Origin: Rhodospirillaceae bacterium
GTDB taxonomy: Bacteria > Pseudomonadota > Alphaproteobacteria > Rhodospirillales > Rhodospirillaceae
Assembly (NCBI GenBank): GCA_020852595.1
Contig: JADZAK010000020.1
Coordinates: forward strand, 1-54,681
Length of the DNA: 54,681 nucleotides
Direction of reading: 5' to 3'
Under the pieces are notes generated by a model. It saw only the letters and a program-made list of their open reading frames with translations, was not told where the DNA came from and ran no database searches. The position numbers and the translations under genes were made by a program. This document shows positions 1 through 54,681 of the stretch, piece by piece; the first letter of the stretch is position 1; the number at the start of each line of letters is the position of its first letter.

Positions 1-1
1 G

Positions 2-748
2 GCGCTGCGCGACAATCTTCTGGCCGCGCAGAAACTTCTGACCGAGGCCGGCTGGGACCTGAAAGACGGCGCGCTCGTCAACACCAAGACCGGCACGCCC
101 TTCGAGTTCGAATTCCTGATCCACCTGCCGCTCTACGAAAAATGGATCGGGCCTTATCTTCTCAATCTCGAGCGCCTGGGCATCAAGGGCCGCATCCGCA
201 TCGTCGATCCGACGCAGTATCTCAACCGGATGAACGAGTTCGATTTCGACATGGTGATGGGCGAACTGCCCTACTGGGGCGGCCAGAGCGACTCGCCCGG
301 CAACGAACAAAGAGAGATGTGGGGTTCGGCCGCGGCCGATCGACAAGGCAGCGAGAACTGGATCGGCATCAAGAACCCGGCCATCGATGCCATTATCGAA
401 GACCTGATCAAGGCGCAGACCCGTGAGAGTCTGCTGGCCCACGCCCACGCCCTCGACCGCATCTTGTTGTGGAACCACTACGTGGTGCCGGGCTTCGTCG
501 AGCCGGAAATCTGGTGGGCCTACTGGAACAAGCTGGGCCGCCCCGACATCACGCCCAACGACGGCCCCAACCCGGCCACCTGGTGGTACGATGCGGACAA
601 AGCCGCGAAACTGGCTGACATCATGAAGAATCGCGCCACTGAACGGGCGGAGGGCACCTCGCACATCAGTAAGGCACTGCTGATCCTTGCGGGACTTGCG
701 GTTCTTGGGGTGGGCGTCATGGCGGCGCGGCGTTTGCGCCGCGCGTAG
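2..748 (+). CDS. Family 5 solute-binding protein, YejA-like (C-terminal part)
   Basis: This is the C-terminal 248 residues of a periplasmic peptide/oligopeptide-binding protein; the start lies left of the window. The reading frame is open from base 2. The fragment aligns by eye with the end of the next gene: both carry a LAAGW-like segment, a TQY/AQY..NR..FD/DYD block, an IK(N/D)PAIDA/PVIDA block and an ALDR(I/V)L..NHY block. The protein ends in a hydrophobic helix (about ISKALLILAGLAVLGVGVM) followed by an Arg-rich tail, so it is probably tethered to the inner membrane rather than free in the periplasm. It lies 30 bases upstream of the paralogue's likely start and is probably the first gene of the same operon. 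Confidence 0.88.
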   Translation, partial: ALRDNLLAAQKLLTEAGWDLKDGALVNTKTGTPFEFEFLIHLPLYEKWIGPYLLNLERLGIKGRIRIVDPTQYLNRMNEFDFDMVMGELPYWGGQSDSPGNEQREMWGSAAADRQGSENWIGIKNPAIDAIIEDLIKAQTRESLLAHAHALDRILLWNHYVVPGFVEPEIWWAYWNKLGRPDITPNDGPNPATWWYDADKAAKLADIMKNRATERAEGTSHISKALLILAGLAVLGVGVMAARRLRRA

Positions 749-778
749 AGGCTGAGGGCAATAGGAGTGAGGTCTTCC

Positions 779-2740
779 GTGATCATCCTGCGTGCAATCG
801 TTCTCGCGGCCGCCGCCGTCCTCGCGTTCACCCCGGCGGCGCACGCCGTCACGCGCGGCAAACCCGTGCACGGCATCGCGCTGTTCGGCGAACCCAAGTA
901 CGCGGCCGACGATCATTTCGCCTACGTGAACCCGGATGCACCGCGCGCGGGGGCGCTCACGTTAAGCAACGAAGCGTTCCTGACCTTCGACACCTTCAAC
1001 GCCTTCACCCTAAAGGGCGCGCAGGCTTACGGGTCCGATACACTGATCCATGACACGCTCATGATCGGCAGCCTTGACGAGCCGGCCTCGCGTTACGGGC
1101 TGATCGCGGAAACGATCGAAGTCTCCCCGGACGGCCGCACGGTGCAATTCGTGCTGCGCAAGGAAGCGAAGTTCAGCGACGGATCGCCGATCACGGCCGC
1201 CGACGTTGTGTTCAGCTATGACACCCTGATCACCAAGGCGCGACCCGTGTTCCGCTTCATCTACGCCGACGTAGAAAAGGCCGAGGCGGTGGACGAACGC
1301 ACGGTGCGGTTCACGGTCAAGAATACGGAAAACTCCAAGGTCCCCTTGCTGCTGGGCGAGTTTCCCGTCTTCTCGCAAGCCTATTGGAGCAAGCGCAATT
1401 TCGAGGACACCACCCTCGACATCCCCGTCGTCAGCGGACCTTACAATGTCGATATTTTCGAGGTCGGCCGTTATGTGCGCTACAAACGGCTGGACAATTA
1501 TTGGGGCAAGGATCTCGCCATTCTGCGCGGCTTCTATAATTTCGCCACCGTCCGTTATGAATATTTCCGCGACGACAACGTTCAATTCGAGGCCTTCAAG
1601 ACCGGCGGCTATGACATGGTGCGCGAAACCAGCGCGCGCCGCTGGGTCCAGGACTACAATTTCCCCGCCTTCACCGACGGCCGCGTTCAGAAGCTGAAAG
1701 TGCCGAGCATCCAGCCGCGCGACGTGCAGACCTTCAGCTTGAATCTGCGCCGGCCGCTATTCCAGGACAGACGGGTTCGTGAGGCGATCAACCTCACTTT
1801 CGATTTTGAATCCATCAACAAAAGCCTGATGTACAACGAGTACGTCAGGCTGCGCAGCTATTGGCAGGGTTCGGCTCTCGAAGCCAAGGCGACGCCGGCC
1901 GGCGCGGAGCTCACGCTTCTGGAACCGTTCCGCGACAAACTGCCGCCCGAACTGTTCACCACTGAGTTCGCGCAGCCGACGACCCAGGGCAACGGCGCCA
2001 GCCGCGAAAATCTCGCCCGCGCGGCGAAGCTGCTCGAAGCGGCCGGCTGGAAAGTGCGCGACGGCGTACTGGTGAACGCCAAGGGCCAGCCCTTCACCTT
2101 CGAGATCACGGTCGTGCAGCCCAGCCTCGAACGCCTGATCGGCCCCTGGATCCAGGACATGAAGCGGGTCGGCATCAACGCGACCATGCGCGTGGTGGAC
2201 ACCGCCCAGTACGCCAACCGCGTCACCGACTTCGATTACGACGCCATCCTGATCGGCATGGCGACCACGCTGACGCCGGGCGCCGAACTGGTGGACGAGC
2301 TGAGTTCGGACTCGGCCGACCGGCCGGGAAGCTCGAACTACAGCGGCATCAAGGACCCGGTGATCGACGCGCTGCTGCAGCATATCGTGAAAGCGCAGAC
2401 GGAAGACGAGATCACGGCGGCGACCAGGGCCCTGGACCGGGTGCTGACGTTCAACCATTACCGCATGCTCACCTATACGCTGGAGGCGGAGCGCTTTGCC
2501 TATTGGTCCAAACTGAAGCGTCCCGAAATCCTGCCCGCCCTGGGGCTGGGCCGGATCGGCGAGGCCGCCATCGCCCTGTGGTGGTCGGACGGCTCGGCCG
2601 CCGCGGCCAGTCCGTCCGTCCCAACGGAAAGTTATGGCGGACAGCGAGACAAAGGGGCGGGGACGTGGGTTATGATAGCCGTCGCCCTGGGCCTCGCGGG
2701 CGCCGTCATCTTCGTGATCGCGCGCCGGCGCCGGGCTTAA
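779..2740 (+). CDS. yejA: Extracellular solute-binding protein, family 5, YejA-like
   Basis: This is the substrate receptor of a YejABEF-type importer for peptides (microcin C-like or murein-derived peptides in known cases; the substrate here is unknown). A GTG at 779 is preferred over the in-frame GTG at 767 because a GAGG motif sits 6 bases before it, whereas the upstream GTG overlaps the Shine-Dalgarno sequence. The product is about 653 residues. It has a signal peptide (MIILRAIVLAAAAVLAF, cleavage after AHA) and a full SBP_bac_5 fold. Like its upstream neighbour it has a C-terminal membrane helix followed by RRRRA, which is atypical for a Gram-negative binding protein. It is directly followed by the permease genes. 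Confidence 0.9.
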   Translation: MIILRAIVLAAAAVLAFTPAAHAVTRGKPVHGIALFGEPKYAADDHFAYVNPDAPRAGALTLSNEAFLTFDTFNAFTLKGAQAYGSDTLIHDTLMIGSLDEPASRYGLIAETIEVSPDGRTVQFVLRKEAKFSDGSPITAADVVFSYDTLITKARPVFRFIYADVEKAEAVDERTVRFTVKNTENSKVPLLLGEFPVFSQAYWSKRNFEDTTLDIPVVSGPYNVDIFEVGRYVRYKRLDNYWGKDLAILRGFYNFATVRYEYFRDDNVQFEAFKTGGYDMVRETSARRWVQDYNFPAFTDGRVQKLKVPSIQPRDVQTFSLNLRRPLFQDRRVREAINLTFDFESINKSLMYNEYVRLRSYWQGSALEAKATPAGAELTLLEPFRDKLPPELFTTEFAQPTTQGNGASRENLARAAKLLEAAGWKVRDGVLVNAKGQPFTFEITVVQPSLERLIGPWIQDMKRVGINATMRVVDTAQYANRVTDFDYDAILIGMATTLTPGAELVDELSSDSADRPGSSNYSGIKDPVIDALLQHIVKAQTEDEITAATRALDRVLTFNHYRMLTYTLEAERFAYWSKLKRPEILPALGLGRIGEAAIALWWSDGSAAAASPSVPTESYGGQRDKGAGTWVMIAVALGLAGAVIFVIARRRRA

Positions 2741-2764
2741 CGACCGACGGGATATCTCAGAACC

Positions 2765-3856
2765 GTGCTTGCCTATATCCTCCGCCGCCTTGCGTTGATC
2801 CCGCTGACGCTGTTCGGGATCATCACCCTCAATTTTCTGATTGTGCAGGTTGCCCCCGGCGGCCCAGTGGAGCGCGTGCTGGCGCAAGTGCGCGGCCTCG
2901 ATCCGGGCGGCATGACGGGCATCTCAGGCGGCGGCGGGGATACCGCGCGTGTCGCCACCAGCAGTTCCAACAGCGCCTATCGCGGCGCGCAGGGGCTGGA
3001 TCCGGAATTCGTCAAGGCGATCGAGCGCCAGTTCGGTTTCGATAAGCCGGCCCACGAACGCTACATGCTGATGATGAAGAACTACATCGCCTTCGATCTG
3101 GGCGAGAGCTTCTACCGCACCATCGATGTCGGCGATCTGATCATCGAGAAGATGCCCGTGTCGATTTCGCTGGGCCTGTGGTCGACGCTGATTATCTATA
3201 TCGTGTCCATCCCCATGGGCATCGCCAAAGCCGTGCGCGACGGCAGCCGCTTCGACATTGGCACCTCGTACATCATCGTCATCGGCTATGCGGTGCCGAG
3301 TTTCATGTTCGCGATCCTTCTGATCGTGCTGTTCTCGGGCGGAAGCTACCTCAACTGGTTTCCCTTACGCGGCTTGACATCTGAGAACTGGGAACAGTTG
3401 TCATTCGCCGGTAAAATCTACGATTACTTCTGGCACCTGACGCTGCCGGTGCTGGCCATGGTGATCGGCGGCTTCGCCTCGCTGACCATGCTGACCAAGA
3501 ATTCCTTCATGGACGAGATCAATAAACAGTATGTGCTGACGGCCAAGGCCAAGGGCCTCACCCAACGGCGCGTGCTGTATGGCCACGTCTTCCGCAACGC
3601 CATGCTGATCGTCATCGCGGCCTTCCCGGCAACATTGGTGGGCATGTTGTTCACCGGCTCACTTCTGATCGAGGTGATCTTCTCGCTCGATGGCCTGGGT
3701 CTGCTCGGGTATCAGGCGATCATCGACCGCGACTATCCGGTGATCTTCGGCACCTTGTATGTCTTCTCTATCGTCGGGCTCCTTCTGAACTTGATCAGCG
3801 ATCTTGCCTATCATGTGATCGATCCGCGGATCGACTTCGAGGCGCGCGCCACATGA
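2765..3856 (+). CDS. yejB: ABC transporter permease, YejB type
   Basis: This is an inner-membrane permease subunit of the peptide importer, 363 residues, close to the usual size of YejB. It starts at GTG 2765 with the typical N terminus [18 protein letters not shown]. It has a periplasmic region rich in Gly/Ser (around residues 45-75), several membrane segments, and the cytoplasmic EAA coupling loop around [20 protein letters not shown] that docks onto the ATPase. It follows yejA by 24 bases and overlaps yejE by four bases (ATGA), which implies translational coupling. The order SBP-permease-permease-double ATPase matches the yej operon. Confidence 0.93.
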
Positions 3857-4893
3857 GCAGCCTCACGAATCGTCTTTCCGCGCTCAACCGGCGCCGCTGG
3901 GCCAACTTCCGCGCCAACGGCCGCGGCTACTGGTCCTTCGTCATGGTCACGGCTCTGTTCCTGCTGTGCCTGTTCGCCGAACTGATTGCCAACGACCGGC
4001 CGCTGCTGGTGAGCTTTAAGGGCAGCCTGTATATCCCCGTGGTGCGGGATTATCCTGAAACCACGTTCGGCGGCGTATTTGAAACACCGGCCAATTATAC
4101 CGACCCCTATCTGCGCGATCTGATCAATGCCGATGGGTGGATCGTCGAGCCGCTGATCCCCTATGACTACCGGACCATCGACTTCAATCTGGGGCGGCCC
4201 GCGCCGGCCCCGCCGTCGGCCGCGCACTGGCTCGGCACCGACAACCAGGGCCGCGATGTGCTCGCCCGACTGCTCTCTGGGTTCAGGCTATCGATGCTGT
4301 TCGCCATTGCGCTCACGCTGGTCTCGACGGTGGTCGGTGTCGCGGCCGGCGCCGTTCAAGGTTATTTCGGCGGCTGGATCGATCTCACCTTCCAGCGCTT
4401 CATCGAGATATGGAGCGGTCTGCCACAGCTGTTCATCCTGATCATCGTTTCAAGCATCGTCATCCCCGGTTTCTGGACTCTGCTCTTGGTGCTGCTGCTA
4501 TTCAGCTGGACCGCGCTGGTGCCTGTCGTGCGCGCCGAGTTCCTGCGCGCGCGCAACCTCGACTATGTGCGCGCGGCCAAGGCGCTTGGCATGGATGATG
4601 TGACCATCATGGCCAAGCACATCCTGCCCAACGCCGTTGTCGCAACGGTCACCTTCCTGCCCTTCATCATCTCCGGCGCCGTCGTCGCGCTGACCTCGCT
4701 CGACTTCCTCGGCCTCGGCATGCCGCCGGGCTCGGCCTCGCTCGGCGAGCTCCTGCGGCAGGGCAAAGAGAATCTCCAGGCGCCGTGGCTGGGCTTGACG
4801 GGTTTCTTCGTCATCGCCGGCATGCTTACTCTGCTCATCTTTGTCGGCGAAGCCGTGCGCGACGCCCTCGATCCGCGCAAGACCTTCTCATGA
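3853..4893 (+). CDS. yejE: ABC transporter permease, YejE type
   Basis: This is the second permease subunit, 346 residues. It has an N-terminal membrane anchor ([21 protein letters not shown]), a periplasmic stretch characteristic of the YejE/DppC group, and a BPD_transp_1 domain in the C-terminal half. The EAA loop is visible around [18 protein letters not shown]. It overlaps yejB by ATGA at its start and yejF by ATGA at its end, so the three genes are translationally coupled. It should form the heteromeric channel with YejB. Confidence 0.93.
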
Positions 4894-6497
4894 CCGATAC
4901 GCCGCTGCTTGAAATCAAGGATTTGGCCGTCAGCTTCGGCCAGGGCGACGGCGAAGTCGCCGCCGTGAAAAGCGCGTCATTCACGCTGCACAAAGGCGAA
5001 ACATTGTCGCTGGTCGGCGAGAGCGGCAGCGGCAAGACCGTGACGGCCCTGTCCGTCCTGCGCCTGTTGCCCTATCCGCGCGCGCGCCATCCCAAAGGCA
5101 GCATCAAGTTCAAGGGCGCCGAGATCGTCGGCGCATCCGAGGACGCGATGCGCCAGATCCGCGGCAACCGTGTCGGCATGGTGTTCCAGGAACCCATGAC
5201 CTCGCTCAATCCCCTGCACAATGTCGAGAAGCAGGTGGGCGAAGTGCTGGAAGTGCACGGCGGCATGGACGGCGAAGCGCGCCGCGCGCGCGTGCTCGAA
5301 CTCTTGCGCCTTGTGGGTCTGCCGGAAGCCGAAACACGCCTGACGGCGCTTCCCCATGAACTGTCCGGCGGACAGCGTCAGCGCGTGATGATCGCGATGG
5401 CGCTGGCGCAGAACCCGGACCTTCTCATCGCCGACGAGCCGACCACGGCCCTCGACGTCACCATCCAGGCGCAGATCCTCGATCTTCTGAAGGACCTTCA
5501 GAAGCGCCTCGGCATGGCGATGCTGTTCATCACCCATGACCTCGCCATCGTGCGCAAGCTGGGCGGCCAGGTCTGCGTGATGAAAGACGGCCATGTGGTC
5601 GAGCAAGGCGATGTGGAGACCGTGTTCCGCACGCCGCAGCACAGCTATACAAAACATCTCGTCGCCGCCGAACCCAAGGGCGCGCCGCCCGCGCCGGTGA
5701 GCGGCGCCGCCGAAGTGATGGCCGCGGAGGATTTGAAAGTCTGGTTCCCGATCAGACGCGGCGTGATCCGCCGCACGATCGGACACATCAAGGCGGTGGA
5801 CGGGGTGAGCTTGTCCGTGAAAGCCGGCGACACCCTGGGCGTGGTGGGTGAAAGCGGCTCGGGCAAGACGACCCTGGGCCTCGCATTGCTGCGTCTGATC
5901 TCCAGCGAAGGCCCGATCCGGTTCCAGGGCCATCGCATCGACGGCCTGAAGCGCCAGGAACTGCGCAACCTGCGCCGCGACATGCAGGTGGTGTTCCAGG
6001 ATCCGTTCGGCTCCTTGAGCCCGCGCCTGACCATCGGCGAAATCATTGGCGAAGGCCTTGCGGTCCACAACATCGGCACAGCGGCCGAGCGGCGCGATCG
6101 GGTGGCCGAGACGCTGCACGATGTGGGCCTCGATCCCGCCATGCAGGACCGCTACCCCCATGAGTTCTCCGGCGGTCAGCGCCAGAGAATCGCGATCGCG
6201 CGCGCCATGGTGCTGCGGCCCAAGTTCCTGATGCTCGATGAGCCCACGAGCGCGCTGGATGTCTCGGTCCAGGCGCAGATCGTGGACCTCCTGCGGGGCC
6301 TGCAGGCGAAATACGCCCTCGCGTACCTGTTCATCAGCCACGACCTCAAGGTCGTCCGGGCGCTGGCGAACGAAGTCATTGTCATGAAGGACGGCAAGGT
6401 GCGCGAAAGCGGACCTTCACAGCAGATTTTCACGGCGCCCCAGGATCCTTACACCAAGAAGCTGATGGCCGCCGCGTTGGAACTGAGAACGGCCTAA
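4890..6497 (+). CDS. yejF: Peptide ABC transporter ATP-binding protein, duplicated NBD, YejF type
   Basis: This is a 535-residue tandem ATPase that powers the importer. ATG 4890 is chosen because it gives the ATGA overlap with yejE. The first nucleotide-binding domain has Walker A GESGSGKT, signature LSGGQRQR and Walker [13 protein letters not shown]. The second has [19 protein letters not shown] and [11 protein letters not shown]. Both sites look intact. The Opp/Dpp-type C-terminal segment that contacts the substrate-channel subunits follows each domain. E. coli YejF is about 529 residues with the same two-domain layout. This is the last gene of the operon; the next gene is 77 bases downstream. 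Confidence 0.94.
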
Positions 6498-6574
6498 CGG
6501 CTTCTTAACCATTGGAACTTTAAGGTGAAATCGCAGAACCGTGGGCGCATAGTGAGCCTACGAGGGTGATGAGA

Positions 6575-6853
6575 ATGGCCGACAGAGACCAAGAAGACTC
6601 GCATCAGGCGATTTACAACGTCGACGTCGACATCTCCGTTGTCCTCGGCCAGGCGAACCTGCGCGTCAACCAGCTCCTGAAACTCGGCCGCGGCGCCGTG
6701 GTGGAACTGGAACAGCGCACCTCCGACCCTGTGGAAATCTTCGCCAACGACGTGCTGATCGCCAAGGGCGAAGTCGTCATCACCTCGGGTGATAAAATCG
6801 GCGTGACCCTGACCGAACTGGTCAAATCCATCTACAACACCGCCGGCAAGTAA
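6575..6853 (+). CDS. fliN: FliN-like flagellar motor switch (C-ring) protein
   Basis: The product is a 92-residue SpoA/FliN-type domain: VDVDISVVLGQANLRVNQLLKLGRG followed by VVELEQRTSDPVEIFANDVLIAKGEVV. In flagella, FliN lines the cytoplasmic C-ring and takes part in switching and export. Start candidates are GTG 6566, ATG 6569 and ATG 6575. The last is chosen because the GAGG at 6562-6565 is then 9 bases away. The protein is reduced to the C-terminal domain, without the long N-terminal extension of some alphaproteobacterial FliN. No other flagellar gene is in this window, so its membership in a flagellar motor is inferred from sequence only. Confidence 0.85.
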   Translation: MADRDQEDSHQAIYNVDVDISVVLGQANLRVNQLLKLGRGAVVELEQRTSDPVEIFANDVLIAKGEVVITSGDKIGVTLTELVKSIYNTAGK

Positions 6854-6862
6854 TCTTGCCCT

Positions 6863-6885
6863 AGATCGGACACGTCCGATCTTTT
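6863..6885 (+). terminator. Rho-independent terminator after fliN
   Basis: AGATCGGAC at 6863-6871 is fully complementary to GTCCGATCT at 6874-6882, and a run of T residues follows (6882-6885). It lies ten bases after the fliN stop and just before the GST start, so it separates the two genes. Confidence 0.65.
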
Positions 6886-6901
6886 AAATAGCGTGCACGC
6901 C

Positions 6902-7576
6902 ATGACCACACGCACGCTCTTTCACCACAGCCTATTGCCCACGGCCCGCAAGGTGCGCCTCGCGCTTCACGAGAAGCGGCTGGAGTTCACCGAAGTGACG
7001 GCCGATCCGTTCGCGGCCGACGACGAGCTTCTGGCGCTGAACCCCGCGGGCGATCTGCCGGTGCTGGTGGACGAGAACGGGCAGATCGTGTGCGGGACCC
7101 AGGCGATCTGCGAGTACCTGGAAGAGGTCTATCCGCAGACGAACCTTCTGGGCCGCAATCCAAAAGACCGCGCCGAAGCCCGGCGTCTGGCGGCCTGGTT
7201 CGACGAGAAGTTCAACCGCGAAGTCACGCAGCACCTGGCCGGCGAGAAGCTGACGCGGCGCCTGTTCGAGAACGGCGCGCCGGATTCCCGGGCCTTGCGC
7301 GCGGGCCGCGAGAACATCCACACGCATCTTCAGTACATCGCCTGGCTGACCGAGCGCCGGAGCTGGCTGGCGAGCGACGACATCAGCTACGCCGATCTGT
7401 CGGCGGCGGCGCATCTGTCGCTGATCGATTATTCGGGCGACGTGCCCTGGGCCGACCACCCGCTGACCAAGGAATGGTACGTGCGCATCAAGTCGCGGTT
7501 CAGCTTTAGATGCCTGTTGCAGGACACGGTCCCCGGCATCGCGCCGGCGGCGATCTACGCCGATTTGGATTTTTGA
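6902..7576 (+). CDS. Glutathione S-transferase family protein
   Basis: The product is 224 residues with an N-terminal thioredoxin-like GST domain: FHHSLLPTARKVRLALHEK, then NPAGDLPVLVDENGQIVCGTQAICEYLEE, in which the cis-Pro and the glutathione gamma-Glu recognition region are recognisable. An all-helical C-terminal domain follows. It probably conjugates or reduces small electrophiles using glutathione, but the substrate is unknown. ATG 6902 gives the natural N terminus; an in-frame GTG at 6893 is possible. It is a single gene that converges on the TPR gene, with a short hairpin between them. Confidence 0.85.
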   Translation: MTTRTLFHHSLLPTARKVRLALHEKRLEFTEVTADPFAADDELLALNPAGDLPVLVDENGQIVCGTQAICEYLEEVYPQTNLLGRNPKDRAEARRLAAWFDEKFNREVTQHLAGEKLTRRLFENGAPDSRALRAGRENIHTHLQYIAWLTERRSWLASDDISYADLSAAAHLSLIDYSGDVPWADHPLTKEWYVRIKSRFSFRCLLQDTVPGIAPAAIYADLDF

Positions 7577-7585
7577 TTTCGTTTC

Positions 7586-7604
7586 CCTCCCCTGGAAGGG
7601 GAGG
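7586..7604. terminator. Short hairpin between convergent genes
   Basis: CCTCCCCT at 7586-7593 pairs perfectly with AGGGGAGG at 7597-7604. It lies between the convergent GST and TPR genes, where a terminator is expected, but neither side has a clean T tract, so its role is uncertain. Confidence 0.35.
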
Positions 7605-7618
7605 AATAAAAAGGATCG

Positions 7619-8437
7619 CTACTTATTCTTCGCGTCGGTTTCGACCAGCACATCGAGGCGCTCGATGTTGGTGCGCGCGGCTTTGCCCGCTTCGGAGTCC
7701 GGCGCGATCTGGATGATGCGCAGCCAGTCCTGGCGGGCCTCGTTGTCGCGCTTCTTCAGCTTGTAGATAATGCCGCGTTCGAGAAGGCCGATGATGTTGT
7801 GCGGATCCATCGCCACCGCCTGCTCGGCGTCGATCAGCGCGACATCGACTTCGTTGAGATGACGGCGGGCGCTGGCCCGGAAGGCCAACGCATCGGAGTT
7901 CTCGGCGTCGATGGCGAGCGAGGCGTCGAGATCGCGCACGGCTTCGAGATATTTGCCGGCGTCGGCGTAGGTGGCGGCGCGGTCGACCAGGATGTAGGCA
8001 TGCTGATGGTTCTTCACCGGCATGACTTCGAGCGCCTTGGTCTGCGCGTCGAGCGCGCGGGTGAGATCGCCCTGCAGCAGCCAGGCCTGGCCGGCCTGGG
8101 AAAGCACACCGGCCCGCACGGATTCTTCTTCATTGAGGACCGCGAGCGCTTCGAGGCGCGTGGCGGCTTCGCTGTATTCCTTCATGCCGATGAGCGCGAT
8201 GGCTTCGCAGTGTTTGGCCGGCGCGCCGCCGCCGATGGTGAGCCATTTGCCGGCCATCTCGAAACCCTTCTCGGGTTCGTTCTTGGCGGTCATCAGGCAG
8301 ACTTCATAGGTATGCGAGGGATTCTCAGGATTGGGCGTGGGCGAAGGGGACTGCGCCGAGGCCGCGTTGCCCGTGGCCGCCATCACCGGAGCGGCCATGA
8401 GCGCCATCGCCGCCGCAATCACAAACGTCCCGCGCAT
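7619..8437 (-). CDS. Exported tetratricopeptide-repeat protein
   Basis: The product is 272 residues with a signal peptide (MRGTFVIAAAMALMAAPVMA, cleavage near AMA-AT) and a Pro/Ser linker. At least five TPR-like helical pairs follow: YSEAATRLEALAVLNEE, LLQGDLTRALDAQTKALEV, YADAGKYLEAVRDLDASLAI and LNEVDVALIDAEQAVAMDP are clear. It is probably a periplasmic protein-interaction scaffold; partner and role are unknown. It lies six bases downstream of the alpha/beta-hydrolase gene on the same strand, so the two are probably co-transcribed. Confidence 0.82.
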   Translation of the reverse strand: MRGTFVIAAAMALMAAPVMAATGNAASAQSPSPTPNPENPSHTYEVCLMTAKNEPEKGFEMAGKWLTIGGGAPAKHCEAIALIGMKEYSEAATRLEALAVLNEEESVRAGVLSQAGQAWLLQGDLTRALDAQTKALEVMPVKNHQHAYILVDRAATYADAGKYLEAVRDLDASLAIDAENSDALAFRASARRHLNEVDVALIDAEQAVAMDPHNIIGLLERGIIYKLKKRDNEARQDWLRIIQIAPDSEAGKAARTNIERLDVLVETDAKNK

Positions 8438-8443
8438 CTGAAA

Positions 8444-9205
8444 CTATCCCTTCCCAACCAACTCTTCGACGAAGCCGCACAGACGTTCCAGGTCCTGCGG
8501 GCGGGACAAACGGTGGTCGCCATCCTTCACGAGATGCACGGCCACGTCGCCCCCCTTGATCCGCGCGGCGAGCTTGAGGGATGTCTCCCATGGCACCGCC
8601 GTATCCTTCTGCCCGTGGATCAAGCGCACCGGACAGCCGATATCCACCACGTCCCGCAGGACAAGATTCCTGCGGCCGTCTTCGATGAGGTGGCGCGAGA
8701 TCCGGTACGGACCATCGTCATATTCGCTGGGAAACTCGACCGCGCCCGCCGTCATCAGCGTGCTGCGCTGCGCGGCGTCGAAGCCGGCCCACATGAGGTC
8801 CTCGGTAAAATCCGGGGCCACAGCGATTCCCACCAGCCCATTCACGCGCTCCGGACGCGCCATGGCGGTTTTCACCATGACCCATCCGCCCATACTCGAG
8901 CCCACCAGGACCACCGGTCCCTTTGTCAGTTCATCGAGTACGGCGACGGCATCTTCAACCCAGCGCGAAATGCCGCCGTCTTCAAACCGGCCACTGCTTG
9001 CCCCGTGGCCGAACATATCGAAACGAAGCAGTCCGTAACCACGGCTCTGCGCGTGCCGGGTCAAGGCCTCGGCTTTGGTGCCGCCCTTGTCGGACCGAAG
9101 TCCGTGCAGAAAAACGACGGTGGGCTTATGGAGGTCCCGCGCTGCCTGATGTTCATACGCGATCGACGCCCCATCGGCGCGCCGGTATTCCAACGCCGCA
9201 GTCAC
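8444..9205 (-). CDS. Alpha/beta hydrolase
   Basis: The product is 253 residues with a complete alpha/beta-hydrolase core. An HG oxyanion motif is present (VVFLHGLRSDKGG), the nucleophile elbow is GSSMGG, the acid lies in the segment RLIHGQKDTAVP, and the catalytic His is in the segment DGDHRLS. The short single-domain layout and the LRSDKGG loop resemble the ABHD10/palmitoyl-thioesterase-like group of bacterial hydrolases; the substrate cannot be read from sequence. It has no signal peptide, so it should be cytoplasmic. It is the first gene of a two-gene unit with the TPR protein. Confidence 0.85.
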   Translation of the reverse strand: MTAALEYRRADGASIAYEHQAARDLHKPTVVFLHGLRSDKGGTKAEALTRHAQSRGYGLLRFDMFGHGASSGRFEDGGISRWVEDAVAVLDELTKGPVVLVGSSMGGWVMVKTAMARPERVNGLVGIAVAPDFTEDLMWAGFDAAQRSTLMTAGAVEFPSEYDDGPYRISRHLIEDGRRNLVLRDVVDIGCPVRLIHGQKDTAVPWETSLKLAARIKGGDVAVHLVKDGDHRLSRPQDLERLCGFVEELVGKG

Positions 9206-9346
9206 GTAATGCCCCAGAAATCAGCCCACTTTTGGTCTATCACGCGCACGGGATTTTTCCTATTCAGTTTCGAATAGACTAGACTGCTTTCTACTTATGA
9301 TCGTGAGTGGCGGAGATGCTGCTACAAGAATTGTAGTCACATCGCA

Positions 9347-9429
9347 GAAATGGGGTCAGACACCAATTCGCTCGGCACCATGGGCACTTTGACATCGCGC
9401 GCAGGCGAATGGGTATCTGACCCCATTTC
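9347..9429. repeat. REP/MITE-like palindromic element
   Basis: GAAATGGGGTCAGA at 9347-9360 is an exact inverted copy of 9416-9429. The pairing continues inside with ACC/GGT (9362-9364 with 9412-9414) and ATTCG/CGAAT (9366-9370 with 9406-9410), leaving a 35-base loop. Termini built on TGGGGTCAGA are familiar to me from REP-like sequences associated with Y1 (RAYT/IS200-like) transposases; that assignment is from memory. It sits in the 268-base gap between the divergent hydrolase and glycosyltransferase genes. No transposase is present. Confidence 0.6.
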
Positions 9430-9473
9430 CGCCCGCACCCCGGATTGCTGAACGAAAGAGACGACACACGGGT

Positions 9474-10646
9474 ATGAACGACGTTTCACAATCGAAAAGG
9501 ACCGTGCTCCAGGTCCTGCCGAGCCTTGTCAGCGGCGGAGTCGAGCGCGGCACCATCGACGTTGCCGCGGCTTTGGTGCGCGCGGGCTGGCGCGCGCTCG
9601 TGGTCTCGGAAGGCGGTCCGCTGGTGCGCGAGCTGGACCGCGCCGGCGCCGAACATATCGTGCTGCCGCTGAACACGAAGAACCCGAAGCGCGTGAAGGA
9701 AAACATCGCGCGGATCGCCGAGGTGATCCGCGCCGAGAAAGTCTCGCTGGTGCATGCACGCTCGCGCGCGCCCGGCTGGAGCGCGCGGGAAGCGGCGAAG
9801 GAAACCAATGTGCCCTTCGTCACGACCTTCCACGGCATCTACAGCCTGGGACCTTTCGGGCTGAAGAAGTTCTACAACCGCGTCATGGCCGATGGGGAGA
9901 TCGTGATCGCGGTGTCCAATTTCGTGCGCGAGCACATAATGGAGAACTACAAGGTTCCATCCGAGCGCATCCGCGTCATCCACCGCGGCATCGATACGCT
10001 GGGTTACGACGAAAAGAACGTGACCTCGACGCGCCTTATCCAGGTGGCGCAGAAGTGGCGCCTGCAGGAAGCCGGCCAGGTGATCATGCTGCCGGGACGC
10101 CTCACGGCGCTGAAAGGCCATGACGTGCTGATCGACGCGCTCGCCGAACTGAAACGCCGGCGCGGCGGCACGCTCGATGTGCGCTGCCTGATGGTGGGCC
10201 AAGGCGCGCCGGGTTTCGCGGACCGCATCATGAGCCACGCCGTGAGCCGCCGCGTCGACGGCCATGTGCAGGTGATCCAGGACTGCAACGACATGCCGGC
10301 CGCCTACATGGTGACAGATGTGGCGGTTGTCGCCTCCACGCGGCCCGAAGCGTTCGGGCGCGTCATTGCTGAAGCCCAAGCGATGGGCAGGCCCGTTGTC
10401 GCCTGCTCGCATGGGCCGACGGCGGAAATCATCGAGCCCGGCGTCACGGGCTGGATGTTCACCGCGAGCGATCCCGTGTCGCTGGCCGACGCGTTGGAAC
10501 GTGCGCTGTCTTTGTCTCGCGAGGAGCGCGCGGCCTTGGCCAAGCGCGCGTCCGAGCGCGCGCGGGCGCTGTTCAACAAAGACGAGATGTGCGCCAAGAC
10601 CCTCGCGGTTTACGAAGAAGTGTTAGCGAAGCATATGGTTTCATGA
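9474..10646 (+). CDS. Glycosyltransferase family 4 (GT-B)
   Basis: The product is 390 residues with a GT-B fold. The N-terminal acceptor domain has the GGVERG loop near residue 23. The C-terminal GT1/GT4 nucleotide-sugar domain contains LPGRLTALKGHDVLIDAL and the EX7E motif (E-AFGRVIA-E) in RPEAFGRVIAEAQAMG. It probably transfers a sugar onto a lipopolysaccharide core or other surface glycan; donor and acceptor are unknown. It overlaps the next glycosyltransferase by four bases (ATGA), forming a two-gene unit consistent with envelope glycan assembly. Confidence 0.88.
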   Translation: MNDVSQSKRTVLQVLPSLVSGGVERGTIDVAAALVRAGWRALVVSEGGPLVRELDRAGAEHIVLPLNTKNPKRVKENIARIAEVIRAEKVSLVHARSRAPGWSAREAAKETNVPFVTTFHGIYSLGPFGLKKFYNRVMADGEIVIAVSNFVREHIMENYKVPSERIRVIHRGIDTLGYDEKNVTSTRLIQVAQKWRLQEAGQVIMLPGRLTALKGHDVLIDALAELKRRRGGTLDVRCLMVGQGAPGFADRIMSHAVSRRVDGHVQVIQDCNDMPAAYMVTDVAVVASTRPEAFGRVIAEAQAMGRPVVACSHGPTAEIIEPGVTGWMFTASDPVSLADALERALSLSREERAALAKRASERARALFNKDEMCAKTLAVYEEVLAKHMVS

Positions 10647-11584
10647 CGACGGAGAGTATTCTCGTTGTCCTGACATCCGGCCTCGAGCGGATCGTTCCAG
10701 CCCTCGGCGCTCTCGCGGCGATCAAGGCGGCGCATGCGGCCGCCGAAGTCGTCATCCTGGCCCGCGCCGAATACGCCGAGTTCCTGCGCACGTCGCCTTA
10801 TGCCGACGACGTGTGGGCGGACGACACTATCCGCTCGCATAGTCTCAAACGCTGGCGGAGCTTGCGCACGCGGCTGCGCTCAAAGGACTGGGCGCGCGTG
10901 TACGACCTCGACGCCAACCCCCACTCGAAACATCTGTTCTGGCTGCTGTACGGACGGCGCGCGCTGTCCGCGGCGCGGAGCTGCCTTGCCTGGTGCGGGG
11001 TCATCCCGGGCACCTTCCTCGCCTGGAGCGATCCGCACCGCATGCAGATGCATGTGCGCGACCAGTGGGCCCATCAATTGCGCCATGCCGGCATTCCGGT
11101 GATCCCGGCCACCGATCTGTCCTGGGTGGCGCGGCGGGTGGCCGCCTTCAATGTGCCGTTCCGCATGAACGAGCCTTATGTGCTGGTGGCGGTCGAGCCG
11201 GGCCCGAACGGGCCGTGGCCGCGCCTTGGCGAGTTCGCCAGGTTGGCCGCGGCCGAAGGGCGCGTGCTGGTTGCGGTGGGGCTGTCGGCCACCGAGGACC
11301 TGACCGCCCTGAAGGCCGCCTGCCCGGGCCTGGTCGACCTGGTCGGCAAAGCCAGCCTCAATGAACTGGTGTTCCTGGCCTGGGCCGCTGCTGGAGCCGT
11401 GGGCGCGGACAACGGGGTGATGCATCTCGCGGCGGGGGCCGGCTGCCGCAGTGTAATCCTTTACGGGGAAAGCTCCGACCCGGCCCTGGTGGGCCAACGG
11501 GGCTCGCGGGTGACCATCCTGCGCCGGCCACACCTTGGCGGTATCCCGGGCTCGGAAGTTCTCGCGGCGTTAAAACGCCTGTAA
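10643..11584 (+). CDS. Glycosyltransferase family 9 (heptosyltransferase-like)
   Basis: The product is 313 residues, with ATG 10643 chosen for the ATGA overlap with the preceding gene. The N terminus (ILVVLTSGLERIVPALGALAAIK) and the late motif GADNGVMHLAAGAGCRSVILYG are typical of ADP-heptose:LPS heptosyltransferases of family GT9. It probably acts on the inner face of the inner membrane in LPS core synthesis with its GT4 partner. The exact sugar is uncertain, as some alphaproteobacteria use this family on non-heptose cores. Confidence 0.85.
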   Translation: MTTESILVVLTSGLERIVPALGALAAIKAAHAAAEVVILARAEYAEFLRTSPYADDVWADDTIRSHSLKRWRSLRTRLRSKDWARVYDLDANPHSKHLFWLLYGRRALSAARSCLAWCGVIPGTFLAWSDPHRMQMHVRDQWAHQLRHAGIPVIPATDLSWVARRVAAFNVPFRMNEPYVLVAVEPGPNGPWPRLGEFARLAAAEGRVLVAVGLSATEDLTALKAACPGLVDLVGKASLNELVFLAWAAAGAVGADNGVMHLAAGAGCRSVILYGESSDPALVGQRGSRVTILRRPHLGGIPGSEVLAALKRL

Positions 11585-11650
11585 ATCCGGCGCCGTTTCA
11601 TCTAAATTCCGGCCCCAAATTCAGGCTAAACCTTTAAATATCAAGGCCCC

Positions 11651-13564
11651 ATGGTCGCCATTACCCTTCCGGACGGCAGCGTCCGGACCTATCCGAAGCC
11701 CATCACCGGCGCGGAACTCGCCGCCGATATCGGCCCCGGCCTCGCCAAGGCCGCCCTCGCCCTGCGCATCGACGGCGAGATGAAGGACCTGAACATGGTC
11801 CTCGACCGCGACACCAAGGTCGCCATCGTCACCAAGAAAGATCCGGACGCGCTGGAGCTTCTTCGTCACGACGCGGCGCATGTGATGGCCGAAGCGGTGC
11901 AGGAGTTGTATCCGAAGACGCAAGTCACCATCGGTCCGGCGATCGAGAACGGTTTTTATTACGACTTCGCCCGCGACGAGCCCTTCACGCCCGCCGATCT
12001 CGAGAAGATCGAAGCGCGCATGCGCGAGATCGTGGACCGCGACGAGCCGATCACCCGCGAAGAGTGGGACCGCGACCAGGCCGTCGCGCACTTCAAGGAG
12101 ATCGGCGAGAAGTACAAGGCCGAGCTGATCGAGAATTTCCCGGCCGGCGAGACCATCAGCGTCTATCGCCAGGGCCAGTGGAAAGACCTGTGCCGCGGGC
12201 CGCATCTGCCCTCGACGGGCAAGCTGGGCAAGGCGTTCAAGCTGACCAAGCTGGCCGGCGCTTATTGGCGCGGCGACGCCAAAAACGCCATGTTGCAGCG
12301 TATTTACGGCACCGCGTGGGGCGACGAAAAGCAGCTCAAAGATTACCTGACGATGATCGAAGAGGCGGAGAAGCGCGATCACCGCCGTTTGGGCAAGGAA
12401 CTCGACCTGTTCCACCTGCAGGAGGAAGCCCAAGGCGCGGTGTTCTGGCATCCCAAGGGCTGGACGCTGTACCGCACGCTGCAGAACTACATCCGCGGCC
12501 GCCTGGAAAAGGCCGGCTATGTGGAAGTGAACACGCCTCTCTTGATGGACAAGGTGCTGTGGGAAAAGTCCGGCCATTGGGACAAGTTCCGCGACGCGAT
12601 GTTCACCTCGGAGTCGGAAGAACGTGTGCTGGCCGTGAAACCGATGAACTGCCCGGGTCATGTGCAGATCTTCAATCAAGGCATCAAGAGCTACCGCGAC
12701 CTGCCCTTACGTATCGCTGAATTCGGCTGCTGCCATCGCAACGAACCTTCGGGCGCGCTGCACGGCCTGATGCGCGTGCGCGCCTTTGTGCAGGACGACG
12801 CGCATATCTTCTGCACCGAAGATCAGATCAAATCCGAAACCAAGGCGTTCATCGAACTGCTGCAGTCGGTCTATAAAGATCTGGGCTTCGCCGAGATCCG
12901 CGTGAAGTTCTCGGACCGTCCGCCGACTCGCGCGGGGTCCGACGAAACCTGGGACCGCGCCGAAGCGGCCCTGAAAGACGCCACCGACGCCGCCGGCCTG
13001 GAATGGACCCTGAACCCCGGCGAAGGCGCGTTCTACGGCCCGAAACTGGAATTCGTGCTGCGCGACGCCATCGGCCGCGACTGGCAGTGCGGCACCCTGC
13101 AGGCCGATTTCGTGCTGCCCGACCGCCTGGGCGCCCATTACGTCGGCGAGGACGGGGCCAAACACACGCCGGTGATGCTGCACCGGGCCATCCTGGGCTC
13201 CTTTGAGCGCTTTGTCGGCATCCTTGTGGAAAACTATTCGGGCAAATTCCCGCTGTGGCTCAACCCGCTGCAGGCCGTGGTTTGCACGATCACCGACGAT
13301 GCCGCCGGCTATGCCAACGAGGTCGCGCAGACCCTGCAAGCCGCTGGAATCCGGGTCGAAACGGACCTTCGCAACGAAAAGATCAACTACAAGGTGCGTG
13401 AGCACTCGCTGACCAAGGTGCCGGTCCTGGTGGTGGTCGGAAAAAAGGAAGCCGAAACCCGCACGGTGGCCTTGAGACGTCTGGGCGGCGCCAACCAAGA
13501 AGTCCTTGCGCTGCAAGAGGCAACCGATAGACTTAAATCGGAAGCGGCGGTTCCGAGCGTTTAG
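11651..13564 (+). CDS. thrS: Threonyl-tRNA synthetase
   Basis: The product is 637 residues, near the standard length. Domains in order are TGS (about 1-60), the editing/N2 domain with [16 protein letters not shown], the class II catalytic core with MNCPGH, the zinc-ligand region and the [13 protein letters not shown] segment, and a C-terminal anticodon-binding domain. It charges tRNA-Thr and clears mischarged Ser. It starts at ATG 11651. It is the first gene of the translation block; infC follows about 100 bases later, the classical thrS-infC order. Confidence 0.97.
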
Positions 13565-13666
13565 CACGCTCCGAGCCGTCGTTTTCCGTATGAGTGGGTG
13601 TTATTGAATGCCCACCCGCGGAACCCAATATTCAACGCGTCATCAACAACGTCAGGAGATTGATAC

Positions 13667-14212
13667 ATACCTAGGTTTGACCAGCCCGCGCCCTCGTCGT
13701 CCTCCAGCAAGGATGGCCCGCGCGTCAATGAACAGATCAACAACCGTACGGTGCGCCTGATCGGCCACGACGGCGCCAACTTCGGGGTCGTAGACCGCGA
13801 AACCGCCCTGAAGAAGGCCGAGGAAGTCGGCCTTGATCTGGTCGAGATCTCTCCCAATGCCGATCCGCCGGTCTGCAAAGTCCTCGACTTCGGAAAGTAC
13901 AAGTACGAAGAGCAGAAGAAGAAAAACGAGGCGCGCAAGAAGCAGAAGGTGATCGAAGTCAAGGAGATCAAACTTCGTCCCAACATCGACGACCACGACT
14001 ACGACGTGAAGATGCGCGCCATGCGCCGCTTCCTCGAGGAAGGCGACAAGGTGAAGGTCACCTTGCGTTTCCGTGGCCGTGAAATGGCGCACATGGAGCT
14101 GGGCTATCAACTCCTGCAGCGCGTCAAAGCCGACTTCGAATCGGGCGCAAAGGTCGAACAAGAACCGCGCTCGGAAGGCCGCCAGATCGTGATGGTGGTG
14201 GCGCCTCGGTAA
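13667..14212 (+). CDS. infC: Translation initiation factor IF-3 (non-canonical ATA start)
   Basis: The product is about 181 residues if it starts at ATA 13667. IF3 prevents premature 50S joining and discriminates against bad start codons on the 30S. The conserved body [48 protein letters not shown] and [16 protein letters not shown] is clear. The first ATG/GTG in the conserved frame (GTG 13751) would delete the N-terminal IF3 residues. Upstream the frame is open back to a TGA at 13661, and the ATA at 13667 is preceded by AGGAG at 13654-13658 with an 8-base spacer. Rare start codons in infC are known to allow autoregulation by IF3; ATA here is inferred. Confidence 0.88.
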
Positions 14213-14228
14213 AGGCGAAAAGAAAAAT

Positions 14229-14256
14229 CGGCGCGGTGAAAAAATGCACCGCGCCG
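14229..14256. other. Perfect hairpin after infC
   Basis: CGGCGCGGTG at 14229-14238 pairs perfectly with CACCGCGCCG at 14247-14256, with an 8-base A-rich loop. It lies between infC and the DoxX gene. The T-rich tail is on the minus-strand side (preceded on plus by AAAAAT), so it is not a standard terminator for infC. It may attenuate transcription or protect an RNA end. Confidence 0.5.
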
Positions 14257-14275
14257 AAAAGTTCTGGGGGGAACC

Positions 14276-14710
14276 ATGTCGGACGATTTTTACGCGCGCT
14301 GGGCGCCATACCAACTCAGTATTCTGCGGATCATGTCGTCGTTGCTGTTCATCGCTCACGGCACGCAGAAACTTTTCAATTTCCCGATGCGGCCCGCGGT
14401 CGACGGCGTGACGCCGCCGCCGTTCGAGCTGTTCTCGCTGATCGGCGCGGCCGGGGTGTTGGAATTCGCCGGCGGCGCGTTGCTGCTGATCGGCCTGTTC
14501 ACCCGCCAGGTCGCGTTCCTGCTGTCGGGCATGATGGCGGTGGCCTATTTCATCGCCCACCATCCGCGCACGTTCTATCCGGTGAACAACGGCGGCGACG
14601 CGGCGATCCTGTTCTGCTTCATCTTCCTGCTCCTGTTTTTCACGGGCGGCGGCCCTTTAAGCGTCGAGTCGATTTTCGCGCGGCGCCGGGCGGAAGCCGC
14701 GGTCGGTTAG
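14276..14710 (+). CDS. DoxX family membrane protein
   Basis: The product is 144 residues with four hydrophobic segments. It shows the DoxX hallmark N terminus ILRIMSSLLFIAHGTQKLF, then LIGAAGVLEFAGGALLLIGLFTRQVAFLLSGMMAVAYF and a C-terminal helix FCFIFLLLFFTGGG. DoxX/SURF4-like proteins are small inner-membrane proteins, some linked to quinone or thiol redox chemistry; the function here is unknown. A GGGGGGAA stretch lies just before ATG 14276. It interrupts the usual infC-rpmI adjacency, and a separate promoter lies downstream for rpmI. Confidence 0.88.
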   Translation: MSDDFYARWAPYQLSILRIMSSLLFIAHGTQKLFNFPMRPAVDGVTPPPFELFSLIGAAGVLEFAGGALLLIGLFTRQVAFLLSGMMAVAYFIAHHPRTFYPVNNGGDAAILFCFIFLLLFFTGGGPLSVESIFARRRAEAAVG

Positions 14711-14759
14711 ACCCCCAAAAAAGGGCCTCCCGGGCCGGTTTCCGCGCCCCCGGCGTGTC

Positions 14760-14788
14760 TTGCAAAGCCCGGTTTTGGCGGGTATAAG
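14760..14788 (+). promoter_or_regulatory. Sigma-70-type promoter for rpmI-rplT
   Basis: TTGCAA at 14760-14765 and TATAAG at 14783-14788 are separated by exactly 17 bases, a good housekeeping promoter. It lies about 165 bases before rpmI, leaving a leader (about 14795-14954) that contains GC-rich repeats and a GGCT..AGCC hairpin region. Such a leader could bind L20 autoregulatorily; that is inference. Confidence 0.55.
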
Positions 14789-14954
14789 CGCGCCTTCCTG
14801 ACCAAAGGGGCGATTATCCACAGGTCAGAGCAAGGGGTCGGGTCCTGCACCCGAGTCCACCGGTTCAAGGCTAAAAAGCCAATAATTTCAGGCTTTTAGG
14901 GCATGCCTTCGGGCCGGGTCCAATAAACCGTCATGCTGATTGAAAGGACGCAAA

Positions 14955-15155
14955 ATGCCCAAGATGAAGACCCAGAGCTCCGCCAAAAAGCGGTTCAAGG
15001 TTACCGGGACCGGCAAAGTTAAGGCCGGCGTCGCTCACAAGCGCCACCGCCTGATCTCCAAGCCGAAGAAGATGAAGCGTCAGAATCGCCGCACCATGGT
15101 GCTGGCGAAGCCGGACGGCATCATCATCAAGAAAAACTTCCTGCCGTACGCCTAA
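14955..15155 (+). CDS. rpmI: 50S ribosomal protein L35
   Basis: The product is 66 residues, the standard length. It starts at ATG 14955 ([20 protein letters not shown]), with AAAGGA about 7 bases upstream. It is highly basic, with the family motif [18 protein letters not shown] and the C-terminal FLPYA. It is part of the large subunit and is followed by rplT after 24 bases, as in nearly all bacteria. Confidence 0.96.
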
Positions 15156-15179
15156 ACCCACCCTTCACGGAGCACGACC

Positions 15180-15539
15180 ATGTCACGCGTTAAACGCGGC
15201 GTTACCAAACACGCCCGCCACAAGAAGGTCCTCGAGCAAACCAAGGGTTTCCGGGGCCGTCACTCCACCAATTACAAGATCGCGAAGAACCGCCTGGAAA
15301 AGGCGCTGCGCTATCAGTACCGCGACCGCCGCCTGAAGAAGCGCGATTTCCGCGCGCTGTGGATCCAGCGTATCAACGCCGCCGTGCGTCCGCTGGGCCT
15401 CACCTACTCTCGATTTATCAACGGGCTCAAGAAGGCCGGCATCGAGTTGGATCGTAAGGTCCTCGCCGATATGGCCGTCCGTGAGCCCGCCGCCATCGAA
15501 GGTCTGGTGAAGCAGGCCCAAGCCGCGCTCGCTGCTTAA
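15180..15539 (+). CDS. rplT: 50S ribosomal protein L20
   Basis: The product is 119 residues starting [26 protein letters not shown], with the typical long basic N-terminal extension that threads into 23S rRNA and the globular C-terminal domain ([26 protein letters not shown]). It is essential for early 50S assembly and is often autoregulatory on its own operon. It is followed directly by a strong terminator, which closes the rpmI-rplT unit. Confidence 0.97.
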
Positions 15540-15562
15540 ATTCTCGTCGAGACGAAGTCGGT

Positions 15563-15601
15563 AAAGGGGCGGCCTTCATCGGGCAGCCCCTTTCCTTTTT
15601 G
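15563..15601 (+). terminator. Rho-independent terminator after rplT
   Basis: AAAGGGGC at 15563-15570 pairs with GCCCCTTT at 15586-15593, and a T-rich tail follows (15591-15601). It terminates rpmI-rplT about 25 bases after the stop, 20 bases before pheS. Confidence 0.85.
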
Positions 15602-15621
15602 TATGTCTGAGTAAAAGCCCA

Positions 15622-16701
15622 ATGACCGACACGATCGAGAAACTGCGTACCGAACTGCTGACGGCGGTCAGCGACGCCGCCGAGCTCACGACCCTGGAAG
15701 ACGTGCGCGTGGCCGCCCTCGGCAAGAAGGGCCGCATCACGGGCATGATGAAGGAACTCGGCGCCATGGCGCCCGAGGAGCGCAAAGCCGCGGGCCAGCG
15801 CCTGAACGTGCTCAAAGACGAAGTCGCCGCCGCGCTCGACGCGAAGAAGACGGCCTTCGAATCGGCCGCGCTGAACGCGCGCCTGGCCAGCGAGAGCATG
15901 GACGTCAGCCTGCCGGTCCGTCCGGAAACCAAGGGCTCGCTGCACCCGATCAGCCAGACCACGGCGGAGATCGCCGCGATCTTCGGCGAGATGGGCTTTG
16001 AAGTCGCCGACGGTCCGGACATCGAAGATGATTTTCATAATTTCACGGCGCTGAATTTCCCGCCGGGCCATCCGGCGCGCGAGATGCACGACACCTTCTT
16101 CCTGCCGCCCGATTCGGACGGTCAGCGCTATCTGCTGCGCACGCACACCTCGCCCGTGCAGATCCGCACCATGATGAGCAAGAAGCCGCCCATCCGCGTG
16201 ATCATTCCGGGGCGCACGTACCGCTGCGACTACGACATGACGCACACGCCGATGTTCCACCAGGTGGAGCTTCTGGTGATCGACACCGAGACCAACATGT
16301 CTCATTTGCGGGGGTGCCTGCAGGAGTTCGTGCGCACCTTCTTCGGCATCGACGATCTGACCACGCGTTTCCGTCCGTCCTTCTTCCCCTTCACCGAACC
16401 GTCGGCGGAGATGGATATCGGCTGCTCGCGCCAGGGCGGCGAGCTGAAGCTCGGCAACTATGGCGATTGGCTCGAGATCCTGGGCTGCGGCATGGTGCAT
16501 CCGAATGTGATCAAGGCCTGCGGCCTCGATCCGGACGTCTATCAGGGTTTCGCCGCCGGCATGGGCATCGAGCGTATCGCCATGCTGAAGTACGGCATCC
16601 CGGACCTGCGCACCTTCTTCGAATCCGACCTGCGCTGGCTGCGTCACTACGGTTTCGCCGCGCTCGACGTGCCGAGCGTGACCGGAGGACTGGCGCGATG
16701 A
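15622..16701 (+). CDS. pheS: Phenylalanyl-tRNA synthetase alpha subunit
   Basis: The product is 359 residues. It has the N-terminal coiled-coil that contacts tRNA (about 1-90), then the class II catalytic core with [19 protein letters not shown], the segment containing [18 protein letters not shown], motif 2 ([21 protein letters not shown]) and motif 3 ([18 protein letters not shown]). The enzyme acts as an (alpha-beta)2 tetramer with PheT. It overlaps the following ASCH gene by four bases (ATGA), so PheS and PheT translation is linked through an inserted gene. Confidence 0.97.
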
Positions 16702-17123
16702 GCAAACAAAACGTCCCGAAGGTCTACGCGCATCTGCCGCAGTGGGCCTTCGGCCACACCAAGAAAGAAGCCGACGAGCTGTGCGCGTTGGTCCTGGACG
16801 GCAAGAAGGTCGCGACCAGCGCGGCGCTCTATCACTTTGAGGACGAGGAACCGCCTGAGCCGGGCGACAAGGCCGTCATCCTGGACGGCGACGGCCGTCC
16901 GCGCTGCGTGATCGAGTTCACCGAAGTCGAGCCGGTTGTCTTCAAGGACGTCGATGCCAAGTTCGCGTTCGACGAGGGCGAAGGCGACCGCTCGCTGGCT
17001 TACTGGCGCAAGACACACGAAGAGTTCTTCACGCGTGAGGGCTATTTCGCGCCCGACATGCTTTTGCTGTGTCAGTACTTCCGCGTGATTGAACGCCTTG
17101 AATACCGGAGAATGGCGCCGTGA
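16698..17123 (+). CDS. ASCH-domain protein inserted between pheS and pheT
   Basis: The product is 141 residues starting at ATG 16698 ([19 protein letters not shown]). The core [32 protein letters not shown], then [42 protein letters not shown], is the ASCH (PF04266) signature, a PUA-like RNA-binding fold. Relatives include E. coli YqfB, an N4-acetylcytidine amidohydrolase, and ASCH ribonucleases. It overlaps pheS (ATGA) and pheT (GTGA) by four bases each, so it is strictly co-translated with the synthetase. A role in nucleoside salvage or RNA processing is possible; the link to Phe-tRNA synthesis is unknown. Confidence 0.88.
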
Positions 17124-19531
17124 AGTTCACCCTTTCGTGGCTGAAAGACCATCTGGACACCACCGCCGGCCTGGATGAGATCGTCACTAAGCTCACGGCC
17201 GTCGGCCTTGAAGTGGAAAGCGTCGAGGATCCCGGCAAAGGCCTCGAACAGTTCGTGGTCGCGCATGTCGTGGAAGCCAAGCAGCATCCCAACGCCGACC
17301 GCCTGCGCCTGTGCACGGTGAACGCCGGCGCCGAGACGCTGCAGGTTGTGTGCGGCGCGCCGAACGCGCGCACGGGCCTCAAGGTCGTGCTGGCGCGCCC
17401 CGGCGCCGTCATCCCCATCACCGGCGAAGTCCTCAAGAAGGGCAAGATCCGCGATGTGGAGAGCCAGGGCATGATGTGCTCCTACCGCGAACTGAAGCTG
17501 GGCGAGGATCACGCCGGCATCATCGAGCTGCCCGAGGACGCGCCCGTGGGCGCGCCGGTGACGGAAGTGCTCAAATTCGATCCCGTCATCGAGATCAACC
17601 TGACGCCGAACCGCGTGGACGCCCTCGGCGTTTACGGCATTGCTAGGGATCTTGCCGCCGCCGGTCTCGGCACGCTGAAGCCGCTGAGATCGAACCCGGT
17701 GCCCGGCAAAGCCACGAGCTCGCGCAAGATCGACATGGGTCTTGCCGCCGGTCATGAACACAAGTGCCCGCAGTTCGTCGGCCGCACCGTCCGCGGCGTG
17801 AAGAACGGCGAGAGCCCGGCGTGGCTGAAAGACCGCCTGCAGGCCATCGGCCTGCGCCCCGTGTCCGTGATCGTCGACGTCACCCAGTACCTGACCATCG
17901 ATCTCGGCCGTCCGCTGCACGCCTTTGACGACGCGAAACTGTCGGGCGATATCGGCCCGCGCCTCGCCAAGGCCGGCGAAGAGATTGCCGCGCTGAACGG
18001 CAAGAGCTACACCCTCGATGAAAACATGGTGGTGATCGCGGACCGGACCACCGGCCTCGGCATCGGCGGCATCATGGGCGGCGAGCCGTCCAGCGTCACC
18101 GAAGGCACCAGCGCGATCTTCCTGGAGTCGGCCCTGTTCGACGCCAAGAACATCGCCGAGACGGGCCGCAAGCTCCTGCTCAACACCGATGCGCGTTACG
18201 CTTTTGAACGTGGGGTCGATCCGGCCTCCGCGCGTATGGGCATCGAAGTCGCCACGCATATGATCCTCGAGCTCTGCGGCGGCGAGCCCGCCGAAATCGT
18301 CGACGGCGGCAAGGCGCCCGATTGGAACCGCGCCATCGCGTTCAATCCGGCGCGCGTGAAGTCGCTCGGCGGCGTGGAACTGCCCGAAGTCGAGATGAAA
18401 GCGATCCTGATGCGCCTGGGCTTCACGCTGTCCGGTTCCGGCGACGCGTGGCAGGTCGTGCCGCCGTCATGGCGCACGGACGTGGAGAGCTGGCAGGACC
18501 TCGTGGAAGAAATCTTGCGCATCTACGGCTACGACAACATCCCGCCGGTGCCGATGCCGCGCGCGTCGATGCCAAAACAAGTTCTCTCGACCGATCAGAA
18601 GCGCTGGGAAGTGGCCCGCCGCGCGCTGGCGGGACGGGGTCTCAATGAAACCGTGACCTGGGCCTTCCTCGCGCGCGCTCACGCCGAGAAGTTCCTCGGC
18701 GATCTTGCGCTCGTGTTGCTGGCGAACCCCATCAGCTCCGATCTCGACGCCATGCGTCCGTCGCTGGTCCCGAACCTCGCGGCCGCCGCCGGACGCAATG
18801 CCGCGCGCGGCATGGCCGATGTCGGCCTGTTCGAAGTCGGCCCGCGTTTCGAAGGGACCAAGCCAGGTCAACAGACTCTCGTCGCCTGTGCCTTGCGCGC
18901 CGGCCACACCAGCGCGCGTCATTGGGACGGCGCGCGCCGTCCCGTGGACGCGATGGATGCAAAAGCCGATGCGATCGCCGCCCTGGAAGCGGCGGGCGCG
19001 GGCGTCGCGGGCCTGCAGACCTATGCCGGCAACGCCAGCGGCGTGCCCGCCTGGTATCATCCGGGCCGCGCGGGCGTCCTGAAGCTGGGCAACCAAGTCC
19101 TCGCCGCTTTCGGCGAGCTGCACCCGGCGATCCTGGCGGCGCTCGACGTCAAAGGCCCCGTCGTCGCCTGCGAAGTGTTCCTGGAACGCATCCCGCCGGT
19201 GAAGAAGAAGGGCGTGGGCGCGGCGCGCCCGCTCCTGAAGGCTTCGAACTTCCAACCGGTGGAACGTGACTTCGCGTTTGTCGTTGAAGCCGGCGTGCCG
19301 GCCGAATCGCTCCTGCGCGCGGTGCGCGGCGCCGAGCGCGAGCTGATCACCGAGGTCGGCCTGTTCGACGTCTACGAGGGCCCGCATGTGGGTGAAGGCA
19401 AGAAGTCGCTTGCGATCGCGGTCACCCTGCAACCGAAAGACACGACCCTGACCGACGAGCAGATTGAGGCCGTGGCCAAGAAGATCGTCGCGGCCGCCGA
19501 GAAAACTTGCGGCGCGAAGCTGCGCGCCTAG
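17120..19531 (+). CDS. pheT: Phenylalanyl-tRNA synthetase beta subunit
   Basis: The product is 803 residues, full length, starting at GTG 17120 inside the stop of the ASCH gene. Domains in order are an N-terminal region with an EMAP/OB tRNA-binding domain (FVVAHVVEAKQHPNADRLRLCTV), B3/B4 editing domains, the B5 domain (about 395-470), a catalytic-like class II domain (DLVEEILRIYGYDNIP) and a C-terminal ferredoxin-fold anticodon-binding domain (NFQPVERDFAFVVEAGVPAE). It pairs with PheS and edits Tyr-tRNA-Phe. lepA follows after 21 bases. Confidence 0.97.
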   Translation: MKFTLSWLKDHLDTTAGLDEIVTKLTAVGLEVESVEDPGKGLEQFVVAHVVEAKQHPNADRLRLCTVNAGAETLQVVCGAPNARTGLKVVLARPGAVIPITGEVLKKGKIRDVESQGMMCSYRELKLGEDHAGIIELPEDAPVGAPVTEVLKFDPVIEINLTPNRVDALGVYGIARDLAAAGLGTLKPLRSNPVPGKATSSRKIDMGLAAGHEHKCPQFVGRTVRGVKNGESPAWLKDRLQAIGLRPVSVIVDVTQYLTIDLGRPLHAFDDAKLSGDIGPRLAKAGEEIAALNGKSYTLDENMVVIADRTTGLGIGGIMGGEPSSVTEGTSAIFLESALFDAKNIAETGRKLLLNTDARYAFERGVDPASARMGIEVATHMILELCGGEPAEIVDGGKAPDWNRAIAFNPARVKSLGGVELPEVEMKAILMRLGFTLSGSGDAWQVVPPSWRTDVESWQDLVEEILRIYGYDNIPPVPMPRASMPKQVLSTDQKRWEVARRALAGRGLNETVTWAFLARAHAEKFLGDLALVLLANPISSDLDAMRPSLVPNLAAAAGRNAARGMADVGLFEVGPRFEGTKPGQQTLVACALRAGHTSARHWDGARRPVDAMDAKADAIAALEAAGAGVAGLQTYAGNASGVPAWYHPGRAGVLKLGNQVLAAFGELHPAILAALDVKGPVVACEVFLERIPPVKKKGVGAARPLLKASNFQPVERDFAFVVEAGVPAESLLRAVRGAERELITEVGLFDVYEGPHVGEGKKSLAIAVTLQPKDTTLTDEQIEAVAKKIVAAAEKTCGAKLRA

Positions 19532-19552
19532 AAAACCTTTAGAATTGTTGTC

Positions 19553-21355
19553 ATGACCGATCTCGCCAACATCCGTAACTTCTCGATCATCGCCCATATC
19601 GACCATGGGAAGTCGACTCTGGCCGACCGCCTGATCCAATACTGCGGCGGCCTGACCGAGCGCGAGATGACCGAACAGGTCCTCGACAACATGGACATCG
19701 AGAAGGAACGCGGCATCACCATCAAGGCGCAGACCGTGCGCCTGATGTACAAAGCCAAGAACGGCGAGACCTATCAGCTGAACCTCGTCGACACCCCGGG
19801 ACATGTGGACTTCGCCTATGAAGTCAGCCGCTCGCTGGCGGCCTGCGAAGGCTCGATCCTGGTGGTAGACGCCAGCCAGGGCGTGGAAGCCCAGACCCTC
19901 GCCAACGTCTATCAGGCCATCAACGCCAACCACGAGATCGTGCCGGTCCTCAACAAGATCGACCTGCCCGCGGCCGACCCTGAGCGCATCCGCCAGCAGA
20001 TCGAGGACGTCATCGGCCTCGACGCATCCAACGCCGTGCTGGCCTCGGCCAAGACCGGCATCGGCATCCAGGACGTGCTGGAAGCCATCGCCATGCGCCT
20101 GCCGCCGCCCAAGGGTGAAAAGAACCTGCCCCTGAAGGCGCTGCTCGTCGATTCCTGGTACGATCCATACCTGGGCGTCGTCATCCTGGTGCGCGTGAAA
20201 GACGGTGTCATCAAGCGCGGCACCAAGATCCAGTTCATGTCGACCGGCGCGTCCTATCAGGTCGAGCGCGTGGGCGTGTTCACGCCGAAGCGTGAGGAGA
20301 TCCCGGCCCTGAACCCGGGCGAACTCGGTTTCATCACCGCCAGCATCAAGGCCGTCGCGGACGCCAACGTCGGCGACACGGTCATCGACGAAAGCAATCC
20401 GGCCGCCGAGCCCTTGCCCGGCTTTAAAGCCAGCATCCCGGTCGTGTGGTGCGGCCTGTTCCCGACGGACGCGGCGCAGTTCGAAGTGCTGCGCGAAAGC
20501 CTGGGCAAACTGCGCCTCAATGACGCGAGCTTCCATTTCGCGATGGAAAGCAGCGCGGCCTTGGGTTTCGGCTTCCGCTGCGGCTTCCTCGGCCTCCTGC
20601 ACATGGAGATCATCCAGGAACGGTTGGAGCGCGAGTTCAATCTCGACCTCATCACCACGGCGCCGAGCGTCGTCTACCGCATCCACACCACCGACGGCGC
20701 GTTGCACGAGCTGCACAATCCGGCCGACATGCCCGACGTCACGCGCATCCGCATGATCGAGGAACCGTGGGTGAAGGCGACGATCATGGTGCCGGACGAA
20801 CATCTCGGCCCCGTCTTGAAACTCTGCACCGACCGCCGCGGCGAGCAGATCGACCTGACCTACGTCGGCAACCGCGCCATGGTGGTCTATCACCTGCCGC
20901 TCAATGAAATCGTGTTCGACTTCTACGACCGCCTGAAGTCGATCTCACGCGGCTACGCCAGCTTCGATTACGAAGTGGGTGAGTACCGCGAATCCGATCT
21001 CGTGAAGGTCAACATCCTGGTCAACAACGAGCTGGTCGATGCGCTGTCGTTCATGGCGCACCGCAGCCAGGCCGAAAGCCGCGGCCGTCAGATCTGCGAG
21101 CGCTTGAAGGACCTGATTCCGCGTCACCTGTTCAAGATCCCCGTGCAAGCGGCCATCGGCGGCAAGGTGATCGCGCGTGAAACCATCAACGCGCTGCGCA
21201 AGGACGTGACGGCGAAGTGTTACGGCGGCGACGCCTCGCGTAAGCGCAAACTTCTCGATAAGCAGAAGGAAGGTAAGAAGCGCATGCGCCAATTCGGCAG
21301 CGTCGATATCCCGCAGTCGGCGTTTATCGCCGCTCTGCGCATGAACGACGAATAA
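19553..21355 (+). CDS. lepA: Elongation factor 4 (LepA), ribosome back-translocation GTPase
   Basis: The product is 600 residues, standard length. It has a GTPase domain with AHIDHGKST (G1), [10 protein letters not shown] (G2), DTPGHVDF (G3) and NKIDLP (G4), followed by domain 2, two EF-G-like domains and the LepA-specific C-terminal domain ending in [26 protein letters not shown]. It modulates translation and 30S biogenesis. It closes the translation block; GC-rich hairpins at 21378-21393 and 21405-21424 follow. Confidence 0.97.
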
Positions 21356-21377
21356 CGCGTACAAAAAAGGCGAACCC

Positions 21378-21424
21378 GCCGGCGAAGGCCGGCAAAACTA
21401 AAAGATGCGCGCCTTCGCGCGCAT
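21378..21424. terminator. Two hairpins in the lepA convergent gap
   Basis: GCCGGC at 21378-21383 pairs with 21388-21393, and ATGCGCGC at 21405-21412 pairs with GCGCGCAT at 21417-21424. They lie between lepA and the minus-strand membrane protein gene. A T-rich stretch (TATTCTTTTT) follows about 15 bases after the second on the plus side. They probably end one or both transcripts. Confidence 0.45.
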
Positions 21425-21461
21425 AAATAGTCGCCTATTCTTTTTCGTTGTCTGAAAAATC

Positions 21462-21767
21462 TTAGCCGCGGTGGAAGACGCGGCGGCGCGCGCGGCGCTT
21501 GCGGCAGAAATGGGCCAGCGCGAAGCCGATCACGCCGAGTACGACCCACGCTGGCATTTGCATGATGCCAGCACCAGCCGTTGCGATCATTTCGGCAGAA
21601 CCGTCGGCTGCATCGAAGGACGGGCTTTGGCCGACCAGAAGTGTCCACAGGTCGACTGTGGCCAGGCTGTCATATGCGCCCATGCCCAACGCCATCACAG
21701 CCTCCGCAGAGGCCATCAGGATGGCTAAAACCATGAAAATCCAGCCGCTTAAGCGCCCGAACAACAC
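21462..21767 (-). CDS. Small two-helix membrane protein of unknown function
   Basis: I do not recognise a named gene. The frame encodes about 101 residues from a GTG at 21767: an N-terminal membrane helix (WIFMVLAILMASAEAVMALG), a conserved-looking soluble loop (GAYDSLATVDLWTLLVGQSPSFD), a second helix (MPAWVVLGVIGFALAHF) and a basic tail CRKRRARRR. Small alphaproteobacterial proteins with this two-helix layout and basic tail are common. The start is uncertain: an ATG at 21734 inside the first helix is too late, and the frame is open to 21869. It is convergent with lepA. Confidence 0.5.
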   Translation of the reverse strand: MLFGRLSGWIFMVLAILMASAEAVMALGMGAYDSLATVDLWTLLVGQSPSFDAADGSAEMIATAGAGIMQMPAWVVLGVIGFALAHFCRKRRARRRVFHRG

Positions 21768-22201
21768 AGGAACCCCACACCCACGTTCAGAACTTACCCC
21801 GGCTATGAGATATACCCGATAACACGCTTGAATTACAGGGTTTTTTGGCTTGGTTTTGAGGCCGAGCAATCAACCCATAGTGGGTTAGGGGGTGCTGTTC
21901 CCCAGGCTGTGGATAACGGGGACAACTTCAGGTTCTTCCAATCCGCCTCAATCGCGAGACCAAAACCGGGTCAAAACCCGATTCCGTGGCAAAAATGCCA
22001 TCTCGCAAGAGTCGAGTCGGTCCCGAGTCGGGGTGCTATTGCGACGGCGAGGCATAGCTGGCTTGCCAAACCGAAGCTCGCGGAAGCAGTCCGCCTTCGC
22101 CCGAACGGGCTTCGGCGTGACAGCCTACGCGTCGTATTTTCCAGCGCCGTCGAGCAGGACATCGCCGGCTTGCCCAGCCGAAGCCCCGGAGGGGCGTAGG
22201 C
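21768..22201. other. 434-base stretch without a confident gene, with palindromic repeats
   Basis: It holds a perfect DnaA-box-like 9-mer (TGTGGATAA, 21908-21916) and two related GC-rich units: one near 22061-22130 built on GCTTGCCAAACCGAAGC and one near 22168-22204 built on GCTTGCCCAGCCGAAGC. The second forms a hairpin (CCAGCC 22174-22179 with GGCTGG 22199-22204, inner GCCCC/GGGGC) just past the tRNA-Ser 3' end. Sequences of this type near tRNA-Ser look like dispersed intergenic palindromes. No protein gene is convincing. Confidence 0.5.
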
Positions 22202-22292
22202 TGGCGGAGGGAGTGGGATTCGAACCCACGATACCCTTTTGGGGTATACACACTTTCCAGGCGTGCGCCTTCAACCACTCGGCCATCCCTCC
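22202..22292 (-). tRNA. tRNA-Ser (anticodon GGA)
   Basis: Read on the minus strand, the gene begins GGAGGGATGGCCGAGTGG and ends with the TpsiC arm TGGGTTCGAATCCCA, acceptor CCCTCC, discriminator G and an encoded CCA. The anticodon loop CTGGAAA gives GGA. The long variable arm (ATACCC/GGGTAT stem) is the class II hallmark of tRNA-Ser. A GC hairpin immediately downstream could act as terminator. Confidence 0.95.
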
Positions 22293-22446
22293 GGCGCGAC
22301 TCGGTCGAAAGAAGGCGCAGAACCTAACCGAGCGCCCCCTGCCCCGCAATCAACTTTCGTTGCCTTTTGAAAGGCCTGGGGCATGTTGTTTTTTTAATTG
22401 GCGGCCTTCGCCGCCGGGGCCTTTTGGCACCGAGGAAAAGCCTGAA

Positions 22447-22836
22447 ATGATCCATGGGACCTGCCTCTGCAACGCCGTGAAATGGAGCTTCGAGGGCGCC
22501 CCCGACGGGGCCACGGCCTGCAACTGCACCGCCTGCCGCCGCTACGGCGCCCTGTGGGCCTACGGCTATGAGGAGGAGGGCGTCGAGGTCTCCGGCCGTA
22601 CGAAGGCCTTCGTGCGCGGCGAGGCCGTGGAGTTCCATTTCTGCCCGTCCTGCGGCTGCGTGACCTACTGGCGCGCCCGGACGGTGGATGATCGCGGCCG
22701 CCGGCGGATCGCGGTGAACCTCAGGCTGGCGGACCCGGCCCTTGTCGCCGACATCCCCATCGATCGCTTTGACGGGCTGGGTGCCTTCGACGATCTGCCG
22801 CGCGACGGCCGGTGCGTCAAAGACATGTGGTTTTAG
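22447..22836 (+). CDS. GFA-family (CENP-V/GFA domain) zinc protein
   Basis: The product is 129 residues with the GFA zinc-binding pattern: CLCNAVKW, then CNCTACRRYGALWAYG, then FCPSCGCVTYWRA. The family is named after a glutathione-dependent formaldehyde-activating enzyme, but most members have no demonstrated enzymatic role. The C-terminal segment around VNLRLADPALVADIPIDRFDG is typical. ATG 22447 gives the natural N terminus; the frame is open far upstream, but that part overlaps the tRNA and is not coding. The stop abuts the stop of the convergent FemAB-like gene (4-base overlap). Confidence 0.88.
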   Translation: MIHGTCLCNAVKWSFEGAPDGATACNCTACRRYGALWAYGYEEEGVEVSGRTKAFVRGEAVEFHFCPSCGCVTYWRARTVDDRGRRRIAVNLRLADPALVADIPIDRFDGLGAFDDLPRDGRCVKDMWF

Positions 22837-23864
22837 GGAAAGAGCGCAATCAGCCGCGGCCCGACGAGGCGTGTCAGTGTAAGCGGCAGACGTTGCCACA
22901 CGCGCACGGCCATCTCGAACTTCGGATTGCTCTGGCTGAAGTCGGGAAGCTCGCGGCGCTTCACCAGCATCACCTCATACGGGAGCGGACGCATGACCGC
23001 GCCCCAGTGCTTCTTGAACTCGAAGGGCCCGGTGCCGACCTTGCTGCGGCCGAAATCGAACGTGTCGATGCCGTTCCGGCCGGCCCAGAGGATATGGTCG
23101 AAATACATGAAGTCGTTGCAGTTCAGCTTCCAGCACGCGCGCGACGACGCGGCGTAGTAAGTGTGCATCTGACGCCGATGGAGGAAGTTGAGGCTGGCCG
23201 CGACCACTTTTCCATCCAGCAGCACTTCGCGCACATCGACCGCGGCGCCGAACTTCTCGGCGATGGCGGTGAAGAAGTGCTTGGGGAAAACAGGCGTGCC
23301 GTGACGCCGGTAGGTTTCCAGCAAGAGGCCGTAGAAAGCATCGAGGTCCTTGGCCTTGCGGCTGGAGAAGCCTTGCTTCAAGGACTTGCGCACCATGTTG
23401 CGCGTCTTCTGCGGCAGCGCGCCGAGCAGATCGTCCTGCGTAGACGGCTTCACATCGCGCGTGAAGGTGACGTAGCGGTCGACGCCGTCGAAGCCCGAGA
23501 CCTGGTGCGAAAAGCTGTTGCGCAGTTCGGCGTGCTGAACATTTTCAGCGCGCGCGAGCGCTTTCATATTCTCGCGCAGCGCTTCTTGCACACCGTCATC
23601 GCGCGCGAGGATGCCGCCGTAGACCGCGAAGGGCGTGGAGATCAGAACTTTGCCGGTGACGAAGTTATCCACAATGAACATCGGCAGCACGCCGACGATC
23701 TCGCCGTTCTCGACGGCGAGACGGTACTCCGGCCGGTAGTTGAAAATCGAACAGAGCGTGTCGTGCCAGGCCATGAGATGAAATGGACTGCCCGAGGGAT
23801 GGGCGCGCACGAACCGGTCCCATTGCGCGCGGTCGGAACGCTCAAGCTGTCGGCAGGAGATCAC
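22833..23864 (-). CDS. FemAB-like (GNAT-fold) protein, PEP-CTERM/XrtA-associated type
   Basis: The product is 343 residues with two GNAT-like halves. The segments PFHLMAWHDTLCSIFNYRPEYRLA, FAVYGGILARDD, QKTRNMVRKSLKQGFSS and FDFGRSKVGTGPFEFKKHWGAVMRPLPYEV match what I know of FemAB-family proteins associated with XrtA/PEP-CTERM exopolysaccharide clusters. These resemble peptidyl transferases that use aminoacyl-tRNA or CoA donors. No exosortase or EPS genes are in the window, so the usual context is missing. Assignment to the FemAB superfamily is firm; the subfamily is from memory. Confidence 0.78.
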   Translation of the reverse strand: MISCRQLERSDRAQWDRFVRAHPSGSPFHLMAWHDTLCSIFNYRPEYRLAVENGEIVGVLPMFIVDNFVTGKVLISTPFAVYGGILARDDGVQEALRENMKALARAENVQHAELRNSFSHQVSGFDGVDRYVTFTRDVKPSTQDDLLGALPQKTRNMVRKSLKQGFSSRKAKDLDAFYGLLLETYRRHGTPVFPKHFFTAIAEKFGAAVDVREVLLDGKVVAASLNFLHRRQMHTYYAASSRACWKLNCNDFMYFDHILWAGRNGIDTFDFGRSKVGTGPFEFKKHWGAVMRPLPYEVMLVKRRELPDFSQSNPKFEMAVRVWQRLPLTLTRLVGPRLIALFP

Positions 23865-24040
23865 GCGGCCGTTCCCATTTTCTTATTCTCGACGCCAGCC
23901 CGTTACAGGGGTGCAACGCCCGCGCCAACCCAGATAGTTTCCGGGCCCAATAGTTCCCGGCAAAGTGCGCTGACACAGGTTTAACGGCGCAGAACGCCAA
24001 GCGGACTCCGGCGCGCCTGTAAAAAATTCCGACAGCTGGG

Positions 24041-24075
24041 CAAAGAAAAAGGGCCGCCCCGTCGGGCGGCCCTTT
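24041..24075 (-). terminator. Rho-independent terminator of groEL
   Basis: On the minus strand a strong stem (24064-24075 with 24048-24059, GGGCCGCCC type with a 4-base loop) is followed by TTTTTCTTTG. It begins 27 bases after the groEL stop and is a textbook intrinsic terminator. Confidence 0.9.
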
Positions 24076-24101
24076 CGCGTCCCGGAAAACCGGGGTGCTT
24101 T

Positions 24102-25793
<1,692 letters not shown>

Positions 25794-25838
25794 TCAGCGT
25801 GCCTTCAGGCGGCAGTTTTCCAGGTTCGGCCAGGACTG

Positions 25839-25865
25839 TTAGCAGAGTCCGGGCCGGAGTGCTAA
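25839..25865 (-). promoter_or_regulatory. Degenerate CIRCE (HrcA operator) upstream of groEL
   Basis: The right arm GAGTGCTAA (25857-25865) matches the CIRCE consensus exactly. The left arm TTAGCAGAG (25839-25847) matches six of nine positions, and the spacer is exactly nine bases. Position and spacing make an HrcA operator likely despite the mutated left arm, which would weaken repression. Confidence 0.65.
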
Positions 25866-25930
25866 TGAATTGATTTCGTTGCATTTAATAAGACATTTGG
25901 CCGGTCACCCGGCGCGATTCGCCCCTCTAA

Positions 25931-25960
25931 AAAGCAAAACGGCCCGGCGAACGCCGGGCC
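25931..25960 (-). terminator. Rho-independent terminator of the TldE-like gene
   Basis: GGCCCGGCG at 25941-25949 pairs with CGCCGGGCC at 25952-25960. On the minus strand the stem is followed by GTTTTGCTTTTT. It lies about 75 bases after the stop of the minus-strand TldE-like gene and upstream of groEL transcription. Confidence 0.8.
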
Positions 25961-26035
25961 GCTTTCATATGTGGCGGCTTAGACCGGGATGCCAGAGGCG
26001 CTTAAGGGAAGTTTGGGGAGCGCGAGGTCGAGCGC

Positions 26036-27352
26036 CTACAGCGTCATGGCCAGGTTGCCGACCACCGCGCCGGGCAGGCGCATGGACTGGGTCGACCGCG
26101 ACTCATAAGTGCTGGTCGACAAACGCAAATCCCGATGGGCCGTGAGGCCCACGAGGTTTGCCCCCAGGATGTTGTAGAGGGTGTCGTCGAACCGCATCAC
26201 ATTCAAAGGCGCGACGATTTCGCCGTTCTCGACCCAAAACGTGGCAAAGCGGGTCATGCCGGTCAGGCGGCAAGCGTTCCGGTCGGAATAATTCGTGTAC
26301 CAGAGATTGCCGACATAGACGCCGGTGCCGAGGGTCTTCAGCACCTCGGCCTCTTTGAGATCCCCGGCCGCCATATCGAGCGCCACCGGTGACTCGCTGC
26401 CGTCGGCGCCGTTCTGCGGCACGCCGAACTCCGCCGCCGAGCGCGGCGAGGCCAAGGCGCTCGTGTACGCGCCCGCCGTGATGAGCGGGACGCGCGCGGG
26501 TTTGACGAAGCCCTCTTCCTGGAAGCCGGGCGCGAGTCCCTCCGCGGTATTCTCCACCAGCGTGACACGCGGATCGAGCTTCGCGCCTTCGGCGATCATG
26601 CGAATGAAGGGCGTGGTCGCGGTCTTTTCCGACGCGAGACTGAAGCCGCCCCACGACAGGAGACCGAACAGTTCTTCGAGCGCGGCCGGCGCCAGGAACA
26701 CACGGTAGCCGCCGGGCGAGATGGTCTTGGACGCACGCGCGAGAGCTTTGAGCCGCATCTTCGCGCCGTCCATCTTGGCGTTGAACGCCGCCGCATCCCA
26801 GGCCGTGCCGGCGTGGTCGACTTTCACCGCTTTGTCGCTTTGCAGATAGAAGCTGAGATCGGCGGCGAAGGCGTGCGCCGTATCCCAGTTGCGTTGACCA
26901 AAGCTGTTGGCGAAGCCGCGATGGATCGGGCCCGAGGCATAGAGCCCGACGAGATCGTGACCCCTGCCGGTCTCGAGGATCGCCGAGACCGCTTCATCTT
27001 CGCCGGGCAATTGATTCGGCAATACGCGCGCCGAGGAGGACGGCGTTTCATTGATCAGGAAATGCGGATCTTCCGGCGTGTCGGCGAGCACAGCGCGGAG
27101 CGCCGAAACAGCCGCGAGCACCGCGTCCTTATCGTCGGCGCCGGTCAGCGTGATGGATTGCGACGCATGACGTTTACCATTGAAGAGTTCCAGCGAGAGG
27201 TAGCGCTGTTCGACCGCACCGGCCTGGCGCACAGCCGAGCGGTTGAAGCGCACGAACGCGGAATTCTCACCCGAGAAGTTGGCGAGGAAACCCTCTTCGC
27301 CGCGCAAGGACGACTGAATGAGATCGGCGATCTCGGAAAACCGCTGTTGCAT
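26036..27352 (-). CDS. TldE/PmbA-like metalloprotease subunit
   Basis: The product is 438 residues, related to the PmbA/TldE branch of the U62 peptidase family: ALSALRAVLADTPEDPH-like segments, YASGPIHRGFANSFGQRNW, a C-terminal TNYSDRNACRLTGMTRFATFWVENGEIVAPLNVMRFDDT, and LGANLVGLT. As in TldE there is no HExxxH motif, so it probably works with the neighbouring catalytic TldD-like subunit on modified or unfolded peptides. It starts six bases after the TldD-like gene ends; the two are co-transcribed. Confidence 0.85.
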   Translation of the reverse strand: MQQRFSEIADLIQSSLRGEEGFLANFSGENSAFVRFNRSAVRQAGAVEQRYLSLELFNGKRHASQSITLTGADDKDAVLAAVSALRAVLADTPEDPHFLINETPSSSARVLPNQLPGEDEAVSAILETGRGHDLVGLYASGPIHRGFANSFGQRNWDTAHAFAADLSFYLQSDKAVKVDHAGTAWDAAAFNAKMDGAKMRLKALARASKTISPGGYRVFLAPAALEELFGLLSWGGFSLASEKTATTPFIRMIAEGAKLDPRVTLVENTAEGLAPGFQEEGFVKPARVPLITAGAYTSALASPRSAAEFGVPQNGADGSESPVALDMAAGDLKEAEVLKTLGTGVYVGNLWYTNYSDRNACRLTGMTRFATFWVENGEIVAPLNVMRFDDTLYNILGANLVGLTAHRDLRLSTSTYESRSTQSMRLPGAVVGNLAMTL

Positions 27353-27358
27353 GGAGGG

Positions 27359-28798
27359 TCAACCGCCGCCGAAGACTTGCACGTCGGCGAACAGACCCGC
27401 CGGCGTGGCGTGGCCGACGCGGATCGCCTGGTTCGGCTCGCCTTTCCCACACGTCGGCGTGCCGTGCACGCTGACGGTCGCGGCGTTCCCCAGGCCTTTC
27501 AGGCTGCGCCAGAAGGTGGCCGAAATCCCGCGATAGTTCGGGTTCTTCACGACGCGGCCCACCTTGCCGTTCTTGATGAGGCGCGCGCGTTCGCAGCCGA
27601 ACTGGAACTTGTTGCGGCTGTCGTCGATGGACCAGGAGGTGTTGGTCTCCATCAGAATACCGTCGTTCACTTGGGCGATGAGGTCTTCCAGGGACGAGTC
27701 GCCCGCTTCGATGTTCAAGTTCGCCATGCGGTCGATGGCCGGACGGTTCCAGTTGCAGGCGCGCGCGTTGGCGACACCGGGGATGTTGATGCGGGCCTGG
27801 CTGGTGGCGCCGCCGAGGCCGCGCTCAAGCATGCCCGCACGAATCAGGAATTGTTTGGTCGCGGGCGTGCCGTCGTCATCGAAGGCATAGGACGCGGTTT
27901 CGCCGGCCACACCAGGGTCGAAGGTGACGTTGAGAAGCTCCGAGCCGTAGCGATACGTGCCGAACATATCGGGCGTCACGAAACTGGTGCCGGCGTAATT
28001 GCGTTCGTCGCCAAGGATGCGGTCGAGTTCGAGCGGATGACCGATGGACTCGTGGATTTGGATGTACATCTGATCCGGCATCAGAAGGAGATCCATCGCG
28101 CCCGTCGGACAATCGGGCGCTTCGAGCAATTCGAGCGCTTCATCGGCGATACGTTCCGGCGCCTGCCAGAAGCCCACATCCTCGAGCACGTCCCAGCCGC
28201 CCTGGCGCATGACGCCGCCGCGCGCAAGGGTGCGCGTCTGTGTTTCCGCGCCGTCGGAGGCGCTGGCGGACAGGCCTGGAACGACGAGGCCGCGGCGCTG
28301 GCGGATGAAGTCGCCGTCCGAGGTCGCGAGCACAACGTCCTCGTCGGCGTAGGCGGCAGAGGCGGCCCAGTCGACGATCTTGTCGCCGCGCCTCAAGGCA
28401 TCGGCGGCGGCTTTGAGGCGTTCGATCTTCGCGGCGCGGCTCAAGGCATCCCACGCCTGGCGCGGGCGATCCTCGCGGTCGAATTTGACGGGCGCGGTTG
28501 TCTTGCGATCGACGGCCGCGACCATGCGGCCCGCCACACGTTCGGCCCATGCAAGCGCGGCGCGCCCGGCCGCCTTCAGCCCGGCGGCGCTGACGTCCGA
28601 GGTCGCGGCATAACCGACACCATCCTTCGCCTGCACCGTCACCATGGCGCCGAGATCGTCACCGAGACCGACGGGATCGACGATCCCGCGCGTGACGGAC
28701 AAAGATTCGCTGCGGCTGCGCATGACGCGGATGGACCAGGCGTCGCACGCCGGGGCCACGGCCGCGAAACGCGCGGCGATATCGGCAATGGAAGTCAT
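27359..28798 (-). CDS. TldD-like zinc metalloprotease
   Basis: The product is 479 residues with the TldD catalytic motif HESIGH (HExxxH type) in MYIQIHESIGHPLELDRILGDERNYAGTSF. It also shows MADLNIEAGDSSLEDL-like features and a C-terminal VKNPNYRGISATFWRSLKGLGNA. TldD/TldE complexes cleave small unfolded peptides such as microcin B17 leader or CcdA; here the substrate is unknown. It forms a two-gene operon with the TldE-like gene, and the bifunctional hydrolase lies two bases upstream of its start side, probably in the same transcript. Confidence 0.88.
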   Translation of the reverse strand: MTSIADIAARFAAVAPACDAWSIRVMRSRSESLSVTRGIVDPVGLGDDLGAMVTVQAKDGVGYAATSDVSAAGLKAAGRAALAWAERVAGRMVAAVDRKTTAPVKFDREDRPRQAWDALSRAAKIERLKAAADALRRGDKIVDWAASAAYADEDVVLATSDGDFIRQRRGLVVPGLSASASDGAETQTRTLARGGVMRQGGWDVLEDVGFWQAPERIADEALELLEAPDCPTGAMDLLLMPDQMYIQIHESIGHPLELDRILGDERNYAGTSFVTPDMFGTYRYGSELLNVTFDPGVAGETASYAFDDDGTPATKQFLIRAGMLERGLGGATSQARINIPGVANARACNWNRPAIDRMANLNIEAGDSSLEDLIAQVNDGILMETNTSWSIDDSRNKFQFGCERARLIKNGKVGRVVKNPNYRGISATFWRSLKGLGNAATVSVHGTPTCGKGEPNQAIRVGHATPAGLFADVQVFGGG

Positions 28799-28800
28799 TT

Positions 28801-30606
28801 CTACAAGGTCTTTCGCAGCCAGCTGATGATGTCGTCGGTCAGCCGAGTCTCGTAACCGTCGAAGGAATTGGTGGCGCCGGCGGCGCCGCCGTAGAAGATA
28901 TAGGCGCCTTTCGGGCCGGCCGCCTGGGTGAATTGAATCAGATATGCACCCTGCATAAGCGGATCGCGCGAACCGCCGACGGCAAGGATCGGAATAGGCG
29001 AGTTCGCCACGAGGCGCGTGTGCACGGCCTTGGAGTTCGGGCCCCAGTAGCTGAGGAAGGCGTCGGCGTAATAATAGGTGAAACCCGAGCCCGGCACCGA
29101 CAGGACCATGGGCTGGCGCGGATCGTCCTCGTAGGTCGCCTGCGGGAACGGCGTGTTGATGAGGCGGCTGGAGCCCATGCCGTCGCGCACCGCCTCGCCG
29201 GCTTCGAGCACGGCGCGCGCATAGCGGTCTTCACCCATGGCGGTGCGGGCGTGGGCCGGCATATCGCGCATGGGCGCGAGATAGACGGCGGCTTTCAGGC
29301 GCGCGTCCTTGGTCTCATTGAGATAGTAGCTGAACCACAAAGCGCCCGTGGAATGGCCGGCGGCCACGAGATTGGTGTGCCCGCGCGCGCTCATGAAGTT
29401 CACCCAGGCCGCGATGTCCTGCGGAATGTCTTCAAGCTTTCCCTTCACCACGCCGCGGAAGCCCGACGCGCGGGTCTGGAACGCGAGCGCCGTATAGCCG
29501 TGCTGCGCGAGACGCTGACCCAGCCAGTGCGGCGCGCCGCGCATGATGTCGCTGGTCCAGCCGTGCGCGATGAGGATCGCGGGCCGCGTGCGGTCGGCCC
29601 CGACCGCGGGCGCGTAAAGCACAGCGGCGAGCGGCGTGCCGTCCTTGGCGGTGGCGTCGACAATCGTCATCACCGTCCGCGGCGGCGGCGTGAGATTGAG
29701 TTTGCCGAGCCATGCGCCCACGTCCGCGATCAACGGGTCGCGCGCCGCCGTCAGGTCGTGACCGGCGCCCGGATAATATTTGAGATCGATCTGCTTGGAG
29801 AGGAAGGCGACGGCTTTCAAGCGCTCCAGCCGGCCCTTCGGCACGGCGGCGTCGCGGTCGCCGGCGGCGAGGAACATCGGCTTGTCGACACCCGCCATGT
29901 TGGCCGTGAGCGAGGTCTTCGCGGTCGGGCCGTACCAATCAAGGAAGCTCGCCGGCGTGAAGATGAGCCCGTCGCCGAGATCGATGAATTCGCCGCGCCC
30001 GCCGGTACTCACGGCCTTCGATGCGGATTCCACCGTGGCCCAGTATTTCTCCTCGCCCATGGCGGCGCGCCAGGCTTCGGCGAGATCGGTACTGGGTGCG
30101 AATGACGCCACAGCCTTGACGCGCCCGTCGGCGGTCTCGGCCATGTAGCGCGCCGCGAGCAACGACCCGAGGCCGTGCCCGGCGAGCACGATATTCGAAA
30201 AGCCGCGCACCTGCAGAAGATCGACCGCCGCGCGCACGTCATTGATGGCGTCATCGAACCGGCTGAAGGCGTAGGACTGCGTGTAACGCGGTTCCAAGCT
30301 GAGGCTTGTATAGCCGAGGCGCGCGAGGCCGCCGGCGACATACCGGGACGTCACATTGGGCTGGACGGCGCTGATGCCGGGACCGTCGGGCAAATGCAGG
30401 ATCGCGGCGCCGCCGGTGTTCACGCCGCTGGCGGGATAGGTCATGACGATGGGCAACGTCACGCCGTCGTTGGTGGTCACGGTGCCCACTTCGAAGGCGG
30501 GCGCGGATTCGGCCGGCGCGCGCACGGGCGCTTGCGCGGCGGCCGGACCGGGATCCAGCGGCGCGATTGCCAAAAGGGCAAACAGGGTTAGAGCCGCCCG
30601 CGTCAT
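28801..30606 (-). CDS. Exported tandem alpha/beta-hydrolase with split catalytic residues
   Basis: The product is about 601 residues from ATG 30606, chosen because GGAAGAG lies 8 bases upstream and a signal peptide begins there (MTRAALTLFALLAIAPL, AAAQAP cleavage). It has two homologous alpha/beta-hydrolase halves. The N-terminal half (about 40-300) has GHGLG at residue about 145, where the nucleophile Ser should be, so it lacks Ser, but it keeps an acid (GDRDAAVP) and His (GAGHDLT). The C-terminal half has GHSTG (Ser about 419) and an Asp (GGSRDPL), but its final region GGAAGATNSFDGYE lacks a visible catalytic His. It is periplasmic or surface-exposed; the substrate is unknown. The start could also be ATG 30612. 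Confidence 0.82.
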   Translation of the reverse strand: MTRAALTLFALLAIAPLDPGPAAAQAPVRAPAESAPAFEVGTVTTNDGVTLPIVMTYPASGVNTGGAAILHLPDGPGISAVQPNVTSRYVAGGLARLGYTSLSLEPRYTQSYAFSRFDDAINDVRAAVDLLQVRGFSNIVLAGHGLGSLLAARYMAETADGRVKAVASFAPSTDLAEAWRAAMGEEKYWATVESASKAVSTGGRGEFIDLGDGLIFTPASFLDWYGPTAKTSLTANMAGVDKPMFLAAGDRDAAVPKGRLERLKAVAFLSKQIDLKYYPGAGHDLTAARDPLIADVGAWLGKLNLTPPPRTVMTIVDATAKDGTPLAAVLYAPAVGADRTRPAILIAHGWTSDIMRGAPHWLGQRLAQHGYTALAFQTRASGFRGVVKGKLEDIPQDIAAWVNFMSARGHTNLVAAGHSTGALWFSYYLNETKDARLKAAVYLAPMRDMPAHARTAMGEDRYARAVLEAGEAVRDGMGSSRLINTPFPQATYEDDPRQPMVLSVPGSGFTYYYADAFLSYWGPNSKAVHTRLVANSPIPILAVGGSRDPLMQGAYLIQFTQAAGPKGAYIFYGGAAGATNSFDGYETRLTDDIISWLRKTL

Positions 30607-30764
30607 TCTCATCACTCTTCCAGGTCGTCTCCCGCGTCCTTGTGCGGCAAAGCTCTTTGCGCGCACAAGTATGAAACTACGTCTCACTGAAAGCCCCGGG
30701 TGAATTTCTTGTTATAGTACGGCGAAAATATGATGCGCATGCAGACCCCTTATCGGCATCTCGG

Positions 30765-32729
30765 ATGGCCATGACCGGCGACATCAACCGGCATGCACGG
30801 CCCTTGCCTGCCCCCGACCTCACATGGGAGCGGGGTCATACCCCCGTGGCCGCGCGATTCGGTGACATATATTACAGCCGCGACGGCGGACTGGCCGAAA
30901 GCCGCCACGTCTTCCTCACCGGCAACGAACTGCCGCAGGCCTGGCGGCACAAGGAGTGCTTCTGCATCGTCGAGCTTGGCTTCGGGACCGGGCTCAATTT
31001 TCTCGCGGCGTGGGATCTCTGGCGCCGCACGCGCACCCCGGGCAGCCGGCTGCACTACATCGCCGTGGAAGGATTTCCGCTGAGCGGCGCGGAACTGCGC
31101 GAATGTCTCGCGCCCTGGGATGAAGTGCGGGCGCTCTCGCGGGCGCTTCTCGCGGCCTACCCGGAGCCGCAACGCGGTTTTCACCGCGTATTCCCCGCCG
31201 TGCAGCGCGGCGAGAGTGGAGAGGTCGCTCTTACGCTGCTCTATGGCGACGCGAAGGACATGCTCGGTCAATTGGAAGCGCGCGCCGACGCCTGGTTCCT
31301 CGACGGATTCGCGCCCGACAAGAACCCGGACATATGGAGCGACGAGGTCTTTTCGCAGATCGCGCGATTGTCCAAAGACGGCGCAAGCGCGGCCACCTAC
31401 AGCGTCGCCGGCACGGTGCGGCGCAGCCTCGATGCGGCGGGTTTTGACGTCACGCGCGCGCCCGGGTTCGGCGCAAAACGCGAGATGCTGAAGGCGCGGT
31501 TTCGCGGCGGCGCGGCAGCGCCATATTTACAACCATGGTTCGCGCACGCGCCTCATGCGGCATCGCGCGGCCATGCGGCGATCATCGGCGCGGGGCTTTC
31601 CGGCGCACATACGGCGGCGGCGCTTGCGAGAAGGGGATGGCGTACAACGATCATTGATCGACACGATGGCCTCGCCGCCGAAGCATCCGGTGTTCCGCGT
31701 GCGGTGATGGCGCCGCGCCTGACGGCGGCGCCCGCCTTCGATGGCCGCTTTTACGCGGCCGCTTGGAGATATGCGCTCGCGATGCTCGACGGCGCGCATG
31801 CGCATGTCGGCAGCCTGCAACTCGACGGTGGAGGCGATGGGTCGCGCTTCGAAGAGATCATCGCGTCCGGCGTCCTCCCAAGCGCCTACGCCGCGCACGT
31901 CGACGCCGCGGAGGCGTCCGACATCGCGGGGCTTACGCTGAAACAGGGCGGACTCTTTTTTCCGCAGGGCGGATGGCAGCAGCCGCGTGAGATCTGCGCC
32001 GCTTTGACCGCGCAGACGGAAATGCGTCTCGGCGTTGAAGCAACCGCCCTCGCCCATACAAGCGGGCGGTGGCGCATTGGCGATGCGCGGGGTCACCTCA
32101 TCACCGAAGCCGATGCGGTGATCCTGGGCAATGCGCACGGCATGAAACGGTTCCGCGAGGCGGCGTGGCTGCCGCTGGAAGCCCGGCGCGGACAACTCAC
32201 TCTCGCGCCCACCAATGCGCGCGCCGAGGCCTTGCGCACCGTGCTGCTCTACGGCGGCTACCTGACGCCGGCGCATCATGGCGTGCATGAGCTCGGCGCG
32301 ACCTTTGACATGGAGACCGGCACGGATCTCCGCCCGGGCGATCACCTGCGCAACCTCGATGACCTCTCGCGCATCGCGCCGAACCTTTTCGCGCCGTCCG
32401 CCGGTCTTGCCGGCTTCGCCGCCGTGCGCTGCATGTCACCCGATCATCTGCCGATGGTCGGCCCCTTGCCGGAACACGGCGCCTATCTCGAGGATTTCGC
32501 CGGTCTTCGCCATGGCCATCCCTGGGCGCGCTATCCGAACGCGCGCTATCACTCCGGTCTCTATGTGCTCACGGCCCTGGGCGCGCGCGGTTCCGTCTCG
32601 GCGCCGCTCGCGGCGGAGCTTCTCGCGTGCCACGTCACGGGCGAACCCTGGCCGGTGGAACGCGATATCTCCACCGCTTTGCATCCCGCGCGCTTCCTGG
32701 TGCGCGAGCTGAAGCGGCGCGAAATCTAA
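30765..32729 (+). CDS. mnmC: Bifunctional tRNA mnm5s2U methyltransferase/FAD oxidoreductase MnmC
   Basis: The product is 654 residues. The N-terminal MnmD half (about 1-240) has the SAM-binding VELGFGTGLNFLAAWD and the WFLDGFAPDKNPDIWSDEVF motif. The C-terminal half is a FAD-dependent oxidoreductase starting with the Rossmann motif AIIGAGLSGAHTAAALARRGW and ending with FAAVRCMSPDHLPMVGPLPE and LTALGARGSVSAPLAAELL. The enzyme completes mnm5 modification at the wobble uridine of several tRNAs. It is single, transcribed away from the minus-strand hydrolase operon. The ATG at 30771 is an alternative start. Confidence 0.92.
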   Translation: MAMTGDINRHARPLPAPDLTWERGHTPVAARFGDIYYSRDGGLAESRHVFLTGNELPQAWRHKECFCIVELGFGTGLNFLAAWDLWRRTRTPGSRLHYIAVEGFPLSGAELRECLAPWDEVRALSRALLAAYPEPQRGFHRVFPAVQRGESGEVALTLLYGDAKDMLGQLEARADAWFLDGFAPDKNPDIWSDEVFSQIARLSKDGASAATYSVAGTVRRSLDAAGFDVTRAPGFGAKREMLKARFRGGAAAPYLQPWFAHAPHAASRGHAAIIGAGLSGAHTAAALARRGWRTTIIDRHDGLAAEASGVPRAVMAPRLTAAPAFDGRFYAAAWRYALAMLDGAHAHVGSLQLDGGGDGSRFEEIIASGVLPSAYAAHVDAAEASDIAGLTLKQGGLFFPQGGWQQPREICAALTAQTEMRLGVEATALAHTSGRWRIGDARGHLITEADAVILGNAHGMKRFREAAWLPLEARRGQLTLAPTNARAEALRTVLLYGGYLTPAHHGVHELGATFDMETGTDLRPGDHLRNLDDLSRIAPNLFAPSAGLAGFAAVRCMSPDHLPMVGPLPEHGAYLEDFAGLRHGHPWARYPNARYHSGLYVLTALGARGSVSAPLAAELLACHVTGEPWPVERDISTALHPARFLVRELKRREI

Positions 32730-32766
32730 GCGCGCAAAAGTTTCTCCGAATTTTCCGAGGATGGGG

Positions 32767-33025
32767 CCGCGACACGCGGGGTGGGTGAGTAGCGGGGGTA
32801 TCCCGCGCGTCGCGGTATTTGAGTGAGGTCTCGAAGAGACAGGAAACTCAGGTCAGGGCCGAGATGAACTAGGGTCCATCTACGCGGACGGGCGGTTATT
32901 GATGGGTCGAGTTTAACCTCGACCCTGACCTCAGTTTCCTAAAGGGGATACGTCAGCGCACCTCTCTCTTCAGAAAGATCTTCTCCCGCCCGCTTTGGGT
33001 CAGGCCCGAAAACGGGCGAGAGAAG
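32767..33025 (+). ncRNA. Candidate structured RNA: four consecutive hairpins
   Basis: H1: 32767-32780 pairs with 32802-32815 (13 of 14). H2: GTCTC-GAA-GAGAC at 32828-32840. H3: 32841-32863 pairs with 32918-32940 (21 of 23), with an inner CCATC/GATGG stem (32876-32880 with 32901-32905). H4: 32980-32992 pairs with 33013-33025 (12 of 13). I could not match it to 6S, tmRNA, SRP or RNase P RNA. Whether it is transcribed, and on which strand, is unknown; it could be a leader of the DUF6502 transcript. Confidence 0.45.
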
Positions 33026-33161
33026 ATAAAAGCCTCGGAAGGTCATCGGGGTAGGATCTGACTCGTGGCGATGACGTTCGAGGCCGGATCACAAAGTCTT
33101 CCTGAACACGGTCTCGAGGTTGGCTTGTATCTGTAGAGTTGCTACGCTCCCCTGAAATGGT

Positions 33162-33178
33162 GTGGGAAAAATTCCCAC
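33162..33178. promoter_or_regulatory. 17-bp palindrome, copy 1 (operator candidate)
   Basis: GTGGGAAAAATTCCCAC is a near-perfect palindrome (one central A). A second copy lies 65 bases downstream. It sits 124 bases upstream of the likely DUF6502 start. A dimeric regulator, possibly the DUF6502 protein itself, is the natural candidate ligand. Confidence 0.6.
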
Positions 33179-33226
33179 GAACAGGACAAAGCGTACTCCC
33201 GCACCGGGGGCGAAGTCAAATAAAAA

Positions 33227-33243
33227 GTGGGAAAATTTCCCAC
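33227..33243. promoter_or_regulatory. 17-bp palindrome, copy 2 (operator candidate)
   Basis: GTGGGAAAATTTCCCAC differs from copy 1 at a single central base and is an even better palindrome. It lies 58 bases upstream of ATG 33302, over the expected promoter region (a TATAGA is found at 33250-33255). The paired sites suggest cooperative binding. Confidence 0.6.
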
Positions 33244-33301
33244 GACCGTGTATAGAAGAGTCCTGACGTCACCGCCTGCGCATAAGAACACCGCCGCCCG
33301 A

Positions 33302-34195
33302 ATGCCTTCCCAAGAACCCATCGCCGGCTTGCCTAAGCCATTGATTTCAGCCCTTCGCCGGCTGCTGCGCCCCTTGGTGCGGCTGCTGATCGCCAAGGGC
33401 GTGGGCTTGGCCGCGCTGATGGAGCTCCTGAAAGAGGCCTACGTCGATGTCGCCCTCAATGAATTTCCGGTCGATGGGAAGAAACAGACCGACAGCCGCG
33501 TCAGTCTTCTGACGGGCGTGCACCGGAAAGACGTGAAAAGACTGCGCGAAAGACCCACCGAAAAGATGTCCGCGCCGCGCTCCATCGGCCTTGGCGCGCA
33601 GATCGTTTCCCATTGGGTGGGCTCGAAAGACACGACCGATAAGAAGGGCCAGCCCCTTCCGCTGTCCCGCAAGGCCGAGTCGCGCGGCGCCCCGACCTTC
33701 GATTCGCTGGTGGCCAAGGTTTCAACCGATGTGCGCCCGCGCGCCCTTCTCGATGAATGGCTGCGGCGGGAGATCGTCCATTTGGACGACGACGGGCGGG
33801 TGGTCCTGAATGAATTGGCCTTCGTCCCGGAGAAGGGCTTCGAGGACAAAGCTTTCTACTTCGGCCGCAACATCCATGACCATTTGGCGGCGGTCGCCCA
33901 CAACCTGTTGGAAGAGGGCCATCCGAAACTCGAACGCGGGGTTCATTACACCGGCCTGACGGAGGAATCCGCCGCCGCGCTCGCCGAAGCGGCCGAGCGC
34001 ACCGGCATGAAGGCTCTTCTGGAAGTGAACCGTCTCGCGCTGCAATTGAAAGAGAAAGACGCCGGCCGCGCAACCTCAACACGGCGCGTTAATTTCGGCT
34101 TGTATTTCTTTGATGGCGCTGCAAATTTCAATAACTTACGCCCGGATTCCGATGCGCCGGGCGAGCACGTATCGGACAAAGAGTCGGACTCTTAA
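33302..34195 (+). CDS. DUF6502-like protein, probable winged-helix regulator
   Basis: The product is 297 residues from ATG 33302; an in-frame GTG at 33227 lies within a palindrome and is unlikely. The N-terminal 70 residues look like a winged helix: SALRRLLRPLVRLLIAKGVG, AALMELLKEAYVDVA, then TDSRVSLLTGVHRKDVKRLRE as a recognition helix. The rest is predicted mixed alpha/beta, with a conserved FYFGRNIHDHLAAVAHNLL segment. The pattern matches what I know as DUF6502, a family of unknown function; this is from memory. It is 14 bases upstream of the DUF5666-type lipoprotein, so they are co-transcribed. Confidence 0.72.
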   Translation: MPSQEPIAGLPKPLISALRRLLRPLVRLLIAKGVGLAALMELLKEAYVDVALNEFPVDGKKQTDSRVSLLTGVHRKDVKRLRERPTEKMSAPRSIGLGAQIVSHWVGSKDTTDKKGQPLPLSRKAESRGAPTFDSLVAKVSTDVRPRALLDEWLRREIVHLDDDGRVVLNELAFVPEKGFEDKAFYFGRNIHDHLAAVAHNLLEEGHPKLERGVHYTGLTEESAAALAEAAERTGMKALLEVNRLALQLKEKDAGRATSTRRVNFGLYFFDGAANFNNLRPDSDAPGEHVSDKESDS

Positions 34196-34209
34196 GCCGG
34201 GTTGACCGA

Positions 34210-35436
34210 ATGCCAACCCGCGAAGGACGTCGAGCTGGGGCAATGACTGGGGTGACTACCCTGCGGCTGTGGGAACGTGGACTGCATCGTCTTGCGGTCG
34301 CGGCCGTGCTTTGCCTGATCGGCGCCTGTTCGACGACGGGATCTTCTCAGGTCGTCGAGCGCCGTAACGGCGACGGTATCGGCGGCACCGGCGCGCCCAA
34401 CACCGTGCTGGCCGCGGCCGACGGCAAGAAGAACGGCGACGGCATCGGCGGCACCGGCATCCTCGGCACCATCTCGGGCTTCAGCTCGGTCATCGTGAAC
34501 GGCGTGGCGTGGGAGTTCGACCGTCACACCGCCGTCGAGTCCGACGGCAAGCCTTCGACCCTGGAAGAGCTCAAGGTCGGCCAGGTGATCCAGGCCGTCG
34601 CGCGCCTGCGCGAGGGCAAGTATTTCCTCGATACGCTGGAGATCCAGCACGCGGTCACCGGCCCGGTCGGCGCGATCGACCATGCCGGCGAGACCATGAC
34701 CGTGCTGGGCCAGAAGGTGAAACTGAACCTCGCGGGCGACAAAGCCGCCGTCGACGCCTTCCGCACCTTGCAGGCGGGCGACATGGTGAGCGTCTCGGGC
34801 CTGCGTCTTGAAGACGGCACCGTCGTCGCGAGCCGCGTGGACGAGCAGTCGAAAGACGACGGCCGCGTGCTCCTGCGCGGCATGGCCAACGTGAACGGCG
34901 CGAGCGTGCGGATCGGCGATCTGACCGTGACGCCGGGCGCCGACGCGGTGGTCTCGCAGCCGGCCAACGGCGGACAGGTGTTCGTCGCCGGCCGCATGAT
35001 CAACGGTCAGTTTGTCGCCGACGTGGTTTCCGGCGCGAAGGCGCTGCCCTTCGGCAAAGACGTCCGCGATGTGTCGCTGGAAGGTTATGCCCCGGCGAAC
35101 GCCGCTCCGCTGTCGATCCAGGGCGTCACGGTGCAAGGCGCGCTGCCGGCCGGCGCCGCCGCCGGCGACCGTATTGTCGTCACCGGCCATATCGCCGGCG
35201 ACAACACGGTGGCCGCGACCGCCATTACAAAAGTTCGCACCGTGGTCACCATCAACAAGGCGAACGGTTCGCTGCGTCCCGCCGCGATGCGCCCGGATAC
35301 GCGTCAGCGCCCCGACCGCGTGGCGCCGCCAGAACGTCCGCCGATCGACCGTCCGCAGTCGCTCGACACGCCGAAGCCGACGGTGCCGGAACGCCCGCAG
35401 ATCGAGCGTCCGCAGGACATCGGGCCGACGTCTTAA
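34210..35436 (+). CDS. DUF5666-type repeat lipoprotein
   Basis: The product is 408 residues from ATG 34210; an ATG at 34243 also gives a good signal. A lipoprotein signal ends in the lipobox LIGAC. After it the motif NGDGIGGTG occurs twice. Then come several beta-rich repeats of the form VGQVI..RLREGKYFLDTLEIQHAV, AGDMVSVSGLRLEDGTVVASRV and AGDRIVVTGHIAGDNTVAATAI, typical of DUF5666. The last 60 residues are a Pro/Arg-rich low-complexity tail (RPD/RPQ repeats). It is probably anchored in the periplasmic face of a membrane and may bind a small ligand or polymer; the function is unknown. Its stop codon abuts the stop of the convergent beta-barrel gene. Confidence 0.75.
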   Translation: MPTREGRRAGAMTGVTTLRLWERGLHRLAVAAVLCLIGACSTTGSSQVVERRNGDGIGGTGAPNTVLAAADGKKNGDGIGGTGILGTISGFSSVIVNGVAWEFDRHTAVESDGKPSTLEELKVGQVIQAVARLREGKYFLDTLEIQHAVTGPVGAIDHAGETMTVLGQKVKLNLAGDKAAVDAFRTLQAGDMVSVSGLRLEDGTVVASRVDEQSKDDGRVLLRGMANVNGASVRIGDLTVTPGADAVVSQPANGGQVFVAGRMINGQFVADVVSGAKALPFGKDVRDVSLEGYAPANAAPLSIQGVTVQGALPAGAAAGDRIVVTGHIAGDNTVAATAITKVRTVVTINKANGSLRPAAMRPDTRQRPDRVAPPERPPIDRPQSLDTPKPTVPERPQIERPQDIGPTS

Positions 35437-36222
35437 CTACCACTGATATGTGAGGAACGTGCCGCCGCCGGCGTCGGGGCTGTTCTTGGAGAATCCAAGG
35501 ACGCCGTAGATGTTCATCGACACGCGGTTGCTGAGCTTGACGTTGGCGTAGACCGTGCCTTCCTGCGGCGCGGCCGCGCTCGGGATCGAGGACTGGCGCA
35601 CGTCGTAGTAGACGCCCGTCGAGATGCGCGGCGTCCAGCTGTACTGCACGCCCGCCGTTCCATAAACCACGTCGCGCAAGGTGAAGCCGTCGGGCTGGCC
35701 GGTGAAGCGGTAGCCGACGGCGGCGAAGGGCACCAGTTTCCCAAAGGCGGTGGCGATATCCACCTGCACCGACTGATCCCATTCGCCGGTGCCGAGTCCG
35801 TCGGCGAAGCTGGCGGTGGGAATTTTCACACGCGCCGTCAGATCGATGAAGACGTCGTGGGCGTACAGGCTCTCGAGCGAATAGCGGCCGTAGAGATTGA
35901 TGTCGCCGGGGCCGGATGCGGAGCCCGACGTGCGCACGGGCACGTTGCCGACCGATGAGCCGTCCAGAAGAAGCGCGGGGCCCGACACGCGCAGCCAGGA
36001 GACATCGCCCTTGAGGGTCCACGGTCCCTTGGTCGCCTGGACGGTCAGCGGCACATAGAGGACTTCGGTGGGTTTATCGGCGCCGTACCTGCCCGAGCTG
36101 AAATCGAAACCGGTGGTCGCCTTGAAGCGCCAGAAGGCGTCGGCAAACGTATCTTGCGCCCAAACAGGCGGCGCCTGACAGGCTAGGAAGCCGATGACGA
36201 GGGGAAGACGCCGGAACCGCAT
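35437..36222 (-). CDS. Outer-membrane beta-barrel (transporter-like) protein
   Basis: The product is about 261 residues from ATG 36222, chosen because a signal peptide begins there (MRFRRLPLVIGFLACQAPPVWAQ). The mature protein is rich in alternating beta strands (FKATTGFDFSSGRYG, WTLKGDVSWLRVSG, INLYGRYSLES, FIDLTARVKIPTASFADGLGTGEWDQSVQVDIA) and ends in an aromatic C terminus, FLTYQW, typical for BAM recognition. It resembles the MetA-pathway/phenol-degradation transporter-like barrels. It converges on the DUF5666 lipoprotein with zero bases between stops. Confidence 0.72.
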   Translation of the reverse strand: MRFRRLPLVIGFLACQAPPVWAQDTFADAFWRFKATTGFDFSSGRYGADKPTEVLYVPLTVQATKGPWTLKGDVSWLRVSGPALLLDGSSVGNVPVRTSGSASGPGDINLYGRYSLESLYAHDVFIDLTARVKIPTASFADGLGTGEWDQSVQVDIATAFGKLVPFAAVGYRFTGQPDGFTLRDVVYGTAGVQYSWTPRISTGVYYDVRQSSIPSAAAPQEGTVYANVKLSNRVSMNIYGVLGFSKNSPDAGGGTFLTYQW

Positions 36223-36245
36223 GCGCGGAGAGTATATCTCACGCC

Positions 36246-38798
36246 TTACGTTTTTTGGCGCAGTTTCGCGACGTCGGCGCTCAAGGTGGAGATCAGATCG
36301 CCACATTCGCTGAGGACTTTTGCCTCGGCGCGCAAGATCGCTTCGAAGGCGGACGCCTTCAGAGCAAGCACATCGATATCTTCACCCGCGCCTTCGATCT
36401 TGGCGGCGTCGAGCACGATATCGATCAGGCGTTCGGCCGCGTGCAGACGGCCCCACAGATAATCGTTCTGCCTGTAGGCGAGGCTGAAGAAGGCGCCGAA
36501 GTGGTGGAACTGGATGCCCTTGAGGGTGGCCGAGGCGTCGCCTTTGCGTAACGTCTGCGAATCGTCGGGGCTGAGGCGGTCGACGCGGATCTCGTCGAAC
36601 TCGTCGAGATCGCGCCAGTTGGTGATGGAGAACGTCAGCACGTCCCACACCGCGAAGCCGACGTAGTGCTCCAGGAGTTCGCGGGCGGCGACGGCCGGAA
36701 GCGCGGGGATCGCGCCCGCGCCGCGCACGAGGGTCGCGAGCAGCGCATCGGTGCGCGCGTTGTCCGCTTCCAACGCCATTTCGTCGGCGAGCGAATCCAG
36801 GGTCTCCGTGATGCGCGGTTCAAATTTCTGCGCGACGGCCGTGGAGTTCACCGCCAGGGCCGGGTCGGCTTCCATGGCTTTGACGATATCGCGCACCACC
36901 GCCTTCACCGCCTCGGACGTGCGGCGGGAAAGGCCATGTTTACCGTCGATGGCGGCGGCGCGCGCGGTCATGGGCTGCAGCAGGGCGAGCGCGTCGTAGA
37001 GCCCGGCCTTCACATAATCGAGACGGTCGGTCTTCAGTCCCTCCAGCGCCGGATCGGACAGGCGTGTGTAGAGATGATTCACCGCGCGCACGACGAAGCG
37101 TACCCGGCGCTGGCGGTACTTCACGTCGAAGCGCAGCAAGAACTTCACCCAGACGGGCGGTTCGCCGGACTGCAACGGCTTCTGCAATGTTTCGGGCGAG
37201 GGAAAGACGCCCGTGAGCGTGGCCCAGCGTTCGATAATCGTGACGATGCGCGTGGCCTCGGCGGTGTCGCCGCCATACCCGCACACCTCGGCCACCATGG
37301 CGGCGAGATCCTCGATCACGGCGGTGAGCTTGAGCCTCAGATATCCCTCGTAGGCGAAGCCGGTCTCGGCGCGGGCGCGGTTGTTGGCAAGCTCGCGGTA
37401 GCGGCCGATTTCCTCGCCCGTGATATGGGGGCCAAGACCTGCGCCGCCGATGGCTTCGGCGATGGCGCTGATGTGCGAGCGCGCCCCGTCCACCACCATT
37501 TGCAGGCGGCGCACTTCGGCGTTGTAGGTATTCACCCACGCGAGATCGTCGTGGATAGGCTCGTTGCGCGGAATGTCGGAGAGCGCGCCCTTGAGCGTGG
37601 TGAAGAAGCCCGGCACATGCATGGACGAGCGGTCCGTGGTGGTCTCGGGATGCGGATCGACATAAAGCAGGCGCCGGTCGACGTGGCGGTAAGCGGGGCG
37701 GCCGCGGATGGACTCGATGGCTTGCGCGAAAGGTTTGTTGTTGAGCACGCTGCCGTCGATGAACGACGCCTCGCCGGGATTGAGATTGGCAAGGAAATAG
37801 GGCCGGAAATTCCGGTACAGAAAGTCGACCCGGCTGTTCCAGGACACATTGCGCTCGGTGATGAGTCTATCGATCTCACGCAGCTGCATCGGCGGGAAGG
37901 CGCCGGGGAACGAGGACGTCGCCCGCGCGCCGAACACCAGCGCGGGCAAGCCGTCCCGGTCAAAGGAGCTGCTCTCGTGACCGCGCGGCCAGTGGCGATA
38001 GGAGTAGCGCAGGACCTGGCGGTGTTCGCGGTCGCGGATCACCGGCGGATTGTGGATCGGCGTATCGGTCACATACCCCCGGAAGTCCGTGACCGTGACG
38101 AAAAGATCGAGTTGGAGCCCGGCGGGAACGAGCGAGCTGCCGCGCTCGAGCGGGTCGCCCATGGCGCCGAAACCGTCGAACAGCACCTTGGTCAGGTTGT
38201 AGCCGTCGAAGGGCGGCTTGAACCAGCGCGAGCGCAGGAACATGGACAGCTTCGCCTTGAGTTCGGCGTTGCCTTCCAAGTCGTCGCGGAATCTCCACAG
38301 GAACATCCACACAAACGGTCTGAAGTACCATTTGCGCCAGGGCCCCGCCTTTACGTGTGTCGGCATCAGCTCGGCGACGTCGGAATGCTTCAGCCAGAAA
38401 TCGCGCAAGGGGTCGATTTCGAGATCATGCGCCAACGCCCGCGCGAGGATGACGCCGTTGATGCCGCCGGCGGACGCGCCGGCGATGATGTCCACGACAA
38501 TGCGCATGTCCAGCGTCTTGCCGATCTGGCGCAGGAGTTCGAAGTAGACCGCTTCGGTATCGACCGGGTCTTTGCGCGGCTGCGCCACGTCGGCATAGGC
38601 GGCGCCGGATTCGGCGTTGTTGGTATAGGTGTGGTAGTCGCGCGAAGCGCGGATGAGCTTCAGGATCTCCTTGGTGATCCCATGCATGTACACGGCCAGA
38701 GAGACGCCGCCGTAACACACCAACGCGAAACGAAGCTCTTTCTCTTTCAAACGTCCGCTCCGTGGCGCCGCCGATTTGAAGTTCCCGAAACCAGGCAT
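36246..38798 (-). CDS. Patatin-like phospholipase, long form (TIGR03607-like)
   Basis: The product is 850 residues. The patatin catalytic dyad is intact: nucleophile in IAGASAGGINGVILA and Asp in FIDGSVLNNKPF; the oxyanion region VCYGGVSLAVYMHG is present. A long C-terminal region (about 400-850) is the DUF3376-like domain of the patatin-related TIGR03607 family. It is expected to hydrolyse lipids or phospholipids; there is no signal peptide, so it is cytoplasmic or secreted by another route. It starts 84 bases after the RND transporter gene ends on the same strand and could share its transcript. Confidence 0.85.
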   Translation of the reverse strand: MPGFGNFKSAAPRSGRLKEKELRFALVCYGGVSLAVYMHGITKEILKLIRASRDYHTYTNNAESGAAYADVAQPRKDPVDTEAVYFELLRQIGKTLDMRIVVDIIAGASAGGINGVILARALAHDLEIDPLRDFWLKHSDVAELMPTHVKAGPWRKWYFRPFVWMFLWRFRDDLEGNAELKAKLSMFLRSRWFKPPFDGYNLTKVLFDGFGAMGDPLERGSSLVPAGLQLDLFVTVTDFRGYVTDTPIHNPPVIRDREHRQVLRYSYRHWPRGHESSSFDRDGLPALVFGARATSSFPGAFPPMQLREIDRLITERNVSWNSRVDFLYRNFRPYFLANLNPGEASFIDGSVLNNKPFAQAIESIRGRPAYRHVDRRLLYVDPHPETTTDRSSMHVPGFFTTLKGALSDIPRNEPIHDDLAWVNTYNAEVRRLQMVVDGARSHISAIAEAIGGAGLGPHITGEEIGRYRELANNRARAETGFAYEGYLRLKLTAVIEDLAAMVAEVCGYGGDTAEATRIVTIIERWATLTGVFPSPETLQKPLQSGEPPVWVKFLLRFDVKYRQRRVRFVVRAVNHLYTRLSDPALEGLKTDRLDYVKAGLYDALALLQPMTARAAAIDGKHGLSRRTSEAVKAVVRDIVKAMEADPALAVNSTAVAQKFEPRITETLDSLADEMALEADNARTDALLATLVRGAGAIPALPAVAARELLEHYVGFAVWDVLTFSITNWRDLDEFDEIRVDRLSPDDSQTLRKGDASATLKGIQFHHFGAFFSLAYRQNDYLWGRLHAAERLIDIVLDAAKIEGAGEDIDVLALKASAFEAILRAEAKVLSECGDLISTLSADVAKLRQKT

Positions 38799-38882
38799 TC
38801 GCGCGCGAGCAAGGCTCGCCCGTTACACAACTGGTATAGGAGCTTTGGCGGGGAGGTGTCCAGCCGAGGGGCGGATCGCAAG

Positions 38883-41800
38883 CTATTCGGCGGGCTGATG
38901 GCCGAGATCGTCGGCCTCCTGGCCTTTCAAGGGATGACGGCGTTCGTAGTCCTTCAACTCGGCCGCGACGCGGCCCGGCGAGCCGGTGTTGCGCGCGATG
39001 AGCATGTAGAAGGCCGGGATGACAAACAGGGTGACGAACGCCGCGAACGACACGCCGGTGAAGATCGTCACGCCGAGCGGACGGCGGCCTTCGGAGCCGG
39101 CGCCGGTCGAGATCATCAGCGGCACGGCGCCCATGACGGTGGCGAGCGCGGTCATGATGATCGGACGCAGGCGGGTCATGGCGCCTTCCACCAGCGCTTC
39201 GCGGAACGAGCGGCCCGCGTCGCGCAGCTGGTTGGCGAACTCGACGATCAAAATCCCGTTTTTCGCAGCCAGGCCCACAAGCACGATGATGCCGACCTGC
39301 GAGTAGATGTTGATGCTCTGCCCGAACAGGGCCAATCCGAGCAGCGCGCCGAACACCGCGAGCGGCACGGTCATCATGATCACCAGCGGGTGGATGAAGC
39401 TTTCGAACTGCGCCGCGAGCACGAGGAACACGACGATCAGCGCGAGACCGAAGCTGATGTAGATGAGATAGCCGGTTTCCTTGAAGTCCTGCGCTTCGCC
39501 GCGCCAGACCAGCTCGGCGGTCTGCGGCAGGATCGGCGTCGCGATCGCTTCGACTTCGGTGACCAGTTCGGACAGCTTCACCTCGATGCGCGGATTGACG
39601 AAGAACTGGATGGCGCGCTTGCGGTCGATACGCGAGAGGTTTTCGGCGTAGGTGCCTTCCTCGAGCTTCACGACGCTCGCCAGCGGGATCAGTTCCTTGG
39701 TGGTGTCCGAACGCACGTAAATGTTCGAAACGTCCGTCGGCGTGCGGCGGTCCGCCAGCGAGCCCTGGAGCAGCACGTCATATTCCTCGCCGTTGTCGAC
39801 AAAGGTGGTGACGCGGCGCGAGCCCATCATGGAGGCCAACGTATTGCCGATCGCGCCCACGGACACGCCGAGGTCGGCGGCGCGCTCCTGGTCGATGCGG
39901 ATACGGACCTGCGGCTTGGCTTCGATGAAGTTGTTGCGGACCTGGGCGATCAGCGGGCTCTTCTGCAGCGCCGGCATCAGCTTGTCGCGCCAATCGCGCA
40001 GTTCCTCGAAGGTCTGGCCCGAGACGGAGAAGCTGATGAAGTTGCCGCCGCCGCCGCCGCGGCCCGAACGGCCGCGCAGCTGCGGAGAGATCTGCGCGCC
40101 GGGGACCTTCGCGATCGCCGGGGCAATTTCCGAGATGATGTCCTGGGCCGAACGGCGCTCATCCCAGTCCACGAGACGCAAAGACACGCCGCCTTCGTTG
40201 CCGGGGCTTTGCACGCGCTCGGTGATGCGCATGATTTCGCCCTTGTCGGCGATGGGTTTGATCAGCGCGGCGACCTGCTCGACGATCTTTTGCGTGTAGG
40301 CCAGCGTCGCGCCTTCCGGCGAGCGGATCTGCACGTCGATGGCGCCGCGGTCTTCCTTCGGCTGGAACTCCTGCGGCAGCACCTTGAACAGGACAATGAC
40401 GGCCAGGGTCACGAGGCCGAACGCGACGAACACCACGCGCGGCTTATCGAGAACCTTGTCGAGGTTGCGCGCGTAGGCGTTCTTCAGGCGCTCGAACACC
40501 TCTTCGGCCTTGTGGGCGACCTTACTGTCGTCCAGCTCGGGCGTGAGGATCTTGCTGCACATCACCGGCGTCAGGGTCAGCGACACGAACATCGAGAACG
40601 CGACCGCGACCGCCATGGTGACGGCGAATTCGAAGAACAGCTTGCCGATGGTGCCCGGCATGAGCATGACCGGCACGAAGGCCGCGCACAGCACCATGGT
40701 GGTCGAAAGAATCGCGGTGCCGACCTGCTTGGCGCCGCGGAACGCGGCCAGGAGCGGCGGCTCCTGCATGATCTTCATGCGGCGGTGGATGTTCTCGAGC
40801 ATGATGATGGCGTCGTCGACCACGAGGCCGATGGCGAGCACCATGGCCAGCAGGGTCAGGATGTTGATCGAGAAACCGAGCGGGGCGAGCACGATGGCGG
40901 TGCCGATCAGCGAGATCGGAACCGTGACCGCGGGGATCAGCGCGGCGCGCAGGGTGCCGAGGAACAGATAGATCACGCCGACGACGAGGATGCCCGCGAC
41001 CACGAAGGCCACGGTCACTTCGTGCAGCGCGCGTTCGATGAAGTCCGCGGAATCGTTGCTGGCCACGACCTGGAAGTCCGACGGCATCGTCTGCTGCAGA
41101 TGCTCCACCTCGGTCATGATCGCTTCGCTGACGTCGAGGGTCGAAGCGCCCGGCTGCTTGGTCACGCCGATGGCGGTGCCGAGCTTGCCGTCTTGGCGGA
41201 ACAGGGATTTGTCGTCGACAGAGCCGATTTCGATCTTGGCGATTTCGCCGAGACGGATGAGGTAGTTGTTCGCGGCGCTGCGGGTGATGACGAGGTTGGC
41301 GAAATCTTCGGGCGTACGGAACGTGCGCATCGTGCGCATGGTGTAGTTGCGTTCGGTCGATTCCAGCATGCCGGCGCCGAGTTCGACGTTCTCGCGGCGC
41401 AGCGCGGCCTCGACGTCGGCGGCGGTGATTTCGCGGGCCGCCATGGCGCGGCGGTCGAGCCACACGCGCAAGGACTTCTGGCGCGCGTTGCGCAATTCCG
41501 CGGCGGCGACGCCGGGAATGGTGGCGAGCCGCGGCAGGACGTTGATGTTCAGGTAATCGGCGACTTCGAGCTGCGAACGCTTGTCCGAGTACACCGCGAT
41601 GGTGACGATGGGCTCGTCGTCGGCGTCCATTTTTTGGAGGACGGGCGGCTGCGCGTCGACCGGCAGGCGGTTGACGATGCGGCCCAGCTGATCGCGGATA
41701 TCGTTGGCCGCTTCGTCGAGGTTGTGGCCGATGACGAATTCGAGGTTGAAGCCGGCGAAGCCGTCGCGCGCGAAGGAACGGATGGTCTTGAGGCCGGTGA

Positions 41801-42020
41801 TCGAGCCGATCTGCTGCTCGACGATCTTGGTGACCTTGGTCTCCACGACTTCGGCCGAGGCGCCCGGATACTGGACGTTGACGAAGATCGTCGGCGTGTC
41901 GATGTCCGGCGTCTCGCGCACGGGAAGGCGCATGCCGGCGAACAAACCGAACACGACCAAGAGAAGGCTGATCACGATCGCAACGACCGGACGCCGGATG
42001 GAGATGTCAGATAAAACCAT
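38883..42020 (-). CDS. RND multidrug efflux permease (AcrB/HAE1 family)
   Basis: The product is 1045 residues with the standard 12-helix RND layout: N-terminal FISIRRPVVAIVISLLLVVFG-type helix, a periplasmic porter domain, the central helix run around LLAMVLAIGLVVDDAIIMLENI (TM4 Asp pair DD is intact), a second porter domain, and a C-terminal helix run ending with QVGIIVLVGLAAKNGILIVEFANQL. It exports hydrophobic or cationic compounds driven by protons. It is 40 bases downstream of the adaptor; no outer-membrane factor or local regulator is in the window. Confidence 0.93.
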   Translation of the reverse strand: MVLSDISIRRPVVAIVISLLLVVFGLFAGMRLPVRETPDIDTPTIFVNVQYPGASAEVVETKVTKIVEQQIGSITGLKTIRSFARDGFAGFNLEFVIGHNLDEAANDIRDQLGRIVNRLPVDAQPPVLQKMDADDEPIVTIAVYSDKRSQLEVADYLNINVLPRLATIPGVAAAELRNARQKSLRVWLDRRAMAAREITAADVEAALRRENVELGAGMLESTERNYTMRTMRTFRTPEDFANLVITRSAANNYLIRLGEIAKIEIGSVDDKSLFRQDGKLGTAIGVTKQPGASTLDVSEAIMTEVEHLQQTMPSDFQVVASNDSADFIERALHEVTVAFVVAGILVVGVIYLFLGTLRAALIPAVTVPISLIGTAIVLAPLGFSINILTLLAMVLAIGLVVDDAIIMLENIHRRMKIMQEPPLLAAFRGAKQVGTAILSTTMVLCAAFVPVMLMPGTIGKLFFEFAVTMAVAVAFSMFVSLTLTPVMCSKILTPELDDSKVAHKAEEVFERLKNAYARNLDKVLDKPRVVFVAFGLVTLAVIVLFKVLPQEFQPKEDRGAIDVQIRSPEGATLAYTQKIVEQVAALIKPIADKGEIMRITERVQSPGNEGGVSLRLVDWDERRSAQDIISEIAPAIAKVPGAQISPQLRGRSGRGGGGGNFISFSVSGQTFEELRDWRDKLMPALQKSPLIAQVRNNFIEAKPQVRIRIDQERAADLGVSVGAIGNTLASMMGSRRVTTFVDNGEEYDVLLQGSLADRRTPTDVSNIYVRSDTTKELIPLASVVKLEEGTYAENLSRIDRKRAIQFFVNPRIEVKLSELVTEVEAIATPILPQTAELVWRGEAQDFKETGYLIYISFGLALIVVFLVLAAQFESFIHPLVIMMTVPLAVFGALLGLALFGQSINIYSQVGIIVLVGLAAKNGILIVEFANQLRDAGRSFREALVEGAMTRLRPIIMTALATVMGAVPLMISTGAGSEGRRPLGVTIFTGVSFAAFVTLFVIPAFYMLIARNTGSPGRVAAELKDYERRHPLKGQEADDLGHQPAE

Positions 42021-42060
42021 AGTTAGCCCTCCCGCCTAAGCGGCGGACTGCTCGCGTGGT

Positions 42061-43170
42061 TCAGCTCGGCTCGACGATGCGCGAGGCGTGCTGATCGGCC
42101 GTTTCGGCCCGGTTCATGATCTCGATTTTGGCGCCTTCGTTGAGGTCCTGCAGACCTTCACGGACAACCATGTCGCCTTCTTTCAGGCCGGCGAGGACTT
42201 CGACGAAGCCCAGGCGGCGGCGGCCGATCTTCACTTCCACGCGGTGCGCGGTGCTGGTGTCGAGATTGGCGATGACGACGTACTGCTTGTCGTTGGCCGG
42301 ATCGAGCGCGGCTTCCGGGATCATGAGCGATTCGCGCTGATCCTTGATCAGCTCGACGACCATGAGCATGCCGGGACGCAGGCGCATATCCTTGTTGTCG
42401 ATTTCCGCGCGCACGCTGACCGAACGGGTGGTGGGATCGACGCGGCTGTCGACGGCGATGACGGTGCCCTTGAAGGTCGAGTCACTATAGGCGGCCGTGG
42501 TGCCTTCGATGGGAAGGCCGGGCTTCAGCGAGGCGAGGAAGGTTTCCGGCACCGCGAAGTCGAGCTTCACCTTGGAGATGTCATCGAGGGTCGTCACGAC
42601 CGTGCCGGGGCTCACGAGGGCGCCGACGCTGATGCGGCGCGTGCCGACGATGCCCGAGAACGGCGCGGTGATGAGACGGTCGCCGGCCCGCACGCGCGCG
42701 GCCGCGACGTTGGCTTCGGCCTTCTTCAGCGCGGCGGTCTGTTCATCGACGCGCGCCTGGGAAATGTGATTGTCCTTGGCCAGCACCAGCGTGCGCTCGA
42801 GCTCATTGCGCTGCTGTTCGAGGTTGGCGAGTTCGACGTTGAGTTGGGCGGTCTGCTCGCCCGCGTCGATGGCGGCGATCTCACGGCCCTTCTCGACCGT
42901 CGCGCCGTCGTCGAAATAGATGGAGCGGATGATGCCTTGCACCTTGGCGGTCACGTTGACGGACTCTTGGGCCATCACGGTGCCGAGGGCTTCGATGCGG
43001 TCCGAGAAGGTTTCGCGGGTGACCGCAACGACGTTCACGGGGCGCGGTCCCATCTGGCCGCGGCGCGGACCATCGGAACCGCCGCGCATGAACATGGCCC
43101 AGCCGCCCGCGGCGACGAGCGCGACGAGGCCGATAACGACCAGATGACGTGGCAGCTGTGGCAAAGCCAT
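42061..43170 (-). CDS. RND efflux periplasmic adaptor (HlyD/MFP family)
   Basis: The product is 369 residues with an N-terminal membrane anchor (HLVVIGLVALVAAGGWAMF). Then comes the biotinyl-lipoyl-like hairpin with a coiled coil (LNVELANLEQQRNELERTLVLAKDN, followed by QTAALKKAEANVAAARVRA), beta-barrel and membrane-proximal domains (SVRAEIDNKDMRLRPGMLMVVEL). It bridges the RND pump to an outer-membrane channel. It is the first gene of the pump operon; its upstream region lacks an obvious regulator gene. Confidence 0.92.
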   Translation of the reverse strand: MALPQLPRHLVVIGLVALVAAGGWAMFMRGGSDGPRRGQMGPRPVNVVAVTRETFSDRIEALGTVMAQESVNVTAKVQGIIRSIYFDDGATVEKGREIAAIDAGEQTAQLNVELANLEQQRNELERTLVLAKDNHISQARVDEQTAALKKAEANVAAARVRAGDRLITAPFSGIVGTRRISVGALVSPGTVVTTLDDISKVKLDFAVPETFLASLKPGLPIEGTTAAYSDSTFKGTVIAVDSRVDPTTRSVSVRAEIDNKDMRLRPGMLMVVELIKDQRESLMIPEAALDPANDKQYVVIANLDTSTAHRVEVKIGRRRLGFVEVLAGLKEGDMVVREGLQDLNEGAKIEIMNRAETADQHASRIVEPS

Positions 43171-43696
43171 GTAAGTAGAACCCGTACAAACGTGGTGACA
43201 GCACGCGTGACCCTCGAGGGCCCCTCGCCGTACCCCGGGTTATCGCGGTTTAAGGTATATACCAGAGGCTCCTTACGAAGCCATGGCGGCGGATGTAACC
43301 ATTGGTAACACCCGGGTAAACCTTGGTTTTTCTATGTATGGCGGTTTTTAGAGGCCCCGCCCAGTGACAGAAACGTGAGCAAGGCCCGCCTCCGTCGGTT
43401 TTCACGTTAAAATTATCGCCCGCCCCCCTTCCGGCCCTCAAAGAGCGTAAAAAGAGCCCCCCGGACACACCCCTCGTGACAAAAAAACACCCCGCCATAA
43501 GGCGGGGTGGGAAGTTGGGTAATGGAACTTGTCAGCAGTTATGCCGCCGCCCGTCGCTCCGGATTGCGGCACGCCCTTTTTCTGACAGAGGGAGTGGATT
43601 CAAGGACCTGCGAACTCTGACAGGTCGGCGGAAAAACGGCCTGTCTGTTCTGACAGGTCAGGCCGGGTTATCCACAGACCCTCAACCCAAATGCAC
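43171..43696. other. 526-base non-coding stretch with palindromes and CTGACAG repeats
   Basis: It contains a 10-bp palindrome GGTATATACC (43254-43263), a minus-strand terminator (43481-43509), three copies of TCTGACAG (43581-43588, 43616-43623, 43649-43656; the last two extend to TCTGACAGGTC), a CCTGTC/GACAGG hairpin around 43640-43657 and a perfect DnaA box (43668-43676). I see no protein gene. The order of terminator and repeats on the minus strand could mark the 3' part of the aminopeptidase transcript or a small RNA. Confidence 0.6.
43481..43509 (-). terminator. Rho-independent terminator on the minus strand
   Basis: CACCCCGCC (43488-43496) pairs with GGCGGGGTG (43501-43509) around an ATAA loop, and the minus strand continues with seven T residues. 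It lies 190 bases beyond the aminopeptidase stop, leaving a long 3' tail or a separate small transcript in between. Confidence 0.85.
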
Positions 43697-44692
43697 TTAA
43701 CAGAGGTGTTTGAAGTCCTCGGTGCCCTTTACGAGGGCCGCGCGGATGCCCGGCTCCATCGATGAATGGCCCGCGTCCGCGACAACCCGGTATTGGGCGC
43801 CCGGCCAAGCCCGGGCCAGACGGTCGGCGGCCGCGATCGGGCAAACCATGTCGTAGCGCCCTTGCACGATGACCGCCGGATGGCGGCTGAGGACATGCAT
43901 ATTATTGACGAGCTGATCGGGCCCCAGGAAACCGTGGTTGATCATATAGTGGGCCTCGATGCGGGCCATGGCGAGCGCGCCGGTATAATACTGGTCGTTG
44001 TCGCCGCCGCGCCCGGCGGCCGGGATCAGGCGCGAACAGGCGTTTTCATAAGCGCACCAGGCGGCGGCGGCGGGCCTATGAACCAGCGGGCTCGGATCGA
44101 TCAGGCGCTTGTAATAGGCCATCAGGAGATCGGCCTGCTCGTCCGCGGGAATAAAGGACCGGAAGACGCGGTGCGCCTCGGGGAAGAAACGGCCCATGCC
44201 GGTGGCGGCCGGCACCGCGTCACCGTGACTATGACCTATGAACCAGGACACTTCGTCGTCGGTGACCAGGAAAACCCCGCGCAGCACGAAAGCGACGCAG
44301 CGTTCGGGATGCGCCTGGCCATAGGCCAGAGCAAGCGTAGACCCCCACGAGCCGCCGAACACCACCCAGCGTTCGACGCGCAAATGACGGCGCAGGGCTT
44401 CCATGTCGGCGACAAGATGCGCGGTGGTGTTGTCGGTGAGTTCGGCTTCGGGCAGCGAACGCCCGGCGCCGCGCTGATCGAAAAGAATGATGCGGTAGCG
44501 CGCGGGATCGAAGAAGCGCCGGTAGGCCGGCGCGGTGCCGGCGCCCGGGCCGCCGTGCACAAACACGACCGGAAGGCCCTTCGGGTTGCCCGACTGCTCC
44601 CAGTAGATGCGGTGCGGCGCGCCGACATCGAGCATGCCGGAGGCGTAACTGTCGAGCGGGGGAAACAAGGGCCGTTCGTCGCCGCCCTTCAA
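43697..44692 (-). CDS. pip: Prolyl aminopeptidase (proline iminopeptidase)
   Basis: The product is 331 residues, an alpha/beta-hydrolase of family S33. The HGGPG oxyanion motif (VVFVHGGPGAGTAP), DQRGAGRS, nucleophile motif GGSWGS, acid in GRYDMVCP and catalytic His in DAGHSSMEPG are all present. It removes N-terminal Pro from peptides in the cytoplasm. It starts at 44692 and is a single gene followed by the repeat-rich gap. Confidence 0.92.
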   Translation of the reverse strand: MKGGDERPLFPPLDSYASGMLDVGAPHRIYWEQSGNPKGLPVVFVHGGPGAGTAPAYRRFFDPARYRIILFDQRGAGRSLPEAELTDNTTAHLVADMEALRRHLRVERWVVFGGSWGSTLALAYGQAHPERCVAFVLRGVFLVTDDEVSWFIGHSHGDAVPAATGMGRFFPEAHRVFRSFIPADEQADLLMAYYKRLIDPSPLVHRPAAAAWCAYENACSRLIPAAGRGGDNDQYYTGALAMARIEAHYMINHGFLGPDQLVNNMHVLSRHPAVIVQGRYDMVCPIAAADRLARAWPGAQYRVVADAGHSSMEPGIRAALVKGTEDFKHLC

Positions 44693-44817
44693 AAGCGCCC
44701 GTCCCGTGCTCTCAAGACCGGTATTTTCTAACGCGGCGATGGGCCTGTTTCCTTATATGCGCGGGGCTCTCGATTTCAGTATATAGCGCGGCCGCGCCGA
44801 TATCGACTTTTCACAGG

Positions 44818-46050
44818 GTGAATTTTATCGTGCCGCGCGCTTTTCGCCGCCCTTGCCGTCCGCAAGGATCCGGCTTTCCGCGAGACCGTATGCCCGTTCT
44901 GTTTCTGATCGTCTTTGTCGATATTCTCGGCTTCGGCCTGCTCCTGCCGCTCCTGCCCTTCTATGTGCAGCGGATGGGCGCGGGACCCGAAGTCATTACA
45001 GCCGTGCTGGGTCTTTATTCCCTCGCTCAAGTGATCGCCGCGCCGCTGTGGGGGCGTCTCAGCGACCGTTACGGGCGTAAGCCGATCCTCGCGATCACCT
45101 GCGTCGGGCTCGGGCTGTCCTACGTTGTGCTGGCATTCGCCGATTCACTCGCCTTGGTGATCGTCAGCCGCATCGTCGGCGGCCTCATGGCCGGCAATAT
45201 CGCCGCTGCGCAAGCCTATGTCGCCGACGTCACGGCGCCGGAAACGCGCGCGAAAGGCATGGGCATCCTGGGCGCGGCCTTTGGCCTCGGATTCATCGTG
45301 GGGCCTTCCATCGGCGGGCTGTTCGCGGGCGTCTCCGTGGAAGGCGCGGATTACCGCGCGCCGGCGCTGGCGGCCATGACCTTGAGCTTCATCGCCGCCG
45401 CGGGCGCCGCGCTTTTTCTGAAAGAGAGCCTGTCCGCCGAAACGCGCACCCACATGGAACGGCGCGCGACCTTCGGCGAAAAGCTGCGCGCCGCGCGCCG
45501 GCGCCGGACGCTGCTTATGCTTGTGGTGACGGGCTTTCTGATCATCACCGCCTGGGCGCAGTTCGAGACGGTGTTCGCGCTGTGGGTCCATGCGGCGTTC
45601 GGCTTCGGCCCGCGCGAGATCGGTTTCGTGTTCGGCTTCATGGGCGCGGTGAACGTGCTGGTGCAAGGCGCGCTGATGGGCGCGCTCACGCGCCGCTTCG
45701 GCGAGAAACGTCTCGTGCCGGTGGCCGGCGTGCTGTTCATCTCGGGCTATCTCGCCGTCGCCGTGAGCGCGACATTGCCCATGCTCATCCTGTCCTGCGC
45801 GGCGCTCGCTTTTGCATCCGCGCTGTTCAATCCGTCGGCGACGAGCCTCGTGTCGCAGGAAGCCGCGAGCGGCGAGCGCGGCGCGGTGATGGGCGCTTAT
45901 CAATCCGCGACCGCCCTGGGCCGCGTGGCGGGCCCATCCGTCTCGGGCACGTTGTTCGCCGCCGGGATGACGCTGCCCTACCTGGCGGCCGCCGCGCTGG
46001 CGGGCTTTGCTCTCGCCCTGTTCGCCTTTTCCCGAAAGCGGGCCGAATAG
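44818..46050 (+). CDS. MFS transporter, TetA-like drug exporter
   Basis: The product is 410 residues if GTG 44818 is used; a later start at ATG 44890 (MPVLFLIVFVDILGFGLLLPLLPFY) would give about 386 residues and begins exactly at the first helix, which is more typical. Twelve hydrophobic segments are visible, with the loop 2-3 motif GRLSDRYGRKP and motif C-like GAAFGLGFIVGPSIGG. It belongs to the DHA1/Tet-type drug:proton antiporters. A CAAGGGC/GCCCTTG hairpin follows the stop (46061-46079). Confidence 0.88.
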   Translation: MNFIVPRAFRRPCRPQGSGFPRDRMPVLFLIVFVDILGFGLLLPLLPFYVQRMGAGPEVITAVLGLYSLAQVIAAPLWGRLSDRYGRKPILAITCVGLGLSYVVLAFADSLALVIVSRIVGGLMAGNIAAAQAYVADVTAPETRAKGMGILGAAFGLGFIVGPSIGGLFAGVSVEGADYRAPALAAMTLSFIAAAGAALFLKESLSAETRTHMERRATFGEKLRAARRRRTLLMLVVTGFLIITAWAQFETVFALWVHAAFGFGPREIGFVFGFMGAVNVLVQGALMGALTRRFGEKRLVPVAGVLFISGYLAVAVSATLPMLILSCAALAFASALFNPSATSLVSQEAASGERGAVMGAYQSATALGRVAGPSVSGTLFAAGMTLPYLAAAALAGFALALFAFSRKRAE

Positions 46051-46075
46051 CGTGCGCGGCCAAGGGCTTACAGCC

Positions 46076-46106
46076 CTTGACGGGAGCCGCCAAACACCCA
46101 AAATAA
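46076..46106 (+). promoter_or_regulatory. Possible heat-shock (RpoH) promoter of hsp20
   Basis: CTTGAC at 46076-46081 is a good alphaproteobacterial RpoH -35 element. About 14 to 17 bases later CCCAAAATA resembles a weak -10. The position, 65 bases before hsp20, suits a heat-shock promoter, but the -10 match is poor. Confidence 0.3.
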
Positions 46107-46170
46107 GAAGTGCCGCTGCGCCAATCCTGGGCAGGGCTTTTGGGCGCCGCGAGGCGGGCTCGGAGTACGA

Positions 46171-46665
46171 ATGACCAGAGTGAATCTCTTCTCGAGCCCG
46201 CATCTGCTCGGCTTCGACCACATCGAACGTGTGCTCGACCGCGTGGCGAAAACCGCCGGCGAAGGCTATCCGCCGTTCAATATCGAACAGACCGGTGAGC
46301 ACCGCTTGCGGATCACGCTTGCTGTCGCCGGTTTCGCGGACGACGATCTTTCCGTTTCCGTCGAGGACAACCAACTCGTCGTGCGCGGCAAGCAGCAGGA
46401 CGACAGCGCGAACCGCGTCTATCTCCACCGCGGCATCGCCGCGCGCCAATTCACGCGCAGTTTTGTTCTCGCCGAGGGAATCGAAGTGCGCGGCGCGGAG
46501 ATGGTGAACGGTCTTTTGCATGTGGACCTTGAAAGACCGGTGCCGCAACCCAAAGTGACTCACGTCGAGATCAAGAGCGCGACAAGGAAGAAAATTGCGC
46601 CGAAGACCATCGACGTGGATCCGCAAACCGCCCCACAAACCAACCGCACCGATACCCGAAAATAG
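46171..46665 (+). CDS. Small heat-shock protein, Hsp20/IbpA family
   Basis: The product is 164 residues with a central alpha-crystallin domain: PPFNIEQTGEHRLRITLAVAGFADDDLSVSVEDNQLVVRGK, HRGIAARQFTRSFVLAEGIEVRGAEMVNGLLHVDLER. The C-terminal tail is Lys/Thr-rich and lacks a clear IXI motif, unlike IbpA. It holds unfolding proteins for refolding by DnaK. It is followed 89 bases later by DUF1150, a common alphaproteobacterial pairing. Confidence 0.9.
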   Translation: MTRVNLFSSPHLLGFDHIERVLDRVAKTAGEGYPPFNIEQTGEHRLRITLAVAGFADDDLSVSVEDNQLVVRGKQQDDSANRVYLHRGIAARQFTRSFVLAEGIEVRGAEMVNGLLHVDLERPVPQPKVTHVEIKSATRKKIAPKTIDVDPQTAPQTNRTDTRK

Positions 46666-46699
46666 CCACAAACGGGCGTTAGCTTAGAGACACTCCACC

Positions 46700-46757
46700 G
46701 GCGGGATCGCCTTCAGGGATGCCGCCTTTCATGATCGCTCGAAAGGAGGATCATATG
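46700..46757 (+). promoter_or_regulatory. ROSE-like RNA thermometer before DUF1150
   Basis: The leader folds into a GC hairpin (GGCGG 46700-46704 with CCGCC 46722-46726) and a terminal hairpin. In the latter ATGA (46731-46734), TC (46735-46736) and CTC (46738-46740) pair with GGA (46746-46748), GA (46749-46750) and TCAT (46751-46754), leaving G46737 bulged and a GAAAG loop. The UCGCU element (U-Y-GCU) with a bulged G pairing to the AGGA of the Shine-Dalgarno is the ROSE hallmark. The stem ends directly at AUG 46755, so the ribosome site is occluded at low temperature. The interpretation is inferred from structure. Confidence 0.68.
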
Positions 46758-47042
46758 TTCGAGAAAGACATCAAAGCGAAAGCCGACGACACCAGCCTCG
46801 TTCCGGCCGCGACCGACACTTCTGAGACCGACACCGGCTTGAACGGAATCGGCGCGACGCCGATCGATCTCGCGCGCCTCGGACTCAATGAGATCGCCTA
46901 CATCCGCCAGGCGATCGTGAACGACGAAGAAGTCTGGGCGATCTTCAATGCCTCGGGTGAGCCGATCGGCGCCGCGCAGACCTTCGACCAGGCCTGGGGC
47001 GCCGTGCGCCAGCACGATATGGAGCCCGCCAGAGTCCATTAG
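46755..47042 (+). CDS. DUF1150 family protein
   Basis: The product is 95 residues starting at ATG 46755, preceded by a strong GGAGGA Shine-Dalgarno. The core LGLNEIAYIRQAIVNDEEVWAIFNASGEPIGAAQTFDQAWGAVRQHDMEP is the conserved DUF1150 block. The family is typically found next to hsp20 genes in alphaproteobacteria; its function is unknown, presumably stress-related. Here it seems to have its own RNA thermometer rather than only read-through from hsp20. A strong terminator follows. Confidence 0.9.
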   Translation: MFEKDIKAKADDTSLVPAATDTSETDTGLNGIGATPIDLARLGLNEIAYIRQAIVNDEEVWAIFNASGEPIGAAQTFDQAWGAVRQHDMEPARVH

Positions 47043-47062
47043 AGCCCGGGTGTAAAGCGAAG

Positions 47063-47094
47063 AGGGCGCCGCCGACCAAGCGGCGCCCTTTTTT
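47063..47094 (+). terminator. Rho-independent terminator after DUF1150
   Basis: AGGGCGCCGC (47063-47072) pairs perfectly with GCGGCGCCCT (47080-47089) around a 7-base loop, followed by a T run. It closes the hsp20-DUF1150 unit before the tRNA gene. Confidence 0.92.
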
Positions 47095-47160
47095 GTTTGC
47101 GCGCCGGCGCTGTTTTCACCTGGTGGGACGGGCCTTGGGCTGTGATAGAACTGCGTCCGG

Positions 47161-47237
47161 GTCCCCGTAGCTCAGCTGGATAGAGCACCAGATTCCTAAT
47201 CTGGGGGTCGTGCGTTCAAATCGCGCCGGGGACGCCA
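47161..47237 (+). tRNA. tRNA-Arg (anticodon CCT)
   Basis: The 77-base gene reads GTCCCCGTAGCTCAGCTGG at its 5' end and ends in the TpsiC arm, acceptor CGGGGAC, discriminator G and encoded CCA. The anticodon stem-loop CAGATTCCTAATCTG gives CCT. The integrase gene lies about 100 bases downstream, so the 3' half is the likely attachment site of the element, and the tRNA was regenerated intact on integration. Confidence 0.96.
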
Positions 47238-47251
47238 CTTTCTAGGGCCTC

Positions 47252-47270
47252 GGCACACTCTTGGCACACT
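47252..47270 (+). repeat. Direct repeats GGCACACT spaced 11 bases
   Basis: GGCACACT occurs at 47252-47259 and 47263-47270, one helical turn apart, between the tRNA attachment site and the integrase start. The position fits arm-type or recombination-directionality binding sites; this is inferred from location. Confidence 0.4.
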
Positions 47271-47340
47271 AAAATCCTTGCATTGCGGCAATTGCGCGCT
47301 AACGTGCGCGAATCAGGCCCAAAGCAATGGAGTGCGGGGC

Positions 47341-48468
47341 GTGGCCTCTATTCAGAAGCGCGTCGGGCGCAATGGTGACATCACATTCCGCGTCCAAGTG
47401 CGCCTTCGCGGCGCGCCGGTGGAGCGCGCGACTTTCACCTCCAAGACTGCGGCGAAGCATTGGGCTCAGAAGATTGAGACCGATATTCGGGAAAACCGAC
47501 ACTTCAGGACTGCTGAAGCGCGACGGCGTACAGTGGCGGAGCTGATCGACCGCTACATTGAACAATGGCTCCCGCAGAAAGCGCCTTCCGTTGTCACCCA
47601 GCGGTTCCAGTTGCTGTGGTGGCGGGAAGAAATCGGCGACCGAATTCTTGCGGAACTGCGGCCCGACGTATTTATCGACGCCCGCACTGAACTGAGTAAG
47701 CGACTGGTGCCGAAGAAGGGCGCGGACGGGAAAACCACCCAGGTCAAAATCAGTTCGGGGACGATCAACCGCTACTTTGCGGCGCTCTCCCCCGTATTCA
47801 CTGTCGCCGTGAAGGAACTTGGCTGGCTGCACGAAAATCCATTGCGGACGATTAACAAGCTCAAGGAGCCCAAGGGTCGCGATAGGTTCTTAGACAAGCA
47901 CGAAATCAAGCAACTATTGGCGGCCTGCAAGAACAGCAAGAACTCGTACATTCATTTGTTCGTGTTGCTGTCCCTGTCCACGGGAATGCGGAAGAACGAG
48001 GTCCTGGGGCTCCGATGGGCTGATTTTGACCAGGACATGAAACAGCTAACGCTCCACGATACGAAGAACGGCGAGAAACGAGGAATTCCTGTCGCCGCTC
48101 AGGCCCTCGCTGAATTGCTGCGCGTTCGCAGCAAGGCGGAGAAAAAGCTAAAGGCCGAGAAAAGGCCGAAATCTGATTTAGAAGGCCATCACATCTTTCC
48201 TAGCCGCGCTGGGGGCGATGAGCCCTTGGACATTCGTGTTCCGTGGGAAACTGTGCGAGACGCGGCGAAGCTCAGCGACTTTCGGATACACGATCTGCGC
48301 CATACAGCAGCGAGCTACCTTGCGATGAACGGCTCAAGCCTTTTGGATATTGCCCACGTTCTTGGCCATAAATCGCTCGACATGGTGAAGCGGTATGCAC
48401 ACCTTTCGCCACAGCATACTGCAAAGACGTTAGAGCAATTAGGCACAGCTCTTTTCGGACTTAAGTAA
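47341..48468 (+). CDS. Tyrosine recombinase (phage-type integrase)
   Basis: The product is about 375 residues from GTG 47341, with GGAG 8 bases upstream; a TTG at 47278 or GTG at 47332 is possible but less well placed. The N-terminal arm-binding/AP2-like region is followed by a SAM-like core-binding domain and the catalytic domain. Catalytic residues are visible: Arg in STGMRKNEVLGLRW, HDLRHTAASYL, and LGHKSLDMVKRYAHL with His and nucleophile Tyr. It should integrate and excise the element at tRNA-Arg(CCT). Confidence 0.95.
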   Translation: MASIQKRVGRNGDITFRVQVRLRGAPVERATFTSKTAAKHWAQKIETDIRENRHFRTAEARRRTVAELIDRYIEQWLPQKAPSVVTQRFQLLWWREEIGDRILAELRPDVFIDARTELSKRLVPKKGADGKTTQVKISSGTINRYFAALSPVFTVAVKELGWLHENPLRTINKLKEPKGRDRFLDKHEIKQLLAACKNSKNSYIHLFVLLSLSTGMRKNEVLGLRWADFDQDMKQLTLHDTKNGEKRGIPVAAQALAELLRVRSKAEKKLKAEKRPKSDLEGHHIFPSRAGGDEPLDIRVPWETVRDAAKLSDFRIHDLRHTAASYLAMNGSSLLDIAHVLGHKSLDMVKRYAHLSPQHTAKTLEQLGTALFGLK

Positions 48469-48516
48469 ATCCGCTCGCATTGATGCTCCTGGAAATTAGC
48501 GCGAAGGGGTAGGAGT

Positions 48517-48816
48517 TTGATTGATCAAAAAAGGCCACGAGGACGGCCGAAGATTCCCTGGGACCCGTACTACGGGGACGAGCTTCAGAAGCGCCTAGAA
48601 TCAGGCATCGCCCTTCCAACGGTAGAGCAAGAGGCAGCGGCCCTTGCGGAGTGGGGGAAAACAATCGCGTTTCCAAAGATAGGTGAGAAGGAAACGGGTC
48701 CTTTAAAGAAGGCTCAGATTCGACAGCGTATAAACAAGCGGCACAACGGAGCATCAGGTTATAAACAGGCTCGTATGTTTCACCGCCATAAGCTCGGCAT
48801 GAGCGACGAAGACTGA
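48517..48816 (+). CDS. Small basic protein with RGRPK (AT-hook-like) motif
   Basis: I do not recognise a named family. About 99 residues are encoded from TTG 48517, with AAGGGG and AGGAG in the preceding 15 bases. The N terminus KRPRGRPKIPW is AT-hook-like and suggests minor-groove DNA binding. The body is charged and helical (GDELQKRLESGIALPTVEQEAAALAEWG) and the C terminus is basic (KAQIRQRINKRHNG). Position between the integrase and the excisionase-like gene suggests a role in control of the element. Two AT-rich palindromes follow it. Confidence 0.6.
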   Translation: MIDQKRPRGRPKIPWDPYYGDELQKRLESGIALPTVEQEAAALAEWGKTIAFPKIGEKETGPLKKAQIRQRINKRHNGASGYKQARMFHRHKLGMSDED

Positions 48817-48852
48817 TTTAATTAAATGGCGATTTGAATTAATTGAATCGCC
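48816..48852. promoter_or_regulatory. AT-rich palindromes before the excisionase-like gene
   Basis: ATTTAATTAAAT (48816-48827) is a perfect 12-bp palindrome. Immediately after, GGCGATT (48828-48834) and AATCGCC (48846-48852) are inverted arms around TGAATTAATTG. The AATTAATT core resembles the operators further right in the element. The site could regulate the next gene or act as a terminator for the previous one. Confidence 0.45.
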
Positions 48853-48916
48853 TATTCGACCACCGACGCGATATCCGCGGCACTAGGAATGCCAAGCGAT
48901 TGTCACGGAGGACAAG

Positions 48917-49186
48917 ATGTCGGATTTGGTCGCCGCCCCTTCCAATTTACGTATGCTGACCGTTGAAGCCATGGCAAAGACGCCACCATGGTGTAACTAC
49001 TATTCGAGGAGCGGCTATCGGCACCTTGTCTTCAATGCAAAGCCGATCACTGACAGCTCCGGGCGAATTGTTGTGCCTGGAAACGGCCTGCTAGAAGCGG
49101 GCGTAATAATCCGCATAGGGCGAAAAGTTTTCTTCGATCTGAGTCGCTTCGACGAGTGGCTCACAGCACATCGCGTTACTGGCTAG
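48917..49186 (+). CDS. Excisionase-like small DNA-binding protein
   Basis: The product is 89 residues from ATG 48917, with GGAGGA upstream. The layout LTVEAMAKTPPW, GNGLLEAGVIIRIGRKVFFDLSRFDEWL is a MerR/AlpA/Xis-type winged helix: an N-terminal helix-turn-helix, a beta-wing (IIRIGRKVFFD) and a last helix with DEWL. Such proteins bend DNA at attachment sites and/or activate integrase. The inserted loop (NYYSRSGYRHLVFNAKPITDSS) is longer than in classical Xis. Context next to the replication genes supports this. Confidence 0.7.
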   Translation: MSDLVAAPSNLRMLTVEAMAKTPPWCNYYSRSGYRHLVFNAKPITDSSGRIVVPGNGLLEAGVIIRIGRKVFFDLSRFDEWLTAHRVTG

Positions 49187-49198
49187 GCCCGACTTGCC

Positions 49199-49876
49199 AT
49201 GCCTATTTTTTTCTCGAAGAAACCTTCCACGCCGGTGGGTATGCAGCCCCCTATGCCGTTTGCGTCCATCGTCGCGGGAACGCCAGCTATTGAAGCTGCT
49301 CAGCTATACGCGAAGCACGGAATAGTCCCGCTGCCCGTTCCCGTTGGCCAGACTGCGCCGGCCTTTAAGTGGGGCAATGCAAAGCTAACGCCCGCGAGCC
49401 TGCTGGAATGGTTCTGTGAACCTTGCAACATCTCAATTCGCACGGGTTCGCAGTCAGGGGAACTGGTTGATGTTGACGTAGATAACCCCGGAGCGCGATT
49501 GATAGCTCCGCATATCCTCCCACACACCGATTGCGTTTTTGGTCGCGCTCCGCCTTTCTCGTCCCACTACATGTACCGCGTCGATCAAACCATTAAAGCG
49601 AAGAAGTATTCTTTTCAGGCTGGCCCGGCGCTTGGCGTCATAGTCGAAATCCGGGCGGAGAAGCACCTCACTATTGCCCCACCCTCCTTGCATCCTAAGG
49701 GTGGCACGGTCCAGTTTGCTCCAGGCAAAGCGGGGCTGCCGCCACTGATCCAGCGAGACGTTCTCGAACGAAAAGTAATGCTGTTGGCGATTGCCACAGC
49801 GATCTATGAGGTTTGGCCAGAGAAAGCCGGGTACCGCCAAGACCTCGCGCTCGCATTGGCGGGAGCTCTCGCATGA
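49199..49876 (+). CDS. Bifunctional DNA primase/polymerase (prim-pol), N-terminal type
   Basis: The product is 225 residues from ATG 49199. The Prim-Pol fold pattern is recognisable: AAQLYAKHGIVPLPVPVGQTAPAFKWGN, then SIRTGSQSGELVDVDVDNPGARLIAPHIL with the metal-binding DVDVD, then GVIVEIRAEKHLTIAPPSLHPKGGT. It can prime and extend DNA in replication of satellites and plasmids. It overlaps the helicase gene by four bases (ATGA), so primase and helicase are co-translated as a two-piece primase-helicase. Confidence 0.82.
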   Translation: MPIFFSKKPSTPVGMQPPMPFASIVAGTPAIEAAQLYAKHGIVPLPVPVGQTAPAFKWGNAKLTPASLLEWFCEPCNISIRTGSQSGELVDVDVDNPGARLIAPHILPHTDCVFGRAPPFSSHYMYRVDQTIKAKKYSFQAGPALGVIVEIRAEKHLTIAPPSLHPKGGTVQFAPGKAGLPPLIQRDVLERKVMLLAIATAIYEVWPEKAGYRQDLALALAGALA

Positions 49877-51162
49877 GTGCCCTTACCCCAACCGAGATCG
49901 AAGAGGTTATTTTCCATGCCGCCAAAGCTCGGGGCGATGAAGAAGCTCAGAAGCGAAAAGAGGCAGTTAGTGCGACCGTCGCAAAGAAAGCTATTGGGGA
50001 GCCAGTGTACGGCTGGCCATCGGTGGCCGGACTCCTTGGCGAGGCCGGCGCTTGGGCTTTACCAGCTCTTCAAAAGCTTAGTGGAGCTTCCTGGTCATCA
50101 ATAGCTAAGCCCGTTCTGGACTTGGTTGACGCGACAGCCATACAGCTCACAGAACCTGATTGGTTGATCAAAGATTGGCTGGTACTTGGCGGATTCGCGC
50201 TTCTGGGAGGAAACCCCGGCGACTACAAATCCACAATCATTGACACTTTTGCCGCCCGCATCTCGACGGGAATGCCGCTCTGGGACGGCATCGCGCCTAT
50301 CCAAGGAAACGTCATCATAGCTAATGCCGAAGACCCGGCACACGTTGTAAAGGCTCGGCTGCTCGCCGCAGATGCGGATCTCTCGAAGATCAAATTTCTT
50401 CATGGAGCCAATGCTGGCGGCTTGCAGCAAATGTTTGCAATTGAAGAACACCTCGCCGCGCTGGCAAGCGCCGTGAAGGAGACGGGCGCAAAATTCGTAT
50501 CTCTTGATCCTTTGCTTAGTTACCTCGGACTTAAAACAAACTCGTACTCGGATCACCAGGTCAAATGGGCGCTAACGCCTCTGTTGAAGCTGGCCGAGGA
50601 ACTCAAATTCACGGCGCTAGGTGTGTGGCATTTTAATAAAACAGCCGGGAAGATTGCCCTTCATAAGGGCGGTGGTTCAATCGGGTTTGCAGGTACAGCG
50701 CGCACTGTATTGCAGGTAACGAGAAACCCTGATGACCCGTTTCAAAAAGAGTATGTGCTTTCCGCGCCAAAGATGAGCCATGGCCCTAAGCCCAAGGGTA
50801 GAATCTTTGGCATTGAAACTGTGGCGGTAAACGAGGGACAGGCGTCGTGTTCGGTCGGGAGAATCAAGTGGACCGGAATATCTAATTTTACCCCAGATGA
50901 GCTTGTCGCGAAGACAGAGGCTCTTTCCGCACCGAGTGAACTAGGCAAAGCCATGAAGTTTCTTACGGATACGCTTAGCGCAAGCTCCGCCCCAAGCAGC
51001 GAGATTTTCGAAAAAGCAGCAGTGCTTGGTTTCTCTGAGAAGACAGTAAAACGAGCGGCTACTGAACTGGGGATTCAGAAAATGAAGCAGAAGGGAGTCG
51101 AGCATGGCCCATGGATATGGTCGCTCGCTGATAAGCATGAATCCCCCAAGGGTCCGCAGTAG
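49873..51162 (+). CDS. RepA-like AAA/RecA-fold replicative helicase
   Basis: The product is 429 residues from ATG 49873 (ATGA overlap with the prim-pol). The P-loop is GNPGDYKST at residues 113-121, where the Gly before the catalytic Lys is Tyr, a variant of GxxxxGK. Walker B is in AKFVSLDPLLSYLG. Downstream KWALTPLLKLAEELKFTALGVWHFNKT and GGGSIGFAGTARTVLQVTRNPDD match AAA_25/RepA-type helicases of mobile elements. The C-terminal 90 residues may be a winged-helix (SEIFEKAAVLGFSEKTVKRAATELG). It should unwind the element's replication origin; no origin was identified. Confidence 0.85.
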   Translation: MSALTPTEIEEVIFHAAKARGDEEAQKRKEAVSATVAKKAIGEPVYGWPSVAGLLGEAGAWALPALQKLSGASWSSIAKPVLDLVDATAIQLTEPDWLIKDWLVLGGFALLGGNPGDYKSTIIDTFAARISTGMPLWDGIAPIQGNVIIANAEDPAHVVKARLLAADADLSKIKFLHGANAGGLQQMFAIEEHLAALASAVKETGAKFVSLDPLLSYLGLKTNSYSDHQVKWALTPLLKLAEELKFTALGVWHFNKTAGKIALHKGGGSIGFAGTARTVLQVTRNPDDPFQKEYVLSAPKMSHGPKPKGRIFGIETVAVNEGQASCSVGRIKWTGISNFTPDELVAKTEALSAPSELGKAMKFLTDTLSASSAPSSEIFEKAAVLGFSEKTVKRAATELGIQKMKQKGVEHGPWIWSLADKHESPKGPQ

Positions 51163-51177
51163 CAATCCGATTCTATT

Positions 51178-51191
51178 GGACCACTTGGTCC
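51178..51191. other. Short palindrome GGACCA-CT-TGGTCC after the helicase
   Basis: A perfect 6-bp stem with two-base loop lies 16 bases after the helicase stop. It lacks a T tract, so terminator function is doubtful; an operator or origin site is possible. The remainder of the gap to 51352 shows nothing I can name. Confidence 0.35.
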
Positions 51192-51352
51192 CCTTGGGTT
51201 CCTTGCAGACTAGAATCATAGATGGCGAACATCTGCATTCGGATTGTAGGCGAATGAGACAATGATTTTTTTTGCCTCGGACAACCAGGTCAAGCCTCCC
51301 AAGGTGCCCAACAAATTTGGAATATACCTGTCGGAGAGATTGCACGGAGAAT

Positions 51353-51366
51353 TGCAATTAATTGCA
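51353..51366. promoter_or_regulatory. TGCAATTAATTGCA palindrome, copy 1
   Basis: A perfect 14-bp palindrome 13 bases before ATG 51380. Identical 14-mers occur at 51864-51877 and 54455-54468. At this position a bound protein would block translation initiation-region transcription, so a repressor operator is the simplest reading. Confidence 0.65.
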
Positions 51367-51379
51367 GGCAAACAAGTAC

Positions 51380-51679
51380 ATGAGTCGTAGCGATAACGGA
51401 TACTGGCTTGCAAAGAAGTATCAGCGCGAGGCGGCGGAGTTCGCGTTGAGCATGAAACCCATTTTTGTCGCGCTAATTAGAAAAGGATGTGTTGGCCCAC
51501 GCTCAATATCAAGGGAGTTGAACCGGCTTTCTTACCCGGCGCGGAGAGGAGGAGTTTGGTATCCAGCATCCGTGAAAAGGGTTCTGGATACTTTGGACCT
51601 TTCCAACCTGATCGTTGAGGAACGCAAGCGCACCCGAAGACAGTTCGAGCAAATTCTTAAGGGCCTAAGTTCGAACTAG
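51380..51679 (+). CDS. Small protein resembling a serine-recombinase DNA-binding domain
   Basis: The product is 99 residues from ATG 51380; a TTG at 51362 is within the operator palindrome. The segment AAEFALSMKPIFVALIRKGCVGPRSISRELNRLSYPARRGGVWYPASVKRVLDTLD strongly resembles the recombinase domain that follows the catalytic part of large serine recombinases (alphaproteobacterial type). The catalytic resolvase domain is absent, so it is either a domain relic or a stand-alone DNA-binding regulator. Its own operator suggests that it is active. Confidence 0.6.
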   Translation: MSRSDNGYWLAKKYQREAAEFALSMKPIFVALIRKGCVGPRSISRELNRLSYPARRGGVWYPASVKRVLDTLDLSNLIVEERKRTRRQFEQILKGLSSN

Positions 51680-51863
51680 GGAATTGTCCGGGACAGCAAA
51701 TGCGCCCTTTTGGACAGAAGAATGATCCTGCCATTTCACTCCGCAAAATATGGAGAAAGCTCACATCCAAGGGTGGATAGCGCCTTGTCTGTAACGGGCA
51801 AATCCCATGGTGATATAGTACGAGGTGGTCTCGTCCAATTGTGCGGTAAGTAGTTCGAAAATT

Positions 51864-51877
51864 TGCAATTAATTGCA
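51864..51877. promoter_or_regulatory. TGCAATTAATTGCA palindrome, copy 2
   Basis: The palindrome extends to 20 bp (51861-51880, arms ATT/AAT added on each side) and lies 36 bases before ATG 51917 of the DUF4238 gene. It is the most extended of the three copies. The rest of the 237-base gap (51680-51916) shows no gene. Confidence 0.68.
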
Positions 51878-51916
51878 AATCGCGAATGTGCGCGCAGAAG
51901 CGCAGCACTATAGGAC

Positions 51917-52802
51917 ATGCTGGACAGATACGTGAGCAATCACAAGCGAAACCATTACGTGCCTGAGCACATCGTGGAACGTTTTGCGCATCAAGACGGA
52001 AAAATTCGCTTTTTCGACAAACGACGACCTGATCGAATCCTGGCTACTAGCGCCAAAAACCTCTTTGTCGAAGGACACTTCTACACTCAGTTTTCAGTCG
52101 ATGGCTCCAGGGACATTTCTGTCGAAGAGCAATTGGCTGCGCTTGACGGTAAGGCGAAGCACGTAACCGACCATATTGTCTCTGCGGCACGTAGAGACGG
52201 GTCGTTGAAATTGACTTCTGACCAGCGCGCGATCTGGGACGAATTTTTTTATCGCCAATGGCGTCGCATTCCGGAAGCCTTCCAACGAAATGATAGCTAC
52301 GTCAATTTCGATGAAAGCGTAGACGCAGTGGTGGCAGAACTTGAGGCGCTAGGCCGGCCCCTCACGCCTTCTGAGCGATCTATTGTCCTGAGCCAGGAGG
52401 GGCGAAAAAGGATACGTCAGAACGCAAAAGCGGCAAGCATCATCGCGAATGGCGATCACATCACGTCTGTCATGGCCGAGAAAGGGCTTTGCGTCGCCTT
52501 AATACGCAAGCCAACCAAGAGCTTTTTGATCGGAAGCTCCCCTATCGTGAAAAATGACATTGCCTGGGCGAACCCACATTCTCGATCCAATTGTTGAGAT
52601 GTGGTTCCCAATCGCCCCAGATGTCGCAGTGTCACCGGGCTTCAAGAAAGGTGAGTATCGCGTAGTACTCGCTGAAGATCGTCAAATCCGACATCTAAAC
52701 GAAAGCATATTCCGTCAGAGCGCAGTGGTAGCGAGCAGGTCGGAGGAATTAATCCGGTCGATTGCTGGGATTCGCATAGGAAAGACAGCTTCGCAGTCCT
52801 AG
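51917..52802 (+). pseudogene. DUF4238-type protein, frameshifted
   Basis: The first frame (51917 to a stop at 52597) gives 226 residues starting with the DUF4238 hallmark KRNHYVPEHIVERFAHQDGKIRFFDK. The last 10 residues lose the family pattern. The +1 frame (from about 52570) continues with THILDPIVEMWFPIAPDVAVSPGF and HLNESIFRQSAVVASRSEELIRS, which is the expected C-terminal block, up to 52802. So a single-base shift lies about 52560-52580. Whether it is a real mutation, a programmed shift or a sequence error is undecided. The family has no known function and occurs in genomic islands, sometimes near defence genes. It ends overlapping the convergent AlbA_2 gene. Confidence 0.72.
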
Positions 52803-53959
52803 TACCTCTCTTGCCAGCTTCCGTCATCGTCAAAGTTGGGCGATCGATCATAGCCGTAAGCTTGCCATACAAGGTCGAATAGTGGGCGGAGAAGTGTGTG
52901 AGCGGAGGCAGATAGATTATCCACGGCGACTTCGGGCAGGATCAAATGATCGCGATCAAGGGGTTCTGGGGCCTCCATCATAGCTCTTTGCCGACTGACA
53001 CCTAGCGTGTAGTTCCGCACCGACAGAAGTGAAACGAAAATATAAATCGGTGGCAGTATAGCTATGTGCCGACAATGAGCGAGGACTTGTCCTAGGCCAT
53101 TTATGAGAGCGTGTTCCAAAGAGGTGCTCGGGATTACATTTTCTCCGCCTCTTCCCAGAACTGCCACTAACTCAGTCGCACCAGTACGAAATAACTGCGT
53201 ATAGGATGACGAAGGATCGTCACCCGAGACGGCGTAGTTCACGTGGCCATCGAGGTTGCGACGATAGCTACTGCTACTGGCGCGTCCAGGCGGGCGAACT
53301 TGAATTAGTGCATCACGATCTAAGGAAGCTAAGAGGTCATTACCTTCCGCGTTGGCCAAGGGAATGGTGTGGAGCACTACGACGCCGCCGTCGGCGAGCG
53401 GCACTGGCGTGTCACGCGCGAGAATTTTACCGAGACGATCTTCTTTAAAACGCCGAATCTTGTCGGCCTGACCCTCGCTTTGCAAAAACGCCCTTCTGAC
53501 TTCACCCACGTCGAGCGCGTATTTGCCGGAGCTATTGCGCCCGTGAAATTTGGCGTCGCGAGTGCCGCGATGGGGGGCGTTCCAACTTTGGCGTATACGC
53601 ACGATCAACACCCACCGCCCTCCGGTGAGGTCTACAGCGTGCGTATCGACCGGAGGCAGCTTCGGCTCCACCCCAGTCTGCAAGATATTATTGATGCGCT
53701 GAATTTCCACGTCCACGTTTGGACAAGTGAAGCCGCAAACCGTGGTCGGGAGACCAGCGGTTTCCTCGATGCCGAGCACCAAATCTCCGCCGACAGTGTT
53801 AGCGAAGGAAAGAATGTCGGCACACAGCTCTCGCTTGTTCTCCTCAGACGATCCCGGGAGATCGCGCTTGTAGTCTATGGTCTTTCCCTCGCGAACCTGG
53901 TTCGCCAAAAGATTGTCGAGGTCCGTTCGGGTGATTTCGTGGAGTGCTCTCGGAATCAT
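52799..53959 (-). CDS. AlbA_2 (Schlafen-like) putative DNA-binding protein
   Basis: The product is 386 residues. The N-terminal 150 residues are an AlbA_2/AAA_4-type domain: LLANQVREGKTIDYKRDLP, ELCADILSFANTVGGDLVLGIEE, VLIVRIRQSWNAPHRGTRDAKFHGRNSSGKYALDVGEVRRAF. The domain is related to Schlafen folds, and the C-terminal 200 residues are unrecognised. Family members are found in regulators and in antiphage loci; activity here is unknown. It has a strong Shine-Dalgarno (GGAGAGGTGAT just before 53959) and follows an unknown gene by 28 bases on the same strand, so they are probably an operon. Confidence 0.75.
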   Translation of the reverse strand: MIPRALHEITRTDLDNLLANQVREGKTIDYKRDLPGSSEENKRELCADILSFANTVGGDLVLGIEETAGLPTTVCGFTCPNVDVEIQRINNILQTGVEPKLPPVDTHAVDLTGGRWVLIVRIRQSWNAPHRGTRDAKFHGRNSSGKYALDVGEVRRAFLQSEGQADKIRRFKEDRLGKILARDTPVPLADGGVVVLHTIPLANAEGNDLLASLDRDALIQVRPPGRASSSSYRRNLDGHVNYAVSGDDPSSSYTQLFRTGATELVAVLGRGGENVIPSTSLEHALINGLGQVLAHCRHIAILPPIYIFVSLLSVRNYTLGVSRQRAMMEAPEPLDRDHLILPEVAVDNLSASAHTLLRPLFDLVWQAYGYDRSPNFDDDGSWQERY

Positions 53960-53987
53960 ATCACCTCTCCTCTATAGGCCTGCCGTC

Positions 53988-54371
53988 TCACAATACTTTT
54001 ACGACATATGCTTCGTGATAGCCGTTGTCGCCTTCTGTGAACCACTTGTGGCACCGCTTGCCACCGTCGATCAGCGCCTCCTTGCCGAGATAAGTTGCGA
54101 CGACGACCGGCGTATCGTCGCGGTGCGGGGGATCGCTACGTTCGCGCGGAGCGAGACTACGCAATTCCATCTTCCGCCGACGTTCAAGCGTCACCTGCGT
54201 ATTTGAAGGCGTCAGGATTGGCGCGCCATCGGCTATCTTATCCCCACGGAACGCGCGTAGATTCTTTCGGAACAACCGGTTCAATATTTCACGAGGACCG
54301 TCACCCGATTGTCCCACGGGATGGTGCTTTACGACTTCGGCCGCAGCATCAAACATCTCTTCATTCGTCAT
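53988..54371 (-). CDS. Unknown 127-residue protein upstream of AlbA_2 gene
   Basis: I do not recognise the family. The N terminus (NEEMFDAAAEVVKHHPVGQSGDGPREILNRLF) is helical; the middle is polar with LTPSNTQVTLERRRKMELRSL; the end has DDTPVVVATYLGKEALIDGGKRCHKWFTEGDNGYHEAYVVKVL with beta character. There is no membrane segment or signal. It starts at 54371, its stop is 28 bases before the AlbA_2 start, and the operator palindrome copy 3 lies 83 bases upstream. Likely a small partner or antitoxin-like gene of the pair, but this is only inferred from position. Confidence 0.58.
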   Translation of the reverse strand: MTNEEMFDAAAEVVKHHPVGQSGDGPREILNRLFRKNLRAFRGDKIADGAPILTPSNTQVTLERRRKMELRSLAPRERSDPPHRDDTPVVVATYLGKEALIDGGKRCHKWFTEGDNGYHEAYVVKVL

Positions 54372-54454
54372 TTCTGCATTCCACTAGCGATTTCCTTATC
54401 AGGTAGTCGCTTTTTTCTTCCATGCCGCATGGTCAAAGCTAACGTCATACGAAA

Positions 54455-54468
54455 TGCAATTAATTGCA
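54455..54468. promoter_or_regulatory. TGCAATTAATTGCA palindrome, copy 3
   Basis: An identical 14-mer extended to 16 bp (54454-54469). It lies in the divergent gap between the minus-strand operon (start 54371) and the truncated plus-strand gene (start about 54496), so one site could control both directions. Confidence 0.65.
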
Positions 54469-54495
54469 TCGGACCGACGCAAGAAGAGAGGCAAT

Positions 54496-54681
54496 TTGAC
54501 CTGCGGGTATCTGAGTGACAAGTGGCTGGCATCGTCCTCGCTGCAGAAGGCGATCCGACGCGGCGACACAAAGATCGCTCAGGAGGCAGGAAGTGCTCTC
54601 CTTTCAATGGATCGAGCCATGTTTTGGAGGCGGCTGGCTTGTACGGCGATTGAGGATGTTGCGCCAACCGACCCTGACTTA
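54496..54681 (+). CDS. Truncated gene at the window edge, RarA/MgsA C-terminal-like
   Basis: The frame is open to the end of the window. From TTG 54496 (AGAGG upstream) it reads LTCGYLSDKWLASSSLQKAIRRGD, KIAQEAGSALLSMDRAMFWRRLACTAIEDVAPTDPDL. The SxLQKAIRRGD, FWRRL and EDV pattern resembles small element-borne proteins related to the C-terminal domain of the RarA/MgsA replication-associated ATPase. An in-frame ATG at 54454 overlaps the palindrome. Only 62 residues are visible. Confidence 0.65.
   Translation, partial: MTCGYLSDKWLASSSLQKAIRRGDTKIAQEAGSALLSMDRAMFWRRLACTAIEDVAPTDPDL

Follow-up and report, generated by a model that had tools for sequence, protein, structure and literature searches.

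Three identical 14-bp palindromes before genes of an element integrated at tRNA-Arg: probable operators of an element-encoded regulator

In the SaPI Stl and P4 circuits, a regulator encoded by the element itself controls integration, replication and cargo. To judge from abstracts, the regulation of defence islands has been little studied; this extends to defence cargo on mobile elements, for which a perfect dyad such as that described here, exclusive to the element within its genome and standing ahead of core as well as cargo genes, offers a testable link. CapW and BrxR are WYL-domain repressors of defence operons (PMC9122588, PMC9122589, PMC9122601). In the excerpts available on CapW (PMC9122588), the homodimer recognises a promoter palindrome of the defence operon to which it belongs, as may happen here; however, CapW sites are imperfect, 19-24 bp long and limited to one operon each (PMC9122588), whereas the dyads of the present element are perfect, identical and placed at several genes. 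RptR is, in the part of its description available, a small helical dimer encoded by the first gene of a phage-defence island, repressing its own promoter via repeated palindromes (PMC12255303). Its targets are direct repeats, three at one promoter, containing TAGCTA sites of 6 bp (PMC12255303), whereas the sites reported here are 14 bp, of another sequence, and spread over three upstream regions. Unlike SaPI and P4, the element has no recognised Stl-like or CI-like repressor in the part before the contig end. We read its palindrome set as probably one of the element-specific operator sets.

The window, that is, the whole stretch of DNA analysed (54,681 nucleotides), is the entire contig C20 of a Rhodospirillaceae genome of 3,847,547 bases (3.85 Mb) in 259 contigs. 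The element occupies its right end, with the following genes.

47161-47237, plus strand: tRNA-Arg (CCT), predicted by ARAGORN; the element's integration site, also adjoining the sister elements of genomes G048 and G293
47278-48468, plus strand: tyrosine integrase (PF00589, 1.9e-31; phrog_1)
48517-48816, plus strand: 99-aa basic protein with PRGRPKIPW, which we take to be AT-hook-like; homologues in 2/316 other genomes of the order, both of the same genus
48917-49186, plus strand: 89-aa protein, presumably excisionase/AlpA-like, resembling by eye the 96-aa protein that G293 has in this place
49199-49876, plus strand: Prim-Pol primase (PF09250, 3.2e-12)
49873-51162, plus strand: AAA_25 RepA-like helicase (PF13481, 1.5e-28)
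51380-51679, plus strand: small HTH protein, 99 aa, similar to the 'Recombinase' domain with which serine recombinases bind DNA
51917-52597, plus strand: DUF4238 gene, first part (PF14022, 1.9e-19)
52799-53959, minus strand: SLFN_AlbA_2 protein (PF04326, 1.4e-14)
53988-54371, minus strand: 127-aa protein, without a homologue among 316 further genomes of the order (E <= 0.001)
54496-54681, plus strand: MgsA_C-like gene, 5' end, cut by the contig end; its 76-residue fragment aligns at 37% over 71 aa to the 373-aa protein of the G293 element (L067:14225-15343), itself matching PF12002 at 5.3e-5 (23.6 bits, under the 27-bit cut-off)

The 89-aa protein gave no Pfam match above the cut-off. The tRNA 3' end, searched with up to three mismatches, did not recur, and the contig end matched only itself and two short places at chance level (E 0.5-0.9), so the rest of the element was not located. 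The right part of the element lies beyond the contig end.

The first-pass annotation had reported three identical 14-bp palindromes before three genes, and TGCAATTAATTGCA is indeed present in three exact copies at the positions below.

51353-51366, no strand: site 1, TGCAATTAATTGCA, a perfect 14-bp dyad
51864-51877, no strand: site 2, TGCAATTAATTGCA, core of a 20-bp perfect dyad (51861-51880)
54455-54468, no strand: site 3, TGCAATTAATTGCA, core of a 16-bp perfect dyad (54454-54469)

From the AAA_25 gene onward the order is site 1, small HTH gene, site 2, DUF4238 gene, the convergent AlbA_2/127-aa operon, site 3 and MgsA_C-like gene, each site standing ahead of the plus-strand gene that follows it. 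Distances of 13, 36 and 26 bases had been given; the first holds (to ATG 51380, a start backed by homologues), and measured from the likeliest starts the others become 39 (ATG 51917) and 27 (TTG 54496). Site 3 is also upstream of the divergent 127-aa/AlbA_2 operon, at 83 bases, and another possible ATG of the terminal gene (54454) falls within its 16-bp dyad. All sites thus lie before genes or operons, as in element-specific operator sets. Over 22 nt, sites 1 and 2 are 86% similar and site 3 77%; the 8 bases upstream of the sites are possibly in part of common descent. The AATTAATT/TTAATTAA group accounts for 4/5 perfect palindromes of at least 12 bp within the element. A separate observation, made post hoc and left out of the argument, is an ATCG tetramer 3' of the dyad in 5/7 sites, at offsets 4-8.

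The triplet is a real, non-random feature. An order-1 Markov model predicts 4.2e-5 copies for the 7.4-kb element and 0.0037 for the genome as a whole, and any 14-bp palindrome in three identical copies has an expectation of ~1e-9, which bears out the earlier statement that chance is not the explanation. A dinucleotide-shuffle test allowing up to three mismatches was weaker: it gave 4 matches where shuffles averaged 1.00, and 2/100 shuffles did as well. The host DNA in the window (47 kb) contains one repeated 12-bp palindrome and no repeated 14-bp palindrome. Across all 3,847,547 bases of the genome the 14-mer is not frequent: its 3/3 exact copies lie inside the element and none outside, the restriction of repeated near-identical dyads to one element that marks element-specific operators, and 'private' was in this sense well chosen. 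Up to two mismatches add one place in the genome (C21:5408), against two places for the reversed control pattern, and the relaxed spaced form TGCAANNNNTTGCA adds two in 3.85 Mb, against three for its reversed control.

Other genomes rarely contain the 14-mer. It was found in 1/72 other genomes of the family (G067, a single copy inside an open frame) and in 3/384 others in the class sample, one copy each; the reversed control gave 0/73 family and 2/385 class-sample genomes, own genome included. The copies in G067, G549, G671 and G356 are lone and isolated, and within open frames the 14-mer encodes QLIA (L005, L043). A search of the open literature for the 14-mer as text found a match for the inner 12-mer only. 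These counts bear on the idea that the element has recruited the sites of a host regulator, for example of MarR type. Many dimeric host regulators would be suited by a 14-bp AT-rich dyad, yet with every exact copy in the element there is no exact host target, and the single family genome sharing the 14-mer has it in an open frame; we regard recruitment of host sites as quite improbable.

We favour, with a probability of roughly 0.7, the reading in which an element-encoded homodimeric DNA-binding regulator has as its operators the three palindromes and two further, related ones from the int-rep gap, because the dyads are perfect, stand before several genes, are absent elsewhere in the genome and have a related, conserved pair in the int-rep gap. 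Binding, repression, an inducing condition and the identity of the regulator are what we infer from this arrangement. A promoter scan found no sigma-70-like promoter at the palindromes (3 sites found, 4.2 expected). Action at the RNA level, with the palindromes working in mRNA leaders by forming hairpins or by pairing, would fit their position 13-39 bases ahead of starts, the moderate folding of the site 2 leader against shuffles (z -1.65) and the strong folding of 48810-48860 (z -3.33); but as RNA the 14-mer itself reaches -2.5 kcal/mol, no better than shuffles (z -0.86), leaders 1 and 3 give z 0.26 and -0.41, and the identity of the loop bases indicates recognition of DNA, which makes control through RNA the least probable of the alternatives we considered, and very improbable in itself.

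The related core earlier noted at 48816-48852, before the excisionase-like gene, was recovered as two sites.

48816-48827, no strand: ATTTAATTAAAT palindrome in the int-rep gap, the sole exact copy in the window's genome
48834-48847, no strand: TTGAATTAATTGAA, a AATTAATT-centred site within GGCGATTTGAATTAATTGAATCGCC

Their centres are 19 bp apart, near two helical turns. Genome G050, of the same genus, has a sister element at tRNA-Ser, with a Rep fragment of 65% identity over 68 aa and a 91-aa homologue (53% identity) of the 99-aa protein; after the 91-aa protein come two ATTTAATTAAAT copies 21 bp apart and then Prim-Pol, so that this gap corresponds to the int-rep gap of the window. In a count covering 11 of the 19 same-genus genomes (the 19 including the window's own), the one copy of ATTTAATTAAAT in the window's genome, G000, and both copies in G050 lay at the int-rep gap; G056 and G058 carry it once each in unrelated places. 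The paired pattern had 0 matches in viral contigs. Among nine stretches with Rep or small-HTH homologues, one, that of G050, has a repeated palindrome of at least 12 bp. The G050 palindrome differs in sequence from the 14-mer, so that a single regulator for both is putative.

Two sister elements share the tRNA-Arg (CCT) site. The one in G048 is broken off just past its homologue of the 99-aa protein; the one in G293 consists of integrase, a 197-aa protein, the 96-aa excisionase-like protein, a Prim-Pol/AAA_25 fusion, a 102-aa frame and an MgsA_C-like gene. Its AAA_25 and MgsA_C-like genes are ~1 kb apart, the 102-aa frame being the only other sequence between them, and relative to this backbone the stretch from the small HTH gene to AlbA_2 is therefore extra. 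This comparison underlies the main rival explanation, that the 14-mers are cassette boundaries, short repeats that cargo modules left behind or made use of when they were inserted or exchanged between the replication and MgsA_C-like genes; in its favour, sites 1-3 exactly bound the stretch between AAA_25 and MgsA_C-like, with the small HTH gene and, facing AlbA_2, DUF4238. The repeats are, however, perfect dyads, a related palindrome occupies the cargo-free int-rep gap and is conserved in G050, and Pfam and phrog profiles recognised no complete recombinase gene within the cassettes. The GC content of the DUF4238-AlbA_2 segment (0.535) is likewise close to that of the part left of site 1 (0.542), with the small-HTH segment lower (0.497). 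We judge cassette boundaries unlikely.

For the operator reading, conservation at homologous genes gives a mixed picture. The exact 14-mer was absent from 29 small-HTH search loci, three DUF4238 loci and the G293 element, so that conservation of the exact motif ahead of the homologous genes surveyed, the check proposed along with the private regulon, is not supported. Exclusivity to the element is supported, and the first proposal is therefore borne out in part. Nor was the 14-mer found within two mismatches at the two closest small-HTH homologues (G041, 41%; G057, 38%), at three of the eight plasmid DUF4238 homologues found, or anywhere in a 40-kb stretch surrounding the element of G293. The survey counts against strict conservation, as far as such distant homologues can indicate it. 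Related elements show instead the ATTTAATTAAAT palindrome in the G050 int-rep gap and near copies in G174, which together lend the operator role indirect support.

G174 encodes a 113-aa homologue of the small HTH protein (38% over 58 aa), and adjoining it is TTTTGCAATCAATTGCAAAT, identical to site 2 at 18/20 positions. Within this 20-mer lies the near copy TGCAATCAATTGCA, one mismatch from the 14-mer; two overlapping 2-mismatch copies are also present. All fall inside the reading frame of an integrase, where the first immediately precedes the SAM-like domain. With one 2-mismatch place in G121 (L020), the 29 small-HTH search loci hold four places within two mismatches, against a shuffle mean of 0.29. 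In 200 shuffles of these loci, none reached four such places and none gave an 18-of-20 match; 8/200 reached one place within one mismatch. The G174 copies are suggestive of an operator role; they were found post hoc, and a coding explanation is possible, QLIA being encoded by the 14-mer in open frames elsewhere.

Among candidates for the regulator the small HTH protein stands out most, because its gene directly follows site 1 and it resembles a DNA-binding Recombinase domain and has a homologue beside the G174 near copies. Its match to PF07508 (E 0.0047) is under the cut-off, and that to phrog_95 is 2.8e-4. The single-sequence structure model is weak (pLDDT 62.5); its helices would permit an HTH, and one long helix forms the C-terminal part. 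A fold search against solved structures gave no significant match (E 6.7 or worse). We rate its candidacy at somewhat less than even odds, slightly better than before the G174 result; a protein encoded beyond the contig end is nearly as likely, and the remaining probability falls to the 89-aa protein, the 99-aa protein or another. A WYL-type (CapW/BrxR) defence regulator was considered and set aside: the 10 element proteins scanned, from an element cut at the contig end, gave no match to the WYL family and thus no WYL protein beside the operators.

Under the operator reading, the small HTH gene would answer to site 1, probably by autoregulation, and the DUF4238 cargo gene to site 2; site 3 would govern the MgsA_C-like gene, with control perhaps reaching the divergent 127-aa/AlbA_2 operon as well. 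Most likely the regulator would repress while the element is integrated and let go on its induction; on general grounds repression is preferred over activation.

In the part of the report available, assays of a single-protein DUF4238 system taken from a P2-like phage hotspot showed it to confer strong T7 resistance (PMC9122126), and DUF4238 is listed among defence systems in excerpts of two others (PMC10855318, PMC12629846); by analogy, the element's DUF4238 gene is probably an anti-virus gene. Its frame is interrupted near its end, at 52597, and the remainder of the domain is apparently in another frame (52554-52802), which may reflect a broken gene or a sequencing error. Given the anti-T7 activity of DUF4238 elsewhere, the operators may tie defence cargo to control by the element. 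A broader proposal, which we consider doubtful, is that one dimeric regulator encoded by the element and one dyad family would join excision/replication (at the int-rep gap), anti-phage cargo (DUF4238 and perhaps AlbA_2) and the MgsA_C-like gene in a single regulon. If so, defence genes would be switched in step with the life cycle of the element, and incoming cargo would come under control by gaining a 14-mer upstream. The 14-mer can also be used as a handle for the element's missing part and its relatives.

Homologues of the element's proteins were sought more widely. Close-relative scans confirmed no relatives of the AAA_25, AlbA_2, DUF4238 or 99-aa proteins in viral contigs, and none of the small HTH and DUF4238 proteins in genome contigs. 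The small HTH protein had no match in phages and five weak matches in plasmids, all to recombinase-family proteins; the 127-aa and 99-aa proteins had no plasmid match. The structure model of the 99-aa protein has a pLDDT of 72.0 and a pTM of 0.23. The MgsA_C-like gene weakly matched five phage records; the AlbA_2 protein gave a weak, partial match to a candidate defence model (5.4e-5) and matches in 36 plasmid records.

The small helix-turn-helix (HTH) gene of the window has a distant homologue in G174, where it is followed by a gene for a tyrosine integrase (L081, contig C75, 4204-5824); near copies of the 14-bp dyad lie within the integrase frame. A 532-aa frame beside the integrase is presumably primase/helicase-like. 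This locus is perhaps another element that uses the dyad.

In the window, the rest of the DUF4238 domain (its C-terminal part) appears to be carried in a different reading frame at 52554-52802; the frame change may reflect a pseudogene or a sequencing error. For the 127-aa protein encoded upstream of AlbA_2 (53988-54371), neither plasmids nor the other 316 genomes searched in the order yielded a homologue.

In three different elements, GGACA/TGTCC words next to runs of T were observed by eye, repeatedly, in the surroundings of the small HTH gene; they could represent an origin or another binding site.

GGACA/TGTCC words with T-runs (located by eye)
Window, 51262-51290 and 51680-51725
Locus L036, 200-300
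Locus L037, 1330-1500

The sister element at tRNA-Arg(CCT) in G048 is broken off directly after the 83-aa homologue of the window's 99-aa basic protein (L074, contig C2, 12070-12206), where the contig ends; we take the interrupting sequence to resemble an IS3-like insertion sequence. In the G293 sister element, a long, imperfect inverted repeat was seen by eye between the Rep and MgsA_C-like genes (L067, 16200-16320). The single copy of the related 12-bp palindrome, ATTTAATTAAAT, in the same-genus genome G058 forms the middle part of an inverted repeat that extends further on both sides (L078, around 1501), and the adjoining gene presumably encodes a REP-associated transposase.
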